A DNA stretch of 64,000 nucleotides from Desulfobacterium sp. (lineage in GTDB: Bacteria; Desulfobacterota; Desulfobacteria; Desulfobacterales; Desulfobacteraceae), in the NCBI GenBank assembly GCA_016342325.1, contig JAEINR010000001.1, positions 1-64,000 on the forward strand. The letters run 5' to 3'. Below the pieces are notes generated by a model. It saw only the letters and a program-made list of their open reading frames with translations, was not told where the DNA came from and ran no database searches. The position numbers were made by a program, and so were the translations under genes. Below are positions 1 to 64,000 of the stretch, one piece after another; the first letter of the stretch is position 1, and the number at the start of each line of letters is the position of its first letter.

Positions 1-2219
1 TTACCCGGTATTGGGCAAGTATAGGAGTTATACACTATTTTTGCTTTTTCCGCCGCGTAGCGGCTTCGTCCAACAACGGGTTGGAGCTTCATCGGCATAA
101 CAGCCTGTTCTCCCTGGCGGCTGAGCACCAGGATCTGTTTGACAAGATCCCTTGCCCGTAAGGCCGCCTGAAGGATCTTATCGATATGTTTTTGTGACGG
201 GCTCTCCAGGGGAAGATCTTCTTTGAGCATTTCAGCATACCCCATCAATGGAAACAGCATATTATTGAAATCATGGGCAATGCCACCGGCAAGGGTGCCG
301 ATAGCCTCCATCTTCTGGACCTGGAGCAATCTTTTTTCAAGCTGGGTTTCCTTGGTGACATCACGCTTGACCGCCACGTAATTAACGATCTTGCCCTCCC
401 CGTCCCTAACCGGAGAGATGGTGGCCTCTTCGATAAACTCTGACCCGTCTTTTTTCCTGTTGACCAGGCGCCCTTGCCAGGTCTTTCCATGTGAAATCGT
501 TTCCCACATTCCACGGTAAAAGGAATCATCATGATAGTTGCTTTTTAGAATCCGGGGATTCCCAGAGGCAACCTCTCCCCTGCCATACCCGGTGAGGGTC
601 TCAAATGCCGGATTCACATATTGAATTGCCCCCTTGCTGTCCGTAATGATCACCACCTCGGCTGCCTGGTGAATGGCCGCTTCCAAACGGACACGTTCGG
701 CATCCTTACGCTTTCTTTCCGTAATATCTCTAAAAATGCCTACCAAGTACCGCACTCCATCCATTTCAAACCCATTGGCTTTTATTTCCACATCCTTGAT
801 GACACCGTTCTTGGTAACCACCCGGGCAACAAGGGTCTGGCCTTCGTGATCGGTTCGGTGCTGTTCAAATGTCCCGGATGCCTGCGCATGATTATGTTCA
901 TCCGGGTGAAGGATCTTCTGATGGTGGCCGACCAGCTCAGCCTTGTCCCTGCCGATCATAGCAGCAAGCGCCCTATTGCAATCAACAATGATACCTGTTT
1001 CAGCTTCAGCCAGGCACAACCCGTCCAAGGCCTCATCAAAAATTTTCCGATGCCGCGCTTCAGAGTTACGCAGTTGTGCCTCCACTTTCCGCCTGGCAAG
1101 GATATTGATTATCGCAAGCAATAAAGCCACGGAGATAAGAATGAACGCCCCAACGATACACCATATCAAGGCCTTGTGCTCCTCATAAAAGGAATCGGGA
1201 TCATTCAGGATCAAGCTACCTGAAGGCACCATAGATGTAGATACACCGTGTTCTTTCAGCTGGTTGTAATCAAAGACATACCGATTGGGGCTCTCATGGG
1301 TCACCTGGATTTCATGGACAGGCCTTCCCCTTAAAACCTCAAGAGCAATTTCTGCTGCGGCTTTTGCCTGTTCATGATGGCTGATGATCTTGCCCCCAAG
1401 CACCCCATCTCCCAATCCATGGTACCAGAGGTGGAAAAGGGGTACAGAAAGCGACGTTTTAATGCGCTTGAGACTTTCGTCAAAGGACAGTATTTGATTA
1501 TTTTTATCCTTGTATGCCGAGAGCAGAAGGACGGCACTCTCCTGCCCAAGACCAGCCAGGGAGGTTGAAAATTCCTGCCAGGTCAAATCGGCCAGGGAGA
1601 TGTCTGAAAACCGTTGATTGGGGAATTGGGTTTTCAACCGATAAAAAGACCTCAAATTCCCCTGCCCGCTGGGTGTTCCGTCCACCAGAGCAACAACATG
1701 GGAGGCCTTGGGGTTCAGTTGAAGCATCAGCTCGATGGTCTCTTCCAGGGACACGGCCTCAATCACGCCTGTCACCAGGGGATTATCGTTCTGCCTGAGG
1801 GCAAGATCCATGTCATTCACCCCCAGAAAAACCATGGGAATTCCCCTGAACAGCCGGGATTGTTGATCAAGGGCGAACAGCAGGGCGTTATCATCTGCCA
1901 CCATCACCAGGTCATAAGGGGGGGCTTGATCTAGCTTACAGGAGAGGGAACCCAGGAAATGCGCCAAATTTTCTTTGCCGGGAAACCGTTTCGTGTCCAT
2001 GAATTCAATATCAACAACGATATCCTTGCCATTGAAAACGGATTCCATGCCCGCCACCTGTTGAAAAAACGTCGGAAAGCTAGGATGATAGGCACTGATA
2101 AACAACACCCTGTCAGGCTCCCTGGCCCAGGCGGGGCTGGAAACAAAGGAAATAAGACCGAAGATAAAAAGTAGAATAGAGCACAAGGCTATAACGAACC
2201 GGGCCTGCTGTTTTGCCAT
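1..2219 (-). CDS. Sensor histidine kinase with periplasmic ABC-type substrate-binding domain (partial, possibly disrupted)
   Basis: The frame is open from ATG 2219 to the left edge, so the 3' end is not in the window. Read from the sequence: a signal peptide or TM segment (residues 1-32, ending SSPAWA), a periplasmic region like the ABC_sub_bind family (about 38-330), a TM helix (about 350-372), two PAS domains, then a HisKA box AGGIAHDFNN with the phospho-acceptor near His649. It starts one base after the stop of the preceding kinase, so the two are probably translated together. Its HisKA region closely resembles that neighbour's until about residue 715 (position 75). After that the expected linker and HATPase sequence is not seen, although the frame stays open. 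The gene is therefore either cut by an inserted element or unusually divergent there. The ligand is unknown; homologous domains bind small solutes. Confidence 0.7.
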   Translation of the reverse strand, partial: MAKQQARFVIALCSILLFIFGLISFVSSPAWAREPDRVLFISAYHPSFPTFFQQVAGMESVFNGKDIVVDIEFMDTKRFPGKENLAHFLGSLSCKLDQAPPYDLVMVADDNALLFALDQQSRLFRGIPMVFLGVNDMDLALRQNDNPLVTGVIEAVSLEETIELMLQLNPKASHVVALVDGTPSGQGNLRSFYRLKTQFPNQRFSDISLADLTWQEFSTSLAGLGQESAVLLLSAYKDKNNQILSFDESLKRIKTSLSVPLFHLWYHGLGDGVLGGKIISHHEQAKAAAEIALEVLRGRPVHEIQVTHESPNRYVFDYNQLKEHGVSTSMVPSGSLILNDPDSFYEEHKALIWCIVGAFILISVALLLAIINILARRKVEAQLRNSEARHRKIFDEALDGLCLAEAETGIIVDCNRALAAMIGRDKAELVGHHQKILHPDEHNHAQASGTFEQHRTDHEGQTLVARVVTKNGVIKDVEIKANGFEMDGVRYLVGIFRDITERKRKDAERVRLEAAIHQAAEVVIITDSKGAIQYVNPAFETLTGYGRGEVASGNPRILKSNYHDDSFYRGMWETISHGKTWQGRLVNRKKDGSEFIEEATISPVRDGEGKIVNYVAVKRDVTKETQLEKRLLQVQKMEAIGTLAGGIAHDFNNMLFPLMGYAEMLKEDLPLESPSQKHIDKILQAALRARDLVKQILVLSRQGEQAVMPMKLQPVVGRSRYAAEKAKIVYNSYTCPIPG

Positions 2220-2220
2220 C

Positions 2221-3834
2221 TTAGATTTTCCCTATCACCTTACGAATGATGTCGGCCATCTCCCTTTTCACCAACGGTTTCAGGACAACTCCGTCAATGC
2301 CCATCTCCCGGCCGGTTTCCCCATTAATCTGATGGCTGAATCCCGTACACAGGACCATGGGAATATCCGGGCGAATCGCTTTTATGGTTTTGGCCAGTTG
2401 GATCCCCGTCATCCCGGGCATTGTCATATCGGAGATCACAAGGTCAAACGATTCAGGAGCAGCTTTAAAGCGCTCCAGGGCTTCATGACCGTTTGCATGA
2501 GCCGTAACATGATATCCTAAACGCGTCAACAGCTCCTGGCTCATATGGATGATGGATTCTTCGTCATCCACCAGCAAGATCGATTCAGTGCCCCCCTGAA
2601 TGGGCGCCAGGGCTTTGGATGGCTCCTTGGTGTCCCGGCTCCAGACCACCGGAAGATAAATATGGAAGGTGGTTCCTTTTCCCGGCTCACTGTATACGCA
2701 TATCTCTCCTTTGGATTGTCTGACAATTTCCTGGACCAGGGAAAGCCCCATACCCGTGCCCATGTTTTTCTCCTTGGTGGTAAAATAGGGATCAAAAATA
2801 TTGTCCAGGATATTTTTGTCAATGCCGGTCCCTGTGTCTGCCACGGTGAGCCGTGCATAATCACCTGCAGGCAATTCCAACATCATTGATTCGTCGGTAT
2901 CCATGGAGACCTGTTTAAGGGAGACATCAAGTATCCCCCCGGCTGTTTCCATGGCGTGGAAGGCGTTGGTTGCAAGATTCATGATCACCTGGTGAACCTG
3001 GGTGGGGTCTGCCGCCACCCGACCGCAGTGGGAATCCAAATTGGATTGGATTTTGATGGTTGTTGGAAGGGTGGAACGAAGCAGCTTTAACACCTCTTTA
3101 ACCAGCAGATGAACCCGAAGGGGTTGAATCTCACCTTCAGCCTGGCGGCTGAAGGTGAGAATCTGAGAGACCAGGTCCTTTGCCCTTAATGCAGCATGGA
3201 GGATTGCAACGATGTAATGATGGTGGGCGGTCTCCTGGCCGAGGTCTTCTTTTAAAAGTTCAGCATACCCGATCAACGGAAAAAGGATATTGTTGAAGTC
3301 ATGGGCAATCCCCCCTGCAAGGGTGCCGATGGACTCCATTTTCTGGGCCTGGGCAAGGCATTTTCGTTCCTGCCGGACATATCTTACTTCAGTCAAGTCG
3401 GAAACCACTGCAAAGTATCCCTTGAGGACATCTGAATCGTCCCAGAGTGTTGTGGCATTGATCCGGGTATAACAGAAGGTGGCATCCTTTTTTTTCATTG
3501 TCATGTTATACATTTGATGCCGGCAAGCCCTGGGATTTTCAAACTGTGCCTTAGGTTGGCACCTGTCTTCTTGACCCATAAATTCCAGGGGGCTTTTCCC
3601 CAGGATCTCCTCCCTTTTATATCCCAGCATGGCGCACAGGGCATCATTAACCTCAACAGTCCGTGTGTCGACATCTAACCGCCAATATCCCTCGGAGATG
3701 GTTTCAAGAATGGTGCGACATCTTTTTTCACTGGCGACCAGAGCCATTTGGGTTTTATTATTCTGTAATACTAGTCGTGTCGTCAGCAAGCCAAAAACAA
3801 TGACGGTTAACACCGCATAAAAAAAGGATTCCAC
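2221..3834 (-). CDS. Hybrid sensor histidine kinase (TM-PAS-HisKA-HATPase-REC)
   Basis: About 537 aa. One N-terminal TM helix, a PAS domain (about 40-160), HisKA with AGGIAHDFNN, HATPase_c with N box (VIMNLATNAFHAME), G1 (VADTGTGID) and G2 (MGTGMGLSLV), then a C-terminal receiver with DD pair, acceptor Asp in VISDMTMPG and Lys in LKPL. The kinase probably autophosphorylates and passes phosphate to its own receiver. I chose GTG 3834 because a G-rich Shine-Dalgarno lies about 8 bases upstream; the in-frame TTG at 3855 has none. It sits between cheB and the left-edge kinase at the end of the chemotaxis operon. The receiver lacks an output domain, so it may feed a phosphorelay or act as a phosphate sink. 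The signal is unknown. Confidence 0.88.
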   Translation of the reverse strand: MESFFYAVLTVIVFGLLTTRLVLQNNKTQMALVASEKRCRTILETISEGYWRLDVDTRTVEVNDALCAMLGYKREEILGKSPLEFMGQEDRCQPKAQFENPRACRHQMYNMTMKKKDATFCYTRINATTLWDDSDVLKGYFAVVSDLTEVRYVRQERKCLAQAQKMESIGTLAGGIAHDFNNILFPLIGYAELLKEDLGQETAHHHYIVAILHAALRAKDLVSQILTFSRQAEGEIQPLRVHLLVKEVLKLLRSTLPTTIKIQSNLDSHCGRVAADPTQVHQVIMNLATNAFHAMETAGGILDVSLKQVSMDTDESMMLELPAGDYARLTVADTGTGIDKNILDNIFDPYFTTKEKNMGTGMGLSLVQEIVRQSKGEICVYSEPGKGTTFHIYLPVVWSRDTKEPSKALAPIQGGTESILLVDDEESIIHMSQELLTRLGYHVTAHANGHEALERFKAAPESFDLVISDMTMPGMTGIQLAKTIKAIRPDIPMVLCTGFSHQINGETGREMGIDGVVLKPLVKREMADIIRKVIGKI

Positions 3835-3887
3835 GATAAGTCCCCCTAAGCTCAAATCATAAAACAGAGATCAAAAAAGATTGGCAT

Positions 3888-4955
<1,068 letters not shown>

Positions 4956-5405
4956 TCAATCCAGCTCAATAAAAACAGTCATGGTTCCGTCCATGGTTTC
5001 AACCTGCACCAGGGCTGTGGTGTCAGGAAGCGTTCCCCCATCCACCATGCCCGGGACCTGGAGTTCATAGGATGAAGCCCCCGCCATTTTGCGCAGGGTA
5101 TTTCCGGCGATCATGTTCAGGCCCTCCTTAAGGACCCCCTCGAAATGTTCCATGGAAAGGGTTTCTCTGGGATCCCCCATGAAATTTTCCGTCATAACGG
5201 CCAGCAAGTCTCTGGGAATGAACAGGGAAAAACACCCCGAACAGGGTCCGGTAAACCCCAGTCGCCCGCCCTTTATCTCCTGGGAGCCAATCAAACCACA
5301 ACGGGGCATGGTGTCCCCATGGCTGATCTCAACAGGCAAATAGAACATGGCTTCCATGACTTCAGAAATCGAGGTCTTCATCGCCGTTATCAAATTCTTC
5401 TTCAT
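4956..5405 (-). CDS. CheX/CheC-like chemotaxis phosphatase
   Basis: 149 aa from ATG 5405, preceded by GGGGAGGG; an in-frame TTG 15 bases upstream is less likely. The key segment EGVLKEGLNMIAGNT (about residues 100-115) matches the E..N..GN signature helix of the CheC/CheX/FliY family, which dephosphorylate CheY-P. Only one such helix is obvious, as in CheX rather than CheC. The start overlaps the end of the cheY-like gene by 44 bases, so the two are probably translationally coupled, and this CheY is its likely substrate. The family is well supported; phosphatase activity is inferred. Confidence 0.8.
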   Translation of the reverse strand: MKKNLITAMKTSISEVMEAMFYLPVEISHGDTMPRCGLIGSQEIKGGRLGFTGPCSGCFSLFIPRDLLAVMTENFMGDPRETLSMEHFEGVLKEGLNMIAGNTLRKMAGASSYELQVPGMVDGGTLPDTTALVQVETMDGTMTVFIELD

Positions 5406-5787
5406 ATGCGCCCTCCCCAAGTATTCGTGTTATGACATCCCGGATGGTTTCCGGGGTAAAGGGTTTGGTGATGTACCCGGCAGCCCCCAACTCCATGAAC
5501 CGATCTATTTTTTCCCGGCTGCCCTCGGTGGAAATCACCACAACGGGAAGCGCCTTTGCCATGTCATGTTTTTTCATTTCACACATCAGCTCAAGGCCGT
5601 TCATGACCGGCATGTTGTAATCGGTGATCACAATATCGATCCAGTTGTCCCGTATCAGGTCAAGGGCCTCCCTGCCGTTGCCGGCTTCATGGAACTCGCA
5701 CCCCCCATACCCTGCCGTCCTGAAGGTCTTTTTGATGACAGACCGCATGGGCATGGAATCATCCACCACCAAAATAGAATAGTTCAT
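5362..5787 (-). CDS. cheY: CheY-like single-domain response regulator
   Basis: 141 aa, one receiver domain with an acidic C-terminal tail (EEEFDNGDEDLDF). Conserved residues are present: LVVDDS acidic pair, acceptor Asp in VITDYNMPVMNG, Ser/Thr in VVISTEG, Lys in YITKPF. It probably takes phosphate from CheA and acts on the motor or as a phosphate sink. Its start overlaps the cheD stop by four bases, and its end overlaps cheX by 44 bases. The extra acidic tail of about 15 residues is not part of a standard CheY; its role is unknown. Confidence 0.92.
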   Translation of the reverse strand: MNYSILVVDDSMPMRSVIKKTFRTAGYGGCEFHEAGNGREALDLIRDNWIDIVITDYNMPVMNGLELMCEMKKHDMAKALPVVVISTEGSREKIDRFMELGAAGYITKPFTPETIRDVITRILGEGAYEEEFDNGDEDLDF

Positions 5788-6263
5788 AGTTTTACCTCAC
5801 TTGCCCCGGATGTTTTCAAATACACATCACCGGTATTGATATCCAGATGCACGGTGCGGTTGACATTCCCCCCTACATCTTCACTGGTGGCCATGACCCT
5901 GTTTTTGAAAAACATCTTTTTCAGGGCCATGTAATTTCGCTTACCGATATTGAAAAACCCTTGCTGATCCATAATTTGGGCCCCTCCCACCACAAAGATC
6001 TTCATCCTGGACTTTTTGGCGTCATATTTATAGGTTTCCTTAAACAACCGTGGAATCCCGGTATCGGCAAACATAAACGGATTTTTTGCCGCCTTGGCCT
6101 TGTCTATGGCGGATTCCGGCAACATATAGTGCAGAATCCCCCCCACCCTTGCCACGGGATCGAACACCACAAGTCCGATACAGGATCCCAGGGAATAGGT
6201 CACCAATGTGTGGCCGGGATCGTTACTCACCTTCATATCTGCAACACCGACAATCAGCTTCAC
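5784..6263 (-). CDS. cheD: Chemoreceptor glutamine deamidase CheD
   Basis: 159 aa, typical length. The catalytic residues of the family are in place: Cys28 in LGSCIG, His45 in GGILHYML and Thr22 six residues before the Cys, the same spacing as the Thermotoga enzyme (Thr21, Cys27, His44). CheD deamidates receptor glutamines and in many bacteria interacts with CheC or CheX to tune adaptation; a cheX-like gene lies two genes downstream. The start is GTG with GGGAG upstream. It lies 19 bases after cheA and overlaps the next gene by four bases. Confidence 0.95.
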   Translation of the reverse strand: MKLIVGVADMKVSNDPGHTLVTYSLGSCIGLVVFDPVARVGGILHYMLPESAIDKAKAAKNPFMFADTGIPRLFKETYKYDAKKSRMKIFVVGGAQIMDQQGFFNIGKRNYMALKKMFFKNRVMATSEDVGGNVNRTVHLDINTGDVYLKTSGASEVKL

Positions 6264-6282
6264 GGAGCGGCTCCCTCTGCTG

Positions 6283-9267
6283 TCAACCTGTTACCAACGA
6301 ACTGATACCGTGGACGTCAAGAATCATGCCCACCCTTCCATCGGCAAGGATGGCGCCCCCGGAAAACCCGACAACCTTGTCCAGGCCTTGCCCCAGGCTC
6401 TTAATCACATACTCGTCCTTGCCAAGCAGCTCATCAATGAGAATTCCCAAGCGCTTGTCCTTGCATTCCACAATAACAATCAACCCTTTCCAGGGATCGG
6501 TGCAATCGGTGGGCACATCAAAGATGTCGTCCATGCGGATCAAGGGAATCAGTCCGTCCCGGTCGCGGATCATCTCCGCCTTGCCTTCCACGGAAAAGCA
6601 CTCTGTTTTGTCCGGTCTGAAGGATCGCTGGATCACCATGGTGGGAATCACGTACCGTTCTTTACCCACCCGGACCAACATGCCGTCGATGATGGCAAGG
6701 GTCAGGGGAAGAACAATGTTGAATTTTGTTCCCCTGCCCGGGATTGAACCGATGGCCAGATGCCCCCTGAGCTTCTCAATCCCCCCATTAACCACATCCA
6801 TTCCAACCCCACGGCCTGAAACATCGGTGATCGCTTTGGCCGTGGAAAAACCGGGCTGGAGAATCAGATCGTAGATCTGGGCATCGGACAGGTTTTCATC
6901 CCCGGTGATCAGGCCCGTTGACACTGCCTTGGCAAGAATCCCCTCCTTGTCAAGGCCCTTGCCGTCGTCTTCGATCTCAATATGGATGTTGCCGCCTTTA
7001 TGAAAGGCGCGAAGGGAAATGGTTCCCTGCCTGGGTTTGCCCTGGCGGGCACGTTCTTCATCAATTTCAAGACCATGGTCCACGGAGTTCCGGATCATAT
7101 GTACCAGGGGCTCATACAGGGCCTCCACCACATTTCGGTCGATCTCGGTATCTTCTCCGATCATCTCAAGAGCCACCTTTTTGCCGGATTTCCTGGAAAG
7201 GTCCCTGACCAGCCGAATCATCTTCATGAAAGTGGATTTAATGGGAACCATGCGCATGGACATGGCAATGTTCTGTATGCTTGACACGATCTGTCCCATC
7301 TGTCCCATGCTCTGCTGGAGTCGGGCATCCAGACCGGTCTGTTGCTTGATCATGGACTGGGAGATCACCAACTCTCCTGCCAGGTTGACCAACTCATCCA
7401 GCTTGGCTGTGTTGACCTTGACCTGGCTATCGTTAGTCATCCGACCGGCTTTTTTCTGCTCCATGAGGGCCGTGGCCACCTCCCGGGCACCGGCTTTTTC
7501 TTCACGGACAAGGATTTCCCCCAGTTTCCCCCCGGGACGCTTCTGTTGCGTCTCAAGGGCACTTTCAAGGGCTCCTTGATCAATGACCCCCTTCTTGACC
7601 AGAATTTCACCAATGGGCTGCCGCTCTCCACTGATAAGGGAATCCTGGAGGGCCTGGAGTTTCTCCCCCAGTCCATGGATTTCAATCCCATCGTCCACGT
7701 GGGTGACCCCCCGGGCCGTTGCCTCTTTTACCCGTGACATCAGCAGTTTCAGCGTATCAACCGCCTCCAGGATAACGTCGATGGCCGTGTCGTTGATGAT
7801 AAACTCCCCGCTCCGGGCACTGTCAAGGAAGCTCTCTGTTGCATGGGCCAGGGTATTGATCTTTTTCAATCCCAGAAACCCGGATACCCCCTTGATGGTG
7901 TGAAAGGGACGGAAGATGTTATTAATGATCTCCATGTCCGACGGTGCCTGTTCCAGTTCCACAACCCCTATTTCGATGCTGGCCAGCCCCTCTTCGGATT
8001 CCACCACAAACTCCATGAGGATCGAAACATCCTCGTCGATCAACGGCTCTTCAACTGCCGATGGGGGTGATTCCGACCCATCGTCTCCCCCGTTGGAAAC
8101 CTCGGTTTCAACCGTTCGGGTCATTTCCGGAACCTCCGTCTTCTGGGTAAGCCCCCCAAGAATATCGGAAATGTCAAAGCAAAACTCTCTTCCTTTTTTC
8201 AAATGACGAACCAGGGCCTTCAACAAGGCCACCCCCCCTTCAAGGGGACGAATGGGAACAAGGGGGTCAAGCACCATGGTTTCCCCATAGGTTCTGCAGG
8301 CACGGGCAACCGTTAAAAATGTGGGCTCCTGGATGGAACCGCCATGAACAATAAGCCGATCCACGGTATGAAGGATGTCCTCTCCCATAGGAGGCTCCCC
8401 CGGACAATATTCACCGATCATAAGAAAAAGGTCATCAAGGTCCTGGGAAATCTGTTTCAACCCCCCTTTGGCAAAGTCCCGGGGGGTCGTATCCGCCCCC
8501 CCCCCAATGGATATGGAAGGTCCCTCCTCCTGTTCCAGGTCAGTTTCTTGTTTTCCCATTCCGGAAATGAGATCCTCCATTTTTTCAAAATTCGGAGTAA
8601 GCCCTCCAAGAATATCGGAAATGTCAAAGCAGAACTCTCTTCCTTTTCCCACATGACGAACCAGGGCCTTCAATAGCCTCCCTCCCCCTTCAAGGGGGCG
8701 AATGGGAACAAGGGGGTCAAGAACCATGGTTTCCCCGTAGGTTCTGCAGGCACGGGCAACCGTTAAAAATGTGGGCTCCTTGATGGAACCGCCATGATCA
8801 ATAAGCATATCCACAACATGGAGGATGTCCTCCCCTTCGGGGGGCTCCCCCGGACAATATTCACCGATCATAAGGAAAAGGTCATCAAGGTCCTGGGAAA
8901 TCTGTTCCAAATCCCTTTTATCAACAGCCCGGATAGTCGTATCCGCCAAAAACGCCCCAGTGGATATGGAAGGCCCCTCCTCCCGTCCCAGGGCAGTCAC
9001 TTGTTTTTTCATTCCGGAAATGAGATCCTCCAATTTTTCTATAAAAGGATTTGCCTCGGACACGGTGCCCTGGACAGCCTGCCCAATAAGAATACTTGCC
9101 TGTTGAGCCAGGAGGGCAAGGTTTTCTTGGGAAAGCCCACGGCTAGTTTCATCAATCTTCTCCAATAACGGAGAAAGCCCTAAATAACTTTCCGGTTCCA
9201 AAGCATCCTTTAAAACAAATTCAAGAGAGAGTTCCTCCACAAGTTCCTGAATGAATGTATAAGTCAT
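6283..9267 (-). CDS. cheA: Chemotaxis histidine kinase CheA, enlarged, with internal duplication
   Basis: 994 aa, roughly 300 longer than a typical CheA. The N-terminal 75 residues are followed by two near-identical 150-residue repeats (about 75-225 and 226-375) of a domain I do not recognise. Then come an HPt domain with phospho-acceptor His456 (FHTIKG), a helical segment at 551-609 with two GEILV...Q motifs like the MshEN/GspE N-terminal fold, the dimerisation helix (LDELVNLAGELVISQSM), the kinase core (HMIRNSVDHGLE, IEDDGKGLD, GRGVGMDVV) and a CheW-like C-terminal domain. All catalytic boxes are intact, so it should phosphorylate the CheY and CheB encoded downstream. Confidence 0.96.
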   Translation of the reverse strand: MTYTFIQELVEELSLEFVLKDALEPESYLGLSPLLEKIDETSRGLSQENLALLAQQASILIGQAVQGTVSEANPFIEKLEDLISGMKKQVTALGREEGPSISTGAFLADTTIRAVDKRDLEQISQDLDDLFLMIGEYCPGEPPEGEDILHVVDMLIDHGGSIKEPTFLTVARACRTYGETMVLDPLVPIRPLEGGGRLLKALVRHVGKGREFCFDISDILGGLTPNFEKMEDLISGMGKQETDLEQEEGPSISIGGGADTTPRDFAKGGLKQISQDLDDLFLMIGEYCPGEPPMGEDILHTVDRLIVHGGSIQEPTFLTVARACRTYGETMVLDPLVPIRPLEGGVALLKALVRHLKKGREFCFDISDILGGLTQKTEVPEMTRTVETEVSNGGDDGSESPPSAVEEPLIDEDVSILMEFVVESEEGLASIEIGVVELEQAPSDMEIINNIFRPFHTIKGVSGFLGLKKINTLAHATESFLDSARSGEFIINDTAIDVILEAVDTLKLLMSRVKEATARGVTHVDDGIEIHGLGEKLQALQDSLISGERQPIGEILVKKGVIDQGALESALETQQKRPGGKLGEILVREEKAGAREVATALMEQKKAGRMTNDSQVKVNTAKLDELVNLAGELVISQSMIKQQTGLDARLQQSMGQMGQIVSSIQNIAMSMRMVPIKSTFMKMIRLVRDLSRKSGKKVALEMIGEDTEIDRNVVEALYEPLVHMIRNSVDHGLEIDEERARQGKPRQGTISLRAFHKGGNIHIEIEDDGKGLDKEGILAKAVSTGLITGDENLSDAQIYDLILQPGFSTAKAITDVSGRGVGMDVVNGGIEKLRGHLAIGSIPGRGTKFNIVLPLTLAIIDGMLVRVGKERYVIPTMVIQRSFRPDKTECFSVEGKAEMIRDRDGLIPLIRMDDIFDVPTDCTDPWKGLIVIVECKDKRLGILIDELLGKDEYVIKSLGQGLDKVVGFSGGAILADGRVGMILDVHGISSLVTG
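8147..9046 (-). repeat. In-frame 450-base tandem duplication inside cheA
   Basis: Two copies, about 8147-8596 and 8597-9046. Anchor sequences such as AATATCGGAAATGTCAAAGC at 8161 and 8611 are exactly 450 bases apart. The copies match over most of their length; small differences and at least one 3-base indel near 8500/8950 keep the frame open. Each encodes a segment containing QISQDLDDLFLMIGEYCPGE and VARACRTYGETMVLDP. Confidence 0.95.
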
Positions 9268-9329
9268 AAGCCTGTCTTTTGTTAGGGTTCATCGTTTCCA
9301 TCTTCAACCATGAAGCGTATCTTGACCGT

Positions 9330-9364
9330 CCGGGTCAAGGACGGCCTGGCCGCCCTTGACCCGG
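9330..9364. other. Long intercistronic hairpin between a receptor gene and cheA
   Basis: CCGGGTCAAGG (9330-9340) pairs perfectly with CCTTGACCCGG (9354-9364) around a 13-base GC-rich loop. A third arm, CTTGACC at 9321-9327, could pair instead with GGGTCAAG at 9332-9339, giving two mutually exclusive stems. There is no U-run after the stem, so it is not a standard terminator; attenuation or RNA processing is possible. Confidence 0.5.
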
Positions 9365-9371
9365 AATCACC

Positions 9372-11645
9372 CTAGAAATCGGTAAAGTCGTCGTCATCAT
9401 CCATGGGAATCACCTGCTCCGGCCTCACCTCCCTGTGACCACGGGCGATCATCTTTCTAGGCGCTGTAAGCTTCATGGGAGTGGCGGGTTTGATGGACCG
9501 GGGGGCGGTCCTTGCGTCTCCCCCGCCTACAAGCTGTACCAGCGCCTCCACCAGGGACTGCATCTGATCGGCCTGGGCGTTGAGTTCCTCCGAGGCCGAG
9601 GCCGACTCTTCGGCAGTGGCGGCATTCTGCTGGGTCACCTTGTCCATCTCTGTCACGGCGATGTTCACCTGTTCAATGCCCTGGGCCTGCTCACTTGAGG
9701 CGGCGGAGATTTCAGCCACCAACGCTCCCACCCGGGCGCTTTTTTCCGAAACCTCGGAAAAGGCGGTATTGGTGGTCTCCACCAGGCTGGATCCCTGCTC
9801 CACCTTTTTCACGGTGCCGTCAATGAGCACGGCCGTACTTTTGGCGGCTTCCGCAGATCGAAGGGCCAGGTTCCTCACCTCTTCGGCAACCACGGCAAAT
9901 CCGGCGCCGGCTTCACCGGCCCGGGCAGCCTCCACCGCGGCGTTCAATGCCAGAAGATTGGTCTGGAAGGCGATCTCATCGATGGTTTTCACCACCTTCT
10001 GGGTTTCGTTACTGGCCTTGGAAATTTCATCCATGGAGGCGATGAGTTCCGACATGGACTGATCCGCCCGGGTCACCACCAGGTTGGCCTCCTTCATCAA
10101 ACTATCGGCCTGATCGGAATTGTCAGCATTCTGCTTGGTCATGGAGGACATCTCCTCCAAAGAGGAAGAGGTCTCTTCAATGGAGGCGGCCTGCTGGGAA
10201 GACCCTTCGGCCAGGGACTGACTGGCCGAGGCCACCTGGCCTGAGGCGGACGCCACCTGGCTGGCGCCTTCTTCAAGCCCCTGGATCACCCGCTTCAGGG
10301 CTCCTGTGATGCCGCGAACGATGAAAAAAGCCATCAGTATACCCACCACCAGTGCCACCAGGGAGATCACCATCATCAGGGTATTGGCCGAGGTAATCTG
10401 GGAGGCCATCTTGGCCTTTTGGTCCTTGCGGGCCGCTTCACACTCGGTCTGGGCCCCCCGGGCCGCCTCGACCATGAAGACCTCAGCCTTTTCCTGGGCT
10501 TGCATCAACTCCCAGAACCCATCTAATTCCTGCTCATAGGCAGTTAACGAGGCCAGGACCGCATCCACCTGCTGGATATTCAGCGCCAGCTTGAACCGGG
10601 ATTTCAGACCCTTGCCCAGCTCCAGGATCTTAGCAATACTGGCATCCACCTTATCCTTATACCCCACATCCCCGGAGATGATCATCTCTTTCTCATTTTT
10701 CCGGGCATCAAGGAACCATTTGATCATGCGGTTGGCATCGTCGGCCTTGGCCATCTTATCATCAAGAAAGGCATCGGCATCTTTTCTGGCCTTGTCAAGC
10801 TGGGCCTTCTGGTCCGCCCGGATCTGCTGGATCGCGTCCAGGGCTGCAGTGGCACTTACAACCATCCGTTCCTTGTCCGACGGGCTCCGGCCTTTTAAAT
10901 AAGACAGGGTCGCGATTTCATAGGCCTTGTAACTCTCCAGAACCGCATCTGCCTGGCGGATGTTCTTGTCAAATTTAAACTTTGATTTCAATGCCTGGGT
11001 CTGATCCAGGATTCTGCGGTTGACCGCCTTCCACTGGGCCCGCACCTGGTCATCGTTTTCAAACATCAACGACACCCGAAACGCCTTGGCATCCATGACA
11101 AGAAGGATCAAATGATTGGCATCGTCGGCCTTGGTCAGTTTATCCTCGATCAGGGCCGCGCTTTTCTCCTGGGCTGCAACAAGCTGATTCTTTTGATCGG
11201 TCCGGATCGCCTCGGTGTTTTCCAGGGCCTGTCGGGCACTGGCTCGCATCTTTTCCATGGTGAGGTCTTTTTCTGCGGCAAGTCTCACATAGGTCTGGAA
11301 CGACTCGCCATACTCCCCCACCTCGGCAATGACGCTGTTCATCTGCTCTATGTTGTTCTGCTTGCTGAACTTTCCCCGGGTTTCCAACGCCTGCTGCTTG
11401 ACCTGGTCAACCGCTTCACTTAGCTTGTCTGCATAACTTTTCTCGTTCCGCAGCATGAAATTCTTTTCATGCTGACGGGCAGTAAGGATATTTTTGACCA
11501 GGCGATTCACATCATCGGCCTTGTCAACACGGCCCACCACACCGGTCATACCGGTATAACCGAAAAAGGCAACCACACATATAAGCACAATGAGTATTGC
11601 GGCCAGTCCGGCGATTTTCGTTCCAATCTTCATCTCTTTAAACAT
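9372..11645 (-). CDS. Methyl-accepting chemotaxis protein with three repeated helical ligand-binding units
   Basis: 757 aa from ATG 11645, which has AAGGAG 9 bases upstream; an in-frame TTG at 11669 lacks this. It has TM1 (about 8-28), a long helical periplasmic region, TM2 (about 415-440), a short HAMP-like linker and a C-terminal signalling hairpin with the conserved tip ([20 protein letters not shown]). The periplasmic part holds three repeats of about 129 residues starting near 42, 172 and 300. Each opens with KADD.N.., and each ends with an A..DQK.. helix, suggesting a multiplied helical-bundle (HBM-like) sensor. The C-terminus ends in an acidic DDDDDFTDF tail. It lies between cheW and cheA; the ligand is unknown. 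Confidence 0.95.
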
Positions 11646-11687
11646 CGAAGCATTCTCCTTGGTGTTCAAAATTTGGTATATCTATCG

Positions 11688-11710
11688 AGTGGGACTCTTC
11701 CTGTCCCACT
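11688..11710. other. Short hairpin between cheW and the downstream receptor gene
   Basis: AGTGGGAC (11688-11695) pairs with GTCCCACT (11703-11710) over a 7-base loop, just after the cheW stop. There is no U-run. It may act as an mRNA stability or processing element. Confidence 0.35.
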
Positions 11711-11716
11711 TATTCT

Positions 11717-12217
11717 TCAACTCGCCTGTTCAAGGCCTGCAATCTCTTCGGCATTGAGCACCCGGTCAATGTCCAATAGAATTTTCACACCGCCCTCCAG
11801 CTTGGCCATGCCCAGTATATAATCGGTATCAAGCCGGGAGCCGAATGCGGGGGGGGCTTCAATTTCTTCATCTCCGATGTTCAGTACTTCAGATACGGAA
11901 TCCACCACGATGCCGATGAGCAGAATCCCCTTGAGGCACTCAATTTCAACCACGATAATGCACGTCCGCTCGGTATAGTCCACGGGCTCCATATCGAATT
12001 TCAATCGAAGATCCACCACGGGAATCACCTTGCCCCTCAGATTGATCACGCCCTTTACAAATCCCGGGGTCCGGGGCACTGAGGTGATGGGCATCATGCC
12101 GATGATTTCCTTGATAGTCAAAATACCGATACCGTATTCTTCACCCCTGAGGCTGAAGGTCAGGTATTTACCTGCCCTGCGGGAGACCTCCTTCAGGGTT
12201 TCGGATAGATCAGCCAT
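11717..12217 (-). CDS. cheW: Chemotaxis coupling protein CheW
   Basis: 166 aa, a single CheW domain. Typical segments are seen: FSLRGEEYGIGILTIKEIIG near the start, VPRTPGFVKGVINLRGKVIPVVDLR in the middle, and DYILGMAKLEGGVKILLDID near the end. It bridges receptors to the CheA kinase in the signalling array. It is the second gene of the sigma-54-type operon beginning at 12606 and comes before a receptor and cheA. Confidence 0.97.
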   Translation of the reverse strand: MADLSETLKEVSRRAGKYLTFSLRGEEYGIGILTIKEIIGMMPITSVPRTPGFVKGVINLRGKVIPVVDLRLKFDMEPVDYTERTCIIVVEIECLKGILLIGIVVDSVSEVLNIGDEEIEAPPAFGSRLDTDYILGMAKLEGGVKILLDIDRVLNAEEIAGLEQAS

Positions 12218-12240
12218 TGGTTTCTCCTTTGGTTCATGGT

Positions 12241-12606
12241 TTAAGGATTTAAAATTTTGTTCAACACCGAAATCACATCATTGAAATCACTGTCGATGAA
12301 TGTCAGGAAACTGGTTTTCAACCCCACCCCCAGGTAGAGGGTCGTAGGGGTTCTGTCCGGCAGGACCAGGATCACACGAATATTATCCAGCAGATCTCCC
12401 ATGGATATCAATTCCTTGAGTTCACGGAGGGAGGCTGCAACCAGAACGGCAATGGTGATGCCGTGCCTGGGACGACACAGGGTTTTCTGAAGCGTATCCA
12501 TACCAGAGCAGATTTTTGCCGGGCATTCTGGCAAACAGCCTTGAATTTTGCTCCAGAGCCTTTTCCCGGCTCCATCTACTTTTGAGTTAGAAAAAACAAC
12601 GATCAT
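12241..12606 (-). CDS. Small unknown protein, first gene of the chemotaxis operon
   Basis: About 121 aa; I do not recognise the family. It starts MIVVFSNSKVDGAGKRLW, and alternating hydrophobic strands (ITIAVLVAASL, IRVILVLPD, SFLTFID) suggest a small alpha/beta fold. No signal peptide or TM helix is apparent. The frame is open up to GTG 12675, but a good -24/-12 promoter at 12651-12667 lies inside that extension, so ATG 12606 is the likely start. It is followed 23 bases later by cheW, so it is probably cotranscribed with the chemotaxis genes. A receiver-like or regulatory role is speculation. Confidence 0.7.
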   Translation of the reverse strand: MIVVFSNSKVDGAGKRLWSKIQGCLPECPAKICSGMDTLQKTLCRPRHGITIAVLVAASLRELKELISMGDLLDNIRVILVLPDRTPTTLYLGVGLKTSFLTFIDSDFNDVISVLNKILNP

Positions 12607-12650
12607 TGCCTGACCTTTATCTGGGGTTAATGTTTTTATCTGTGTAAACA

Positions 12651-12667
12651 GCATAGAATGTGCCAAC
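12651..12667 (-). promoter_or_regulatory. Sigma-54 (-24/-12) promoter of the cheW operon
   Basis: The minus strand reads TTGGCACATTCTATGC: GG and GC separated by exactly 10 bases, with the -24 box TTGGCAC nearly perfect. The expected start of transcription is near 12639, about 33 bases before ATG 12606. Two palindromic sites lie about 105 bases upstream. Confidence 0.8.
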
Positions 12668-12747
12668 AGATGCACTAAAAAAACAATGTTTACATTTCAA
12701 CGGGTTACTCCGAAAAGAGATCAATAGGGAGATGAAAAACCAATGAC

Positions 12748-12789
12748 ATTCCTAAAAACAGGAATCCCCGCATTCCTGTTTTCAGGAAT
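12748..12789. promoter_or_regulatory. Paired inverted-repeat activator sites upstream of the cheW operon
   Basis: Site A (12748-12765) is ATTCCT-N6-AGGAAT. Site B (12772-12789) is ATTCCTG-N4-CAGGAAT, a perfect 7-base inverted repeat. Centres are 24 bases apart. Site B overlaps the stop codon of the upstream receptor gene. The position, about 105 bases upstream of a -24/-12 promoter, fits an enhancer for an NtrC-type activator. Confidence 0.75.
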
Positions 12790-15046
12790 TGACATGGAAG
12801 ATCCTCTTTTCAGGCGCTGCCGGCTTCATGGGAGTGATGCGCTTCCTAGGCCGGGGATTGGTCCGGGCGCTGCCCCCGCCCACTAGCCTGACCAGATCCG
12901 CCACCATGGACTGCATCTGGTCGGCCTGGGCATTGAGCTCTTCCGAAGCCGCGGCCGACTCTTCGGCATTGGCGGCATTCTGCTGGGTCACCTTATCCAT
13001 CTCGGTCACGGCGTTGTTCACCTGTTCAATGCCCTGGGCCTGGTCACCGGAGGCGGCTGAGATTTCTCCCACCAGCTCCCCCACCCGTCCGCTTTTTTCC
13101 GAGACTTGGGCAAAGGCGGTATTGGTGGTCTCCACCAGACGCGAACCCAGCTCCACTTTTTTAACGGTGCCGTCGATGAGCGCCGCCGTACTCTTGGCGG
13201 CTTCGGCAGATCGAAGGGCCAGGTTCCTCACCTCTTCGGCAACCACGGCAAACCCAGCCCCGGCTTCACCGGCCCGGGCAGCTTCCACCGCAGCATTCAA
13301 TGCCAGAAGATTGGTCTGAAAGGCGATCTCATCTATGGTCTTCACCACCTTCTGGGTCTCGTTGCCGGCCTTGGAAATTTCATCCATGGAGGCGATGAGT
13401 TCAGACATGGAGTGATTCGCCCGGACCACCACTTGGTTGGCTTCCTCCATCAACCGATCGGCCTGATCCGAACTTTCTGCGTTCTGCCGGGTCATGGAGG
13501 ACATCTCCTCCAGGGAAGAGGAGGTCTCTTCAATGGAAGCGGCCTGCTGGGAAGCGCCTTCTGCCAGGGACTGACTGGCCGAGGAGACCTGGCCTGAGGC
13601 CGAGGCCACCTGTCCGGCACCCTCTTCAAGGCCCTGGATCACCCGGTTCAGAGCCCCGGTGATGCCGCGGCTGATGACAAATGCCATCACCAGGCCGATA
13701 ACAATGGCCGCGGCACCCACCAGGGTCACATTACGCTGGGTGCCCTGGGCCGCTTTCAGCATAACAACATCGGTCATGATGTTGTTTTTCGCCTCCTGGC
13801 GCAGCTTGCCCAGAAGTTCCTGGGTTTGACCCAAAGCCGGCAATGTCTTTTCGGCATAGATTTGTCTGGCATGGTTCATTCCCTCGACCATGGCATCTGC
13901 CCGAAGAACAAGATTTTTCAAGGCGGTTTGAGTCTGTTCAAGGGCGGCCAGGGTTTCGGTTATAAAAATATGGTGAGCCTGTTTGCCGGCCTGGATATTC
14001 GTTTTCTCCAAACGAATCAGTTCTTCAAAATATCCGGCAACCGTTTCAAGTTCAGCGGTTGTCTCTCCCTCAAAGATACCCACCCTGGCATCATGGCTGC
14101 CGGCCCTGGTAATTTTGATTGCTGTCTGGTGAAGTTTTCCATGGTGAGCGAAGACCTTGGAGACAATGACGCCAAATTCCGGCCACATGGCAGAGATATC
14201 CCTGCACTCGTTACTGTTGAGCCACCTGCCGAAGGCACACGTTGAGGGGTCGGTGGTCACATGGATCTTTTTCTCGGTGAGAAGAGCGGTGGCAATCTCT
14301 GCCGCCCATTTGCGGTGATCGTCCAGCCGGGCTCTCAATGTGTCTATCAGACCCGGATGGCCCTGCTTCCATGCCGCCTGGATTTTAACGGCCGAGGCAT
14401 GAAGTCCGGCATGGGGGGCTTTTAGCCCATTGATCAGCCGGGCCAGTTCCGGATCAGAACCCGCGGCATTACGGCCCACATCCCCATGAAGAAACTGACC
14501 CAGGCCGCACCCCTGATCATCGGTCACGACATCAAGTTTGGGAAGGTTGTATACAAAAAGCGCCTGAACTTTGGTGATCCATTTGAGATGATCCACCTCT
14601 TTCTTCACCAGAAAAGAGGGCAGCGTTTCATCTGCCTGAACAAAATGGGTTTTGATCTCAATGGCCGACGCGTGCAATTTTGCGTGGGGGCCCTCGATCC
14701 CCTTCAACAAGGGGGCCAGGGACGGAACCAGGGCTTGTGCCTCCCTGGGGCCTTCACCGTAGAGCCACGTGCCAAACCCGCACAGATGGTGATCGGTCTG
14801 AACATCCAGCGTTGTGATGTTTTCATCGGTCAATAGCCCGTTGACCTTGTTGGCCCAGTTCAGGTGATCGACCTCCTTCTGGGCCAGATTTGCATCAAGT
14901 TGGTTGCCGTCAATGACCTGGCCTGCATTTTGGACGATGCCGCCAACCCCGGTATAGCTCAGCAAACCCACAATCCCCAATAGAACCAAGATTATCCCAA
15001 AGCCAATCGCAATCTTTTCGCCAACCGTCACATCGTTCCAGTTCAT
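12782..15046 (-). CDS. Methyl-accepting chemotaxis protein with three tandem CZB-like zinc-binding modules
   Basis: 754 aa. TM1 (about 12-33) and TM2 (about 430-452) flank a large region expected to be periplasmic. It contains three successive modules, each with the CZB pattern H..W, C-G/A-x-G, H..LH. The putative zinc ligands are His61/Cys89/His121/His125, His153/Cys180/His212/His216 and His244/Cys270/His302/His306. A helical stalk, TM2 and a signalling domain almost identical to that of the other receptor follow. CZB domains bind zinc through three His and one Cys and are usually single and cytoplasmic. This gene has its own sigma-54-type promoter and ends within the activator sites of the next operon. 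Confidence 0.93.
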
Positions 15047-15101
15047 AACATTCCCCTTTTATAACAGCTATTTTTGTTGAGTATGTTTATCTGTATGCTT
15101 A

Positions 15102-15117
15102 GCAGAAAACGTGCCGA
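15102..15117 (-). promoter_or_regulatory. Sigma-54 (-24/-12) promoter of the triple-CZB receptor gene
   Basis: The minus strand reads TCGGCACGTTTTCTGC: GG and GC separated by 10 bases, with GGCACG in the -24 box. The expected transcription start is near 15090, 44 bases before ATG 15046. The paired activator sites lie about 106 bases upstream. Confidence 0.7.
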
Positions 15118-15199
15118 CGAAGACGCTTTCGGGAAAGAACTTAGATTTCAGAGAGTTAGACCATATAAAGATAGGTGTGAGGAGGGAAAGGCACAAGGG

Positions 15200-15241
15200 A
15201 TTCCCAAAAACAGGAATCCCAAGGTCCCTGTTTTCAGGAAT
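15200..15241. promoter_or_regulatory. Paired inverted-repeat activator sites upstream of the triple-CZB receptor gene
   Basis: Site C (15200-15217) is ATTCCC-N6-AGGAAT. Site D (15224-15241) is GTCCCTG-N4-CAGGAAT. Centres are 24 bases apart. Sequence, order, spacing and distance to the promoter repeat those of the pair at 12748-12789. They lie just after the stop of the activator gene. Nothing else coding is seen in 15047-15277. Confidence 0.75.
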
Positions 15242-15277
15242 TGGGAAAGGGTTGCGAAATCGTGAAATAAAGAAGGG

Positions 15278-16681
15278 TTAGTTCTTGCTGAACCCCGGCA
15301 GTCCGTACTTTTTCAACAGACCGTACAATCGCGACTGGGAGATCCCGGAAAGGGACTCAGCTTTTTTTCGATCCCCGTCAGCTCTTTTTAACAGCAAGGT
15401 AAGATATTCGCACTCAACGCGTTCCCGGTGGGCATTCAGGGTGGGGAAAACATCGTCATTTTCCGTGGAAGAACCAAGGAAAGCATTTTGCACAGGAGAC
15501 CCATGGGGTTTTAACTTCAAGACAGCCATGCGATATTCCGGTGGTAGATGCTTGGGAAACAGGGTGGGATCCTGGCCGGCTGCCCCCAGGGTAGCGTCCA
15601 GTATGTTTATCAGTTCCCGCACGTTGCCCGGCCAGCTATGGGCTGTCAAGACATCCAAGTAATCCCGGGAGATGCCCTTGAGTTGGATGGCGTAACGATT
15701 TGAGAGTTCATGGAGCTTTTTGATGGCAATCTCTTCAATATCCTGTTTTCGCTCCCTTAAGGGGGGCAGGTGAATGGAGATGCCACGGATACGGTAGAGG
15801 AGGTCTTCTCGAAAAAGCTGCTCCGTTACCAGGGAATCAAGATCCCGGTTTGTGGCGGCCACCAGCCTGAAATCGACCCGCTGTTCCCTCCCCCCGCCCA
15901 AGGGGCGTACTTTTTTCTCCTGGAGGGTTCTCAGCAAAGCGATCTGCACATTCAAAGGAAGATCGCCAACCTCATCCAGGAACAGGGTGCCTCCGTCTGC
16001 CTGGACAATAAGGCCGTCCTGCTGTCTATCCGCCCCGGTAAAGGCCCCCTTGTTATGGCCGAACAGGGTGCTCTCCACCAGGGTGTCGGGCAGGGCGCCG
16101 CAATCCACTGCAATGAAAGGTCGAGATGCCCGTTTGCTGTTATTGTGAATGGCCCGGGAAAAGAGCTCTTTTCCCGTTCCGGTTTCACCCGTTACAAGGA
16201 CACTACCGTCTGTTACCGATGCCTTGGCAACCTCATGCAGACACCACTGAAGGAGATCGGATTCCCCGATGATCCCTTTCCGAAGAAGGGGTATTGGAGA
16301 AACATCCACCTGTTTTTCCGAACGATATTGCAGGGCCCGGGTGATGGAGAGACTCACCTCATCCAGCAGAAAAGGTTTCTGGACGTAATCCCATGCGCCG
16401 TATTTGAACGCAAGTTCTGCCCCCGTGCCCCCCCCTGTTCCGGTGATAATGATAACCTCGGGACGGGACGGGACGCGCATGAGATCCTGCAGGATATCGA
16501 TACCGTTTCCTTCAGGAAATTCCAGGTCAAGGAGAACCAGGTCAAAGCCTCCGCTTTCGGCAAGACCAAGGCCTTTGGCCAGGGAATTGGACTGGATTGC
16601 TTCATGGTCCATCCCCTTGAAGAGCTTGGTTAAGAAAAGTCCTATTTTGACATCATCGTCAATGATCAGTATTCTGGCCAT
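15278..16681 (-). CDS. Sigma-54-dependent response regulator (NtrC family)
   Basis: 467 aa. N-terminal receiver (IIDDD, acceptor Asp52 in VLLDLEFPEG), central AAA+ domain (about 135-370) with Walker A GETGTGKE, sigma-54 contact loop GAFTGA, Walker B GGTLFLDEVGDL and an arginine-rich sensor region, then a C-terminal Fis-type helix-turn-helix (about 440-460). It hydrolyses ATP to open sigma-54 promoters. I chose ATG 16681 (MARILIIDDD) over an upstream in-frame start at 16696. Its start overlaps the end of the hybrid kinase gene by 23 bases, so the kinase is its likely partner. The adjacent palindromes and -24/-12 promoters are its probable targets, by inference. Confidence 0.95.
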   Translation of the reverse strand: MARILIIDDDVKIGLFLTKLFKGMDHEAIQSNSLAKGLGLAESGGFDLVLLDLEFPEGNGIDILQDLMRVPSRPEVIIITGTGGGTGAELAFKYGAWDYVQKPFLLDEVSLSITRALQYRSEKQVDVSPIPLLRKGIIGESDLLQWCLHEVAKASVTDGSVLVTGETGTGKELFSRAIHNNSKRASRPFIAVDCGALPDTLVESTLFGHNKGAFTGADRQQDGLIVQADGGTLFLDEVGDLPLNVQIALLRTLQEKKVRPLGGGREQRVDFRLVAATNRDLDSLVTEQLFREDLLYRIRGISIHLPPLRERKQDIEEIAIKKLHELSNRYAIQLKGISRDYLDVLTAHSWPGNVRELINILDATLGAAGQDPTLFPKHLPPEYRMAVLKLKPHGSPVQNAFLGSSTENDDVFPTLNAHRERVECEYLTLLLKRADGDRKKAESLSGISQSRLYGLLKKYGLPGFSKN

Positions 16682-19454
16682 GGTGCTCCCCTCCACTGTT
16701 CCTATTCAATGCACTGGCGATCACCTGGGCCAGCTTGTCTGCTATTATCGGCTTCATGACCATATCAGCAATGCCAGACGCCTTAAGCATGGCCGGGGTG
16801 GGACTTTGGCTGAATCCCGTGCACAACACAATGGGAATATCAGGACGGATTTGTAAAAGCCGCTTTGACAGTTCCAGTCCGTTTATGCCGGGCATGGCCA
16901 TGTCGCTTACCACAAGATCGAATTTTCCGGGATAACTCCGAAAGAGTCCAAGGGCATACAAAGGATCGGTGGCGCCGGTGACCTGATATCCCCAAGATTC
17001 AAGGACCTGCCGCCCGGTCCTGATGATCCCCTCTTCACCATCCACCCAAAGGATCCTGGACGTTACCTGTTTTAATGGGGATGGGGATTTAACGGGATCA
17101 GCTGCCTTGTCCCCCCATACCGGCAGGAATACCTGGAAGGTTGATCCCTGGCCGGGTTCACTTGCAACCAAAATATTCCCCGCCATCTCCCTGACAATGC
17201 CGTACACCGTGGAAAGCCCCATGCCGGTGGCTTCCCTGCGTTGCTTTGTGGTAAAAAACGGATCAAAAATCTTCCCCGCCACCTGGCTGGACATACCTGT
17301 GCCGGTATCTGCAACACTTAATTTAAGATAGGCACCCGGGTCGAGATCCTTGGCCCTGGCTGTGGCTGGCTCCTCAACGGCAACGGTTTCGAGCCTCACC
17401 TCAAGCATCCCTCCGGAGGATTTCATGGCATGGACAGCGTTGGTGCACAGGTTCATGATGATCTGGTGAAGCTGGGAAGCGTTGGCCATGACAGTGGCGT
17501 CGGTTTTCTCCATTTTCTGTGTGAGATCAATGCCCGGGGGCAGGGAGGCCCGGACAGATTGCAAACACCCTTTGACCAGGGGAGACAGAATCATGGGGGA
17601 TTTTTGAATATCGGTCTGACGACTGAATGTCAAAATATGTTTCACAAGCTCCCTTGCCCTGATCCCGGCAGCCAGGACCTGATCCAGATTGCCTTCGAGT
17701 TCCGGGTCATTTTTAACACCCATTTTCGCAAGCTCGGTAAACCCCAGCACAGAAGATAAAATATTGTTAAAATCGTGGGCAATGCCGCCAGCCAACGTGC
17801 CCACGGCCTCCATTTTCTGGGAATGCTTGAGGCGCTCCGCCATTTGCCTGCGCTCTGTGATGTTCCGGGTGATACCAAGGATCCTGTCGGCATGGCCCTG
17901 GTCATCCCTTAAGAAACGAGCCGACGTCTCGGTCCAGACCGTGGTTCCGTCCTTTTTGATCACCTCCAGCTCCAGTGCGATCACCCTGCCGGGATCACCA
18001 CCGCCCTTTTCTTCCAGGGCAAGCTCCCGGTCAATTTCCATGGATATATAAGTAAAAGATGCCTCGGTCAAAAAATCCCGGGGAGCAAGCCGGACAAACA
18101 CCTCCGGCGTATGGCCAAGGAGCTGTTTGACGGACGGGCTCATGTAAATCAGCCCCATGGCAGAGAGTGCAAACACCCAGATACTGTCTGTGGCATTATC
18201 CGCCAGCAGACGATAGCGCTGTTCACTTTCCATCAACGCTTTTTCAGACCGGTTTCTCTGGATGATTTTCCACATGCCGTCCATGAGCAACTGCAGCTGG
18301 CGGAGATCGGAATCATTGTAGTCATCCCTTTTATTGGCAACCCCTGCAACAGCAACAATGGCGTCCCCATCAAACACGGGAGTGTTGAGATGGCGCACAA
18401 TGTCAACATGACCCGGGGGAATGCCCTTGGCCCGGTCAGGCCCAAGCCCCTTGTAGTCATTGGTGATGACCGCCTCCCGTCTTCGGATGGCCTCCCCCCA
18501 TAACCCTGAAGCCTTCACAGGAAAAACCATGGGCGTATCAACGATTCCGCACTGATCCATGACATGGGTTGACCAGTTCTGCACAGTCATCTCGGTTTCA
18601 TCATCATTCATAAAAAACAGATACCCCATATCGCTTTGGGTCAAAGCCGTGGCCTGATCCATGGCAAAGGTGGTCAGCTCTTTAAGAGATACATGGGACA
18701 TCTGGCTCAGTTCCAATATTTTTTGAAGGCGTCGCTCATCCAGGCGCAACGCCGTTTCCACCTGGGCACGTTTTTTTCCGTTCTTAACCGCCTGCCAGGA
18801 GATGTAAAAGGAGAGGCCAAGGACGATGACGAGAAGCCCCATAATAATTTCAATCAGGTCCCGGATGATCTCCTGGATTTCTAAGTTGACATCTTCCACA
18901 TAGATGCCCGTGCCCAGGACCCAGCCCCAGGGAAGGAACCCTTTTACAAAGGAGATCTTTTCAACGATTCTTGTGGGATCATCCTTCCACTGCCAGAGAT
19001 AGGTCAGGTAGCCTTCCCCTTTCTCTGCGACAAGAGCTGCGCTTTCGGTAAACATGAATCGGCCCTGGGAATTGGCATAGGTGGACAGATCCATTCCCTC
19101 AAGCCCGGGCACATAGGGGTGCATGATCATTCTGGGGTACAGGTCATTGATCCAAAAATAGTCCTTGCCATCGGGGCCGTAACGAAGCCCTTTGATACGC
19201 TCCTTTGCCCTTGACTGTGCATCAGCCAAAGAAAGTTCACCAAGTTCCACCCGATGATAATAATCCGCGACCAGGCTCCAGGCACTGTCAGTGAGTTCAT
19301 GGATCATCGCCTTTTTTTGATCCATCATGTGTGTTTTCAGGGAGGGAATAAAAACGAAAAAAAGGCTCAGCAAAAACAGGAAAAAGGTGATCCACAGGGG
19401 GATGATGATTTTCAGAGCTGAAACCTTGACCATGGGAGGCGGTATGTTTTTCAT
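16659..19454 (-). CDS. Hybrid sensor histidine kinase (Cache-GAF-PAS-HisKA-HATPase-REC)
   Basis: 931 aa. TM1 (about 12-37), a periplasmic single-Cache-type domain (about 45-195, with DGKDYFWINDLYPRMIMHP), TM2 (about 203-225), GAF (about 255-405), PAS (about 410-535), HisKA with His560 (AGGIAHDFNN), HATPase_c (IMNLCTNAVHAM, VADTGTGM, ATGMGLSTV) and a C-terminal receiver with acceptor Asp851 (VVSDMAMPG). The receiver's usual acidic pair is changed: it reads WVDGEEG instead of VDDEE, so one metal-binding acid may be missing. The 3' end overlaps the sigma-54 activator gene, which it probably phosphorylates. Cache_2 domains often sense small organic acids; the ligand here is unknown. Confidence 0.94.
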   Translation of the reverse strand: MKNIPPPMVKVSALKIIIPLWITFFLFLLSLFFVFIPSLKTHMMDQKKAMIHELTDSAWSLVADYYHRVELGELSLADAQSRAKERIKGLRYGPDGKDYFWINDLYPRMIMHPYVPGLEGMDLSTYANSQGRFMFTESAALVAEKGEGYLTYLWQWKDDPTRIVEKISFVKGFLPWGWVLGTGIYVEDVNLEIQEIIRDLIEIIMGLLVIVLGLSFYISWQAVKNGKKRAQVETALRLDERRLQKILELSQMSHVSLKELTTFAMDQATALTQSDMGYLFFMNDDETEMTVQNWSTHVMDQCGIVDTPMVFPVKASGLWGEAIRRREAVITNDYKGLGPDRAKGIPPGHVDIVRHLNTPVFDGDAIVAVAGVANKRDDYNDSDLRQLQLLMDGMWKIIQRNRSEKALMESEQRYRLLADNATDSIWVFALSAMGLIYMSPSVKQLLGHTPEVFVRLAPRDFLTEASFTYISMEIDRELALEEKGGGDPGRVIALELEVIKKDGTTVWTETSARFLRDDQGHADRILGITRNITERRQMAERLKHSQKMEAVGTLAGGIAHDFNNILSSVLGFTELAKMGVKNDPELEGNLDQVLAAGIRARELVKHILTFSRQTDIQKSPMILSPLVKGCLQSVRASLPPGIDLTQKMEKTDATVMANASQLHQIIMNLCTNAVHAMKSSGGMLEVRLETVAVEEPATARAKDLDPGAYLKLSVADTGTGMSSQVAGKIFDPFFTTKQRREATGMGLSTVYGIVREMAGNILVASEPGQGSTFQVFLPVWGDKAADPVKSPSPLKQVTSRILWVDGEEGIIRTGRQVLESWGYQVTGATDPLYALGLFRSYPGKFDLVVSDMAMPGINGLELSKRLLQIRPDIPIVLCTGFSQSPTPAMLKASGIADMVMKPIIADKLAQVIASALNRNSGGEHHGQNTDH

Positions 19455-19538
19455 GTCAACATTTAAACCATAAAACCCCTACCATGAAAAGAAAAAGTTC
19501 ATTGAGTAAGCACGATTCAAGGGTCTAACCCGAGTCAT

Positions 19539-19583
19539 CCGTGTTGACCCTGGATGAAATATACATTATTAGTAGCAACACGG
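19539..19583. promoter_or_regulatory. Inverted repeat in the divergent intergenic region
   Basis: CCGTGTTG (19539-19546) is repeated inverted as CAACACGG (19576-19583), with an AT-rich 29-base interval. Flanking GGGTCTAACCC and GGGTTCAAACCC are further short dyads. The 234-base region lies between the kinase gene (minus) and the SEC-C gene (plus), so operator function is plausible. No clear promoter boxes were identified. Confidence 0.35.
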
Positions 19584-19688
19584 GGTTGGTCATGGGTTCA
19601 AACCCGGGGTATGACAAAAACAGATAAAGACCGGGGGCTCTTGTGACCGTTGGGTTACGCAATCCCCTGATAGATAAGGAGCAGAATC

Positions 19689-20174
19689 ATGAGTGCATGT
19701 CCATGTTGTTCAACGTTAGAGTACAGCCAGTGCTGTGAACCCATCATAAAAGGGGAGGTGCTGGCCAAGACGCCTGAGCAGGTGATGCGATCAAGGTATA
19801 CGGCCTATGTAAATGCGGACATCGACTACCTGGAAGAGAGCACCCATCCCGATGGTCGGACCGATTTTGATGAAGAGGCCACCCGCACCTGGGCTGAAAA
19901 CTCCGACTGGGAGAAACTTGAGATCATAAGCACCAAGGGAGGCGGGCCTGAAGAAAATGAAGGTTTTGTGGAGTTCATTGCCCATTTTGCCCAAGGCGAG
20001 GTAGAGCATAAACACCATGAACTGGCCATTTTCAAGAAAGATGCAAACCGCTGGTTCTTTTTAGACGGCAACCCGGTGAAGCTGGCACCGGTCAGGCACG
20101 ACGGTCCAAAGGTCGGCAGAAACGAACCCTGCCCCTGCGGAAGCGGGAAAAAATATAAAAAATGCTGTGGATAA
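19689..20174 (+). CDS. SEC-C motif protein, YchJ/UPF0225 family
   Basis: 161 aa. Cysteine motifs at both ends: [13 protein letters not shown] at residues 4-16 and a SEC-C motif [16 protein letters not shown] at the C-terminus, both probably zinc-binding as in SecA tails. The middle is an NTF2-like region ([18 protein letters not shown], then FVEFIAHF). AAGGAG precedes the start. The molecular function of the family is not established. It is monocistronic and converges on a MATE transporter gene across a hairpin. Confidence 0.92.
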
Positions 20175-20200
20175 CCTGCAATAGGTTTTAAACGTTCTTC

Positions 20201-20230
20201 CCCCGGGGCATGAACCACCCTGCCCCGGGG
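20201..20230. terminator. GC-rich hairpin between convergent genes
   Basis: CCCCGGGGCA (20201-20210) pairs perfectly with TGCCCCGGGG (20221-20230) over a 10-base loop, between the SEC-C gene and the MATE gene. T-runs on either side are weak, so it may need Rho or act as a barrier rather than a textbook terminator. Confidence 0.55.
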
Positions 20231-20237
20231 TTAAAGC

Positions 20238-21605
20238 TTAAAAGACCGCAGCCGCTTTTTCCGTGAAAGGGTGGTCGCCAAAGAGATAGCGGCCTCGGTA
20301 TTTCATCGTGAAACAGCAAGTCACCACCAGGGTGGCAAGCTCAGCTGCGGGCAGGGAAAGCCAGATCCCGTTCAGCCCGAAGAAATGCGGAAGCATGGCA
20401 ATAAATCCCAGGGTAAACACAAAGGATCTCAGGGCCGATATCAGGGCGGACACCTTACCGTTGTTGACCGCGGTAAAAAAAGCCGACCCGAGGATGTTGA
20501 TGCCGTTGATAAGAAAGGTGAAAACCACGATGCGCATGCCTCCCCCGGCAATGGACACAACGGAATCCTGGCCTTTGGCAAAGAGTTGAATCACACTATC
20601 CCCGCAAAACATCCCAAAAACAAAGGCCCCCACGGCAGAGATAACGGTGACCTGCACGGCCATGGCAACCACCTCTCGGATCTTTTCGAAATTCCGGCTG
20701 CCGTAGTTGAAGCTGATCACAGGGGACACCCCCATACTCAAGCCGATATAGAGGGATGACAACAGGAAAAACAGGTACATGAGGATGGACATGGCTGCCA
20801 CCCCTGCCTCACCGGCATATTTGATGATGGTATAGTTGAACACCAGGGTCTTCACACCCGAGGCAAGTTCGGACACCATTTCCGAGGACCCGTTGACCAT
20901 GGCGTCACGAAGGAACCGCCAGTCGATCCGGGGGCGAACCAGGGTCAGCATGTTGGCCTTAAAAAGAAAATAGACCGTTCCGTTGAGACAGGAGGCTAAA
21001 ATGCCGGCAACAGAAGCCATGGCCGCCCCCTCGATTCCCATGCCGAGGCGGACGATGAAAATATAGTCCAGGACGATGTTGGTTCCCCCGCCGATGAGCG
21101 AGGAGTAAAAGGCCCACACGGGCTTTCCGTCAAGCCGTATGGCAAATTCAAAGAACATCTGGAGAACCAGGGCACCAATGCCCAGCAAAAAGATGTTCAA
21201 ATAGTCGACACAATAGGGCATGAGCCGCTCTGTGGCCCCGAGCCATAAACAGATCCGCTCGATCCCGAGGAGATGACCCACGGCGATGAGTCCAAGGGCA
21301 ACGGCAAACAGAAAGCAGAAAACAAAGGAGAAGTGGCCTTTGGCAAGATCGCGCTTTCCCTGGCCAAGCTCCATGCCGATGATGGCGCTGGCACCTGCGG
21401 AGACCATGATACCGATGCCCAGGGACAAACTGTACAAGGGCATGATGATGTTGACCGAGGCCATGGCAAGGGTGCCGACAAAGCGTGATATAAAAACAGC
21501 GTCCACGGCCATGTACAGGGAGATGGAGATGAGACTCAGGATCGAAGGGGTGACAAATTTAATAAAATCGACCCTGGACCAGGGGTTGCCGAACAACTCT
21601 TTCAT
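20238..21605 (-). CDS. MATE family multidrug/cation efflux transporter
   Basis: 455 aa from ATG 21605 (MKELFGNPWSRVDFIKF); an in-frame TTG nine codons earlier lacks a better ribosome site. About 12 hydrophobic helices in two halves. Typical MATE segments are present: SLYMAVDAVFISRFVG near TM1-2 and a central GGGTNIVLDYIFI. The protein should sit in the inner membrane and export organic cations or metabolites using Na+ or H+. It is divergent from a MerR-type regulator gene with a drug-binding C-terminal domain, the layout of an inducible efflux pair. The substrate cannot be told from sequence. Confidence 0.93.
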   Translation of the reverse strand: MKELFGNPWSRVDFIKFVTPSILSLISISLYMAVDAVFISRFVGTLAMASVNIIMPLYSLSLGIGIMVSAGASAIIGMELGQGKRDLAKGHFSFVFCFLFAVALGLIAVGHLLGIERICLWLGATERLMPYCVDYLNIFLLGIGALVLQMFFEFAIRLDGKPVWAFYSSLIGGGTNIVLDYIFIVRLGMGIEGAAMASVAGILASCLNGTVYFLFKANMLTLVRPRIDWRFLRDAMVNGSSEMVSELASGVKTLVFNYTIIKYAGEAGVAAMSILMYLFFLLSSLYIGLSMGVSPVISFNYGSRNFEKIREVVAMAVQVTVISAVGAFVFGMFCGDSVIQLFAKGQDSVVSIAGGGMRIVVFTFLINGINILGSAFFTAVNNGKVSALISALRSFVFTLGFIAMLPHFFGLNGIWLSLPAAELATLVVTCCFTMKYRGRYLFGDHPFTEKAAAVF

Positions 21606-21659
21606 AGGATGTGTCTCGTTTAAATAATGCAATTGGGTTTTATAAAAAGTCCCTTCCTA

Positions 21660-21681
21660 GGGTATATAGTAACTATAGGGT
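21660..21681. promoter_or_regulatory. MerR-type operator between the MATE and MerR-family genes
   Basis: GGGTATATAGTAACTATAGGGT contains the perfect dyad TATAGTAACTATA (21665-21677, centre 21671). On the minus strand it overlaps TTGACC, a good -35 box for the MATE gene. Dyads within over-long promoter spacers are typical MerR-family sites. Confidence 0.7.
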
Positions 21682-21702
21682 CAACACGATTATGGGGAAT
21701 CA

Positions 21703-22506
21703 ATGAAAATAAAATTCATGGCGGGCGAGATGGCAAGGCTCCACGGCATCTCCAAACAGACCTTGCTCTACTACGACAGGATCGGCCTGCTGAAGCCAAG
21801 GGAAAAAAACGAGACCACAAGTTACAGATACTACACCCTGGATCAGTTTGAGGCGCTGGATGTGATCCTTTGCCTTAAGAACCTTGGCATGAAGCTAAAG
21901 GAGATCAAGTGCTACCTGGACAAGACCTCGGTGGGGGACCGCGTGGATCAGCTCAAGGGCCAGGAGGCGATCATCCAAAAAAGAATCGAGCAACTCAACC
22001 GAACCGACCAACGGCTAAAGGCGATCATCGCAGCGTTAGACACCAACATCACCATCACCCCCTTTGAAACAGGCATCAAGCAATTAAACAGAAGATACAT
22101 CATCTCAGAACCGGTCCTGCCTCCCTTTGAATGGTATGACCTGGAAATTGCCATTAAAAAGATCATCAAACGCTCTTTGGAACATCCGGACACGGAGATG
22201 GGTGATTTTATGATCTTTGTGGAAAGCCGGGCCAACGGAGAGGAGATCTTTAAAAAGGTGGCCCTGGAGACCTCCATGGCATCCACGGAATTCATTGAAG
22301 CGGGGGAGTATGCCTATATCTACCACAAGGGACCCTATGAGACCTTGAACCAGTCCAGATCGCAACTCTACGACCATGCCGAAAAATCCGGATGCAAGGT
22401 AACCGGAACCACCATCGAAAAAGGGCTCCTTGGCTCCTTTGCCGTGGCAAGTGATAAAGATTACCTGATCGAACTCCAGGTGCCGGTAAAACGCCGGCAA
22501 CCATGA
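21703..22506 (+). CDS. MerR family transcriptional regulator with GyrI-like effector domain
   Basis: 267 aa. N-terminal MerR winged helix (about 3-72: EMARLHGISKQTLLYYDRIGLL..YRYYTLDQFEALDVI), a coiled-coil dimerisation helix (about 75-120), and a C-terminal domain of about 150 residues like the GyrI/BmrR small-molecule-binding fold (ending LGSFAVASDKDYLIELQVPV). GGGGA precedes the start. It probably binds the dyad at 21660-21681 and activates the divergent MATE exporter when it binds a drug or metabolite, as BmrR-type proteins do. The effector is unknown. Confidence 0.93.
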   Translation: MKIKFMAGEMARLHGISKQTLLYYDRIGLLKPREKNETTSYRYYTLDQFEALDVILCLKNLGMKLKEIKCYLDKTSVGDRVDQLKGQEAIIQKRIEQLNRTDQRLKAIIAALDTNITITPFETGIKQLNRRYIISEPVLPPFEWYDLEIAIKKIIKRSLEHPDTEMGDFMIFVESRANGEEIFKKVALETSMASTEFIEAGEYAYIYHKGPYETLNQSRSQLYDHAEKSGCKVTGTTIEKGLLGSFAVASDKDYLIELQVPVKRRQP

Positions 22507-22607
22507 CAGTCAAAGGTCGTACCCCTGTTTACATCCCCCATGATTACGGCTATAATGCCCCACATTTTCACGAAACCATTTGTTGAAAGCCCATGGGGAG
22601 GAAAACC

Positions 22608-24173
22608 ATGTACCTTGTTACGGCCCAAGAGATGCAGAATATGGACAGAGAAACCATCGAGGGATTCGGCCTTCCCGGACGGGTGCTCATGGAAAACGCG
22701 GGACGGGGTTCGGTTGACATGCTCGTCCGGCGCTTTCCTTACTTAAAGTCAAAGCGGGTGTGCGTCCTTGCGGGAAGGGGTAACAACGGCGGGGACGGGT
22801 TTGTGGTGGCCCGCTACCTGATCCAGATGGGTGTAAAGACCGACCTCTTTCTTCTCTCCCAAAGATCAACGGTTACAGGGGATGCCCTGGCCAACCTTGA
22901 GCTTGTGGAGACCCTCGTCGAAAAGCACCCGGACACCACCCTGACCGAGGTGCCAGACCTTGAAAGCTTTGACCGGGTAAAGCCCCGCATGGTCCACGCA
23001 GATCTCATTGTGGACGCCATCCTCGGCACCGGGTTGAACGCTGATGTCAGGGGCTTTTTCAAGACCGTAATCCAAACGGTGAACCAGCTCGCCTGCCCCA
23101 CCTTCAGCATCGACATTCCGTCGGGCCTCAACGCTGACACGGGTCGTCCCTGGGGGGTCGCAATAAACGCCTGTGCCACGGCAACCTTTGCCTTTGCCAA
23201 ACCCGGCCATTTCCTGCTGCCGGGAAAAGAGCTCACCGGCGAGCTTGAAATCGTTGAGATCGGAATCCCCCCCTTTATCCGGGAAAAATATGACCCCAAG
23301 ATAACGCTTGTGGAACCCCAGGATGTTGCAGCCCTGTTTCCCCCCCGCCGGCTCCAGACCCACAAGGGAAGTTTCGGCCACCTGGCGGTGGTGGCGGGCT
23401 CCACCGGCAAGACCGGGGCAGCCGCCCTTACCGCCAATGCAGCCATGGCCATGGGCACGGGCCTTGTTACCCTGGGGATTCCGGCCAGCCTCAACCCGAC
23501 AATGGAACCCCAGGTCACGGAGACCATGACATTTCCCCTGGCTGAAACCGCCCCGGGCCATCTCTCCGACGACGCCATGGATGAACTCAAACAGCTTGCA
23601 AAGGAAAAAACGGCCATGGCACTGGGGCCGGGCATTGGAACCGCCCCGGCCACCCAGGCCCTTGTTCGAAAAATCATCACCGGCATCGACCTTCCCCTGG
23701 TGATCGATGCCGACGGCCTCAACGCCATTGCCGGGGATCCCGGCATCCTCAAGACGACCCAAACCCCAATGGTGATCACCCCCCACCCGGGGGAGATGGC
23801 ACGGTTGTGCACCACCACCACCCAGGAGATCCAGGCCAACCGCCTTGAAACCGCACAACGATTTGCAGGCGAGTTCAACGTCATTGTCGTACTCAAGGGA
23901 GCCGGCACCATCATCGCCCTTCCAAACGGACGGGCCTATATTTCCACAACCGGCAACCCAGGCATGGCATCGGCCGGCATGGGAGACGTGCTCACCGGCA
24001 TGATCGCAGGCCTTGCCGCCCAGGGATTTTCCCTGGAAGAGGCTGCCGTGGCCGGGGTATACATCCATGGGCGCTGCGGCGACCGGCTGGCCCGGGAACG
24101 GGGCGGTTTTGGTTTTGTGGCCTCTGAGATGATCCAGGCCATTCCCTTTGTCATCCATGGAGATTTATCATGA
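22608..24173 (+). CDS. nnr: Bifunctional NAD(P)H-hydrate epimerase / ADP-dependent dehydratase
   Basis: 521 aa. N-terminal YjeF_N epimerase domain (about 1-210: LAGRGNNGGDGFVVARYL, VDAILGTGLNADVRG) and C-terminal carbohydrate-kinase-like dehydratase (about 225-515: HKGSFGHLAVVAGS, ALGPGIG, VIDADGLNAIAG, GNPGMASAGMGDVLTGMIAG). It repairs damaged NADHX and NADPHX. ATG 22608 has GGGGAGG upstream; an ATG at 22593 fits less well. It overlaps tsaE by four bases, and this nnr-tsaE pairing is common in bacteria. Confidence 0.96.
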   Translation: MYLVTAQEMQNMDRETIEGFGLPGRVLMENAGRGSVDMLVRRFPYLKSKRVCVLAGRGNNGGDGFVVARYLIQMGVKTDLFLLSQRSTVTGDALANLELVETLVEKHPDTTLTEVPDLESFDRVKPRMVHADLIVDAILGTGLNADVRGFFKTVIQTVNQLACPTFSIDIPSGLNADTGRPWGVAINACATATFAFAKPGHFLLPGKELTGELEIVEIGIPPFIREKYDPKITLVEPQDVAALFPPRRLQTHKGSFGHLAVVAGSTGKTGAAALTANAAMAMGTGLVTLGIPASLNPTMEPQVTETMTFPLAETAPGHLSDDAMDELKQLAKEKTAMALGPGIGTAPATQALVRKIITGIDLPLVIDADGLNAIAGDPGILKTTQTPMVITPHPGEMARLCTTTTQEIQANRLETAQRFAGEFNVIVVLKGAGTIIALPNGRAYISTTGNPGMASAGMGDVLTGMIAGLAAQGFSLEEAAVAGVYIHGRCGDRLARERGGFGFVASEMIQAIPFVIHGDLS

Positions 24174-24634
24174 ACCACACCGTTATTACCCGCTCCGGCA
24201 AGGAGACCTGTGAACTTGGCGAAAGGCTCGGCAGACTGATCCAAGGGGGAATCGCCATCTCCCTGACCGGAGATCTGGGGGCAGGCAAGACCACTTTTGT
24301 CCAGGGCCTGGCAAAAGGGCTTGGGGTGCCCGACGCCTATTACGTAACAAGCCCCACCTACACCATCATCAACGAGTATCCCGGAAGGGTGGACCTCTGC
24401 CACATGGATCTCTACCGCCTGGGTTCAAGCGATGAGCTGGACTACATCGGATTTGACGAAATTGTGGACTCAGACAGGGTGATCATCATCGAGTGGCCCG
24501 ATATCATAGACCCCGGGCTGATCAACTTTACGCTGGACATCATCCTGGCAATCGATGAGCAGTTCAACCGAAAAATTTCCTTTATTGCATCTGGACTTGG
24601 GGCAGTAAAAGTGCTAAGGAATCTTTTTGTCTAA
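24170..24634 (+). CDS. tsaE: tRNA threonylcarbamoyladenosine biosynthesis ATPase TsaE
   Basis: 154 aa, usual length. P-loop LTGDLGAGKTTF near residue 38, followed by SPTYTIINEYPG and HMDLYRL, the TsaE signatures. It works with TsaB and TsaD to make t6A37 on ANN-decoding tRNAs. It starts within the nnr stop codon (ATGA) and is followed by lysC after about 30 bases. The YjeE family is essential in many bacteria. Confidence 0.96.
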   Translation: MNHTVITRSGKETCELGERLGRLIQGGIAISLTGDLGAGKTTFVQGLAKGLGVPDAYYVTSPTYTIINEYPGRVDLCHMDLYRLGSSDELDYIGFDEIVDSDRVIIIEWPDIIDPGLINFTLDIILAIDEQFNRKISFIASGLGAVKVLRNLFV

Positions 24635-24664
24635 ATAACTCAACCAACCAAAGCAGGAGCTGTT

Positions 24665-25891
24665 ATGGCATTGAAGGTGCAAAAATTCGGCGGTACTTCG
24701 GTTGCCGACATCAAACGAATTAGAAACGTTGCCAAAAGGGTGGCAAAGGCCAGTGAGCAAGGGGATCAGGTGGTGGTGGTTCTCTCTGCCATGTCAGGGG
24801 TTACAGACAAGCTGATCGCCATGGCGGAGGAAGCCGCCGAAACACCGGACAAACGAGAACTGGATGTTCTTCTCGCAACCGGCGAACAAACAACGGCTGC
24901 CCTTCTTGCAATGATGCTCAAATCCATGGGCTACCCGTCAAAATCCCTGCTCGGTTTCCAGGCCGGAATCCGAACAGACCGGAGCGCAGGCAAGGCAAGG
25001 ATCCTGGACATCGAGGCCAAGCGTATCAAGGCCCTCCTGGACACGGGTCACATCGTTGTGGTGGCCGGATTCCAGGGAAGCGACATGAACGGTGACATCA
25101 CAACCCTTGGCAGGGGCGGATCCGACACCTCGGCCGTGGCCATTGCCTCTGCCCTGAAGGCAGATGTCTGCGAAATTTACACAGATGTGGACGGGGTATA
25201 CACCACCGACCCGCGAATCTGCAGTAAAGCCAAGAAGATATCAATAATAACCTACGAAGAGATGCTTGAAATGGCCGTACTGGGTGCCAAGGTTCTCCAG
25301 ATCCGCTCTGTGGAATTTGCCAAGAAGTACAATGTGCCGGTTCATGTTAGATCATCATTCAATGAGGAGGAAGGAACCATGGTTGTCAATGAAAGTTCCG
25401 ACATGGAGAGCGTTGTCGTCTCAGGCATCACCTGCGACATGAATGAAACAAGGATCACCCTGAAAAAGGTGCCTGACCAGCCCGGCATCTCGGCCAAGAT
25501 CTTCTCCCCCCTTGCCGAGGCGGAGATCATGGTGGACATGATCATCCAGAACACCCGCTCCGGCGGTGAAACCGATCTCACCTTCACCGTTCCCAAGGCG
25601 GATTTCAAAAAAGCCAAAGAGATCTCCGAAGCGGTCGGCAAAAGAATCGGTGCAAAAGAGGTGCTCACCGCCGAGAACATCGCCAAGGTATCGGTGATCG
25701 GACTGGGCATGAAGAGCCATTCCGGTGTTGCCGCCACCATGTTCTCAACCCTGGCCGCCGAGAACATCAACATCCGGCTCATCGCAACCTCGGAGATACG
25801 AATCTCCTGCGTCATCAAGGCAAAATATGCAGAGCTTGCCGTCCGGGTGCTCCACACGGCATTCGGCCTTGACCAGGAAGACGAAGAATAA
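24665..25891 (+). CDS. lysC: Aspartate kinase
   Basis: 408 aa, typical of the monofunctional enzyme. Kinase N-terminus [30 protein letters not shown], and [15 protein letters not shown] for aspartate and ATP binding, then two ACT domains (about 265-408) for feedback control by lysine and/or threonine. It makes aspartyl phosphate, the first step to Lys, Thr, Met and diaminopimelate. AGGAG precedes the start. It ends convergent with pyrF 45 bases away. Confidence 0.97.
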
Positions 25892-25935
25892 AATTCCAGG
25901 CCCTGGAAGGCTGAAGCTGGAGCAAAAACAAAAGC

Positions 25936-26661
25936 TTAAACGTCCAGGGCCTGTTCCACTTCCCTCGCAATCCTGTCGGCGGCTGCGGCAGGATCGGCAG
26001 CCGTCCGTATGGGCCGGCCGACAACGATCAGATCAGCTCCCTGCTGAACAGCCATGCCAGGGGTGGTGATCCGCTGCTGGTCATCGTTGGCAACACTTCC
26101 CCAGGCCGGACGGATCCCCGGCGTCACTGCAAGGAACTCCTTGCCAAACCGCTTCTTGATGGCTGACGCCTCAAGTCCTGAACAAACGACCCCGGAACAC
26201 CCGCTATCATGGGCAAGGGCCGCCCGTTTAAGCACCAGGCCCTCGGTGTCTGCGACATATTCCTCTTTAAAACCGCACCCACGAACCACCGATGCATCGT
26301 TGTCCGTAAGCAGGGTGACCCCCAGAACCCGGGTCTGCCCCTTTCCGCCGGCCACCGCCATCTCAAGCATTTTCCGTGACGATGAGGTGTGGACGGTGAC
26401 AAGGTCCGCACCGGTCCGGGCAGCGCTTTCCATGGCCTTTTTAACGGTTGCCGAGATGTCGTGGAGCTTGAGATCAAGGAATATGCCTGCGGAACTCAAT
26501 TCCCTTACCCGCCTCACAATGGAAGGCCCCTGGTCGATGAAGAGCTCAAGCCCGATCTTGAACATGCCCACCCGGCCGTCAAGCAATCTGACAAGTTCCT
26601 CGGCCTCGGCTGCCGAAGACACGTCCAGGGGAAAGATGATACGACTGTTTCCTTTTTTCAT
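25936..26661 (-). CDS. pyrF: Orotidine 5'-phosphate decarboxylase
   Basis: 241 aa from ATG 26661, with GGAGGG just upstream; the open frame continues to 26736 but without a ribosome site. The catalytic DxKxxD motif is in FLDLKLHDIS, with N-terminal IIFPLDV, central VTVHTS, and a C-terminal VTPGIRP / VVGRPI phosphate-binding loop. It decarboxylates OMP to UMP, the last de novo pyrimidine step. It stands alone on the minus strand. Confidence 0.96.
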   Translation of the reverse strand: MKKGNSRIIFPLDVSSAAEAEELVRLLDGRVGMFKIGLELFIDQGPSIVRRVRELSSAGIFLDLKLHDISATVKKAMESAARTGADLVTVHTSSSRKMLEMAVAGGKGQTRVLGVTLLTDNDASVVRGCGFKEEYVADTEGLVLKRAALAHDSGCSGVVCSGLEASAIKKRFGKEFLAVTPGIRPAWGSVANDDQQRITTPGMAVQQGADLIVVGRPIRTAADPAAAADRIAREVEQALDV

Positions 26662-26764
26662 TGCAACCCTCCGATTCCATGCAAGCTGTAAAAAATAAAA
26701 TCCCGGCAAGATACGCCATCGAATCCCAAGTTTCAAGCCTAAAGTGAATCATACAACTTTATGG

Positions 26765-26794
26765 TTGAAACCTTTTAACTAATAATGGTATTAA
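26765..26794 (+). promoter_or_regulatory. Sigma-70-type promoter candidate for the CheD-HDOD operon
   Basis: TTGAAA (26765-26770) and TATTAA (26789-26794) are separated by 18 bases, in an AT-rich stretch about 60 bases upstream of ATG 26851. This placement argues against the upstream in-frame start at 26785. Confidence 0.4.
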
Positions 26795-26850
26795 ATGTAG
26801 TTTACGTGGTCAATCAAATAGTTGTAAGGGACAGGGGAGAAGGGTTTCAC

Positions 26851-28230
26851 ATGGAGAGATTCAGGAGAGAACACATTCCTGCAGGCAGCTTCAGGGCTGA
26901 AAAACAACAGCCGGTCCTGTTACAGGCGTTCCTCGGCACCTGTGTCGGCGTGGCCCTCTATGACAGGGTGGCAAAGGTGGGCGGGATGATTCACATCCTT
27001 CTTCCCGAACCGCCGTCGACCCCTCCCCATGAGTATCCTGAGAAATATGCCGCGACCGGGCTTCCGGCCCTGCTCAAGGCGCTCTTTGCCATGGGAGCGG
27101 ACCCGGTCAACCTGACCGCCACCGTTGCCGGCGGCGCCCTGGTAGCCCCTTTGAGCCAACTGGATGTGAGCCTCAATATCGGCGGCAGGTCCACGGAGAT
27201 CGCCCTTGGGATCCTCCAGCGCCACGGCATCCGGGTCGTCAAATCCGAGACCGGCGGCTTTTTCACCTGCACCCTTGAGTTAAACATGAACACCGGACAA
27301 TTTGCCATCAAACCGGCCTCACTCAAGCGGGACGTCACAGCCAAAGCGTTCAGCTTTACCCCGCCCACCTCCAAAGAGGTCGCCCAGACCATCAATAATC
27401 TCAAGCCGATCCCCCAGGCAGCCCTGAAGATCCTCAGCATGGTTCACGAAGAGCGCCACGACATCAAGGCGATCACCCAAGAGCTTGTCAAGGACCAGGT
27501 GCTGAGTGCCAGGGTGCTTCAAACATCGAACTCCGCCATGTTTGCCGGCAGAATTCGAATAGAGAGCATTGAAGATGCCGTGCTTCTCCTCGGTGAAACC
27601 CTGCTGGTAAGACTGATCATCACGGCCGCGGTCAAGACCTATTTCAACCAGGCAGGCGCTGAGGGTTACTCCCTGTGCAAGGGCGGAATCTTCTTCCACG
27701 CCGTGGGCTGCGGTGTGGCCGCAGAAAGAATCGCAACCCTCACCGGCAAGGCAAACCCGAAGATCGCATACACGGCAGGGCTTCTCCACGACATCGGCAA
27801 GGTGGTGCTGGACCAGTACATCACCCAGGCCTGTCCCCTCTTTTTCCGGGGCATCCACCACGACGGCACCGCAGCCCTTGACCTGGAAAAAAAGATCCTC
27901 GCCATGACCCATTGCGATACCGGAGCCCTCCTTGCTAAAAATTGGAACTTCGCCCCTGCCCTCACCGACGTGATTCGTTTTCACCACACCCCGGAAAAGG
28001 CAACAGACCACAAAGACCTGGTCAGGATCGTGTTTCTTGCAGATCTTCTGATGTCCAGGTTCAACGCCGGGCTGGAACTTGAAAAGATCAAAACAACAAA
28101 TCTAATGACCATTCTTGACAATCTCGGGCTCACCGTTCTTGACCTCCCAAGCCTCATAGATTCGATTCCCCTGGGTTCCTTTGACATAAAAGACCAGACA
28201 TCATCACCCACCACGAAGGTTCATTCATGA
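26851..28230 (+). CDS. CheD-HDOD fusion protein
   Basis: About 459 aa from ATG 26851 (GGGGAGAAGG upstream). The N-terminal 155 residues are CheD-like, with Cys31 in LGTCVG and His48 in GGMIHILLP at the normal 17-residue spacing. The position six before the Cys, Thr in the CheD catalytic triad, is Gln25 here. The rest (about 185-400) is an HDOD domain: LKPIPQAALKILSMV, LLGETLLVRLI, YTAGLLHDIGKVVLD, ending in a helical tail. HDOD proteins are signalling scaffolds, usually without nuclease or phosphodiesterase activity. It overlaps selA by four bases. The fusion could act on receptors or bind CheX/CheC as a sensor; this is inference. Confidence 0.85.
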   Translation: MERFRREHIPAGSFRAEKQQPVLLQAFLGTCVGVALYDRVAKVGGMIHILLPEPPSTPPHEYPEKYAATGLPALLKALFAMGADPVNLTATVAGGALVAPLSQLDVSLNIGGRSTEIALGILQRHGIRVVKSETGGFFTCTLELNMNTGQFAIKPASLKRDVTAKAFSFTPPTSKEVAQTINNLKPIPQAALKILSMVHEERHDIKAITQELVKDQVLSARVLQTSNSAMFAGRIRIESIEDAVLLLGETLLVRLIITAAVKTYFNQAGAEGYSLCKGGIFFHAVGCGVAAERIATLTGKANPKIAYTAGLLHDIGKVVLDQYITQACPLFFRGIHHDGTAALDLEKKILAMTHCDTGALLAKNWNFAPALTDVIRFHHTPEKATDHKDLVRIVFLADLLMSRFNAGLELEKIKTTNLMTILDNLGLTVLDLPSLIDSIPLGSFDIKDQTSSPTTKVHS

Positions 28231-29639
28231 CAGCGACCAACACACAGGATATTCTCAGAAAGCTTCCCGGGGTAGACTCCCTTCTGGAACTTGCCAAAAC
28301 CGACACCGCCACCGAGGAGATCCCCCCCAGGGTGCTCAAGACCGCCATCCGGCAAACCCTGGAGCGCCTCAGAAGCCGAATACGCAAGGGAGACACGGCA
28401 AACGTTTCCCCCGACAACTGCCTTGCCACGGCCCTAGCCATGGCCCGAAAGGTGCTGAAACCCAAGCTTGTTCCCTGCATCAACGCCACCGGGGTGGTGC
28501 TCCACACCAACCTTGGCAGGGCCTTGCTTTGCGACGATGCCCTTTCAAACATCACCACCATCGCGTCCGGCTACTCCAACCTGGAGTTCAACATCGAAAC
28601 CGGAAAGCGGGGCATCCGCTACGCGGCCGTTGAAGACCTCCTCTGCGAACTCACCGGGGCCGAGGCGGCCATGGCAGTCAATAACAATGCCGGGGCCGTG
28701 CTCCTGTGCCTGGACACCCTGGCAAACGGCAGGGAGGTGATCGTCTCCCGGGGGGAGCTTGTGGAGATCGGCGGATCCTTCAGAATCCCGGACGTCATGG
28801 CAAAGAGCGGCGGCATCCTCAAGGAGGTGGGCGCCACCAACCGCACCCATCTGAAAGATTACGAGACCGCCATCACTGACGAGACCGCCATGCTTCTCAA
28901 GGTTCACACGAGCAATTACCGCATCCAGGGATTCACCAAGAGCGTCTCCCTGCCGGAACTTGCCGCCCTGGGTAAGGAGAGAAAGGTCCAGGTGATGGAG
29001 GATCTCGGCAGCGGCACCCTCATCGATTTTTCAAAATACGGACTGGCCAAGGAGCCAACGGTGTCCGATTCCGTGGCCTCGGGTGCCGACATCGTCACCT
29101 TCAGCGGAGACAAGCTCCTGGGCGGTCCCCAGACCGGCATCATCGTGGGAAAACGCGCGGCCATCGAGAAGATCAAGACCAATCCCCTCACCCGGGCCCT
29201 TCGCATCGACAAGCTGACCCTGGCCTCCCTGGAATCCACCCTCCGTCTCTACCGCAACGAGGCTGAAGCCGTTGAAAAGATCCCCACCCTGCGGATGCTT
29301 TCCCAGAGCTTTGAACAGACGAAAAAACGGGCAGAACCCCTGCTCCAGGAAATCCAGGAGCGGGTTAAGGCGTCAGCGGTTGTAGAATATGCAGATCTGT
29401 CCTCCCGCACCGGAGGGGGGGCCTTTCCGGAGCTGGCCCTTCCCAGTCGGTGCATCGCCATCAGCCCCCTGGCAATGTCAGCGGCCCACCTGGAAAAAAG
29501 AATGCGCATGAACACGCCTGCCATCATCGGCAGGATCGACAATAACAGATTCATCATTGATCCCAGAACCTTGCAGCAGGGGGATACGCAAACCATCGCA
29601 GATGCCCTTGCCACAATCCTATTAGAGAACAAGAGATGA
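28227..29639 (+). CDS. selA: L-seryl-tRNA(Sec) selenium transferase
   Basis: 470 aa, full length. PLP-dependent enzyme with the Schiff-base lysine in FSGDKLLGGPQTGIIVG, plus NATGVVLHTNLGRA and YSNLEFNIETGKRG. It converts Ser-tRNA(Sec) to Sec-tRNA(Sec) with selenophosphate, so the organism probably makes selenoproteins. It starts in the stop of the CheD-HDOD gene and its own stop overlaps the next start. selB, selC and selD, often linked to selA, are not in the window. Confidence 0.97.
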   Translation: MTATNTQDILRKLPGVDSLLELAKTDTATEEIPPRVLKTAIRQTLERLRSRIRKGDTANVSPDNCLATALAMARKVLKPKLVPCINATGVVLHTNLGRALLCDDALSNITTIASGYSNLEFNIETGKRGIRYAAVEDLLCELTGAEAAMAVNNNAGAVLLCLDTLANGREVIVSRGELVEIGGSFRIPDVMAKSGGILKEVGATNRTHLKDYETAITDETAMLLKVHTSNYRIQGFTKSVSLPELAALGKERKVQVMEDLGSGTLIDFSKYGLAKEPTVSDSVASGADIVTFSGDKLLGGPQTGIIVGKRAAIEKIKTNPLTRALRIDKLTLASLESTLRLYRNEAEAVEKIPTLRMLSQSFEQTKKRAEPLLQEIQERVKASAVVEYADLSSRTGGGAFPELALPSRCIAISPLAMSAAHLEKRMRMNTPAIIGRIDNNRFIIDPRTLQQGDTQTIADALATILLENKR

Positions 29640-30949
29640 CAAAAAACACCCCCCTCAGCGATACTGGAAACGGCTTCTCGTCAAGGGAGGTCCATTTTCT
29701 AAAGTCCGATTCAAAACATGAAAAGCCTGCTGATTTCGTTCCAAAGGACTATTTCACGGACAGGATCCTCTCAGAAAAATCATGGATGAAATCGTTTACC
29801 GACGCCCTGGAAAATGCCAAAATCCCAGACAATTGTTTTATCTGCGGCGTACTTCAGCAGCGCCTCACCCCGGACACCCCCCAGGAGGAGACCCCGGTCA
29901 CGGCGGCCAACGTTCTTCTTGACGCATGGGTAGGCCCGGGCACCGGCATCTGGAAAAGGATCGACCACACCTGTGTTGTTGTCGCCCTGTGGGATGGGAA
30001 TGACACCGCTTCCCTGGATCGACTTACCCTGATCAAGGAAGCCATGGCCGCAGAACTTGACAATGATCCCACCCTGGGAATCGCCCTGTTCCCCTTCATG
30101 GACTTTACCCGGACAGAAACCTTTTACAATGCAGCCAAGGCCGTCGACCATGCCGCCTTTTTCGGACCTGGCAGCGAGGCGCGTTTCAATGATGTCTCCC
30201 TGAACATCAGTGGAGACAGGCTTTACCAGATGGGCCGCACCAGCGACGCAACCCGGGAGTACCAGAGGGGCCTTGAAATCAATCCGAGCAACACCAACCT
30301 CATTAACAGCCTGGGGGTTTGCCACGGCATGGCCAACGATCCCCAAAAGGCAAAAGAGGTGTTTAAACAGGCCATCGAAACAAATCCTGCAGAGGTGATG
30401 GCCATTTACAACATGGGCCTTGTCTGCGACATCCTGGGAAATAAGAAGCGAGCCATCCAGTACATGGAACAGGCAAGCCGCCTTGACGACGCTATTTTCG
30501 AGGTGGAGCTCACGGCCGGAAACCTGCTTTTCAAGGCCCAGGCGTTCGACCGGGCCCTTGTCCACCTCGCCCGTGCCGGCTTGCTCAATGGCAAATCAAG
30601 CATCCCGTGTAAGCTCATGGGGGAGTGCTACCTTGAAACAGACCGCATCGACAAGGCCATTGTTGAATTCAAACGGGCCGTCAAGCTCAATCCGTCGGAC
30701 GCAGCCGCCCTGTCCGGCCTGGCCCACGCCTTTGGCCTGAAAGAGAAAAACCTTGAGATCGCCATCACCCTGGCCAAAGAGAGCATAATGATCGATCCTG
30801 CCACGCCACTTTTCCGCTCGCGCCTTGGCCGACTCTACCTGAAGACAGGCCAAGACGACCTGGCCCGGATCGAATTTGATACAGCAACACAGCAACGCGG
30901 GGCAGAGGACTCTTCAAGCCAGGAGGCCCAGGAGAAGAAATCTGCCTGA
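29636..30949 (+). CDS. Tetratricopeptide-repeat protein with possible degenerate GGDEF-like N-terminal half
   Basis: 437 aa. Residues 1-190 have no clear family; the stretch VVVALWDGNDTASL...GIALFPF...AKAVDHAAFFG has the strand-helix order of a GGDEF fold but lacks the catalytic motif, so this is only a weak resemblance. Residues about 195-425 form at least six TPR units (e.g. GDRLYQMGRTSDATREYQRG, NMGLVCDILGNKKRAIQYME). No signal peptide; probably a cytoplasmic scaffold. It overlaps the selA stop by four bases and is the last gene of that operon. Confidence 0.8.
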   Translation: MTKNTPLSDTGNGFSSREVHFLKSDSKHEKPADFVPKDYFTDRILSEKSWMKSFTDALENAKIPDNCFICGVLQQRLTPDTPQEETPVTAANVLLDAWVGPGTGIWKRIDHTCVVVALWDGNDTASLDRLTLIKEAMAAELDNDPTLGIALFPFMDFTRTETFYNAAKAVDHAAFFGPGSEARFNDVSLNISGDRLYQMGRTSDATREYQRGLEINPSNTNLINSLGVCHGMANDPQKAKEVFKQAIETNPAEVMAIYNMGLVCDILGNKKRAIQYMEQASRLDDAIFEVELTAGNLLFKAQAFDRALVHLARAGLLNGKSSIPCKLMGECYLETDRIDKAIVEFKRAVKLNPSDAAALSGLAHAFGLKEKNLEIAITLAKESIMIDPATPLFRSRLGRLYLKTGQDDLARIEFDTATQQRGAEDSSSQEAQEKKSA

Positions 30950-30975
30950 CAGCGGGTTATCCCGGAGAAAAATTA

Positions 30976-31545
30976 ATGAAACAACACATACTTGACACCC
31001 TGGAAGAGAGCATCTCCGTTAAAAAGGAGTTCATCTCGACCCACACCGCCCTGATCGAAAAGGCAGCCCTGTTCCTGGCCCAGGCCCTGGACAAGGGCAA
31101 CAAGATCCTCTTATTCGGCAACGGCGGCTCTGCCGCCGATGCCCAGCACATTGCCGCGGAATTCGTCAACCGGTTCCAGATCGAGCGCCCGCCCCTTGCC
31201 GCCATTGCGCTTACCTGCGACACCTCGGTGATCACCAGCATCGGCAACGACTACGCGTTTGAGGATATTTTCCTCAAACAGGTCCAGGCCCTGGGCAAAC
31301 CCGGGGATGTCGTCATGGCCATCACCACCAGCGGCAACTCCCCCAATGTTATCAAGGCGGTGAAAGCGGCGCGATCCATGGAAATGACCATCATGGGTCT
31401 ATCCGGGGGGAAAGGCCGTTTAAAGGAGCTCTCCGATTTTCCCTTTGCCGTAAACGCCACATCCACTGCAAGGATCCAGGAAACCCATATCACCCTTGCC
31501 CATATCCTCTGTGATCTCACGGAAAGGAGCCTGTTCAATGGCTAA
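30976..31545 (+). CDS. gmhA: Sedoheptulose-7-phosphate isomerase (SIS domain)
   Basis: 189 aa, the usual GmhA length. SIS fold with GNGGSAADAQHIAAEFVNRF, ITTSGNSPNVIKA and a C-terminal QETHITLAHILCD helix carrying metal-binding His. It makes D-glycero-D-manno-heptose 7-phosphate for the LPS inner core, supporting a Gram-negative host. It overlaps the next gene by eight bases and lies 26 bases after the TPR gene, so it may share that transcript. Confidence 0.93.
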   Translation: MKQHILDTLEESISVKKEFISTHTALIEKAALFLAQALDKGNKILLFGNGGSAADAQHIAAEFVNRFQIERPPLAAIALTCDTSVITSIGNDYAFEDIFLKQVQALGKPGDVVMAITTSGNSPNVIKAVKAARSMEMTIMGLSGGKGRLKELSDFPFAVNATSTARIQETHITLAHILCDLTERSLFNG

Positions 31546-32500
31546 TCAAATAACACCGGTGGACCTTACCAAGATCACCACCTACAGTATTAAGGATAGA
31601 AAAAGCAAGGTCAGCGTTGATGATTTTGCAACCCCCTGGACACCCGGAGAACGCTTTTCCACCTTTCTTGAACGACTGCCGGCCATCCTTGCAGGCGAGG
31701 ACCTCAATGGGGTGATAAATGCCATTGCCAAGGCAAAGGCCGACAACCGGCAGATCTTCCTCGCCATGGGTGCCCATGTGATCAAGGTGGGCCTCAACCC
31801 CATCCTCATCGACCTCATGGACCGGGGCCTGATCAACATGCTCTCCATGAACGGCGCAGGCATCATCCACGACCTGGAAGTTGCCATGGGTGGCAAAACC
31901 TCGGAAGATGTTGCCGCCTCCATGGGGGACGGTGGTTTTGGCATGGCAGAGGAAACCTCGGTCTTTCTTGGCCGGGCCATCAAGGCGGCCGCAAAGGAGA
32001 ACAAGGGACTGGGCCGGGCCGTGGGCGATCTTATCAACCAAGAGAAAATGCCCTTCAGGGAGATGAGCCTCACCGCCACCGGTGCCCGCCTCGACATTCC
32101 GGTAACGGTCCACGTGGCCATGGGCACCGACATCATTCACATGCATCCGGATTTTGATCCGGCGGCCTGCGGGGCGGCCTCCCACCTGGACTTCAGGATC
32201 TTTTCAGCAATGGTGGCCCGACTTGAACAGGGCGTGTTCATCAATGCTGGTTCAGCCGTGATTCTGCCGGAGGTGTTTTTAAAGGCCTTGACCCTTGTGA
32301 GAAATCTGGGCCACACCCCGGACAACTTCACCACGGTGAACCTTGATTTCATCCGCCACTACCGGCCCATGACCAATGTGGTGAACCGCCCAACCCTTAA
32401 GGGGGGCAAGGGTTACAGCATCGTGGGCCACCACGAGATTCTCATCCCCCTGATAGCGGCCGGAGTGATCGAAAAAACAGATCAATCCTTGCAAAAATAG
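31538..32500 (+). CDS. Conserved-looking protein of unknown function, possible deoxyhypusine-synthase-like fold
   Basis: 320 aa from ATG 31538, which has AAAGGAG upstream; the in-frame start at 31496 is poorer. Glycine-rich segments IFLAMGAHVIKVGLNPIL, INMLSMNGAGIIHDLEVA, VAMGTDIIHMHPDF and FINAGSAVILPEVFLKAL suggest a soluble Rossmann-type fold. The GAGIIHD stretch distantly recalls deoxyhypusine synthases, but the catalytic lysine region is not evident. Many His residues (HVAMGTDIIHMHP, VGHHEILIP) could bind metal. It overlaps gmhA by eight bases, so the two are probably cotranslated; an enzyme of sugar or envelope metabolism is possible. I do not recognise it with certainty. Confidence 0.8.
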   Translation: MANQITPVDLTKITTYSIKDRKSKVSVDDFATPWTPGERFSTFLERLPAILAGEDLNGVINAIAKAKADNRQIFLAMGAHVIKVGLNPILIDLMDRGLINMLSMNGAGIIHDLEVAMGGKTSEDVAASMGDGGFGMAEETSVFLGRAIKAAAKENKGLGRAVGDLINQEKMPFREMSLTATGARLDIPVTVHVAMGTDIIHMHPDFDPAACGAASHLDFRIFSAMVARLEQGVFINAGSAVILPEVFLKALTLVRNLGHTPDNFTTVNLDFIRHYRPMTNVVNRPTLKGGKGYSIVGHHEILIPLIAAGVIEKTDQSLQK

Positions 32501-32586
32501 GCCATAACTTGTACATTGCCTTCTTGACTGTTTCGTATAAATGAGCACCATTTAGGAATGAGCCACAGGCTCTTAAAATAAGGATA

Positions 32587-32616
32587 AACCCGAATCTTGA
32601 GCAATGGATTCGGGTT
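32587..32616 (+). other. Hairpin upstream of fmdB-hemC
   Basis: AACCCGAATC (32587-32596) pairs with GATTCGGGTT (32607-32616), a perfect 10-base stem with a 10-base loop, ending 18 bases before the fmdB start. There is no U-run, so it is more likely a 5' leader structure than a terminator. Confidence 0.4.
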
Positions 32617-32634
32617 CCAGAGAGGTTACAAGAA

Positions 32635-32877
32635 ATGCCCATATTTGAGTACAAATGCAACAAGTGTGATAAGACGTTTGAGACCCTGGTCCTGGGCAGT
32701 GACGTGCCCGAGTGCCCCGCCTGCAAAAGCGAGGACCTTTCAAGACTCATGTCAAAATGCGGTTTTGTCACGCAATCATCAGGATCCTCCGATGGCGGCC
32801 AGTCGATATCCGCCTCCTCCTCTTCATCTTCCTGCAGCGGCTGCTCGGCGACCAGCTGCTCCACATGTGGCAGCTGA
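32635..32877 (+). CDS. FmdB-family zinc-ribbon protein
   Basis: 80 aa. MPIFEYKCNKCDKTFE and CPACKSEDLSRL form a CxxC...CxxC zinc ribbon, the FmdB signature (putative regulatory protein family). The tail is a Ser/Cys-rich stretch (SSSSSSCSGCSATSCSTC) typical of deltaproteobacterial members. Its function is not established. It ends 8 bases before hemC, so it is probably the first gene of the tetrapyrrole operon. Confidence 0.9.
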   Translation: MPIFEYKCNKCDKTFETLVLGSDVPECPACKSEDLSRLMSKCGFVTQSSGSSDGGQSISASSSSSSCSGCSATSCSTCGS

Positions 32878-32885
32878 TAATTACT

Positions 32886-33809
32886 ATGAAAAAGACAATC
32901 ATAATAGGAACCAGGGGAAGCAAGCTTGCCCTGTGGCAGACCAATTGGGTAAAGCAGCAGATCCAGCAAGGGTTTCCCGAACTTAAGGTCGAGATCGTCA
33001 CCATTAAGACAACCGGTGACATGATCACGGACCGCCCCCTGGCAGCCGTCGGCGGCAAGGGACTCTTTGTCAAAGAAATTGAAAAAGCCCTGCTGGAGTC
33101 ATCCATCGACATTGCCGTTCACAGCATGAAGGACATGCCCGGGGATCTCCCGGACGGCCTTGAAATCGGTGCCATACCCGAGCGGGAAAACCCCTTTGAC
33201 GTCCTGATCTCAAAGGACAACCTCCGCCTTGACCAGTTGCCCAAGGGCGCCAGGGTGGGAACCAGCAGCCTCAGGCGTGCGTCCCAGATCAAACACGCCC
33301 GGCCCGATATAGAGACCGCCTCCATCCGGGGGAACCTCGATACCCGGCTCAAGAAACTCGCTGCAGGGGAATTTGACGCAACCCTTCTAGCTGCTGCCGG
33401 TCTTCACCGCCTGGGCATGAAGGAGAAGATCAGCCAGTACCTGGATGAAGACATCATGCTGCCCGCCGTGGGCCAGGGTGCCCTGTGTATCGAATCCCGG
33501 GAAGGCGATGGAGAACTTGCGCCGATCCTTGCATTTCTCAACCATCCTGAAACCAACACTGTGGTTACGGCAGAGCGGGCCTTTTTAAAGCGTCTCGAAG
33601 GAAGCTGCCACATTCCGGTGGCCTGTTTCGGCAGGCTTGAGAACGACCAGGTGGTTTTAACGGGCGTGGTTGCCTCTGAAAACGGGGAGACCGTCATCAA
33701 AGAGGTTGTCACCGGAAATGCGGCCAACGTTAAGCAGACAGGCATTGACCTTGCGGAGACACTCCTTTCCAGGGGTGCCGATAAAATTTTGGAGAATTTG
33801 AACAGCTGA
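32886..33809 (+). CDS. hemC: Hydroxymethylbilane synthase (porphobilinogen deaminase)
   Basis: 307 aa from ATG 32886 (MKKTIIIGTRGSKLALWQT). The open frame reaches back to 32712, but that part overlaps fmdB in another frame and is not real. The dipyrromethane-carrying Cys is in LEGSCHIPVA; the active-site region VHSMKDMPGDLP and the arginine-rich GTSSLRRASQ are present. It joins four porphobilinogens into hydroxymethylbilane. Its stop overlaps the next start by one base. Confidence 0.97.
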   Translation: MKKTIIIGTRGSKLALWQTNWVKQQIQQGFPELKVEIVTIKTTGDMITDRPLAAVGGKGLFVKEIEKALLESSIDIAVHSMKDMPGDLPDGLEIGAIPERENPFDVLISKDNLRLDQLPKGARVGTSSLRRASQIKHARPDIETASIRGNLDTRLKKLAAGEFDATLLAAAGLHRLGMKEKISQYLDEDIMLPAVGQGALCIESREGDGELAPILAFLNHPETNTVVTAERAFLKRLEGSCHIPVACFGRLENDQVVLTGVVASENGETVIKEVVTGNAANVKQTGIDLAETLLSRGADKILENLNS

Positions 33810-35338
33810 TGGAAACAAACAACGGGAAAGTCTATCTTATCGGTGCAGGCCCAGGAGATCCGGGCCTTTTGACCATCAAGGCCATGGAGTGCATCCAACA
33901 GGCCGATGTAGTCGTCTACGACTATCTTGCAGCCCCAGTGCTTCTGAAGTATGCAGCGCCTACGGCTGAAATCATATATGTGGGAAAAAAAGGCGGAGAC
34001 CACACCCTTACCCAGGACAAGATCAGCCAGCTCCTGGCGGACAAGGGAAAAGAGGGCAACATCGTAGCCCGGCTCAAGGGCGGCGACCCCTTCATCTTTG
34101 GCAGGGGCGGAGAAGAGGCTGAGGTACTCATCGACCAGGGCGTGGATTTTGAGATCGTCCCCGGTGTAACATCTGCCATCGCAGCACCGGCCTATGCCGG
34201 CATTCCCCTCACCCACCGGGAGCACGCCTCGTCGGTATCCCTGATAACCGGCCATGAAGATCCCCTGAAGCAGGAGAGCAGTATTAAGTGGGACGCCCTT
34301 GCCAACAGCGGAAGCACCCTGGTGTTTCTCATGGGGGTGAAGAACCTGCCGAGCATCACCGAGAACCTGATCAGCAACGGTAAAGCGCCGGATACCCCGG
34401 TGGCCTTGGTTCGTTGGGGCACAACAGCCCTCCAGGAGACCGTTACCGGAACCCTTGAAACCATTGTTGAAGAAGTAAAAAAGGCAAAACTCAAGCCACC
34501 TGCCGTGATCGTTGTGGGCAGTGTCGTCACCTTGAGGGAAAAGATGAACTGGTTTGAATCCCGGCCGCTGCTAGGCAAGACCATTGTGGTCACCCGGGCA
34601 AGGGTTCAGGCAAGCGATCTTGTAACAAGGCTCTCCAACCTGGGCGCCCGGTGCATCGAGATCCCTACCATACGAGTGGTGGAACCGGAAGATCAAGCCC
34701 CCCTTGTCACTTCAATCAATGAAATTGCCGGCTACGACTGGGTTGTCTTCACCAGCGTCAACGGCGTAAAACATTTTTTCAACACCCTCTACGCCGGCAA
34801 AAAGGATGTGCGGGTTCTGGGCCATCTGCAATTTGCCTGCATCGGCCCAGCAACCAAGGCCGAGCTTGCCACCCACGGTATCGTATCTGACATCCTGCCC
34901 GAAACCTACCGGGCCGAATCCGTGGTAGAGGCATTTTCAGGGATTGATATAAAGGGCAAGCGCATGCTGCTCCCCAGGGCAAAAGTGGCCCGGACCATCC
35001 TCCCCGAAGAACTCCTAGCCATGGGTGCCGATGTTGTCGAGGTCACCGCCTACGAGACCGTTGCCGAGAACAATGATCAGGCGACCCTGAAAAGGCTCCT
35101 TGAGGCCGAAGAGATCGACATGGTTACCTTTACCAGTTCCTCAACAGTAACCAACTTTAAAGCCATGCTCGAACAGGAAGGCGGGATTGAAATCGGATCC
35201 GAGGTGACGGCCGCATGCATCGGACCCATTACGGCTGATACAGCCGCTTCCATTGGTATTAATCCTGAAATTGTGGCAACGGAATACACCATTCCGGGAC
35301 TTGTGGATGCCATTGTAGATCATATCAGGAAGAAATAA
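33809..35338 (+). CDS. cobA-hemD: Fused uroporphyrinogen-III methyltransferase / uroporphyrinogen-III synthase
   Basis: 509 aa. Residues 1-250 are a SAM-dependent uroporphyrinogen-III C-methyltransferase: VYLIGAGPGDPGLLTIKA, KGGDPFIFGRGGEEA, VPGVTSAIAAPAYAGIPLTHR. Residues about 260-505 are uroporphyrinogen-III synthase: TRARVQASDLVTRL, DWVVFTSVNGVKHF, VTFTSSSTVTNF. Together they convert hydroxymethylbilane to precorrin-2, the precursor of siroheme, B12 and, in sulfate reducers, of heme by the siroheme route. It is directly coupled to hemC, so two successive steps are encoded back to back. Confidence 0.96.
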   Translation: METNNGKVYLIGAGPGDPGLLTIKAMECIQQADVVVYDYLAAPVLLKYAAPTAEIIYVGKKGGDHTLTQDKISQLLADKGKEGNIVARLKGGDPFIFGRGGEEAEVLIDQGVDFEIVPGVTSAIAAPAYAGIPLTHREHASSVSLITGHEDPLKQESSIKWDALANSGSTLVFLMGVKNLPSITENLISNGKAPDTPVALVRWGTTALQETVTGTLETIVEEVKKAKLKPPAVIVVGSVVTLREKMNWFESRPLLGKTIVVTRARVQASDLVTRLSNLGARCIEIPTIRVVEPEDQAPLVTSINEIAGYDWVVFTSVNGVKHFFNTLYAGKKDVRVLGHLQFACIGPATKAELATHGIVSDILPETYRAESVVEAFSGIDIKGKRMLLPRAKVARTILPEELLAMGADVVEVTAYETVAENNDQATLKRLLEAEEIDMVTFTSSSTVTNFKAMLEQEGGIEIGSEVTAACIGPITADTAASIGINPEIVATEYTIPGLVDAIVDHIRKK

Positions 35339-35343
35339 AGCAA

Positions 35344-36351
35344 ATGACGTTTTTGAAATCAAACCTGGAAACTCCAGGCCCCATCCACCACCGGGTGAAC
35401 TATCTTCGTATTTCGGTAACTGACCGGTGTAACCTTGCCTGCAGGTACTGCGTCCCAAAGGACCATGTGCCCACCCTCTCCCATAAGGACATCGCACGGT
35501 ATGAAGAGATCCTCAAGATCGTCCGGATCTCCCGGGACCTCGGCGTTACAAAGGTGCGGATCACCGGGGGAGAGCCCCTGGTGAGGAAAGGGGTCCTGGA
35601 GTTCATCCAGGAGGTCGCTGGGATGCCCGGCATCGAGGATGTCTCCATGACGACCAACGGGGTGCTTCTTCGAAAAAATGCCCACCGCCTCAAGGGAAGC
35701 GGTATCAAGCGATTAAACATCAGCCTTGATACCCTCAAGCCCGAACGCTTCCGGTTCATTACCGGAAAAAACCTGTTCAAAGAGGTATGGGGCGGCATCA
35801 TGGCGGCCCATGACCGGGGTCTCACTCCGATCAAGCTCAATGCCGTGATCATGGGGGGGGTCAACGACGACGAAATAGAAGACCTTGTCGCCCTTACCCT
35901 TGACTACCCCTTCCATGTCCGGTTCATCGAATACATGCCCATGGGAAATTCCAAGGTGAACATGGACCAGCAGGTGTTGATCCCCGAAATTAAGCAGCGG
36001 ATTGAAACCGCATTCGGTCCCCTTGCACCCGTTGCAAGGGGCCTCCATGACGGCCCGGCCAAGCGTTTCAAACTTGCCGACGCCCCTGGCGAAGTCGGGT
36101 TTATCTCACCGTTGAGTTCCCATTTCTGTCACGAGTGCAACCGGCTCAGGCTCACCTCCACCGGCAACCTCAGACCCTGCCTCCTGAACGCCTATGAACA
36201 TGAAATCCTGCCCTCCCTTCGCCGGGGTGCATCAGACCATGAACTCAAGGAAATCATCATGGAGGCGGTCCGAAGAAAGCCGGCGTCCCACACCCTGATC
36301 ACCGACGCGTATCCCAGGGTAACAAGCCAGATGTTTACCATCGGCGGATGA
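35344..36351 (+). CDS. moaA: GTP 3',8-cyclase MoaA
   Basis: 335 aa, usual length. Radical SAM cluster CNLACRYC near residue 30, GGEPLVRKG, a second iron-sulfur site CHECNRLRL...CLL near 260-280, and the conserved C-terminal GlyGly. It starts molybdopterin synthesis from GTP. It sits 5 bases after cobA-hemD. Molybdenum or tungsten enzymes such as formate dehydrogenase are common in this group and often contain selenocysteine, in keeping with selA upstream. Confidence 0.97.
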   Translation: MTFLKSNLETPGPIHHRVNYLRISVTDRCNLACRYCVPKDHVPTLSHKDIARYEEILKIVRISRDLGVTKVRITGGEPLVRKGVLEFIQEVAGMPGIEDVSMTTNGVLLRKNAHRLKGSGIKRLNISLDTLKPERFRFITGKNLFKEVWGGIMAAHDRGLTPIKLNAVIMGGVNDDEIEDLVALTLDYPFHVRFIEYMPMGNSKVNMDQQVLIPEIKQRIETAFGPLAPVARGLHDGPAKRFKLADAPGEVGFISPLSSHFCHECNRLRLTSTGNLRPCLLNAYEHEILPSLRRGASDHELKEIIMEAVRRKPASHTLITDAYPRVTSQMFTIGG

Positions 36352-36373
36352 TATCCTTTGATAAGAGGCATCC

Positions 36374-37390
36374 ATGAATATTCCTGAATCAATTCTCCAG
36401 AGACTCCAAGAAAACGAGCAGCTTGCCATGAAATTCCACGAGTTGGAGAGCAGCATCCTCACCATCCTCAACTTCCAGGACTTTTTTGAAAATTTACTCA
36501 CCAAGATCAGCCAAACATTCCGCGTTCCCCATGTATGGATATCCGTGATCGGGGAGAGCCCCATTGCAGAACAAATACTTGCCATGGAAGACGCAGACCT
36601 GCTGAAGGCGAAAACCGCTTTCATCTCCAAGAGAGATTTCCTTGCCCTCATCGGGCAGACCCAACGCCCCCTCCTTGCCAATGAAGACCTGACTCGATTT
36701 TCCGCTCTTTGTCCGCCAAAATCGGATTATAGGATCGGTTCCGTGGCCGTGGCCCCCCTATCACTGGACGGGGTTATCATCGGAAGCCTGAACCAGGGAG
36801 ACCTGGACCCGAACAGGTTCATGCCGGGAATAGACACCGACCTGTTGGAACGCCTTGCACTGAAGATCTCCCTCTGCCTTTCCAACGTAGTTGCCCATGA
36901 ACGGTTGAGGCACCTGGCCTTCCACGATCCCCTCACCGGCCTTTTGAACAGGCGGGTCATGGAGACCATGTTGGAACAGGAATTTGAGCGGTCAAAACGC
37001 TATCTGTCTCCCCTCTCGGTCATATTCCTCGACCTGGACGATTTTAAGGGGATAAACGACACGTTTGGCCACGACCAAGGGGACAGAGCCCTGATTCATA
37101 TCGCCCGGGCGCTGACCGCTGAAAAACGCGCCAACGACATGGTGGCTCGCTTTGCAGGAGACGAGTTCGTGGTGATCCTACCATCCACAATCAGGGCGGA
37201 GGCCGCACACTATATCCAACGGGTGAAAGAGGTCCTTGCAAAACAGTCTGTAAGCACGGGAGATAGATGCTTTCACATCAACTTCAGCTCAGGGATCGCA
37301 TCCATTCCAAACCCGGAAATTACCTCATCCCTTGCGCTTTTGAAGCGGGCTGACCAGCGACTCTACCAGTCAAAAAAAAGAAAGCCCTGA
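36374..37390 (+). CDS. GAF/DUF484-like protein with diguanylate cyclase (GGDEF) domain
   Basis: 338 aa. The N-terminal 170 residues resemble DUF484/GAF proteins (leading helix, then TFRVPHVWISVIG...RIGSVAVAPLSLDGVIIGSL). The GGDEF domain (about 178-335) begins HDPLTGLLNRR, contains FLDLDDFKGINDTFGHDQGD and the active-site variant AGDEF. An inhibitory-site RxxD (RAND) lies five residues before it, suggesting real c-di-GMP synthesis with product feedback. No TM helix, so cytosolic. It is the last gene before a strong terminator. Confidence 0.92.
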   Translation: MNIPESILQRLQENEQLAMKFHELESSILTILNFQDFFENLLTKISQTFRVPHVWISVIGESPIAEQILAMEDADLLKAKTAFISKRDFLALIGQTQRPLLANEDLTRFSALCPPKSDYRIGSVAVAPLSLDGVIIGSLNQGDLDPNRFMPGIDTDLLERLALKISLCLSNVVAHERLRHLAFHDPLTGLLNRRVMETMLEQEFERSKRYLSPLSVIFLDLDDFKGINDTFGHDQGDRALIHIARALTAEKRANDMVARFAGDEFVVILPSTIRAEAAHYIQRVKEVLAKQSVSTGDRCFHINFSSGIASIPNPEITSSLALLKRADQRLYQSKKRKP

Positions 37391-37415
37391 AGCGATTCTA
37401 TCACCCAAAAAAAAA

Positions 37416-37449
37416 GAGGCCCTGACAGTTAAATACCTGTCAGGGCCTC
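37416..37449. terminator. Bidirectional Rho-independent terminator
   Basis: GAGGCCCTGACAG (37416-37428) pairs perfectly with CTGTCAGGGCCTC (37437-37449) over an 8-base loop. TTCTTT follows on the plus strand and a long A-run precedes it, giving a U-run on the minus strand. It serves both the GGDEF gene and the ribosomal operon ending with rplQ. Confidence 0.92.
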
Positions 37450-37492
37450 TTCTTTATTGCTTAGTAGCAAAGCCGTTTAAACCAAAAGGGTT

Positions 37493-37855
37493 TTAGGCTT
37501 CATCACATATAAGTTCGATCATTGTCATTGGGGCGGCATCACCGGATCGAAGACCCAGTTTGATGATTCTGGTATAACCACCCTGTCGGCTGCCGAATTT
37601 AGCAGGGGCGTCGTTAAAAAGCTGATGTACGACATCTTTCTCCCGGATCACGGCAAAAGCCTGGCGTCTTGCATGGAGGTCACCCCTCTTTGCAAGGGTC
37701 ACCATCTTGTCAGCAAGTTTTCTGAGTTCCTTGGCCTTGGCCTCGGTTGTCGTGATTCTGCTGTGTTTGAATAGGGATGTCACCATGTTTCTGAACATGG
37801 CCTTTCGATGGCTTGACGTACGGTTCAGCTTAGCGCCTGATTTTCTATGTCTCAT
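37493..37855 (-). CDS. rplQ: 50S ribosomal protein L17
   Basis: 120 aa. The N-terminus [20 protein letters not shown] and [18 protein letters not shown] are diagnostic of bL17. It is the last gene of the alpha operon, 8 bases after rpoA and followed by the strong terminator at 37416-37449. Confidence 0.98.
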
Positions 37856-37863
37856 GGGAAATT

Positions 37864-38886
37864 TTACTCTCCTTCCTTAGTTTGATCCTCTTCTGGAGGC
37901 TCAAATCCTTCCAGATCCATGCCCAGGGTGAGGTCCATGGAAGTGAGAACCTCTTTGATCTCATTTAAGGATTTTCTTCCAAAGTTTTTCGTTTTGAGCA
38001 TTTCATTGTCTGTTTTCTGAACAAGCTGATAGATCTTGTAAATCTGCGCATTTTTAAGACAGTTGGAACTTCTCACAGACAATTCCAGCTCATCAACACT
38101 TCTGTAAAGGTTCTCGTTGAAAGTCTTTTCCGCGCCCTCGTGTTCTTTCTCAACCTGTTCAGGCTCAAGATCCTCGTCAAAACTGATAAAGGGATTCATC
38201 TGCTCTTTGAGGATCTTTGCCGCATATGCGACTGAATCTTCAGGAGTCACGCTGCCATCGGTCCAAACTTCCATCGTCAGCTTGTCATAATCTGTCTTCT
38301 GCCCAATTCTGGAAGCACCAACAACAAATTTAACACGCTTGATGGGCGAAAAGACGCTATCGATTGGAATAGTTCCCACCGGGGCTTCGTCATCCTTGTT
38401 AGCAGCAGAGAGAGTATAACCTTTACCGGTTTTGACACTCATGTCCATCACCAGCTCTCCACCCTTTGAAACGGTGGCAATGTGCTGCTCCGGGTTGAGA
38501 ATCTCCACATGCCCGTCACTGCTCACAATGTCAGCCGCGGTAACGACTTTTTCACCTTTGACATTGAGGGACAGCACCTTGTCAGCCGGATCGTCCACCT
38601 TAAGCTTGACCTCTTTGAGGTTCATGATGATCTCGGAAACATCCTCACGGATGTCAGAGACAACACTGTACTCATGGAGGGCTTTATCAAACTTAACGGA
38701 AACGATGGCTGCGCCGTACAAAGATGAAAGAATAATTCTTCTAAGAGAATTACCGATTGTTATTCCATAACCCTTTTCAAGGGGCTCACACACGAATTTA
38801 CCGTATGTCGAGGTTGTGGTAACCGCAACCCTTTCCGGCATGATCATGTCACGCCAGTTCATATATACAAGTTCATCTGATGACAT
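37864..38886 (-). CDS. rpoA: RNA polymerase alpha subunit
   Basis: 340 aa. The N-terminal assembly domain ([20 protein letters not shown]) dimerises and nucleates beta and beta'. A linker from about 235 leads to the C-terminal domain ([34 protein letters not shown]), which binds UP elements and activators. The acidic tail EEDQTKEGE is lineage-specific. It lies between rpsD and rplQ, the standard order. Confidence 0.98.
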
Positions 38887-38930
38887 TGTTTATCTCCTGG
38901 TATAGATCTTACGGACAAACTGTCGCTCTA

Positions 38931-39557
38931 CTATTTCGAGTAAAGCTCTACGATCAGCTGTTCCTGTATGGGCAGGGTAACATCTTCCCTTGTGGGCATC
39001 CCTTTTACCACACCTTTAAAACCATCTTTCTCAAGTTCGAGCCACTGGGGTACGCCCCGTCTGACAACCGTATCCAAGGAATCGGTAATGGCCTGAACAG
39101 TCCTGCTCTTTTCCTTGAGTTCGATCACATCACCCGTTTTAATGACATATGAGGGAATATTCACCTTTTTACCATTAATGACAAAGTGGTTATGTTTTAC
39201 GAAATGACGTCCCTGGGTCCGTGAGCTTGTGAACCCGAGCCTGAAAACAACGTTATCCAGGCGGCGTTCCAAAAGACTCAGCAGGTTTTCACCGGTGATA
39301 CCCTTCTGGCTGTCAGCTTTTTTGAAGATGATACGGAACTGTTTTTCGCCAATCCCATAGATTCTTCTCACCTTCTGCTTTTCACGAAGCTGGATTCCGT
39401 AATCGGAGTGCTTCATGCGCCTCTGGCCGTGCTGGCCCGGGGGATATCCTCTTCTGTCAAAACTGCATTTATCTGAAAAGCAACGATCACCCTTCAAAAA
39501 TAACTTCATATTTTCGCGTCTGCATTGACGGCAAACTGATCCTCTATAACGTGACAA
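38931..39557 (-). CDS. rpsD: 30S ribosomal protein S4
   Basis: 208 aa. Start codon TTG with AAGGAGG seven bases upstream, giving (M)[14 protein letters not shown]. Cysteines CRQC and the pair C..DKC at about 26-31 make a zinc-binding S4 form. The S4 RNA-binding domain ([12 protein letters not shown]) follows. A primary 16S binder; in E. coli it represses the alpha operon. Confidence 0.97.
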
Positions 39558-39631
39558 CGTTTTCCTCCTTTATAAATCTTTTCAGCACGATCCCCAGGGG
39601 AACCTGATCCCGTGGGGATCTGATAAACGGA

Positions 39632-40027
39632 TCAGACCCTTCTTCTCTTTGGTGGTCGACATCCGTTGTGAGGAACAGGGGTTACATCCTTAATAAAGGA
39701 GATATTGAAGCCCTGGGCGTGGAGTGCCCTCAAAGCTGACTCCCTGCCTGCACCCGGTCCTTTTACATAGACGCTGACATTCTTCATTCCGTGTTCCATC
39801 GCCTTGGCGCCGGCGTCCTCAGCAGCAAGTTTTGCCGCAAAGGGTGTGCTCTTCCTGGAACCCTTGAACCCCTGGATTCCAGAACTGGACCAGGAGATAG
39901 TGTTGCCGAGCTCATCTGTGATGGTCACGATGGTGTTGTTGAATGTGCTCTGAATATGCACTACTCCGGTGGAAATATTCTTTTTAACTCTTTTTTTTGT
40001 AACGCTTTTCTTCGTTTTCTTGGCCAT
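39632..40027 (-). CDS. rpsK: 30S ribosomal protein S11
   Basis: 131 aa. A basic N-terminus ([15 protein letters not shown]) is followed by [18 protein letters not shown] and the C-terminal [14 protein letters not shown] platform protein of the small subunit; it lies between rpsM and rpsD as expected. Confidence 0.98.
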
Positions 40028-40085
40028 GATTTAGCAATGCCTCCTAATGGGTAGGATAGGAAAATGTCCTATCATCCTATCATCC

Positions 40086-40454
40086 CTACTTCTTCTTCTT
40101 AACAGCAGCCCTTTTCGGACCTTTTCGGGTCCTTGCGTTTGTGCTGGTCCGCTGACCACGACACGGTAGGGATTTACGATGACGGAGGCCACGATAACAT
40201 CCCAGATCCATGAGTCGCTTGATGTTCATTGAGATTTCGGTTCTCAGCTCACCCTCGACCTTTAAATCGCTGTCAATGACCTTTCTGATATCATTAACCT
40301 GCTCTTCGGTGAGAAGGTCTGACTTGAGTGTAGGATTGATCCCAACCTTTGCAAGTATCTCTTTGGATCGGGTTCTACCAATACCAAAGATATAGGTTAG
40401 AGCGATCTCTACGTGTTTATTTCTCGGTAAATCTACGCCTGCAATTCTTGCCAC
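40086..40454 (-). CDS. rpsM: 30S ribosomal protein S13
   Basis: 122 aa, GTG start. [20 protein letters not shown] at the N-terminus and [20 protein letters not shown] near the end are typical. It contacts the P-site tRNA and the 50S bridge B1. It is preceded by rpmJ, 11 bases away. Confidence 0.98.
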
Positions 40455-40465
40455 GCTTTTCCCCC

Positions 40466-40579
40466 CTATCCCTGCCTCTGGTTATGACGTTTATTTATAC
40501 AGATTACCCTGACGACTCCGCGCCTTCGGATAACCTTGCAATCTTTACAAATCTTCTTCACAGATGCTCTGACTTTCAT
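40466..40579 (-). CDS. rpmJ: 50S ribosomal protein L36
   Basis: 37 aa, read directly on the minus strand: it begins [16 protein letters not shown] and ends NKRHNQRQG. Cys11, Cys14, Cys27 and His32 are the zinc ligands of the zinc-binding (C+) form. It lies between infA and rpsM, the classic position. Confidence 0.96.
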
Positions 40580-40623
40580 CTTATCATACTCCTAGTGTAC
40601 CCCTTGTGGCGGAGTACCCTGTT

Positions 40624-40842
40624 CTATTTATAGCGATATGTAATCCGGCCCCTTGTCAGATCGTACGGAGAAAGCTCGACGGTTACCTTGTCACCAGGCA
40701 AAATTTTGATGAAATGCATTCTCATCTTACCTGAAATGTGGGCAAGGAGCTGATGTTTGTTCTCGAGCTCGACCTTGAACATGGCGTTGGGCAGTGTTTC
40801 AAGTACCGTCCCTTCAACCTTAATGGCTTCTTCCTTTGCCAT
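40624..40842 (-). CDS. infA: Translation initiation factor IF-1
   Basis: 72 aa, one OB-fold: [19 protein letters not shown] and [23 protein letters not shown]. It occupies the A site during initiation. It directly follows secY by 53 bases; adk and map, often found between secY and infA, are absent. Confidence 0.98.
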
Positions 40843-40895
40843 ACTATATTCCCCTTCGCGTTTCTTTATGATGTGTCGGTGAGTTAATGTTCGGT

Positions 40896-42209
40896 TTATC
40901 TTCTTGACTTAACACTGCCTGATTTTCCCAGAAACCCTTCGTAGTTCCTTGTAATGAGGTGGGATTCGATCTGGGAGATCGTATCAATAGATACACCAAC
41001 GACAATAAGAAGAGCAGTTCCACCGAAATAAAATGGCACATTGAATTTGGTCATCAACATGGTGGGTAGCACACACACGAGGGAGACATAAACCGCCCCT
41101 CCCGTGGTTATCCTTGTCAACACCTTATCAATATACTCGGCCGTCCTTTTGCCCGGTCTGATACCCGGAATATACCCACCGTTCTTCTTCATGTTCTCTG
41201 CCACATCTTCAGGATTGAAGGTAACGGCCGTGTAAAAGAAACAGAAGAACATGATAAAACCGATGTATATCAGATTATAGACAATTGTGCCAGGACTCAT
41301 GGCCGCTGCCACCGTCTTCATGATCGGAAGATCAATGAAGTTTGCTAAGGTCGCGGGAAACATAATGATGGACGAAGCAAAGATCGGCGGTATAACACCT
41401 GCCGTGTTGATCTTCAACGGAAGGTGGGAACTTTGCCCCCCGTACATCTTCCGGCCAACCACACGTTTTGCATACTGGACCGGGATCCTGCGCTGGGCAG
41501 TTTCAAAAAAGATGATGGCCGCCACAACAGCAACCATGAGGACCGCCAGGATAATTATGGCAAAGAGTCCCATCTCCCCGGTAGATACTAAACGGAGTGT
41601 ATTGACGATGGCTACGGGCATATTTGCAACGATACCGGCAAAGATGATGAGGGAGATACCATTTCCGATCCCCCTCTCCGTAATCTGCTCGCCAAGCCAC
41701 ATGATAAAGGCCGTACCTGCGGTCAGGGTAATCACGGTTAAAAGCCTGAATCCCCAGCCGGGGTAAAGCACAATGGGTGCCCCTGCCGGAGATGTCATGC
41801 TTTCAAGCCCAACGCTGATCCCAAATCCCTGGATCAGACTCAGTACAACCGTTCCATACCGTGTATACTGGGTGATTTTTTTCCTGCCCTGCTCTCCCTC
41901 CTTGGACAACTGCTCAAGATGGGGGATTACAACCGTCATCAACTGAAGTATGATTGATGCGCTGATATAGGGCATGATTCCCAGCGCAAACACCGAGAGC
42001 CTGTCCAGAGCCCCTCCTGAAAACATGTTGAACATCGCAAAAAGAGTGCCCCTGGCGTTGTCGAAAAACGACGCAAGCGCTGCTCCGTCAATACCTGGCG
42101 TTGGAACATGAACTCCCACACGATAGACAAATAGAAGAGCGAATGTAATCAAAAGCTTTCTTTTCAGCTCAGGAAGTTTGAGTATGTTCTGGTATCCGCG
42201 CTCAATCAT
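40896..42209 (-). CDS. secY: Preprotein translocase subunit SecY
   Basis: 437 aa, ten predicted TM helices. Diagnostic segments: [20 protein letters not shown] at TM1, the plug region with [20 protein letters not shown], and [22 protein letters not shown] near the end. It forms the SecYEG channel in the inner membrane. It sits at the end of the spc gene string, after rplO. Confidence 0.98.
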
Positions 42210-42230
42210 TTATTAAAACCTCAGATTCAA

Positions 42231-42668
42231 TTAGTTTTCAATGGTTCCGCCAGCAGATTCGATCTTCTCTCTGGCTGCTTTGCTGACAAGGCACTGTTTC
42301 AGGGAAAATGATTTGGTAACATCTCCGTTGCCAAGCACCTTAACCCTGTCAAACCCACCCTTGATGAGTCCGATATCCTTGAGGGCGGCCGTATCGATCA
42401 CAGCCTTATCCTCAAACCGGTCAAGGTCTGCCACGTTAACGATGGAAATGCGTTTTGCCAGAACATTCGTGAATCCCCGTTTGGGAAGTCGTCTGTGAAG
42501 GGGCATCTGGCCACCTTCAAATCCGGGTCTAACGCCACCACCGGACCGCTGATTATGGCCCTTGTTACCCCGGGTAGATGTTCCGCCCATGCCGGACCCC
42601 GGACCTCTACCAACCCGTTTTCTTTTCTTTCGGCTGCCCTCGGAAGGTGCCAATTCATGAAGCTTCAT
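42231..42668 (-). CDS. rplO: 50S ribosomal protein L15
   Basis: 145 aa. MKLHELAPSEGSRKKRKRVG, the Gly-rich loop GSGMGGTSTRGNKGHNQRSG, and the FEGGQMPLHRRLPKRGF motif are typical. A late-assembly protein of the large subunit; rpmD ends two bases upstream. Confidence 0.98.
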   Translation of the reverse strand: MKLHELAPSEGSRKKRKRVGRGPGSGMGGTSTRGNKGHNQRSGGGVRPGFEGGQMPLHRRLPKRGFTNVLAKRISIVNVADLDRFEDKAVIDTAALKDIGLIKGGFDRVKVLGNGDVTKSFSLKQCLVSKAAREKIESAGGTIEN

Positions 42669-42669
42669 T

Positions 42670-42852
42670 CTACGCCTCCTCCACAGTTACAAGATGGGGA
42701 ACTTTCTTGACCATTCCTATAATTGCGGGGTTGTTCTTATGCTCAACTGTCATATGCATTCTTTTCAAGCCAAGGGCACGAACGATCTTCCTGTGCTTTT
42801 CAGGACGCCCGACCAGGCTTCTGGTCTGTGTAATCTTTAGTTTACCTGACAT
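42670..42852 (-). CDS. rpmD: 50S ribosomal protein L30
   Basis: 60 aa, usual short L30. [20 protein letters not shown] and [18 protein letters not shown] match the family. It lies between rpsE and rplO, 15 bases after rpsE. Confidence 0.97.
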
Positions 42853-42867
42853 TTCAAGCCTCTTTCG

Positions 42868-43362
42868 TTAAATGTCTTCAGGACGGAGGCCACGCCTTTT
42901 GGCAACCTCTTCCTTGGTTTCGAGTGACTGAAGTCCGGCCATGGTGGCTCTGACGACGTTGTGGGTGTTGTTTGTTCCGATGCACTTTGTGAGAATATCG
43001 GTAACACCCGCAGCCTCAAGAACCGCTCGAACGCCTCCGCCTGCAATAACACCCGTACCAGGAGATGCCGGCTTGAGCATGACCTTTCCGGCGCCGGCCC
43101 GTCCCACGATCTCGAAGGGAATTGTGCCATCGAGAATGGAGACCTTTGTCATGTTTCTTTTCGCCTTATCAAGGCCTTTACGAATGGCTTCCGGAACCTC
43201 GCCAGCCTTACCCAGTCCGTAACCGACACTTCCTTTACCGTCGCCTACAACCACAAGGGCGCTGAAGCTGAAATTTCTACCACCCTTTACAACCTTTGCA
43301 ACCCTGTTGATCTTGACAACCTTGTCGATCAATAGGTTTTCATCTGTCTGATTATGTGCCAA
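42868..43362 (-). CDS. rpsE: 30S ribosomal protein S5
   Basis: 164 aa, TTG start with AAGGAGGAG upstream. The S5 RNA-binding domain [20 protein letters not shown] and the C-terminal [18 protein letters not shown] loop are present. It takes part in decoding accuracy and in binding the mRNA entry channel. Confidence 0.97.
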
Positions 43363-43377
43363 GGGGACTCCTCCTTA

Positions 43378-43746
43378 TTAGAAATTCAGCCCGGCTTCCC
43401 GAGCTCCGTCTGAAAGTGCTTTTACGCGTCCATGATAGAGGAAACCGTTTCGATCGAAAACAACCTTGGTAATCCCCTTATCAAGAGCCCTCTTGCCGAC
43501 CAGCTTTCCGATTGCAGCGGCCGCATCCTTTCCAGTAACCTTATCGTTGTTTTCCTTGAAGTCGCCATCGAGTGTCGAAGCCGCAGCAAGTGTAGCACCC
43601 TTGACATCATCGATGACCTGGGCGTACATGTGAGAGGCACTTCTGAAAACACAGAGCCTGGGACGGTCCTCGGTCCCAGTAATACTCTTCCTGATTCTCT
43701 TCTGTCTTTTAAGCCTTGAAGAAAGCCTTGTAGATTTATTTGCCAT
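43378..43746 (-). CDS. rplR: 50S ribosomal protein L18
   Basis: 122 aa. [20 protein letters not shown] and the C-terminal [20 protein letters not shown] are diagnostic. It binds 5S rRNA. It lies 15 bases upstream of rpsE in transcription order. Confidence 0.98.
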
Positions 43747-43767
43747 AATAGTCTATTCCTGGTTTGA

Positions 43768-44310
43768 TTATTTAGCCGCAGCCTTTCCAGCCTTTTTGAT
43801 TATTCTCTCGTCAGAATACATAATGCCCTTGCCTTTATAAGGCTCAGGCGGTCTTACCCTTCTGATTCTTGCTGCAGTCTCACCCAAGATCTCCTTGTCG
43901 ATTCCGGACAGGGAAATGGTGGTGTTTTTATCAACCGTTGCGGAAATCCCCTCTGGCAGATCAAAATTGACGGGATTGGAATATCCTACATTGAGCACAA
44001 CCGTGTTGCCTTTAATCTCAGCACGGTATCCGATACCGTTCAGAAGAAGCTTTTTCTCGTATCCGTCTGATACACCGATGACCATGTTGGCTATCAACGA
44101 CCGGAACAGACCCTGGAGGGCCACAATTTTCCGATCAGAGATGTCGGTAACACCTACGGTGATGATACCATCGTTAATCGCTACGTTTACAGCCGAATGC
44201 AGACTACGGTTCAAAGTGCCTTTGGGACCCTTTACTGTCAGGGCATCTCCCTTAAGAATCACTTCAACCTTTGCTGGAATCTGGATCGGCTTTTTACCTA
44301 TTCGTGACAT
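43768..44310 (-). CDS. rplF: 50S ribosomal protein L6
   Basis: 180 aa. MSRIGKKPIQIPAKVEV at the N-terminus; the C-terminal RRVRPPEPYKGKGIMYSDE is the family signature. It lies near the GTPase centre of the 50S subunit. Confidence 0.98.
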   Translation of the reverse strand: MSRIGKKPIQIPAKVEVILKGDALTVKGPKGTLNRSLHSAVNVAINDGIITVGVTDISDRKIVALQGLFRSLIANMVIGVSDGYEKKLLLNGIGYRAEIKGNTVVLNVGYSNPVNFDLPEGISATVDKNTTISLSGIDKEILGETAARIRRVRPPEPYKGKGIMYSDERIIKKAGKAAAK

Positions 44311-44324
44311 TTATCCCTCCAGTG

Positions 44325-44720
44325 TTACCAGATGTTACAGAGGACTTCGCCGCCCACATTCTCTTTTTTAGCCTGTTTATCCGTCATCAAGCCTTTTGAT
44401 GTGGATAAAATCGATATACCAAGACCGTTCAAAACCGGTTTAATCTCCCTGGACTTTGTGTACATACGACGACCGGGCTTACTTACCCGCTCGAGTCCGT
44501 AGATCACAGGTTTCTCAGATACATATTTAAGGTATACACGAAGAATACCCTGCTTATCGTCTTCGACAAACTTGTAGTTCTTGATGTATCCCTGTTCTTT
44601 CAGCACCCGCGCCAGCTCCAACTTCAGCTTTGACCCGGGGATATCCACTTTGGCGAACTCTGCTTTTGCACCATTTCGAATTCTGGTAAGCATGTCCGCA
44701 ACTGGATCACTCATTGCCAT
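44325..44720 (-). CDS. rpsH: 30S ribosomal protein S8
   Basis: 131 aa. MSDPVADMLTRIRNGAKAEF and the C-terminal LSTSKGLMTDKQAKKENVGG are typical. It binds the 16S central domain and in enterobacteria represses the spc operon. Confidence 0.98.
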   Translation of the reverse strand: MAMSDPVADMLTRIRNGAKAEFAKVDIPGSKLKLELARVLKEQGYIKNYKFVEDDKQGILRVYLKYVSEKPVIYGLERVSKPGRRMYTKSREIKPVLNGLGISILSTSKGLMTDKQAKKENVGGEVLCNIW

Positions 44721-44803
44721 AATAATCTCCTGAACTTTACTTTTTCTGCAGGGACGCTGCCCTGTTCAGAGGTAACAGCCTGGCCATGACGGCCAGAAAG
44801 CTA

Positions 44804-44989
44804 TTACCAGCTAGATTTGGTCACTCCGGGAAGTTTACCTGCAGATGCAAGTTCCCGGAAACAAATTCTACAAATGCCGGCCTTCCTGATAAACCCTCTG
44901 GGCCGACCGCACATTGGACATCGATTATAAGATCGAACTCCAAATTTCGGCGTTCTTGCTGCCTTTGCGATAAGACTCTTTTTAGCCAA
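44804..44989 (-). CDS. rpsN: 30S ribosomal protein S14, zinc-binding type
   Basis: 61 aa, TTG start with AAGGAGG upstream. [21 protein letters not shown] contains the two CxxC pairs of the short C+ type S14. The 83 bases before rpsH include ACGGCCAG/CTGGCCATG-like short dyads but no gene. Confidence 0.96.
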
Positions 44990-45073
44990 ATCACCCCTCC
45001 TTAAAATTCTTTCAGTATGCAGTACCGAGGTTGGCGACGGAATCTGCCAACCCCAACTGCCCTATCTAAACAA

Positions 45074-45613
45074 TCAGTTTTTGAAAGGCATCCCGAACAG
45101 TCTCAGGAGTTCTTTTCCCTCTTTGTCAGTATCGGCCGTGGTAACAATAGTTATGTTCAGACCTTTGATACTGTCGGTTTGATCAAAATCAATCTCAGGA
45201 AAGATGATGTGCTCTTTGATGCCAAGGCTGTAGTTGCCGTGACCGTCAAACGCTTTTCCTGAAATTCCCCTAAAATCCCTAACACGGGGAAGGGTGATAT
45301 TGACAAGCTTCTGGAGAAAGTCGTACATCTTCTCCCTTCGAAGCGTTACCATGCAACCGATGGGCATACCCTCACGCAGCTTAAATGCAGCAATGGACTT
45401 CCTTGCCTTTGTGATAACCGGCTTCTGGCCGGTAATCAGGGCAAGATCTGCTGCAGCTGAGTCGAGAAGCTTTGCGTTGTTGATAGCCTCTCCAAGTCCG
45501 ATGTTCAGCACGATCTTCTCAAGCTTAGGTACCTGCATAATGTTTTTATATGCAAAGGTGTCCTTGAGCCCGGGAATTATTTCTTCTTTATATATTTCTT
45601 TTAGAGTCGTCAT
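45074..45613 (-). CDS. rplE: 50S ribosomal protein L5
   Basis: 179 aa. [40 protein letters not shown] and the C-terminal [19 protein letters not shown] are diagnostic. It binds 5S rRNA and forms bridge B1b. Confidence 0.98.
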
Positions 45614-45631
45614 TTAGCTCCTCCGGCTATC

Positions 45632-45961
45632 CTAGGCATCAATCTGCTCATTGCATTTCTTGCAGACCCGGACTTTTTTCCCGTCCTCCAGCTGTTTGAT
45701 ACCGACTCTCACCGGTTTGATGCAGCTGTTGCACATGATCATGAGATTTGAACAATCCACAGGCAAGGGTTTTTCAACAATCCCGCCCTGGGGACTTGCC
45801 TGGGTCGGTTTCTGATGAATCTTTGCCACGTTAATATTTTCAACGATTGCTCGGTTCTTCTTGTTGAGCACCTTGAGGACTTTTCCAATCTTTCCCTTGT
45901 CCTTGCCGGTAAGTACTTTGACTTTATCGTCTTTCTTAAGTCGTAATTTCACATTTTCCAT
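45632..45961 (-). CDS. rplX: 50S ribosomal protein L24
   Basis: 109 aa from ATG 45961 (GGAG six bases upstream); an in-frame TTG at 45973 is probably not used. KOW motif KVKVLTGKDKGKIGKVLKV, then a C-terminal CNSC...CKKC zinc-ribbon-like pair. One of the first proteins in 50S assembly. Confidence 0.97.
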   Translation of the reverse strand: MENVKLRLKKDDKVKVLTGKDKGKIGKVLKVLNKKNRAIVENINVAKIHQKPTQASPQGGIVEKPLPVDCSNLMIMCNSCIKPVRVGIKQLEDGKKVRVCKKCNEQIDA

Positions 45962-45985
45962 AGGTTTCTCCAAAAAACCGAGCAG

Positions 45986-46354
45986 TTAAAGCACCTCAGG
46001 AGCCAGGGAAATTATCTTCATGAACCGTTTGGCTCGAAGTTCCCTTGCAACAGGTCCGAAAATACGGGTACCAATCGGCTCGTTGGAAGCGTTGATGATA
46101 ACGGCTGAGTTGTCGTCAAAGCGGATCATGGAACCATCAGGTCTTGAGACCTCTTTTTTGGTTCTAACAATAACGGCCTTGACAACGTCGCCCTTTTTTA
46201 CCTTGGCATTGGGAATAGCTTCCTTTACGGAAACGACAATGATGTCACCAATACCGGCATACCGTCTTTTTGAGCCGCCAAGCACCTTGATGCAATAGAG
46301 CTCCTTAGCGCCGGAGTTGTCTGCTACAGTTAGTCTACTCTCGGTCTGAATCAT
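45986..46354 (-). CDS. rplN: 50S ribosomal protein L14
   Basis: 122 aa. [20 protein letters not shown] and the C-terminal [18 protein letters not shown] are diagnostic. It contacts the 30S subunit at bridges B5 and B8. Confidence 0.98.
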
Positions 46355-46372
46355 TTTTCAATCCCTCTCAAA

Positions 46373-46630
46373 TCAAATTGCCTTTTTGACAATCTCACTG
46401 ACGCGAAATTTCTTTGTCTTACTCAAAGGCCTTGACTCGGTTATCTTGACCACGTCTCCGATGCGGCACTGATCGGTCTCATCGTGGGCAGTATATTTTT
46501 TATGGCTCTTTATGTACTTCTTATATACCTTGTGCTGAACGAGCCTCTCTACCTCGATAACGACGGACTTGTCCATCTTGTCCGACACTACGGTACCTAA
46601 CAGTACTCTCTTTCTTCCTCTTTCATTCAT
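46373..46630 (-). CDS. rpsQ: 30S ribosomal protein S17
   Basis: 85 aa from ATG 46630 ([20 protein letters not shown]); an in-frame TTG 18 bases upstream lies next to the rpmC stop and is also possible. OB-fold with [19 protein letters not shown] primary 16S binder. Confidence 0.96.
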
Positions 46631-46649
46631 GGCAGCAACTTTTCTCAAA

Positions 46650-46847
46650 TTAGCTAATGTTTAAATTCATTTCCCTGGAGACGGTCATAAGTCTCGCAAT
46701 ATCCTTACGAATAGAGGGGAGAATGGCTGTATTTTCAAGCTGACCAACACCATGCTGAAAGCGCAGATTAAAGAACTCTTTTTTCAGCTCAGTCAGTTTT
46801 CCGGTTACCTCTTCAGCACTCATATTTCGAATTTCACTATTTTTCAT
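46650..46847 (-). CDS. rpmC: 50S ribosomal protein L29
   Basis: 65 aa from ATG 46847 with AAGGAG upstream; the TTG at 46868 would overlap rpl[21 protein letters not shown] and [15 protein letters not shown] fit the family. It sits near the peptide exit. Confidence 0.96.
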
Positions 46848-46851
46848 AGTC

Positions 46852-47259
46852 TTAACTCCTTTCCACAAATCTGGTTTTTACGGAAAGTTTATGAGCGGCA
46901 AGGCGTAGAGCCTCTTTAGCAAGCTCGCGGGGCACACCCTCCATTTCATAGAGGATTCTGCCCGGTCTGATTGCAGCAACCCAGGCATCCGTGGGGCCCT
47001 TACCCTTACCCATCCGGACTTCGGCGGGTTTCTTTGTAACCGGCTTATCTGGAAAGAACCGAATCCAGGTTTTACCAGTTCTCTTGATCTTACGGGTCAT
47101 GGCGATACGGGCAGCCTCGATCTGCCGTGCGTTTATGTAGCCGCACTCGGTGGCCTGGAGCCCGAAATCACCGAAGTTAAGTTCGGTGCCTCCAGTGGGC
47201 TTGCCCTTCAGCCGCCCGCGCATCCGCTTGCGATATTTCATTTTCTTAGGACTCAGCAT
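46852..47259 (-). CDS. rplP: 50S ribosomal protein L16
   Basis: 135 aa. [19 protein letters not shown] and the [20 protein letters not shown] segment are diagnostic. It helps to organise the A-site tRNA elbow. It ends four bases before rpmC. Confidence 0.98.
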
Positions 47260-47279
47260 ATCTTCATCTCCTAACTAAT

Positions 47280-47927
47280 TTAAGCTTTTACGTTTCGATC
47301 ACTCTTCAGGACTTCACCCTTAAAGATGAAGGTCTTGATACCGATGGTGCCGTAAGTGGTCCGAGCCTCGGTAAAGCCGTAATCCACATCCGCCCTAAGG
47401 GTGTGAAGGGGAATTCGGCCTTCTTTGTACCACTCGGTCCTGGCCATCTCGGCGCCACCCAGACGTCCGGCACAGATGATCTTAATCCCCTGTGCTCCAA
47501 AACGCATGGCGGAAGAGACGCTTCGTTTCATGGCTCGCCGAAAGGCGATCCTGCGCTCAAGCTGGGCAGCAATATTCTCCCCCACAAGCTGTGCATCGAT
47601 TTCAGGTCTTCTGACTTCCTGAATGTCGATGAACACCTCGGGAACGATCATCTTCTCAAGTTCCTTCTTGAGAAGCGCGATCTCGCTGCCTTTTTTTCCG
47701 ATGATGATTCCGGGTCTTGCCGCAAACACGCGGATTCTGATCCGTTTTGTGAAACGTTCGATCTCGATCTTGGATATTCCGGCATGGAAAAGTTTCTTTT
47801 TCAGAAACTCCCTAAGCTTGAAATCTTCAAGGACGAAATCTGCATATTTCTTATCTGCATACCACCTGGAATCCCAAGTGTTAACAATGTTCAATCTTAA
47901 TCCGATTGGATTTACTTTCTGGCCCAA
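47280..47927 (-). CDS. rpsC: 30S ribosomal protein S3
   Basis: 215 aa, TTG start with GGAGGG upstream, giving (M)[15 protein letters not shown] domain ([20 protein letters not shown]) and the C-terminal [20 protein letters not shown] are typical. It lines the mRNA entry tunnel. Confidence 0.97.
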
Positions 47928-47945
47928 GCCTTTGCCCTCCTTATA

Positions 47946-48284
47946 TTAGACCGTTTCATCGACAATGACAGTAAGATGACTGGATCTTTTAAGAATCCTG
48001 GCGCCTCTGCCCCTTGCCCTGGCCCGGAACCGTTTAAGGGTTGGGCCTTGATCAACAATGATGTTTTTAACCATGAGACCGTCAACATCCATCTCATGGT
48101 TATGCTCAGCGTTGGCAACTGCCGAGCTGAGGGCTTTTGATATGATACCGGCGGCCTTAAGGGGCATGAACTTGAGGAGATTAAGCGCCTCCTCCACCGT
48201 CTTTCCCTTTATGACGTCTACCGGACCTCGTAACTTGTACGGGGATATACGCACGTATTTTGTAACTGCCTTAACTTCCATCAC
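47946..48284 (-). CDS. rplV: 50S ribosomal protein L22
   Basis: 112 aa. [20 protein letters not shown] and the extended hairpin ending [20 protein letters not shown], which lines the exit tunnel. It lies between rpsS and rpsC. Confidence 0.98.
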
Positions 48285-48313
48285 AATATCCTTTAGCTTT
48301 TAAAACCGCCAGG

Positions 48314-48595
48314 TTATCTCTTCATCTTAGATTTTTTGTCACCAGCGTGCCCGTAGAATGTACGGGTTGGAGAAAATTCTCCAAGTTTGTGACCGACCAT
48401 GTTTTCAGTTACAAAAACAGGAACAAACTTTTTGCCGTTGTGCACAGCAAGGGTGAGTCCGACCATCTCAGGAAATATTGTAGATCTCCTGGACCAGGTC
48501 TTGACCACTTTCTTGCTTCTGGTTTCCTGTGCAGTAAGCACCTTTTTTAAAAGCTCTTGGGCGATGTAAGGGCCCTTCTTTAACGATCTTGGCAT
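48314..48595 (-). CDS. rpsS: 30S ribosomal protein S19
   Basis: 93 aa. [19 protein letters not shown] and [20 protein letters not shown] are diagnostic. A head protein next to S13. Confidence 0.98.
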
Positions 48596-48608
48596 ATCAG
48601 ATCACCTA

Positions 48609-49439
48609 TTATTTCCTTTTAGCTCGTCTTTTAACGATGTACTGGTCAGATCTCTTGTTCGTCCGAGTTCGATAGCCCTTTGTGGGTGTTCCCCACGGAG
48701 TACAAGGATGTCGACCACCGGAAGATCTACCTTCACCACCGCCCATGGGATGATCCACAGGGTTCATTGCAACGCCCCTGACTGAGGGACGTCTGCCAAG
48801 CCACCTTGAACGGCCAGCCTTTCCAAGCTTAAGATCACCGTGCTTTTCGTTGCCGATCCTTCCAATTGTGGCCTTGCACTTCAAGTGAATCATACGGACT
48901 TCACCGGAGGGAAGGAGTACCTGAGCATAGGTGCCCTCTTTAGCCATGAGCCGTGCAAAGGCACCAGCGCTTCGAACGACCTGGCCGCCCTTCTGCATCT
49001 TCAGCTCGATGTTATGGATACGAGTACCAAGGGGAATATTCTCCAGGGGAAGGCAGTTGCCTGGTTTGATGTCTGCACCAGACCCAGTCTCGATGGTGTC
49101 ACCGACACTAACTTCCATGGGAGCAAGTATATACCTTTTTTCACCGTCAGCATAAACAAGAAGAGCAATGCGTGCGCTTCTGTTGGGATCGTATTCGATG
49201 GCTGAGACCTTGGCCGGAATTCCGTCCTTGTCCCGCTTGAAATCGATGATACGGTAATGGCGTTTTGCTCCGCCGCCCCTGTGCCGACTTGTTATTCTAC
49301 CGTTTGAGTTACGACCACCCGTTTTTTTGAGCCGTGCAAGAAGCGCCTTCTCAGGCTTGGTCTTTGTAATCTCTTCAAAGGAATGGTATTCCTGAGCTCT
49401 TCTTCCGGGTGATGTCGGTTTTGTCTTCAATATTGACAT
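48609..49439 (-). CDS. rplB: 50S ribosomal protein L2
   Basis: 276 aa. [20 protein letters not shown] and the C-terminal [20 protein letters not shown], the conserved loop needed near the peptidyl-transferase centre. It lies between rplW and rpsS. Confidence 0.98.
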
Positions 49440-49451
49440 GTCTACCTCTTT

Positions 49452-49739
49452 TTAAACACCTTCAAAAAAATCAATTCTCTGCCCAGGCATAAGCTTAACA
49501 ATGGCTTTTTTCCAACTGCGCCTTTTCCCGACAATCCGACCACGCTGTTTGGTTTTACCCTTAACCTGCATGGTTTTCACCGTCTGAACCCTGGTATTGA
49601 AAATTTTTTCAACTGCGTTCTTGATATCTACCCGGCTTGCGTCTCTGGCAACCTCGAAGGAGAACTGATTGTGGAGCTCTCTTTGTAGGGTGGTTTTTTC
49701 AGTATTAATGGGACGCCTGATGATGTCGTACTCTCTCAT
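49452..49739 (-). CDS. rplW: 50S ribosomal protein L23
   Basis: 95 aa. [18 protein letters not shown] and [20 protein letters not shown] are typical. It forms the docking site for trigger factor and SRP at the exit tunnel. Its start overlaps the rplD stop by four bases. Confidence 0.98.
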
Positions 49740-50359
49740 TTGGCAAACCTCCCTTCAATACCCGTAATTGATGATTCCAACAGAAGCAGGTGATCGTATT
49801 TGAGAATATCGTATACGTTAAGACCTTCTGTCCGGATAACCTTTACGTCAGATACGTTCCTGGCAGAGAGCACAAGGTTTCTGTCGTCTCCGTCAATGAC
49901 GATAAGGGTATTTTTGAGCCCCAGGGCGTCGATGATTCCGTCGAACTCCTGGGTCTTGATCTGATCCATTCCAAAGGTGTCGATGACCGACAGCTTATTG
50001 GCGGCAAGCTTGGTGCTCAATGCCATCTTGAGCGCCAGGGCCTTCACCTTTTTGGGAACCGAGTATGCGTATGATCTCTGGGAGGGCCCAAAGATGACGC
50101 CGCCGCCCCTGCGAAGGGGGGACTTAACACTACCGGAACGCGCGTTTCCGGTGCCTTTCTGCCTGTAAAGCTTTTTGGTGCTTCCAGAGATCTCAGATCT
50201 GCCCTTTACTTTGGCAGTTCCGCTTCGTCTCTTTGCAAGCTGCATTCTAACAACCTCGTGCAGCACACTTTTCTTTACAGGAATGCTGAATACCTCATCA
50301 GAAATCTGGGTCTCAGAGACCTTTTCTCCTGATCTGTTTAAAACATCTACAGCAGCCAT
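49736..50359 (-). CDS. rplD: 50S ribosomal protein L4
   Basis: 207 aa from ATG 50359 ([14 protein letters not shown]), with AGGAAGG close upstream; an in-frame ATG four codons earlier is possible. [20 protein letters not shown] and [20 protein letters not shown] are diagnostic. In E. coli, L4 represses its own operon through leader RNA. Here the gap before this gene holds two hairpins. Confidence 0.97.
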
Positions 50360-50380
50360 ATCCTTCCTCATAAAACTTTA

Positions 50381-50425
50381 GCGACCGTGCTTCACTGCGA
50401 TAATAATTGCAATACCCACGGTCGC
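50381..50425 (-). promoter_or_regulatory. Second stem-loop in the rplC-rplD gap
   Basis: GCGACCGTG (50381-50389) and CACGGTCGC (50417-50425) form a perfect 9-base stem with a 27-base loop, ending 21 bases before rplD. It could work with the adjacent terminator-like hairpin at 50437-50460 as part of a control element, or simply protect the mRNA. Confidence 0.45.
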
Positions 50426-50436
50426 ATTAAAAAATC

Positions 50437-50460
50437 GTGTTGGGAACCGTTTCCCAACAC
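50437..50460 (-). terminator. Terminator-like hairpin between rplC and rplD
   Basis: GTGTTGGGAA pairs with TTCCCAACAC (10 bases, 4-base loop). On the transcribed (minus) strand it is followed by GATTTTTTAA, the form of an intrinsic terminator, yet it lies inside the S10 gene string. The whole gap is 196 bases from rplC to ATG 50359, much longer than the others in this cluster. Confidence 0.65.
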
Positions 50461-50555
50461 AAACTGGACTATCCGACAAAGAGTGCGATGATTTGCAGTT
50501 CTATCGAATCTTCATCCTGTGGAACAAAACCAGTCTCACAGGCTGGTAAATCGGG

Positions 50556-51179
50556 TTAACCGACCTTGCGAATCTCAAGGAGTCCGGTTTTGCATCCCGG
50601 GACTGGACCTTTTATCAGGACGATGTTCTCTTCCGCTCTGATCTCGATCACTTCCAGGTTCTTGACGGTCTTCCTGTCAACACCCATGTGGCCGGGCATT
50701 TTTTTGCCCTTGACGACCCTTGCAGGCCAGGCTGAACAACCGATGGAACCGGGTGCACGGTGATTACGGGAACCATGGGTCTCAGGACCCCGGCTAAATC
50801 CCCACCGTTTGATGGTACCGGCAAAACCACGACCCTTTGAAGTGCCTGTTACATTGACCTTGTCGCCAATGGAAAAGGATTCAAACCCAATGGCCTGTCC
50901 AGTCTCGAACTCCTCAGGAGCGTCTACTTCGAACTCTCTTACGGTTTTAAAACCGGTGGAGCCGCTCTTGGCAAAGTGACCGGCCCTGGGCTTGGTGCAC
51001 TTTTCCAGGGGACGCTCGTCAAAGCCGAGCTGAAGTGCGTTGTACCCGTCTGTCTTTTCGGTCTTGACCTGGGTTACGACACAGGGCCCAAACTTTACAA
51101 CAGTCACCGGAACAAGTCTTCCGTCGGATGCAAAGACGCTTGTCATCCCGATTTTTTTACCTAACATTCCTTTAAACAT
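50556..51179 (-). CDS. rplC: 50S ribosomal protein L3
   Basis: 207 aa. GMLGKKIGMTSVFASDGRLV and the loop FSRGPETHGSRNHRAPGSIG, which approaches the peptidyl-transferase centre. It lies 23 bases after rpsJ. Downstream is a long gap with hairpins before rplD. Confidence 0.98.
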   Translation of the reverse strand: MFKGMLGKKIGMTSVFASDGRLVPVTVVKFGPCVVTQVKTEKTDGYNALQLGFDERPLEKCTKPRAGHFAKSGSTGFKTVREFEVDAPEEFETGQAIGFESFSIGDKVNVTGTSKGRGFAGTIKRWGFSRGPETHGSRNHRAPGSIGCSAWPARVVKGKKMPGHMGVDRKTVKNLEVIEIRAEENIVLIKGPVPGCKTGLLEIRKVG

Positions 51180-51202
51180 GATAACTTTCCTGCTCTTCTA
51201 TG

Positions 51203-51511
51203 CTAAAGTTTTATCTCGACATCAACACCTGGTGAAAGATCAAGCTTCATAAGAGCATCGACTGTCTGCTGAGTTGGTTCCAGTATGTCCATCAGGCGTT
51301 TGTGTGTCCTGATCTCAAACTGTTCACGTGATTTTTTGTTCACATGGGGTGAACGAAGAACGCAAAATTTGTTTATCCTCGTGGGAAGCGGAATCGGCCC
51401 CACAACCTTTGCACCAGTCTTTCTTGCAGTGTCAACGATGTCCGTGGACGACTGATCAAGAAGCTTATGATCGTAGGCTCTGAGCCTGATCCTTATTTTG
51501 GTCTTTATCAT
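51203..51511 (-). CDS. rpsJ: 30S ribosomal protein S10
   Basis: 102 aa. [20 protein letters not shown] and [20 protein letters not shown] are diagnostic. It also acts as NusE in antitermination. It follows tuf by 20 bases, so the str and S10 gene strings are joined. Confidence 0.98.
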
Positions 51512-51531
51512 AACAGTCTTATCTTCTCTTA

Positions 51532-52725
51532 TTATTCGATTATTTCACCAATAACACCGGCGCCAACAGTACGTCCACCTTCCCTGATAGCAAATCGGAG
51601 TTCTTTCTCCATGGCTATGGGTGCGATGAGCTCTGCAGAGATGGCGGCATTGTCGCCAGGCATGATCATCTCAACACCTTCGGGAAGGGAGAGAATACCG
51701 GTAACATCGGTTGTTCTGAAGAAGAACTGAGGTCTGTAACCACTGAAGAAGGGAGTGTGACGTCCGCCTTCCTCTTTGCTCAGGCAGTAGATCTCAGCCT
51801 TGAACTTTGTATGGGGAGTGATGGATCCGGGCTTAGCAACAACCTGGCCACGCTCAACAGCCTCACGCTTGGTGCCACGGAGGAGGAGTCCGACATTGTC
51901 ACCGGCCTGTCCCTCATCCAGAAGCTTCCGGAACATCTCAACACCAGTACAAATGGTCTTGGTAGTCTCACGGATTCCAACAAGCTCAACCTCTTCACCG
52001 GTCTTGACGATACCACGCTCAATTCTACCGGTTACAACAGTACCACGACCGGAGATGGAGAAAACATCCTCGATGGGCATGAGGAAATCCTTGTCCATGT
52101 CACGAACGGGCTCCTCAACATAGGAGTCCAGCACTTCGAGAAGCTCATGGATGGGCTTAGCCGCCTCATCTTCTGGACTGTCCGCCTCAAGGGCCTTGAG
52201 TGCACTACCACGGATGATGGGTGTGTCGTCACCGGGGAACTCGTACTTGGTCAGAAGCTCCTGGAGCTCCATCTCGACCAGCTCGATGAGCTCTTCGTCG
52301 TCAACCATGTCGCACTTATTAAGGAACACGACAATGCTGGGAACACCGACCTGACGTGCAAGGAGGATATGCTCCCGGGTCTGGGGCATGGGACCATCAT
52401 CAGCGCTTACAACGAGAACGGCACCGTCCATCTGGGCAGCACCAGTGATCATGTTCTTGATGTAATCAGCATGGCCCGGGCAATCCACATGGGCGTAGTG
52501 ACGGTTCTTTGTCTCATACTCAACATGGGCGGTGGAGATGGTTATACCACGCTCACGCTCTTCAGGCGCCTTGTCAATCTCGTCAAAGGCGACATACTCA
52601 CCAAAACCTAGAAGGGCTGCATGCTTAGTGATCGCAGCAGTTAGGGTTGTCTTACCATGATCGATATGACCGATGGTACCAATGTTTACATGCGGCTTTG
52701 TCCGCTCAAATTTTTCTTTAGCCAT
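51532..52725 (-). CDS. tuf: Elongation factor Tu
   Basis: 397 aa. G motifs: [10 protein letters not shown] (P-loop; His-Ile where many have His-Val), [15 protein letters not shown]. Domains 2 and 3 are intact to the C-terminus. It delivers aminoacyl-tRNA to the ribosome. fusA, which usually lies between rpsG and tuf, is absent here: rpsG ends about 48 bases upstream. Confidence 0.98.
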
Positions 52726-52773
52726 CTTAATTTTTCCTTCCCTGATATATCAACAGGACATTCTTATGCTATT

Positions 52774-53244
52774 TTACCAACGAAAATGAGCAAAAGCCTT
52801 GTTGGCCTCTGCCATCTTGTGCGTGTCTTCTTTCTTCTTTACAGCACCGCCCCTCTCGTTGAAAGCATCGAGGAGCTCTGCAGCCAGCTTGTTTGCCATA
52901 CCCTTTTCTGAACGGGACTGGCTATGCTTTAGCAGCCATCTGAAAGCGAGGGCTGTCTGCCTGGCAGATTTAATTTCCGTCGGAACCTGGTAGGTGGAGC
53001 CACCCACCCTCCTGGACTTAACCTCAACTGCAGGCCGAATGTTGTTGATCGCCTTCTCAAAGACATCGAGGGGAACCTCTTGATCAAGCTTCTCCTTAAC
53101 AATGCCCATGGCATCTGAAAAAAGTCGCTCTGCGACACTTTTCTTGCCGTCACGCATGATGCAGTTGATGAACTTCACCGACGGATGCACATCTTTATTA
53201 ATGGCATTCTTCAAATGCCCTGAAACTATTTTTTTTCTTGCCAT
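52774..53244 (-). CDS. rpsG: 30S ribosomal protein S7
   Basis: 156 aa. [40 protein letters not shown] and [15 protein letters not shown]-type C-terminus (read as [20 protein letters not shown]) are diagnostic. It nucleates assembly of the 30S head. It follows rpsL by 65 bases. Confidence 0.98.
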
Positions 53245-53309
53245 ATATCCACCGAATCCTAATCTTGATTCAAAAATCTCCAGGCAGTGTTACCACCCGG
53301 ACATCTCGC

Positions 53310-53681
53310 CTATTTGGGCTTCTTTGCTCCGTATTTGGACCGGCCCTGTTTTCTATCTTCAACACCAAGTGTGTCCAGGGTACCCCTTACGATATGGTAA
53401 CGGACACCGGGAAGATCCTTCACTCTTCCACCCCTGACCAGAACGACCGAATGCTCCTGAAGGTTGTGACCCATTCCGGGGATATACGCTGCGATTTCCA
53501 TGCCCGTTGTCAACCTAACCCTGGCAACTTTTCGAAGGGCCGAGTTCGGTTTCTTGGGTGTGGATGTATAGACCCTAGTGCAAACCCCGCGCTTCTGGGG
53601 GCCTCCCTTAAGTGCAGGAGTTCCCTGCTTTTTCTCGGCCTTTTTTCTACCTTTCCTAACCAGCTGATTAATGGTCGGCAT
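53310..53681 (-). CDS. rpsL: 30S ribosomal protein S12
   Basis: 123 aa. [20 protein letters not shown] and [18 protein letters not shown]; lysines at the two classic streptomycin-resistance positions are present, so it should be of the sensitive type. It is the first gene of the str string, with a probable promoter at 53743-53769. Confidence 0.98.
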
Positions 53682-53742
53682 ACCTAAATAACACTCCTTA
53701 TCGAATATTTTCGAATCTTCTTGTGCGACAAAATGTTAGATT

Positions 53743-53769
53743 ATTATACATAACCACCGATTTTGTCAA
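53743..53769 (-). promoter_or_regulatory. Sigma-70-type promoter candidate for the rpsL gene string
   Basis: On the minus strand TTGACA (53764-53769) is followed after 15 bases by TATAAT (53743-53748); an alternative -10, TAATAA, gives a 17-base spacer. It lies about 60 bases before rpsL, in the only AT-rich gap between rpoC and rpsL. Confidence 0.6.
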
Positions 53770-53796
53770 GTTTTTTGTTTATGCTGATCCGATAGT

Positions 53797-56700
53797 TTAG
53801 ACTGCGGCAACATCCGCAATTTCGATTTCCAAATCCTTGAAACCGACAAAACCCGTACCAGCCGGAATTAATCGACCCATGACCACATTTTCCTTAAGTC
53901 CCTTAAGATCATCAAGGCGACCCTGCATACTTGCTTCGGTCAACACCTTTGTTGTCTCCTGGAACGAAGCGGCGGAGATAAAACTGTCCGTTGCCAAAGA
54001 CGCCTTGGTGATTCCGAGAATCAAAGGCTCTCCCCTGGCCGGCTCGCCACCCTTGAGCACGACTTCCCGGTTTGCCGCAGCAAACCGCATTCTGTCCACT
54101 TGCTCGTCCGGAATAAAGTCGGTATCCCCGATCTCGATCACCTTAACCCGGCGCATCATCTGGCTAATGATCACCTCGATGTGCTTATCGTTGATCCGAA
54201 CACCCTGGAGCCTGTAGACCTCCTGGACCTCATCCACAAGATACCGGGCCAGAGCAACCTCGCCCTTGATATTCAAGATATCCTGGGGATTGGCACTACC
54301 GCCGATGAGGGGCTCGCCGGCCTTGACATAATCACCGTCATAAACCGAAACGTGGCGTCCCTTGGGAATAAGGTATTCACGCTTGTCACCCACGTCCGTG
54401 GGCGTAACGGTCACTTTCTGCTTGCCCTTGGTTCCCTTGGATACGGTGATGTAACCATCGATCTCCGTGAGAACTGTGGGCTCCTTAGGCTTCCTCACCT
54501 CGAAAAGTTCCGCAACCCTGGGAAGACCACCGGTGATATCCTTGGTCTTTGACGTCGCCCGGGGAAGCTTTGCAATGATATCACCCGCCATGACCTGGTC
54601 ATCCTCGTCCACCAACAGAATGGCGTTGACCGGAAGGAAGTAGCGGACAATCGCGCTTGCGCCCGGCAACTTAACCCCTTTTCCGTCCGGGTCCCTGAAG
54701 GTGATCCTCGGGCGAACATCGGAAATCTTGCCTTCGATAATGGTTCGACTTACTTTTCCGGTAACAGGGTCGATCTGCTCCTGTACCGTGGAACCGGCCT
54801 CGATGTCGGCAAAACGAACCCGGCCGTTCACCTCGGTAATGATGGGGGTGGTGAAGGGATCCCACTCGGCGATCCTGTCTCCAACTTCCACATGCTGCCC
54901 CTCTTTAACCAGGAGGGTTGCGCCGTAGATGATGTCATCATGGGCCCTTTCCCTGCCTTCGGGTCCGACAATGACAAACCCGCCGCCCTTTCTGTTCATG
55001 ACGATCTGCTTGTCATCTGCCGTGGTAACGATCTGAATGCTCTTGTTGAGCCTGATGTTTCCTGCAACCCTGGCCTTGATCTCAGCGACCTCGACCTTTC
55101 TGCTGGCCGTACCACCGATATGGAAGGTACGCATGGTCAACTGGGTTCCCGGCTCACCAATGGACTGGGCGGCCATGATACCAACGGCCTGGCCGATATC
55201 CACGGTCTTACCGTAGGCAAGGTCACGGCCGTAGCAGCTTGCGCACACCCCGGTCTTGGATTTACAGGTCAGAACGCTTCTGATCTTAACGCTGGTAACA
55301 CCGGCCGCCTCGATCTTCTCAACCATGGCCTCACCCAGCTCCACACCCTTCTCAACGATGATCTCATCCGTATAAATATCCCGGACAGCATCCTGGGTAA
55401 CCCGGCCGAGGATTCGCTCACCCAGGCTCTGGATCACTTCACCGCCCTCAAGAAGGGATTCAACCTCGACACCCATGAGGGTACCGCAATCCGCCTCCAT
55501 CACGGTGCAATCCTGGGCCACATCGGCCAAACGACGGGTAAGATAACCCGAGTTGGCGGTCTTGAGCGCAGTATCGGCAAGCCCCTTACGGGCACCATGG
55601 GTGGAAATAAAGTACTGAAGAACCGTCAACCCCTCACGGAAACAGGCAGTGATCGGGTTCTCAATGATCTCGCCCGAGGGTTTGGCCATGAGGCCACGCA
55701 TTCCGGCGAGCTGCCTCATCTGATCCTTGCTGCCCCTGGCGCCGGAATCAGCCATCATGTATACAGCGTTGAGAACGTCCTCTTGGGGACCCTGATAACT
55801 CTTAGAGGATTTCGGGTCTTTCATCACCTCCATCATGGCGTCGGCAATGTCGTCCGTGCTCTTGGCCCAGATATCAACCACCTTATTGTACTTCTCGCCC
55901 TGGGTGATCAAGCCCTCGGAATACTGCTCCTTGATGTCAAGAACACTCATCTCCGCCTCATGGATGATATCCCACTTATTATCCGGAATGATCATATCGT
56001 CGATGCAGATGGAAAGCCCGCCAAGGGTTGAGTACTTGTAACCGATATCCTTGAGCCTGTCGGCCAGAACCACGGTCTCTTTAATGCCGATGTTTCTGTA
56101 GGCATAATCCACAAGCTCCCGGACGGCAGACTTGGTGATGATTTTATTCACAAGATGGAAGGGCAACGTCGTTTTACGCACGTCAACCCTGAAGATATTA
56201 TAGAATCCACCGGATTCGATCACATCGGAGAACTGATCTTTTCGAAGTCCGTAAAGCTGCTCAGCCTTGATCTCGGAGACCTGAAAGATGTTCTTGAACT
56301 CCTTTCGGGTCAGGATACCGGTGGCACCCTTTGTGGATTTGGTCTCCTCATCCGAGTATGCGTTGGAAACCTGGTCAAAGGTTTTGCCGTTCCTCAGTTC
56401 CTGGAACGCCTCAGTCGCTGTTTCCCGGTCAGCCACCCGGATCCGGCTCATGTCCAGCAGGGTATCACCGGGAATGATCTCCCACAGCATGATCCGGCCG
56501 CAGGTCGTGTCGTAGAGTTCACCGTCGATGCGAACCTTGATCATTGCGTTGAGGGCAATCTCTTTTGCGTCAAAGGCAGACCGGACCTCAGCAACGCTGG
56601 AAAACCGCGTGTCTTCGCCGGGAAGCCCCGGAACGCCCCGGGTCATGTAGTAGATACCGAGAACGATATCCTGGGTGGGAACGATCACGGGCTGTCCATT

Positions 56701-58185
56701 GGCAGGGGAAAGAATATTGTTGCTGGCAAGCATCAATATCCGCGCCTCAAGCTGGGACTCCAGGGAAAGGGGCACATGCACGGCCATCTGATCACCGTCA
56801 AAGTCGGCATTGAACGCAGTACAGACCAACGGATGGAGCTGGATCGCCTTGCCCTCTATAAGGACGGGCTCAAAGGCCTGGATGCCGAGACGATGAAGGG
56901 TCGGCGCACGGTTGAGCATGATGGGATACTCTTTGACCACGTGGTCCAGGGCGTCCCATACCTCAACTTCCTCCCGCTCCACCATCTTTTTGGCACTCTT
57001 GACGGTGGAGACAAGGCCTTTCTGCTCCAGGTAGTTATAGATAAACGGCTTGAACAGCTCCAGTGCCATCTTCTTGGGAAGACCACACTGGTGAAGCCGG
57101 AGATAGGGACCGACGGTAATAACGGTACGGCCCGAATAATCCACACGCTTTCCAAGCAGGTTCTGACGAAACCGGCCCTGCTTACCCTTGAGGGTATCGC
57201 TCAAGGACTTGAGGGGCCGCTTGTTGGTTCCGGTAACAACCCTGCCGTGGCGACCGTTATCAAAAAGGACATCCACGGCCTCCTGGAGCATGCGCTTCTC
57301 GTTTCGAACGATGATGTCCGGCGCGTTGAGGTCGACAAGACGCTTAAGTCGATTGTTACGGTTGATCACCCTGCGATAAAGATCGTTGAGATCACTTGTG
57401 GCAAACCTGCCGCCTTCAAGGGGTACCAAAGGCCTCAAGTCCGGAGGAAGGACGGGCAACGCCGTCATGATCATCTTTGTGGGGCTCTGCTCCGAGTTTC
57501 GAAACGCATCCACCACTTTAAGTCGCTTGGACATCTTCTGGCGCTTAGCCACCGATTTAGTGGTGTAGATCTCTTCCCTAAGCTCCTTGTAAACCGCGTC
57601 AAGGTCCACCTCTTCCAGCAGCTTGAGGATCGCTTCGGCACCCATACCGCACTCAAACCCGTCAAACCCGAACTCCTCGATGGCTTCGTGGTATTTGTCA
57701 TCGGATAGGAGCTGAAGCTTATCCATCCCGGTATCCTTGGGATCAACGACAATATAGGAGTCAAAGTAAAGCACCTTTTCAAGGTTCTTCAGGGTCAGGT
57801 CAAGTATGTTTCCGATCTTGCTCGGCAGGCTCTTCAGGAACCAGATATGGGAAACAGGACAGGCAAGCTCGATGTGGGCCATTCTTTCCCGTCGCACCTT
57901 GGACTGAATCACCTCAACGCCGCATTTTTCACAAATAACGCCCCGGTGCTTCATGCGCTTGTACTTACCGCAGTTACACTCGTAATCCTTGGTGGGGCCA
58001 AAGACCTTTGCACAAAAAAGACCGTCCCGTTCAGGCTTGAAGGTACGATAGTTAATGGTTTCAGGCTTTTTTATCTCACCATGGGACCACTCTCTGATCT
58101 GGTCAGAGGAAGCAAGAGCTATCTGGACTCCCGTATAGATCTTAGGATCTTTCGGCTTGGCGAAGAAATCGTATATGGTTTCCAA
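53797..58185 (-). CDS. rpoC: RNA polymerase beta' subunit
   Basis: 1462 aa, TTG start with AAGGAGA upstream (the protein begins [15 protein letters not shown]). N-terminal zinc finger ([20 protein letters not shown]), the catalytic metal motif [12 protein letters not shown], the bridge helix and trigger loop region ([20 protein letters not shown]), and a second zinc site ([19 protein letters not shown]). It lies 10 bases after rpoB. Confidence 0.98.
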
Positions 58186-58195
58186 TATCTTCTCC

Positions 58196-61100
58196 TTATT
58201 TCCCTTCTAAAAGGTTTATATCCAATCCCAGACTTTGGAGCTCTTTTGTAAGAACTCTGAAAGATTCGGGCATTCCAGGCTCAAGAACGTTCTGTCCCTT
58301 GACAATCTTCTCGTACATGCGTGTTCGTCCTGTCATATCGTCTGATTTCACGGTAATGAACTCCTGGAGGGCATGGGCGGCGCCGTAGGCCTCCATGGCC
58401 CACACCTCCATCTCTCCGAGACGCTGGCCGCCAAACTGGGCCTTGCCGCCCAAGGGCTGCTGGGTCACCAGAGAGTAGGGTCCGATGGACCGGGCATGGA
58501 TCTTGTCGTCGACAAGATGATGGAGCTTGAGCATATACATGATACCAACGGTGATGGGTTTTTCAAAGCGCTCACCAGTCCGGCCATCATAGAGGACCGA
58601 CTGGCCCGAGGTGTTAAGCCCTGCGTAATTGATCAAGGCCTTAATTTCACTTTCGGCCGCACCATCAAACACTGGAGTTGCCATGTGCACCCCGTTTTGG
58701 TAGAGCTTGGCAAATGCCATGAACGCCTTGTCATCCATCTTATCGATGGACTCAATAAATTCACGCTCCTCCTCATTCTTCGGAACGGGCATGGACTCTT
58801 CAAGGGTGTAGTGGGACTCAAAGTCGTAGTGGGTCTTTCCCTTGTTCGCTTTCTCACCCGGCTTTACCGGCGGTGTGACAAAGATCCGCTTGATCCTCGC
58901 CCGAAGCTCATCCGTATTGTTCTGGTAGATGAGATCATCGATCTGGCGTCCAAGCCCCCTGGCAGCACATCCCAGGTGGATCTCAAGAATCTGTCCCACG
59001 TTCATTCGCGAGGGAACACCCAGGGGATTGAGCACCATGTCAACGGTTCGCCCGTCTTCAAAATAGGGAAGATCCGCCACCGGAAGAATCCGGGAGACAA
59101 CCCCCTTATTACCGTGCCTTCCTGCCATCTTGTCACCCACTGAGAGTACCCGTTTCATGGCAACGCTGATCTTGATCAGCTTGAGTACGCCCGGAGACAG
59201 ATCGTCTCCCTTTTCATAGCGGGAAACCTGACTGTTGAAGTGTTCCCTTGCTTTTTTGATCTGCTGGTCAGCCTTCTCAAGGATGATCTGAGCCGTATCG
59301 GTCAGATGGGGATCACCAACACTCACACCCATAAGATCGGTAAGGGGAATTCCCTCAAAGAGCCCAGGCGCCACAGCCGTGTCCGCCTGGACAACCACTT
59401 TTTTGCCCTTTTTAAGGGGCATGGAAAGAAGTTGACCGGCAAGCATCTCTTCAAGGCGTTCCTGGATGGTTTCGGAGATGATCCGAATCTCATCATCCCT
59501 GTCCTTTTCAAGCTTCAGGATCTCAAAATCCTCAATGGACCTTGTTCGGTCATCCTTGGATAATCCACGGCGGGAAAAGACCTTGGCGTTGGTCACGACC
59601 CCTTCGACCCCGGGGGGAACCCTGAGGGAAGTGTCCTTGACATCCCCGGCTTTTTCACCAAAGATCGCCCGGAGAAGCTTTTCCTCGGGACTGAGCTGGG
59701 TTTCACCCTTTGGCGTGATCTTACCCACAAGGATATCACCGGGTTTCACCTCGGCGCCGAGGCGGATAATACCGCTCTCGTCCAGATCCTTGAGTGCCTC
59801 TTCACCGGCATTGGGAATATCCCGGGTGATCTCCTCCTTGCCAAGCTTTGTATCCCGAGCAACAACCTCAAACTCCTCAATGTGTACGGAGGTATAAATC
59901 CCGTCCCTCACCAGGCGTTCGCTCACGAGGATGGAATCCTCGTAGTTGTAACCGCCCCAGGGCATGAAGGCTACGGTGACATTCTTGCCAAGGGCAAGCT
60001 CCCCCATCTCTGTGGAGGGACCGTCGGCTATGACCTGGCCGGTTTTAACGTGATCCCCCTTCTTAACAATGGGCCTGTGGTTGAAACAGGTATTCTGGTT
60101 GGATCGGACAAACTTGGATGCATTATAAATAGTGACGGTCTTCGTGTCTGATCCGGCATCCTCATCTGCATTTTTAACCACGATGCGCTTGGCATCCACA
60201 TCCACGACCACCCCATCGTGTTCTGCAACGATGGCAACACCGGAATCCCGGGCCACAACCCCTTCGATGCCCGTACCGACAAACGGTGCTTCGCTTCGAA
60301 TCAGGGGAACAGCCTGGCGCTGCATGTTGGAACCCATGAGCGCCCTGTTGGCATCATCGTTCTCAAGAAAAGGAATCAATGAGGCGGAAACCGAAACCAG
60401 CTGGTTTGGCGAAACGTCCATGAACTCGATGTCCATGTTTTTCACCATCTCAAACTCACCACCCACCCTGGAGGTAACAAGATCATTGATCAAAACACCG
60501 TTTTCGTCAAGCACCGCATTTGCCTGGGCAATGGGGTGTTCCTTCTCCTCAAAGGCGGACAGATGGGTGATATCCCGGCTGACAACGCCGTCCTTGGCAA
60601 GCCTGTAAGGGGTTTCGATGAATCCAAAATCGTTGACCCGGGCGTAGGTGCACAGGGAAACGATGAGACCAATGTTGGGTCCCTCAGGTGTCTCAATGGG
60701 ACAGATCCTGCCATAATGGGAGGGATGCACATCCCTGACCTCAAATCCGGCCCGCTCCCGGGTAAGTCCGCCCGGTCCAAGGGCTGAAAGCCGCCGCTTG
60801 TGGGTGGTCTCGGACAGGGGGTTGGTCTGGTCCATGAACTGGGAGAGCTGGGAGGTTCCAAAGAACTCCCGGACAACGGCCGAGACAGGCTTGGGATTGA
60901 CGAGGTCATGGGGCATCATCGCATCCACTTCCTGCATGCTCATCCGTTCCTTAATGGCCCGCTCCATGCGAACAAGACCGATCCTGTACTGGTTCTCAAG
61001 AAGTTCACCCACCGCACGAACCCGCCGGTTACCAAGGTGATCGATATCATCGACCGCGCCCTGGGTATCCTTGAGCTCGACCAGGGTTGAAGCCGTAAGA

Positions 61101-62398
61101 AGAATGTCTTCCTTTCGAAGGGTTCTGACATCGATGCCCGTGGTCATACCGAGACGGTGGTTCATTTTCAAACGACCGACATTGGACAGATCGTAGTAAG
61201 CCGGCTTAAAAAAGAGGTGATCGATAAAATCCTGGGCAACCTCAGGGGTTGCTGGATTACCAGGACGAAGCCTTCGGTATATCTCGATGAGGGCTTCCGA
61301 TCTTGAGATCACCTTGTCAACGGCCAGGGTCTTTCGTATGGAGTCAGAACTGTAGGTGTCAACGTAGAGAATGCTGAACTCGTTAATGCCTGCAGCCTCG
61401 ATGGCCTCGATCACCTCGATGTCGATGAGCGATCCGGCCTTGGCAATGATCTCTTCGGTTTCAGCATTGATGACGGTGGAGGCAAAGCCCTTGCCGATGA
61501 TGTCATCCTCATTGATGGGTATATTTTTAAGGCCTGCCGCCTGGAGCTGCTTCAGGGCACGAATGGTGAAGAGACGTCCTTTTTTCACCACCACGTCGCC
61601 TGTTTCTGGATCCAGGACATCGAAACTGGCCCGGTTTCGCTTCAGGTTCTCGGGATTGAACTCCTTGAACAGCGCTCCGTCCTTCCGAAAGATACGCTCC
61701 CGCTTGTAAAAAAAGCTCAGGATATCTTCGTTGGTATACCCAAATGCCTTGAACAGGATGGTTATCGGAAATTTTCTTCTCCGGTCAATCCTGATGTTGA
61801 CAATATCCTTGGGATCAATTTCCATATCGATCCAGGATCCCCGGACAGGGATAACTCGAGCGGTATAGATAATCCTGCCGCTAGAGTGATTTTTGCCCTC
61901 GTCATGGTCAAAAAAGACACCGGAGGATCTGTGAAGCTGGCTGACAACAGCGCGCTCAGTACCGTTAATAATAAAGGTACCGCGTTTGGTCATCAAAGGA
62001 ATCGTGCCGAAGTAGATCTCCTGCTCTTTGATGTCGCGGATGGATGTGGTGCCTGCTTCCTTGTCCACATCGTAAACTACGAGTCTTACGGTTATGTTAA
62101 CGGGAATTTCATAGGTCATCCCCCGGCTGATGCACTCTTCCACAGAGTGCTTTGTCTCTCCGAACGAGTAGGAGACATATTCAAGGGAGGAGGTCCCTGT
62201 AAAGTCCTTAATGGGAAAAACCGATTTGAATACCAGGTGTATTCCGATATCTTCCCTGTTTTCAGGGAAAGCATCCCTTTGCAGAAAACGTTCAAAAGAG
62301 GTACGCTGCATTCCAATGAGATCGGGAATGTCAACGACCCTGCTTTTACTACCAAATTCTTTTCTTATGCGCTTGCTTGCCAAAAGGCTCCCGGTCAT
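58196..62398 (-). CDS. rpoB: RNA polymerase beta subunit
   Basis: 1400 aa. The rifampicin-region segment [20 protein letters not shown] and [12 protein letters not shown] has the wild-type Asp, His and Ser at the three main resistance positions. Later conserved blocks include [34 protein letters not shown] and [18 protein letters not shown]. It begins about 117 bases after rplL; only a weak GGCC dyad is seen in that gap. Confidence 0.98.
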
Positions 62399-62515
62399 GG
62401 TATCTCCAAATATGGGTTATTATAACCGTGAAAGCGGAGACATGGCCTTATAGGCCCTGCCCCCGCATCGAGTGTGTGAAATTTACAAATTTTTTCAAAT
62501 AGTTAGGACAAATTA

Positions 62516-62899
62516 CTATTTGACAGAGACCTGGGCACCAGCTGCTTCGAGCTGATCCTTGATCTTTTCTGCATCTTCTTTTGTGATTGCTTCTTTAACG
62601 GGTTTCGGAGCCTCGTCAACAAGCGCCTTTGCCTCTTTGAGACCAAGACCTGTGATGGCGCGAACTTCCTTGATTACACCAATTTTCTTGTCGCCTGCAG
62701 CTTCGAGGATGACGTCGAACTCTGTCTGCTCTTCAGCAGCACCGGCATCGCCTGCAACCGCACCACCAGCCATCATTGCAACGGGAGCCGCAGCAGATAC
62801 GCCGAATTTTTCCTCAAGCTCCTTTACCATCTCTGAGAGATCAAGGACGCTCATGTTTGCTATAAATTCAATTACATCATCTTTTGTGATATCAGCCAT
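62516..62899 (-). CDS. rplL: 50S ribosomal protein L7/L12
   Basis: 127 aa from ATG 62899 (AAGGAG upstream); the open frame extends back to 62947 but without support. N-terminal dimerisation region ([20 protein letters not shown]), an Ala-rich hinge, and the factor-binding domain ([20 protein letters not shown]). It forms the ribosomal stalk with L10. Confidence 0.97.
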
Positions 62900-62965
62900 T
62901 ATTTTCTCCTTAGAAAAACCTGTAAAGAGTTGCCTCTTTTTGATCATTAAAATTATCTAAAACGT

Positions 62966-63487
62966 TTATGCAGCCTCTTTCTGTTCGCCAATCGCATTGC
63001 AAACAGTGAGAAATGCCCTTGGAACGCCTCCAAGGACTCTAACCATGGCTGTCGGTACTCCGTTCATTGCTGAGAGCAACTGTGCCAGGAGGACCTCGCG
63101 TGACGGCATCTTTGCGAGCGCCTTGATCTCGTCAACCGAGAGGAGCTTACCGTTCATGGCTCCTGCTTTGATTTCAAGCTTGTCGTTTTCTTCGGCAAAC
63201 TTGACCAGAACCCTGGCTGGGGCCACGGGGTCGTCCTTGCAGGTAGCAAGGGCGTTGGGCCCTTTGAAGGAATCTTTCATAAGAGCGGTATCAGTACCCT
63301 CACAGGCCATGGCGAGGAGCGTGTTCTTCATGACTTCCAACTGAACACCCTCTTTTCTCAACTCAGACCTGAGCTGGGTCATCGCCTCGACATCCAGTCC
63401 CTTGTAATCGACAAGGACTGAAATTTGAGTCTCTGCAAGGCGGACCTTTACCTGCTCTACAAATTCTTTTTTATTTGATAAATTCAA
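62966..63487 (-). CDS. rplJ: 50S ribosomal protein L10
   Basis: 173 aa from TTG 63487, which has GGAGG nine bases upstream, giving (M)NLSNKKEFVEQVKVRL. The open frame extends to 63586, but that part lies in the L10 leader RNA. SVLVDYKGLDVEAMTQLRSE and NTLLAMACEGTD are typical. It anchors L7/L12 dimers and regulates its own operon through the leader. Confidence 0.93.
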   Translation of the reverse strand: MNLSNKKEFVEQVKVRLAETQISVLVDYKGLDVEAMTQLRSELRKEGVQLEVMKNTLLAMACEGTDTALMKDSFKGPNALATCKDDPVAPARVLVKFAEENDKLEIKAGAMNGKLLSVDEIKALAKMPSREVLLAQLLSAMNGVPTAMVRVLGGVPRAFLTVCNAIGEQKEAA

Positions 63488-63539
63488 TAAACTACACCTC
63501 CTTTCCAAATACAACATTTTTTCAGAGGTGCCAACTATG

Positions 63540-63625
63540 CCAAAACAGGCTTCCGTCTCGGCAGGCCGGCAGCGCCGATTATACACATGTTCATGTGCAC
63601 CTACTGTCTTTGACAGACAATTTAA
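63540..63625 (-). ncRNA. Ribosomal protein L10 leader
   Basis: In the 178-base rplA-rplJ gap the minus strand reads GACAGTAGGTGCACATG followed later by CCTGCCGAGACGGAAGCC. This is the usual end pattern of L10 leaders (ACAGyAGGTG, then CCTGCCGAG). It is the binding site for L10-(L7/L12)4, which represses translation of rplJL. Boundaries are approximate. Confidence 0.8.
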
Positions 63626-63665
63626 AACTTAATCTACCAGTGGCAGAAACGTAAGCAACTCTCAG

Positions 63666-64000
63666 CTATTTTGCCAACACCGGATCGATTTTAACGCCTG
63701 GTCCCATGGTTGTGGAAACAGTAATTGCTTTAAGGTATGTACCCTTACTGGATGCAGGCTTAAGCGCAACAATGGTGGAGAGAAAAGCCTTGATATTTTC
63801 AACCAGTTTTTCAGCACCAAAGGAAACCTTTCCAACCGGGGCATGTATGATACCGGCCTTTTCAACCCGAAATTCAATCTTTCCGGCCTTGAGTTCCTCA
63901 ACCGCCCGTGCGACCTCAAAGGTCACGGTTCCGGTCTTTGCGTTGGGCATGAGCCCCCGGGGTCCGAGAACCCTTCCGAGCTTACCGACCGTTCCCATCA
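63666..64000 (-). CDS. rplA: 50S ribosomal protein L1 (C-terminal part; 5' end outside the window)
   Basis: The last 111 or so residues are visible: [40 protein letters not shown], then the C-terminal [20 protein letters not shown]. The start lies beyond 64000. L1 forms the E-site stalk and represses rplKA. It is followed by the L10 leader. Confidence 0.97.

Follow-up and report, generated by a model that had tools for sequence, protein, structure and literature searches.

A duplicated sigma-54 control region with paired mirror-image operator sites precedes two chemosensory transcripts in Desulfobacterium and is probably served by the adjoining NtrC-type regulator

Which activator switches on the chemosensory genes of this Desulfobacterium locus, and are the two like control regions that precede them both in use? 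The window, by which we mean the whole stretch of 64,000 nucleotides that was analysed, carries a kinase gene, an activator gene, a CZB receptor gene and an operon that begins with a small gene and continues with cheW, an HBM receptor gene, cheA, cheD, a CheY-like receiver gene, cheX and cheB, all of them on the minus strand. The features on which the argument turns are listed here in the order in which they would be read.

16659-19454, minus strand: hybrid sensor kinase, sCache_2-GAF_2-PAS-HisKA-HATPase_c-receiver (Pfam); overlaps the activator gene
15278-16696, minus strand: response regulator of the NtrC type (enhancer-binding protein), receiver-Sigma54_activat-lid-HTH; the activator proposed for the two modules
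15200-15241, minus strand: putative paired activator site of module 1 (far site 15224-15241, near site 15200-15217)
15146-15158, minus strand: IHF-like core of module 1, TAACTCTCTGAAA, matching 8 of 9 consensus positions
15101-15117, minus strand: -24/-12 promoter of module 1, TCGGCACGTTTTCTGCT, a GG-N10-GC match
12782-15046, minus strand: chemoreceptor with three CZB stretches and an MCP signalling domain (Pfam)
12748-12789, minus strand: putative paired activator site of module 2 (far site 12772-12789, near site 12748-12765)
12695-12707, minus strand: IHF-like core of module 2, TAACCCGTTGAAA, matching 8 of 9 consensus positions
12650-12666, minus strand: -24/-12 promoter of module 2, TTGGCACATTCTATGCT, a GG-N10-GC match
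12241-12606, minus strand: pseudo-receiver gene that opens the operon; the predicted fold is that of a receiver, and no phospho-acceptor Asp is conserved
11717-12217, minus strand: cheW (Pfam)
9372-11669, minus strand: chemoreceptor with an HBM sensor domain (Pfam)
6283-9267, minus strand: cheA, with Hpt, dimerisation, HATPase and CheW domains (Pfam)
5784-6263, minus strand: cheD
5362-5787, minus strand: stand-alone receiver, cheY-like
4956-5420, minus strand: cheX
3888-4928, minus strand: cheB

Module 1 lies between the activator and the CZB receptor genes, and module 2 between the CZB receptor and the pseudo-receiver genes, its far site overlapping the end of the CZB receptor gene at 12782. 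In each, a pair of ATTCC...GGAAT sites, 24 bp from centre to centre, is followed after about 84 bp by a -24/-12 element. In the two modules 105 and 106 bp separate the centre of the near site from the GC of the -12 element. A previous sequence-only reading had described this same arrangement, before the triple-CZB receptor and before the small gene-cheW-receptor-cheA operon, and its positions for sites and promoters, its 24-bp spacing and its 105/106-bp distance all held on re-checking. Both promoters have the form GG-N10-GC, with a TGGCAC-like -24 and a TTGC-like -12 element, and thus have the sequence of sigma-54 (RpoN) promoters; rpoN was found in the genome. Weaker GG-N10-GC candidates also occur in the window and at one related locus (L081).

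The receiver, AAA+ and lid domains of the adjacent protein are Pfam matches and place it among the NtrC-type response-regulator activators. Its GAFTGA loop and its recognition helix, SGISQSRLY, were read by eye, there being no Pfam match for the HTH, and ATG 16681 is the likelier start (protein 15278-16681). The sensory part of the hybrid kinase comprises a single Cache domain, a GAF and a PAS domain (Pfam). As for the chemosensory proteins themselves, the receptors at 12782-15046 and 9372-11669 have, by eye, nearly identical signalling halves and unlike sensor halves, which suggests recombination or gene conversion. CheA (6283-9267) contains an MshE-type c-di-GMP-binding motif at residues 551-604 (NF053729, 43.4 bits, cut-off 38), and its N-terminal half holds two near-identical stretches of about 100 aa, also seen by eye.

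Only the pair is informative. A single site read with 2 mismatches gives 379 matches in the genome versus 132 and 121 for the reversed control. The 42-base pair pattern (6-base gap fixed, at most 3 mismatches) has exactly two occurrences in the genome of 6.67 Mb, both of them here, and its reversed-pattern control has none. Among 389 genomes of the order, the pattern was found at 16 places in 13 genomes (this one included), all belonging to the family of the window, and the control again gave 0. A dispersed repeat, which should scatter the palindromes over the genome away from -24/-12 elements, is rejected, since the genome holds two copies of the pair and each precedes a promoter. Two additional exact matches to the single site (C82, C92) have no convincing -24/-12 element within 300 bp, and a one-mismatch match (C4) sits, by eye, in an apparent receiver-domain coding region.

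The sequence-only reading had also argued that a spacing match to within a base, in unrelated flanking sequence, pointed to selection. The flanks are in fact related: the spacers of the two modules are identical at 47 of 81 positions (58%) and the leaders at 26 of 47, and none of 500 shuffles equalled either value, whereas 311 of 500 shuffles did as well as the alignment of the 60 bp upstream of the modules. The two control regions are therefore diverged duplicates of common descent, and because they are homologous the match within the window could be plain inheritance. Selection can thus not be argued from the window alone, although, as described below, other genomes do argue for it.

Duplication raises the possibility that a single module still works and its duplicate is in decay. 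The arms depart from the consensus at 4 positions in module 1 and at only 1 in module 2, and just two others of the 13 pair-bearing genomes have two pairs: in one (G356) each pair stands behind its own activator, and in the other (G364) one of the pairs is without a promoter. Against this, the spacers have diverged to 58% identity, yet the -24/-12 elements and IHF-like cores of both modules have been kept, as have most of the TTCC/GGAA arms, which suggests that both copies are used. Moreover, four relatives have a paralogous activator close upstream of a CZB receptor of this kind, so that the link from activator to CZB receptor is recurrent. We therefore consider a single working module improbable. 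In those four relatives a cheW, 67-70% identical to that of the window, stands between activator and receptor, and no clear -24/-12 element was found within 400 bp before the receptor. The present genome has a second triple-CZB receptor (G000:C72:76315-77202), 73% identical over the CZB part and with a cheW homologue just before it. The promoterless pair of G364 (L073:9968-10009, contig G364:C129), the one place of the 16 where no -24/-12 element was found, is followed by a large ORF and a response-regulator-like ORF.

Conservation was followed through orthologues of the activator, which were found at 57-65% identity in 13 relatives (58 genomes searched, own included). The pair and promoter occur at the conserved distance in 11 of the 14 genomes whose activator is 57% identical or more, namely 10 relatives and the window's own, the promoters of 3 of these 11 failing a stricter promoter rule. 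In one more genome (G009) the distances are kept, with one of the two sites good and the other degenerate, and another (G012) has a variant pair spaced 23, upstream of a pseudo-receiver gene that is there divergent from the activator. The last (G022) has activator and promoter with no recognisable pair. A putative cognate upstream activator site thus accompanies the activator in 11 of 14 genomes, in one further genome in degenerate and in one in variant form, and one genome is without it.

To describe the geometry we used 20 modules, drawn from the orthologue loci, from Desulfobacula, Desulfotignum, other Desulfobacteraceae and a few other Desulfobacterales, and from pattern matches (L074 came from the pattern search). 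Each had an accepted pair (at most 4 arm mismatches, fixed orientation) and a GG-N10-GC element, so that the promoter is present in all 20 by construction. L073, with an accepted pair and no promoter, was left out, and L078 was found later. In all 20, the distance from the start of the near site to the GG of the promoter is 99-104 bp; the spacing of the sites is 22 in L087, L091, L093 and L094 and 25 in L048. These distances are constant over unlike spacers, which argues for selection on the geometry. Most relatives examined have one module, between the activator and the pseudo-receiver gene. What stands behind the modules varies. For example, L091, L093 and L094 carry pair, IHF-like site and promoter, and no same-strand ORF of 80 aa or more was found within about 0.9 kb downstream of the module; the product there may be a small ORF or an RNA. 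At L085 (7491-8874) the module precedes a creatinase/prolidase-type M24 peptidase rather than chemotaxis or sensory genes. At L041 and L082 a CheA-like protein with three CheW stretches and without an Hpt match is encoded behind the module, in L041 after a dCache_1 receptor.

The aligned spacers share one conserved block, which fits the IHF consensus published in PMC7962754 (WATCARNNNNTTR, as given in the accessible text) on the other strand. In 19 of the 20 modules the best match falls at -41 to -44 relative to the GG, the exception, L044, having a 7/9 match at -43, and the resulting peak was reached by 0 of 300 shuffle sets (L050, a near copy of L084, was left out). Because the block had been noticed before it was tested on these 20 modules, 61 loci outside the clade are the better test. 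Among them, 22 have a strong match (8 or 9 of 9) at -45 to -40, where 100 shuffles averaged 0.90 and never exceeded 3; another 4 have one a turn further up, and in 35 neither preferred window holds a strong match. The 20 modules served to build the promoter matrix, with a cut-off of 5 bits for pair scoring and operator typing and of 8 bits for the distant-locus IHF test and the pseudo-receiver loci. The genome encodes four HU/IHF proteins whose best matches are HU-alpha, IHF-beta (twice) and IHF-alpha, all below the NCBIfam curated equivalog cut-offs. An IHF consensus fixed between operator and promoter, together with these IHF-alpha and IHF-beta best matches below cut-off, is what would be expected of IHF-assisted promoters.

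The conserved pair, distance and IHF-like site behind its orthologues make the adjacent NtrC-type response regulator (15278-16696) the probable activator. The residue at the first position of the recognition helix was compared with the operator at 65 activator loci: 21 had Gln, 31 Arg and 8 Lys, and 5 had no recognised helix. Gln activators went with TTCC-N8-GGAA sites in 18 of 21 cases and never with the GTCC type (3 undecided). Arg activators had GTCC-N8-GGAC, a type defined after such sites had been seen, in 12 cases of 31, the TTCC type in 1, and were undecided in 18. One of the 8 Lys activators had the TTCC type. In a tree, the activator of the window falls in a single supported clade (98/99) of 23 Gln rows and 1 Lys row, with two Gln rows outside. 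Since nearly all Gln rows lie in one clade, the Gln/Arg operator shift is roughly one evolutionary change, and the correlation of helix with operator is confounded by phylogeny.

Might another activator of this genome work both promoters, the neighbouring regulator being merely linked? The genome has five more activator paralogues at E<=1e-80, and the accessible text of PMC12316311 reports Desulfobacteria as the class richest in such activators. However, the pair tracks orthologues of the adjacent activator across genomes and sits behind that very gene in the 11 genomes counted above, and outside the clade most of the activators that could be decided go with operators of another kind. We give this alternative slightly less credit than the decayed-copy one. 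The comparative evidence thus favours the claim of the sequence-only reading that the module is under selection and that the looping activator is probably the neighbouring 15278-16681 protein.

That reading had seen two palindromes in each module. The sites stand, but they are better described as mirror images about one dyad than as two independent palindromes: across modules the centre of site 1 is A-rich and that of site 2 T-rich, and complementarity is 86% between sites versus 65% within them. This symmetry, the strong folding of the 42-bp element (-29.4 and -22.5 kcal/mol, with 0 and 2 of 200 shuffles as good) and the many pair copies within about 60 bp after a gene end would also suit an RNA hairpin that terminates or attenuates transcription of the upstream gene, yet no terminator-like site was called there, the distance that separates the pair from IHF-like site and promoter is fixed, the gene ends 194-248 bp before some copies and two like sites with inverted centres fold automatically, so that we regard a mainly RNA role as the least probable of the three alternatives and very unlikely. 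Termination as the main role is thus unsupported, and the element may have a secondary role of this kind. A C2-symmetric pair of activator dimers would account for the symmetry equally well.

We return to the duplicated control region and its neighbouring regulator. Judged from sequence comparisons, duplicate enhancer-dependent promoters, run by the 15278-16696 regulator with IHF bending, very probably drive both chemosensory transcripts. The hybrid Cache/GAF/PAS kinase, encoded just before, would switch on the response regulator, which would bind as a pair of dimers at the two mirror-image ATTCCTG/CAGGAAT sites. IHF would bend the DNA at the conserved intermediate site and so place the AAA+ ring of the activator on the sigma-54 polymerase at the -24/-12 element. 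Module 1 would turn on the triple-CZB receptor and module 2, separately, the pseudo-receiver-cheW-HBM receptor-cheA-cheD-cheY-cheX-cheB transcript. Here we infer phosphorylation by the adjacent kinase, binding, bending, looping and the extent of the operon.

The first product of that operon is more surprising than the regulon. Its gene most likely starts at ATG 12606, because the promoter falls inside the longer GTG frame and homologues begin at this ATG. The protein has no Pfam or NCBIfam match beyond scattered weak ones with E up to 1. AlphaFold2 confidently predicts an alternating five-strand receiver-like fold (pLDDT 87.8), and the top Foldseek matches of the model are mostly receiver domains (TM to about 0.78, best E 3.6e-3). 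In an alignment of 21 sequences there is no conserved phospho-acceptor Asp or acidic pair, although a few homologues have Asp pairs, not conserved, after strand 1. The predicted fold is thus like that of CheY-like receivers, but the phosphorylation residues conserved in receivers and any Pfam or NCBIfam name are lacking, and we call it a pseudo-receiver.

Pseudo-receiver genes were found in 63 of 291 genomes of the order; 9 of the 99 listed matches were left out of the fetched loci, and the gene was recovered in 111 of 112 loci (L024 was missed). At 103 non-redundant loci, 77 have a strong -24/-12 element within 260 bp upstream, versus 49 of 1020 shuffled regions, and at 62 an activator gene lies no more than 900 bp upstream. 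When the 16 loci of the clade or the training set are left out, the figures are 62 of 87 for a promoter of at least 8 bits and 50 of 87 for an upstream activator. Chemosensory genes, or a che homologue, follow in at least 44 of 89 loci, a lower bound because Pfam found an MCP domain in a locus scored as having none (L222). Elsewhere the next large ORF encodes a response regulator, an activator or a pilin-like, ParA-like, molybdopterin-binding or periplasmic-binding-like protein (24 loci with non-chemotaxis surroundings looked at, 10 scanned). With surroundings so often unrelated to chemotaxis, we rejected the view of the pseudo-receiver as a chemotaxis protein; it seems to be part of the activator system, and our guess is that it feeds back on the activator or kinase. 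Paired palindromes 24 bp apart are not a property of all these activator/pseudo-receiver loci: 23 of 86 regions had a pair score beyond 40 shuffles, and several of these 23 were other spacings or direct repeats. We tentatively raise, as possible though less likely than not, that the module of the window belongs to a large Desulfobacterales family of switches made of activator and pseudo-receiver, with a fixed geometry of site, IHF and sigma-54 promoter and an operator of its own in each, in which the non-phosphorylatable first product would feed back on activator or kinase and the Gln/TTCC versus Arg/GTCC difference would insulate parallel systems.

The operator is new and the kind of regulon is known. 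As described in the accessible text of PMC7962754, NtrC-family two-component sigma-54 systems are alike in the domain order of the activator, tandem enhancer sites, the -24/-12 promoter and an adjacent kinase gene, and they too have an IHF site between enhancer and promoter, as the window has an IHF-like one. The window differs in its own operator sequence, its mirror-image sites 22-25 bp apart, its chemosensory targets and its duplicated control region. Desulfovibrio vulgaris Hildenborough, according to the portions available of PMC4641369 and PMC3333781, likewise reduces sulfate and has many activators, whose sites are mostly palindromic, and chemotaxis is among its sigma-54-dependent functions. 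Its chemotaxis-linked promoters are listed in those portions of PMC4641369 without a predicted activator site, and the ATTCCTG/CAGGAAT motif was not found in the same text of the two papers, motif figures aside. The che clusters of Geobacter (PMC2577667, available portions) resemble the window in having che/mcp operons with predicted -24/-12 elements, but no activator site or cognate activator is described there. In the open-access literature we found no chemotaxis regulon with this palindrome, in agreement with the sequence-only reading, and no description of the pseudo-receiver family or its role.

What is proposed here for the chemosensory genes of a sulfate reducer is a defined and testable regulon of one kinase, one activator and two promoters, where the chemotaxis-linked sigma-54 promoters of Desulfovibrio had been left without activator sites (PMC4641369, portions available). 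The pseudo-receiver that adjoins many such activators constitutes a family without a Pfam or NCBIfam name. The operator series, Gln with TTCC and Arg with GTCC, in genomes rich in activators, makes the insulation of parallel sigma-54 systems testable.
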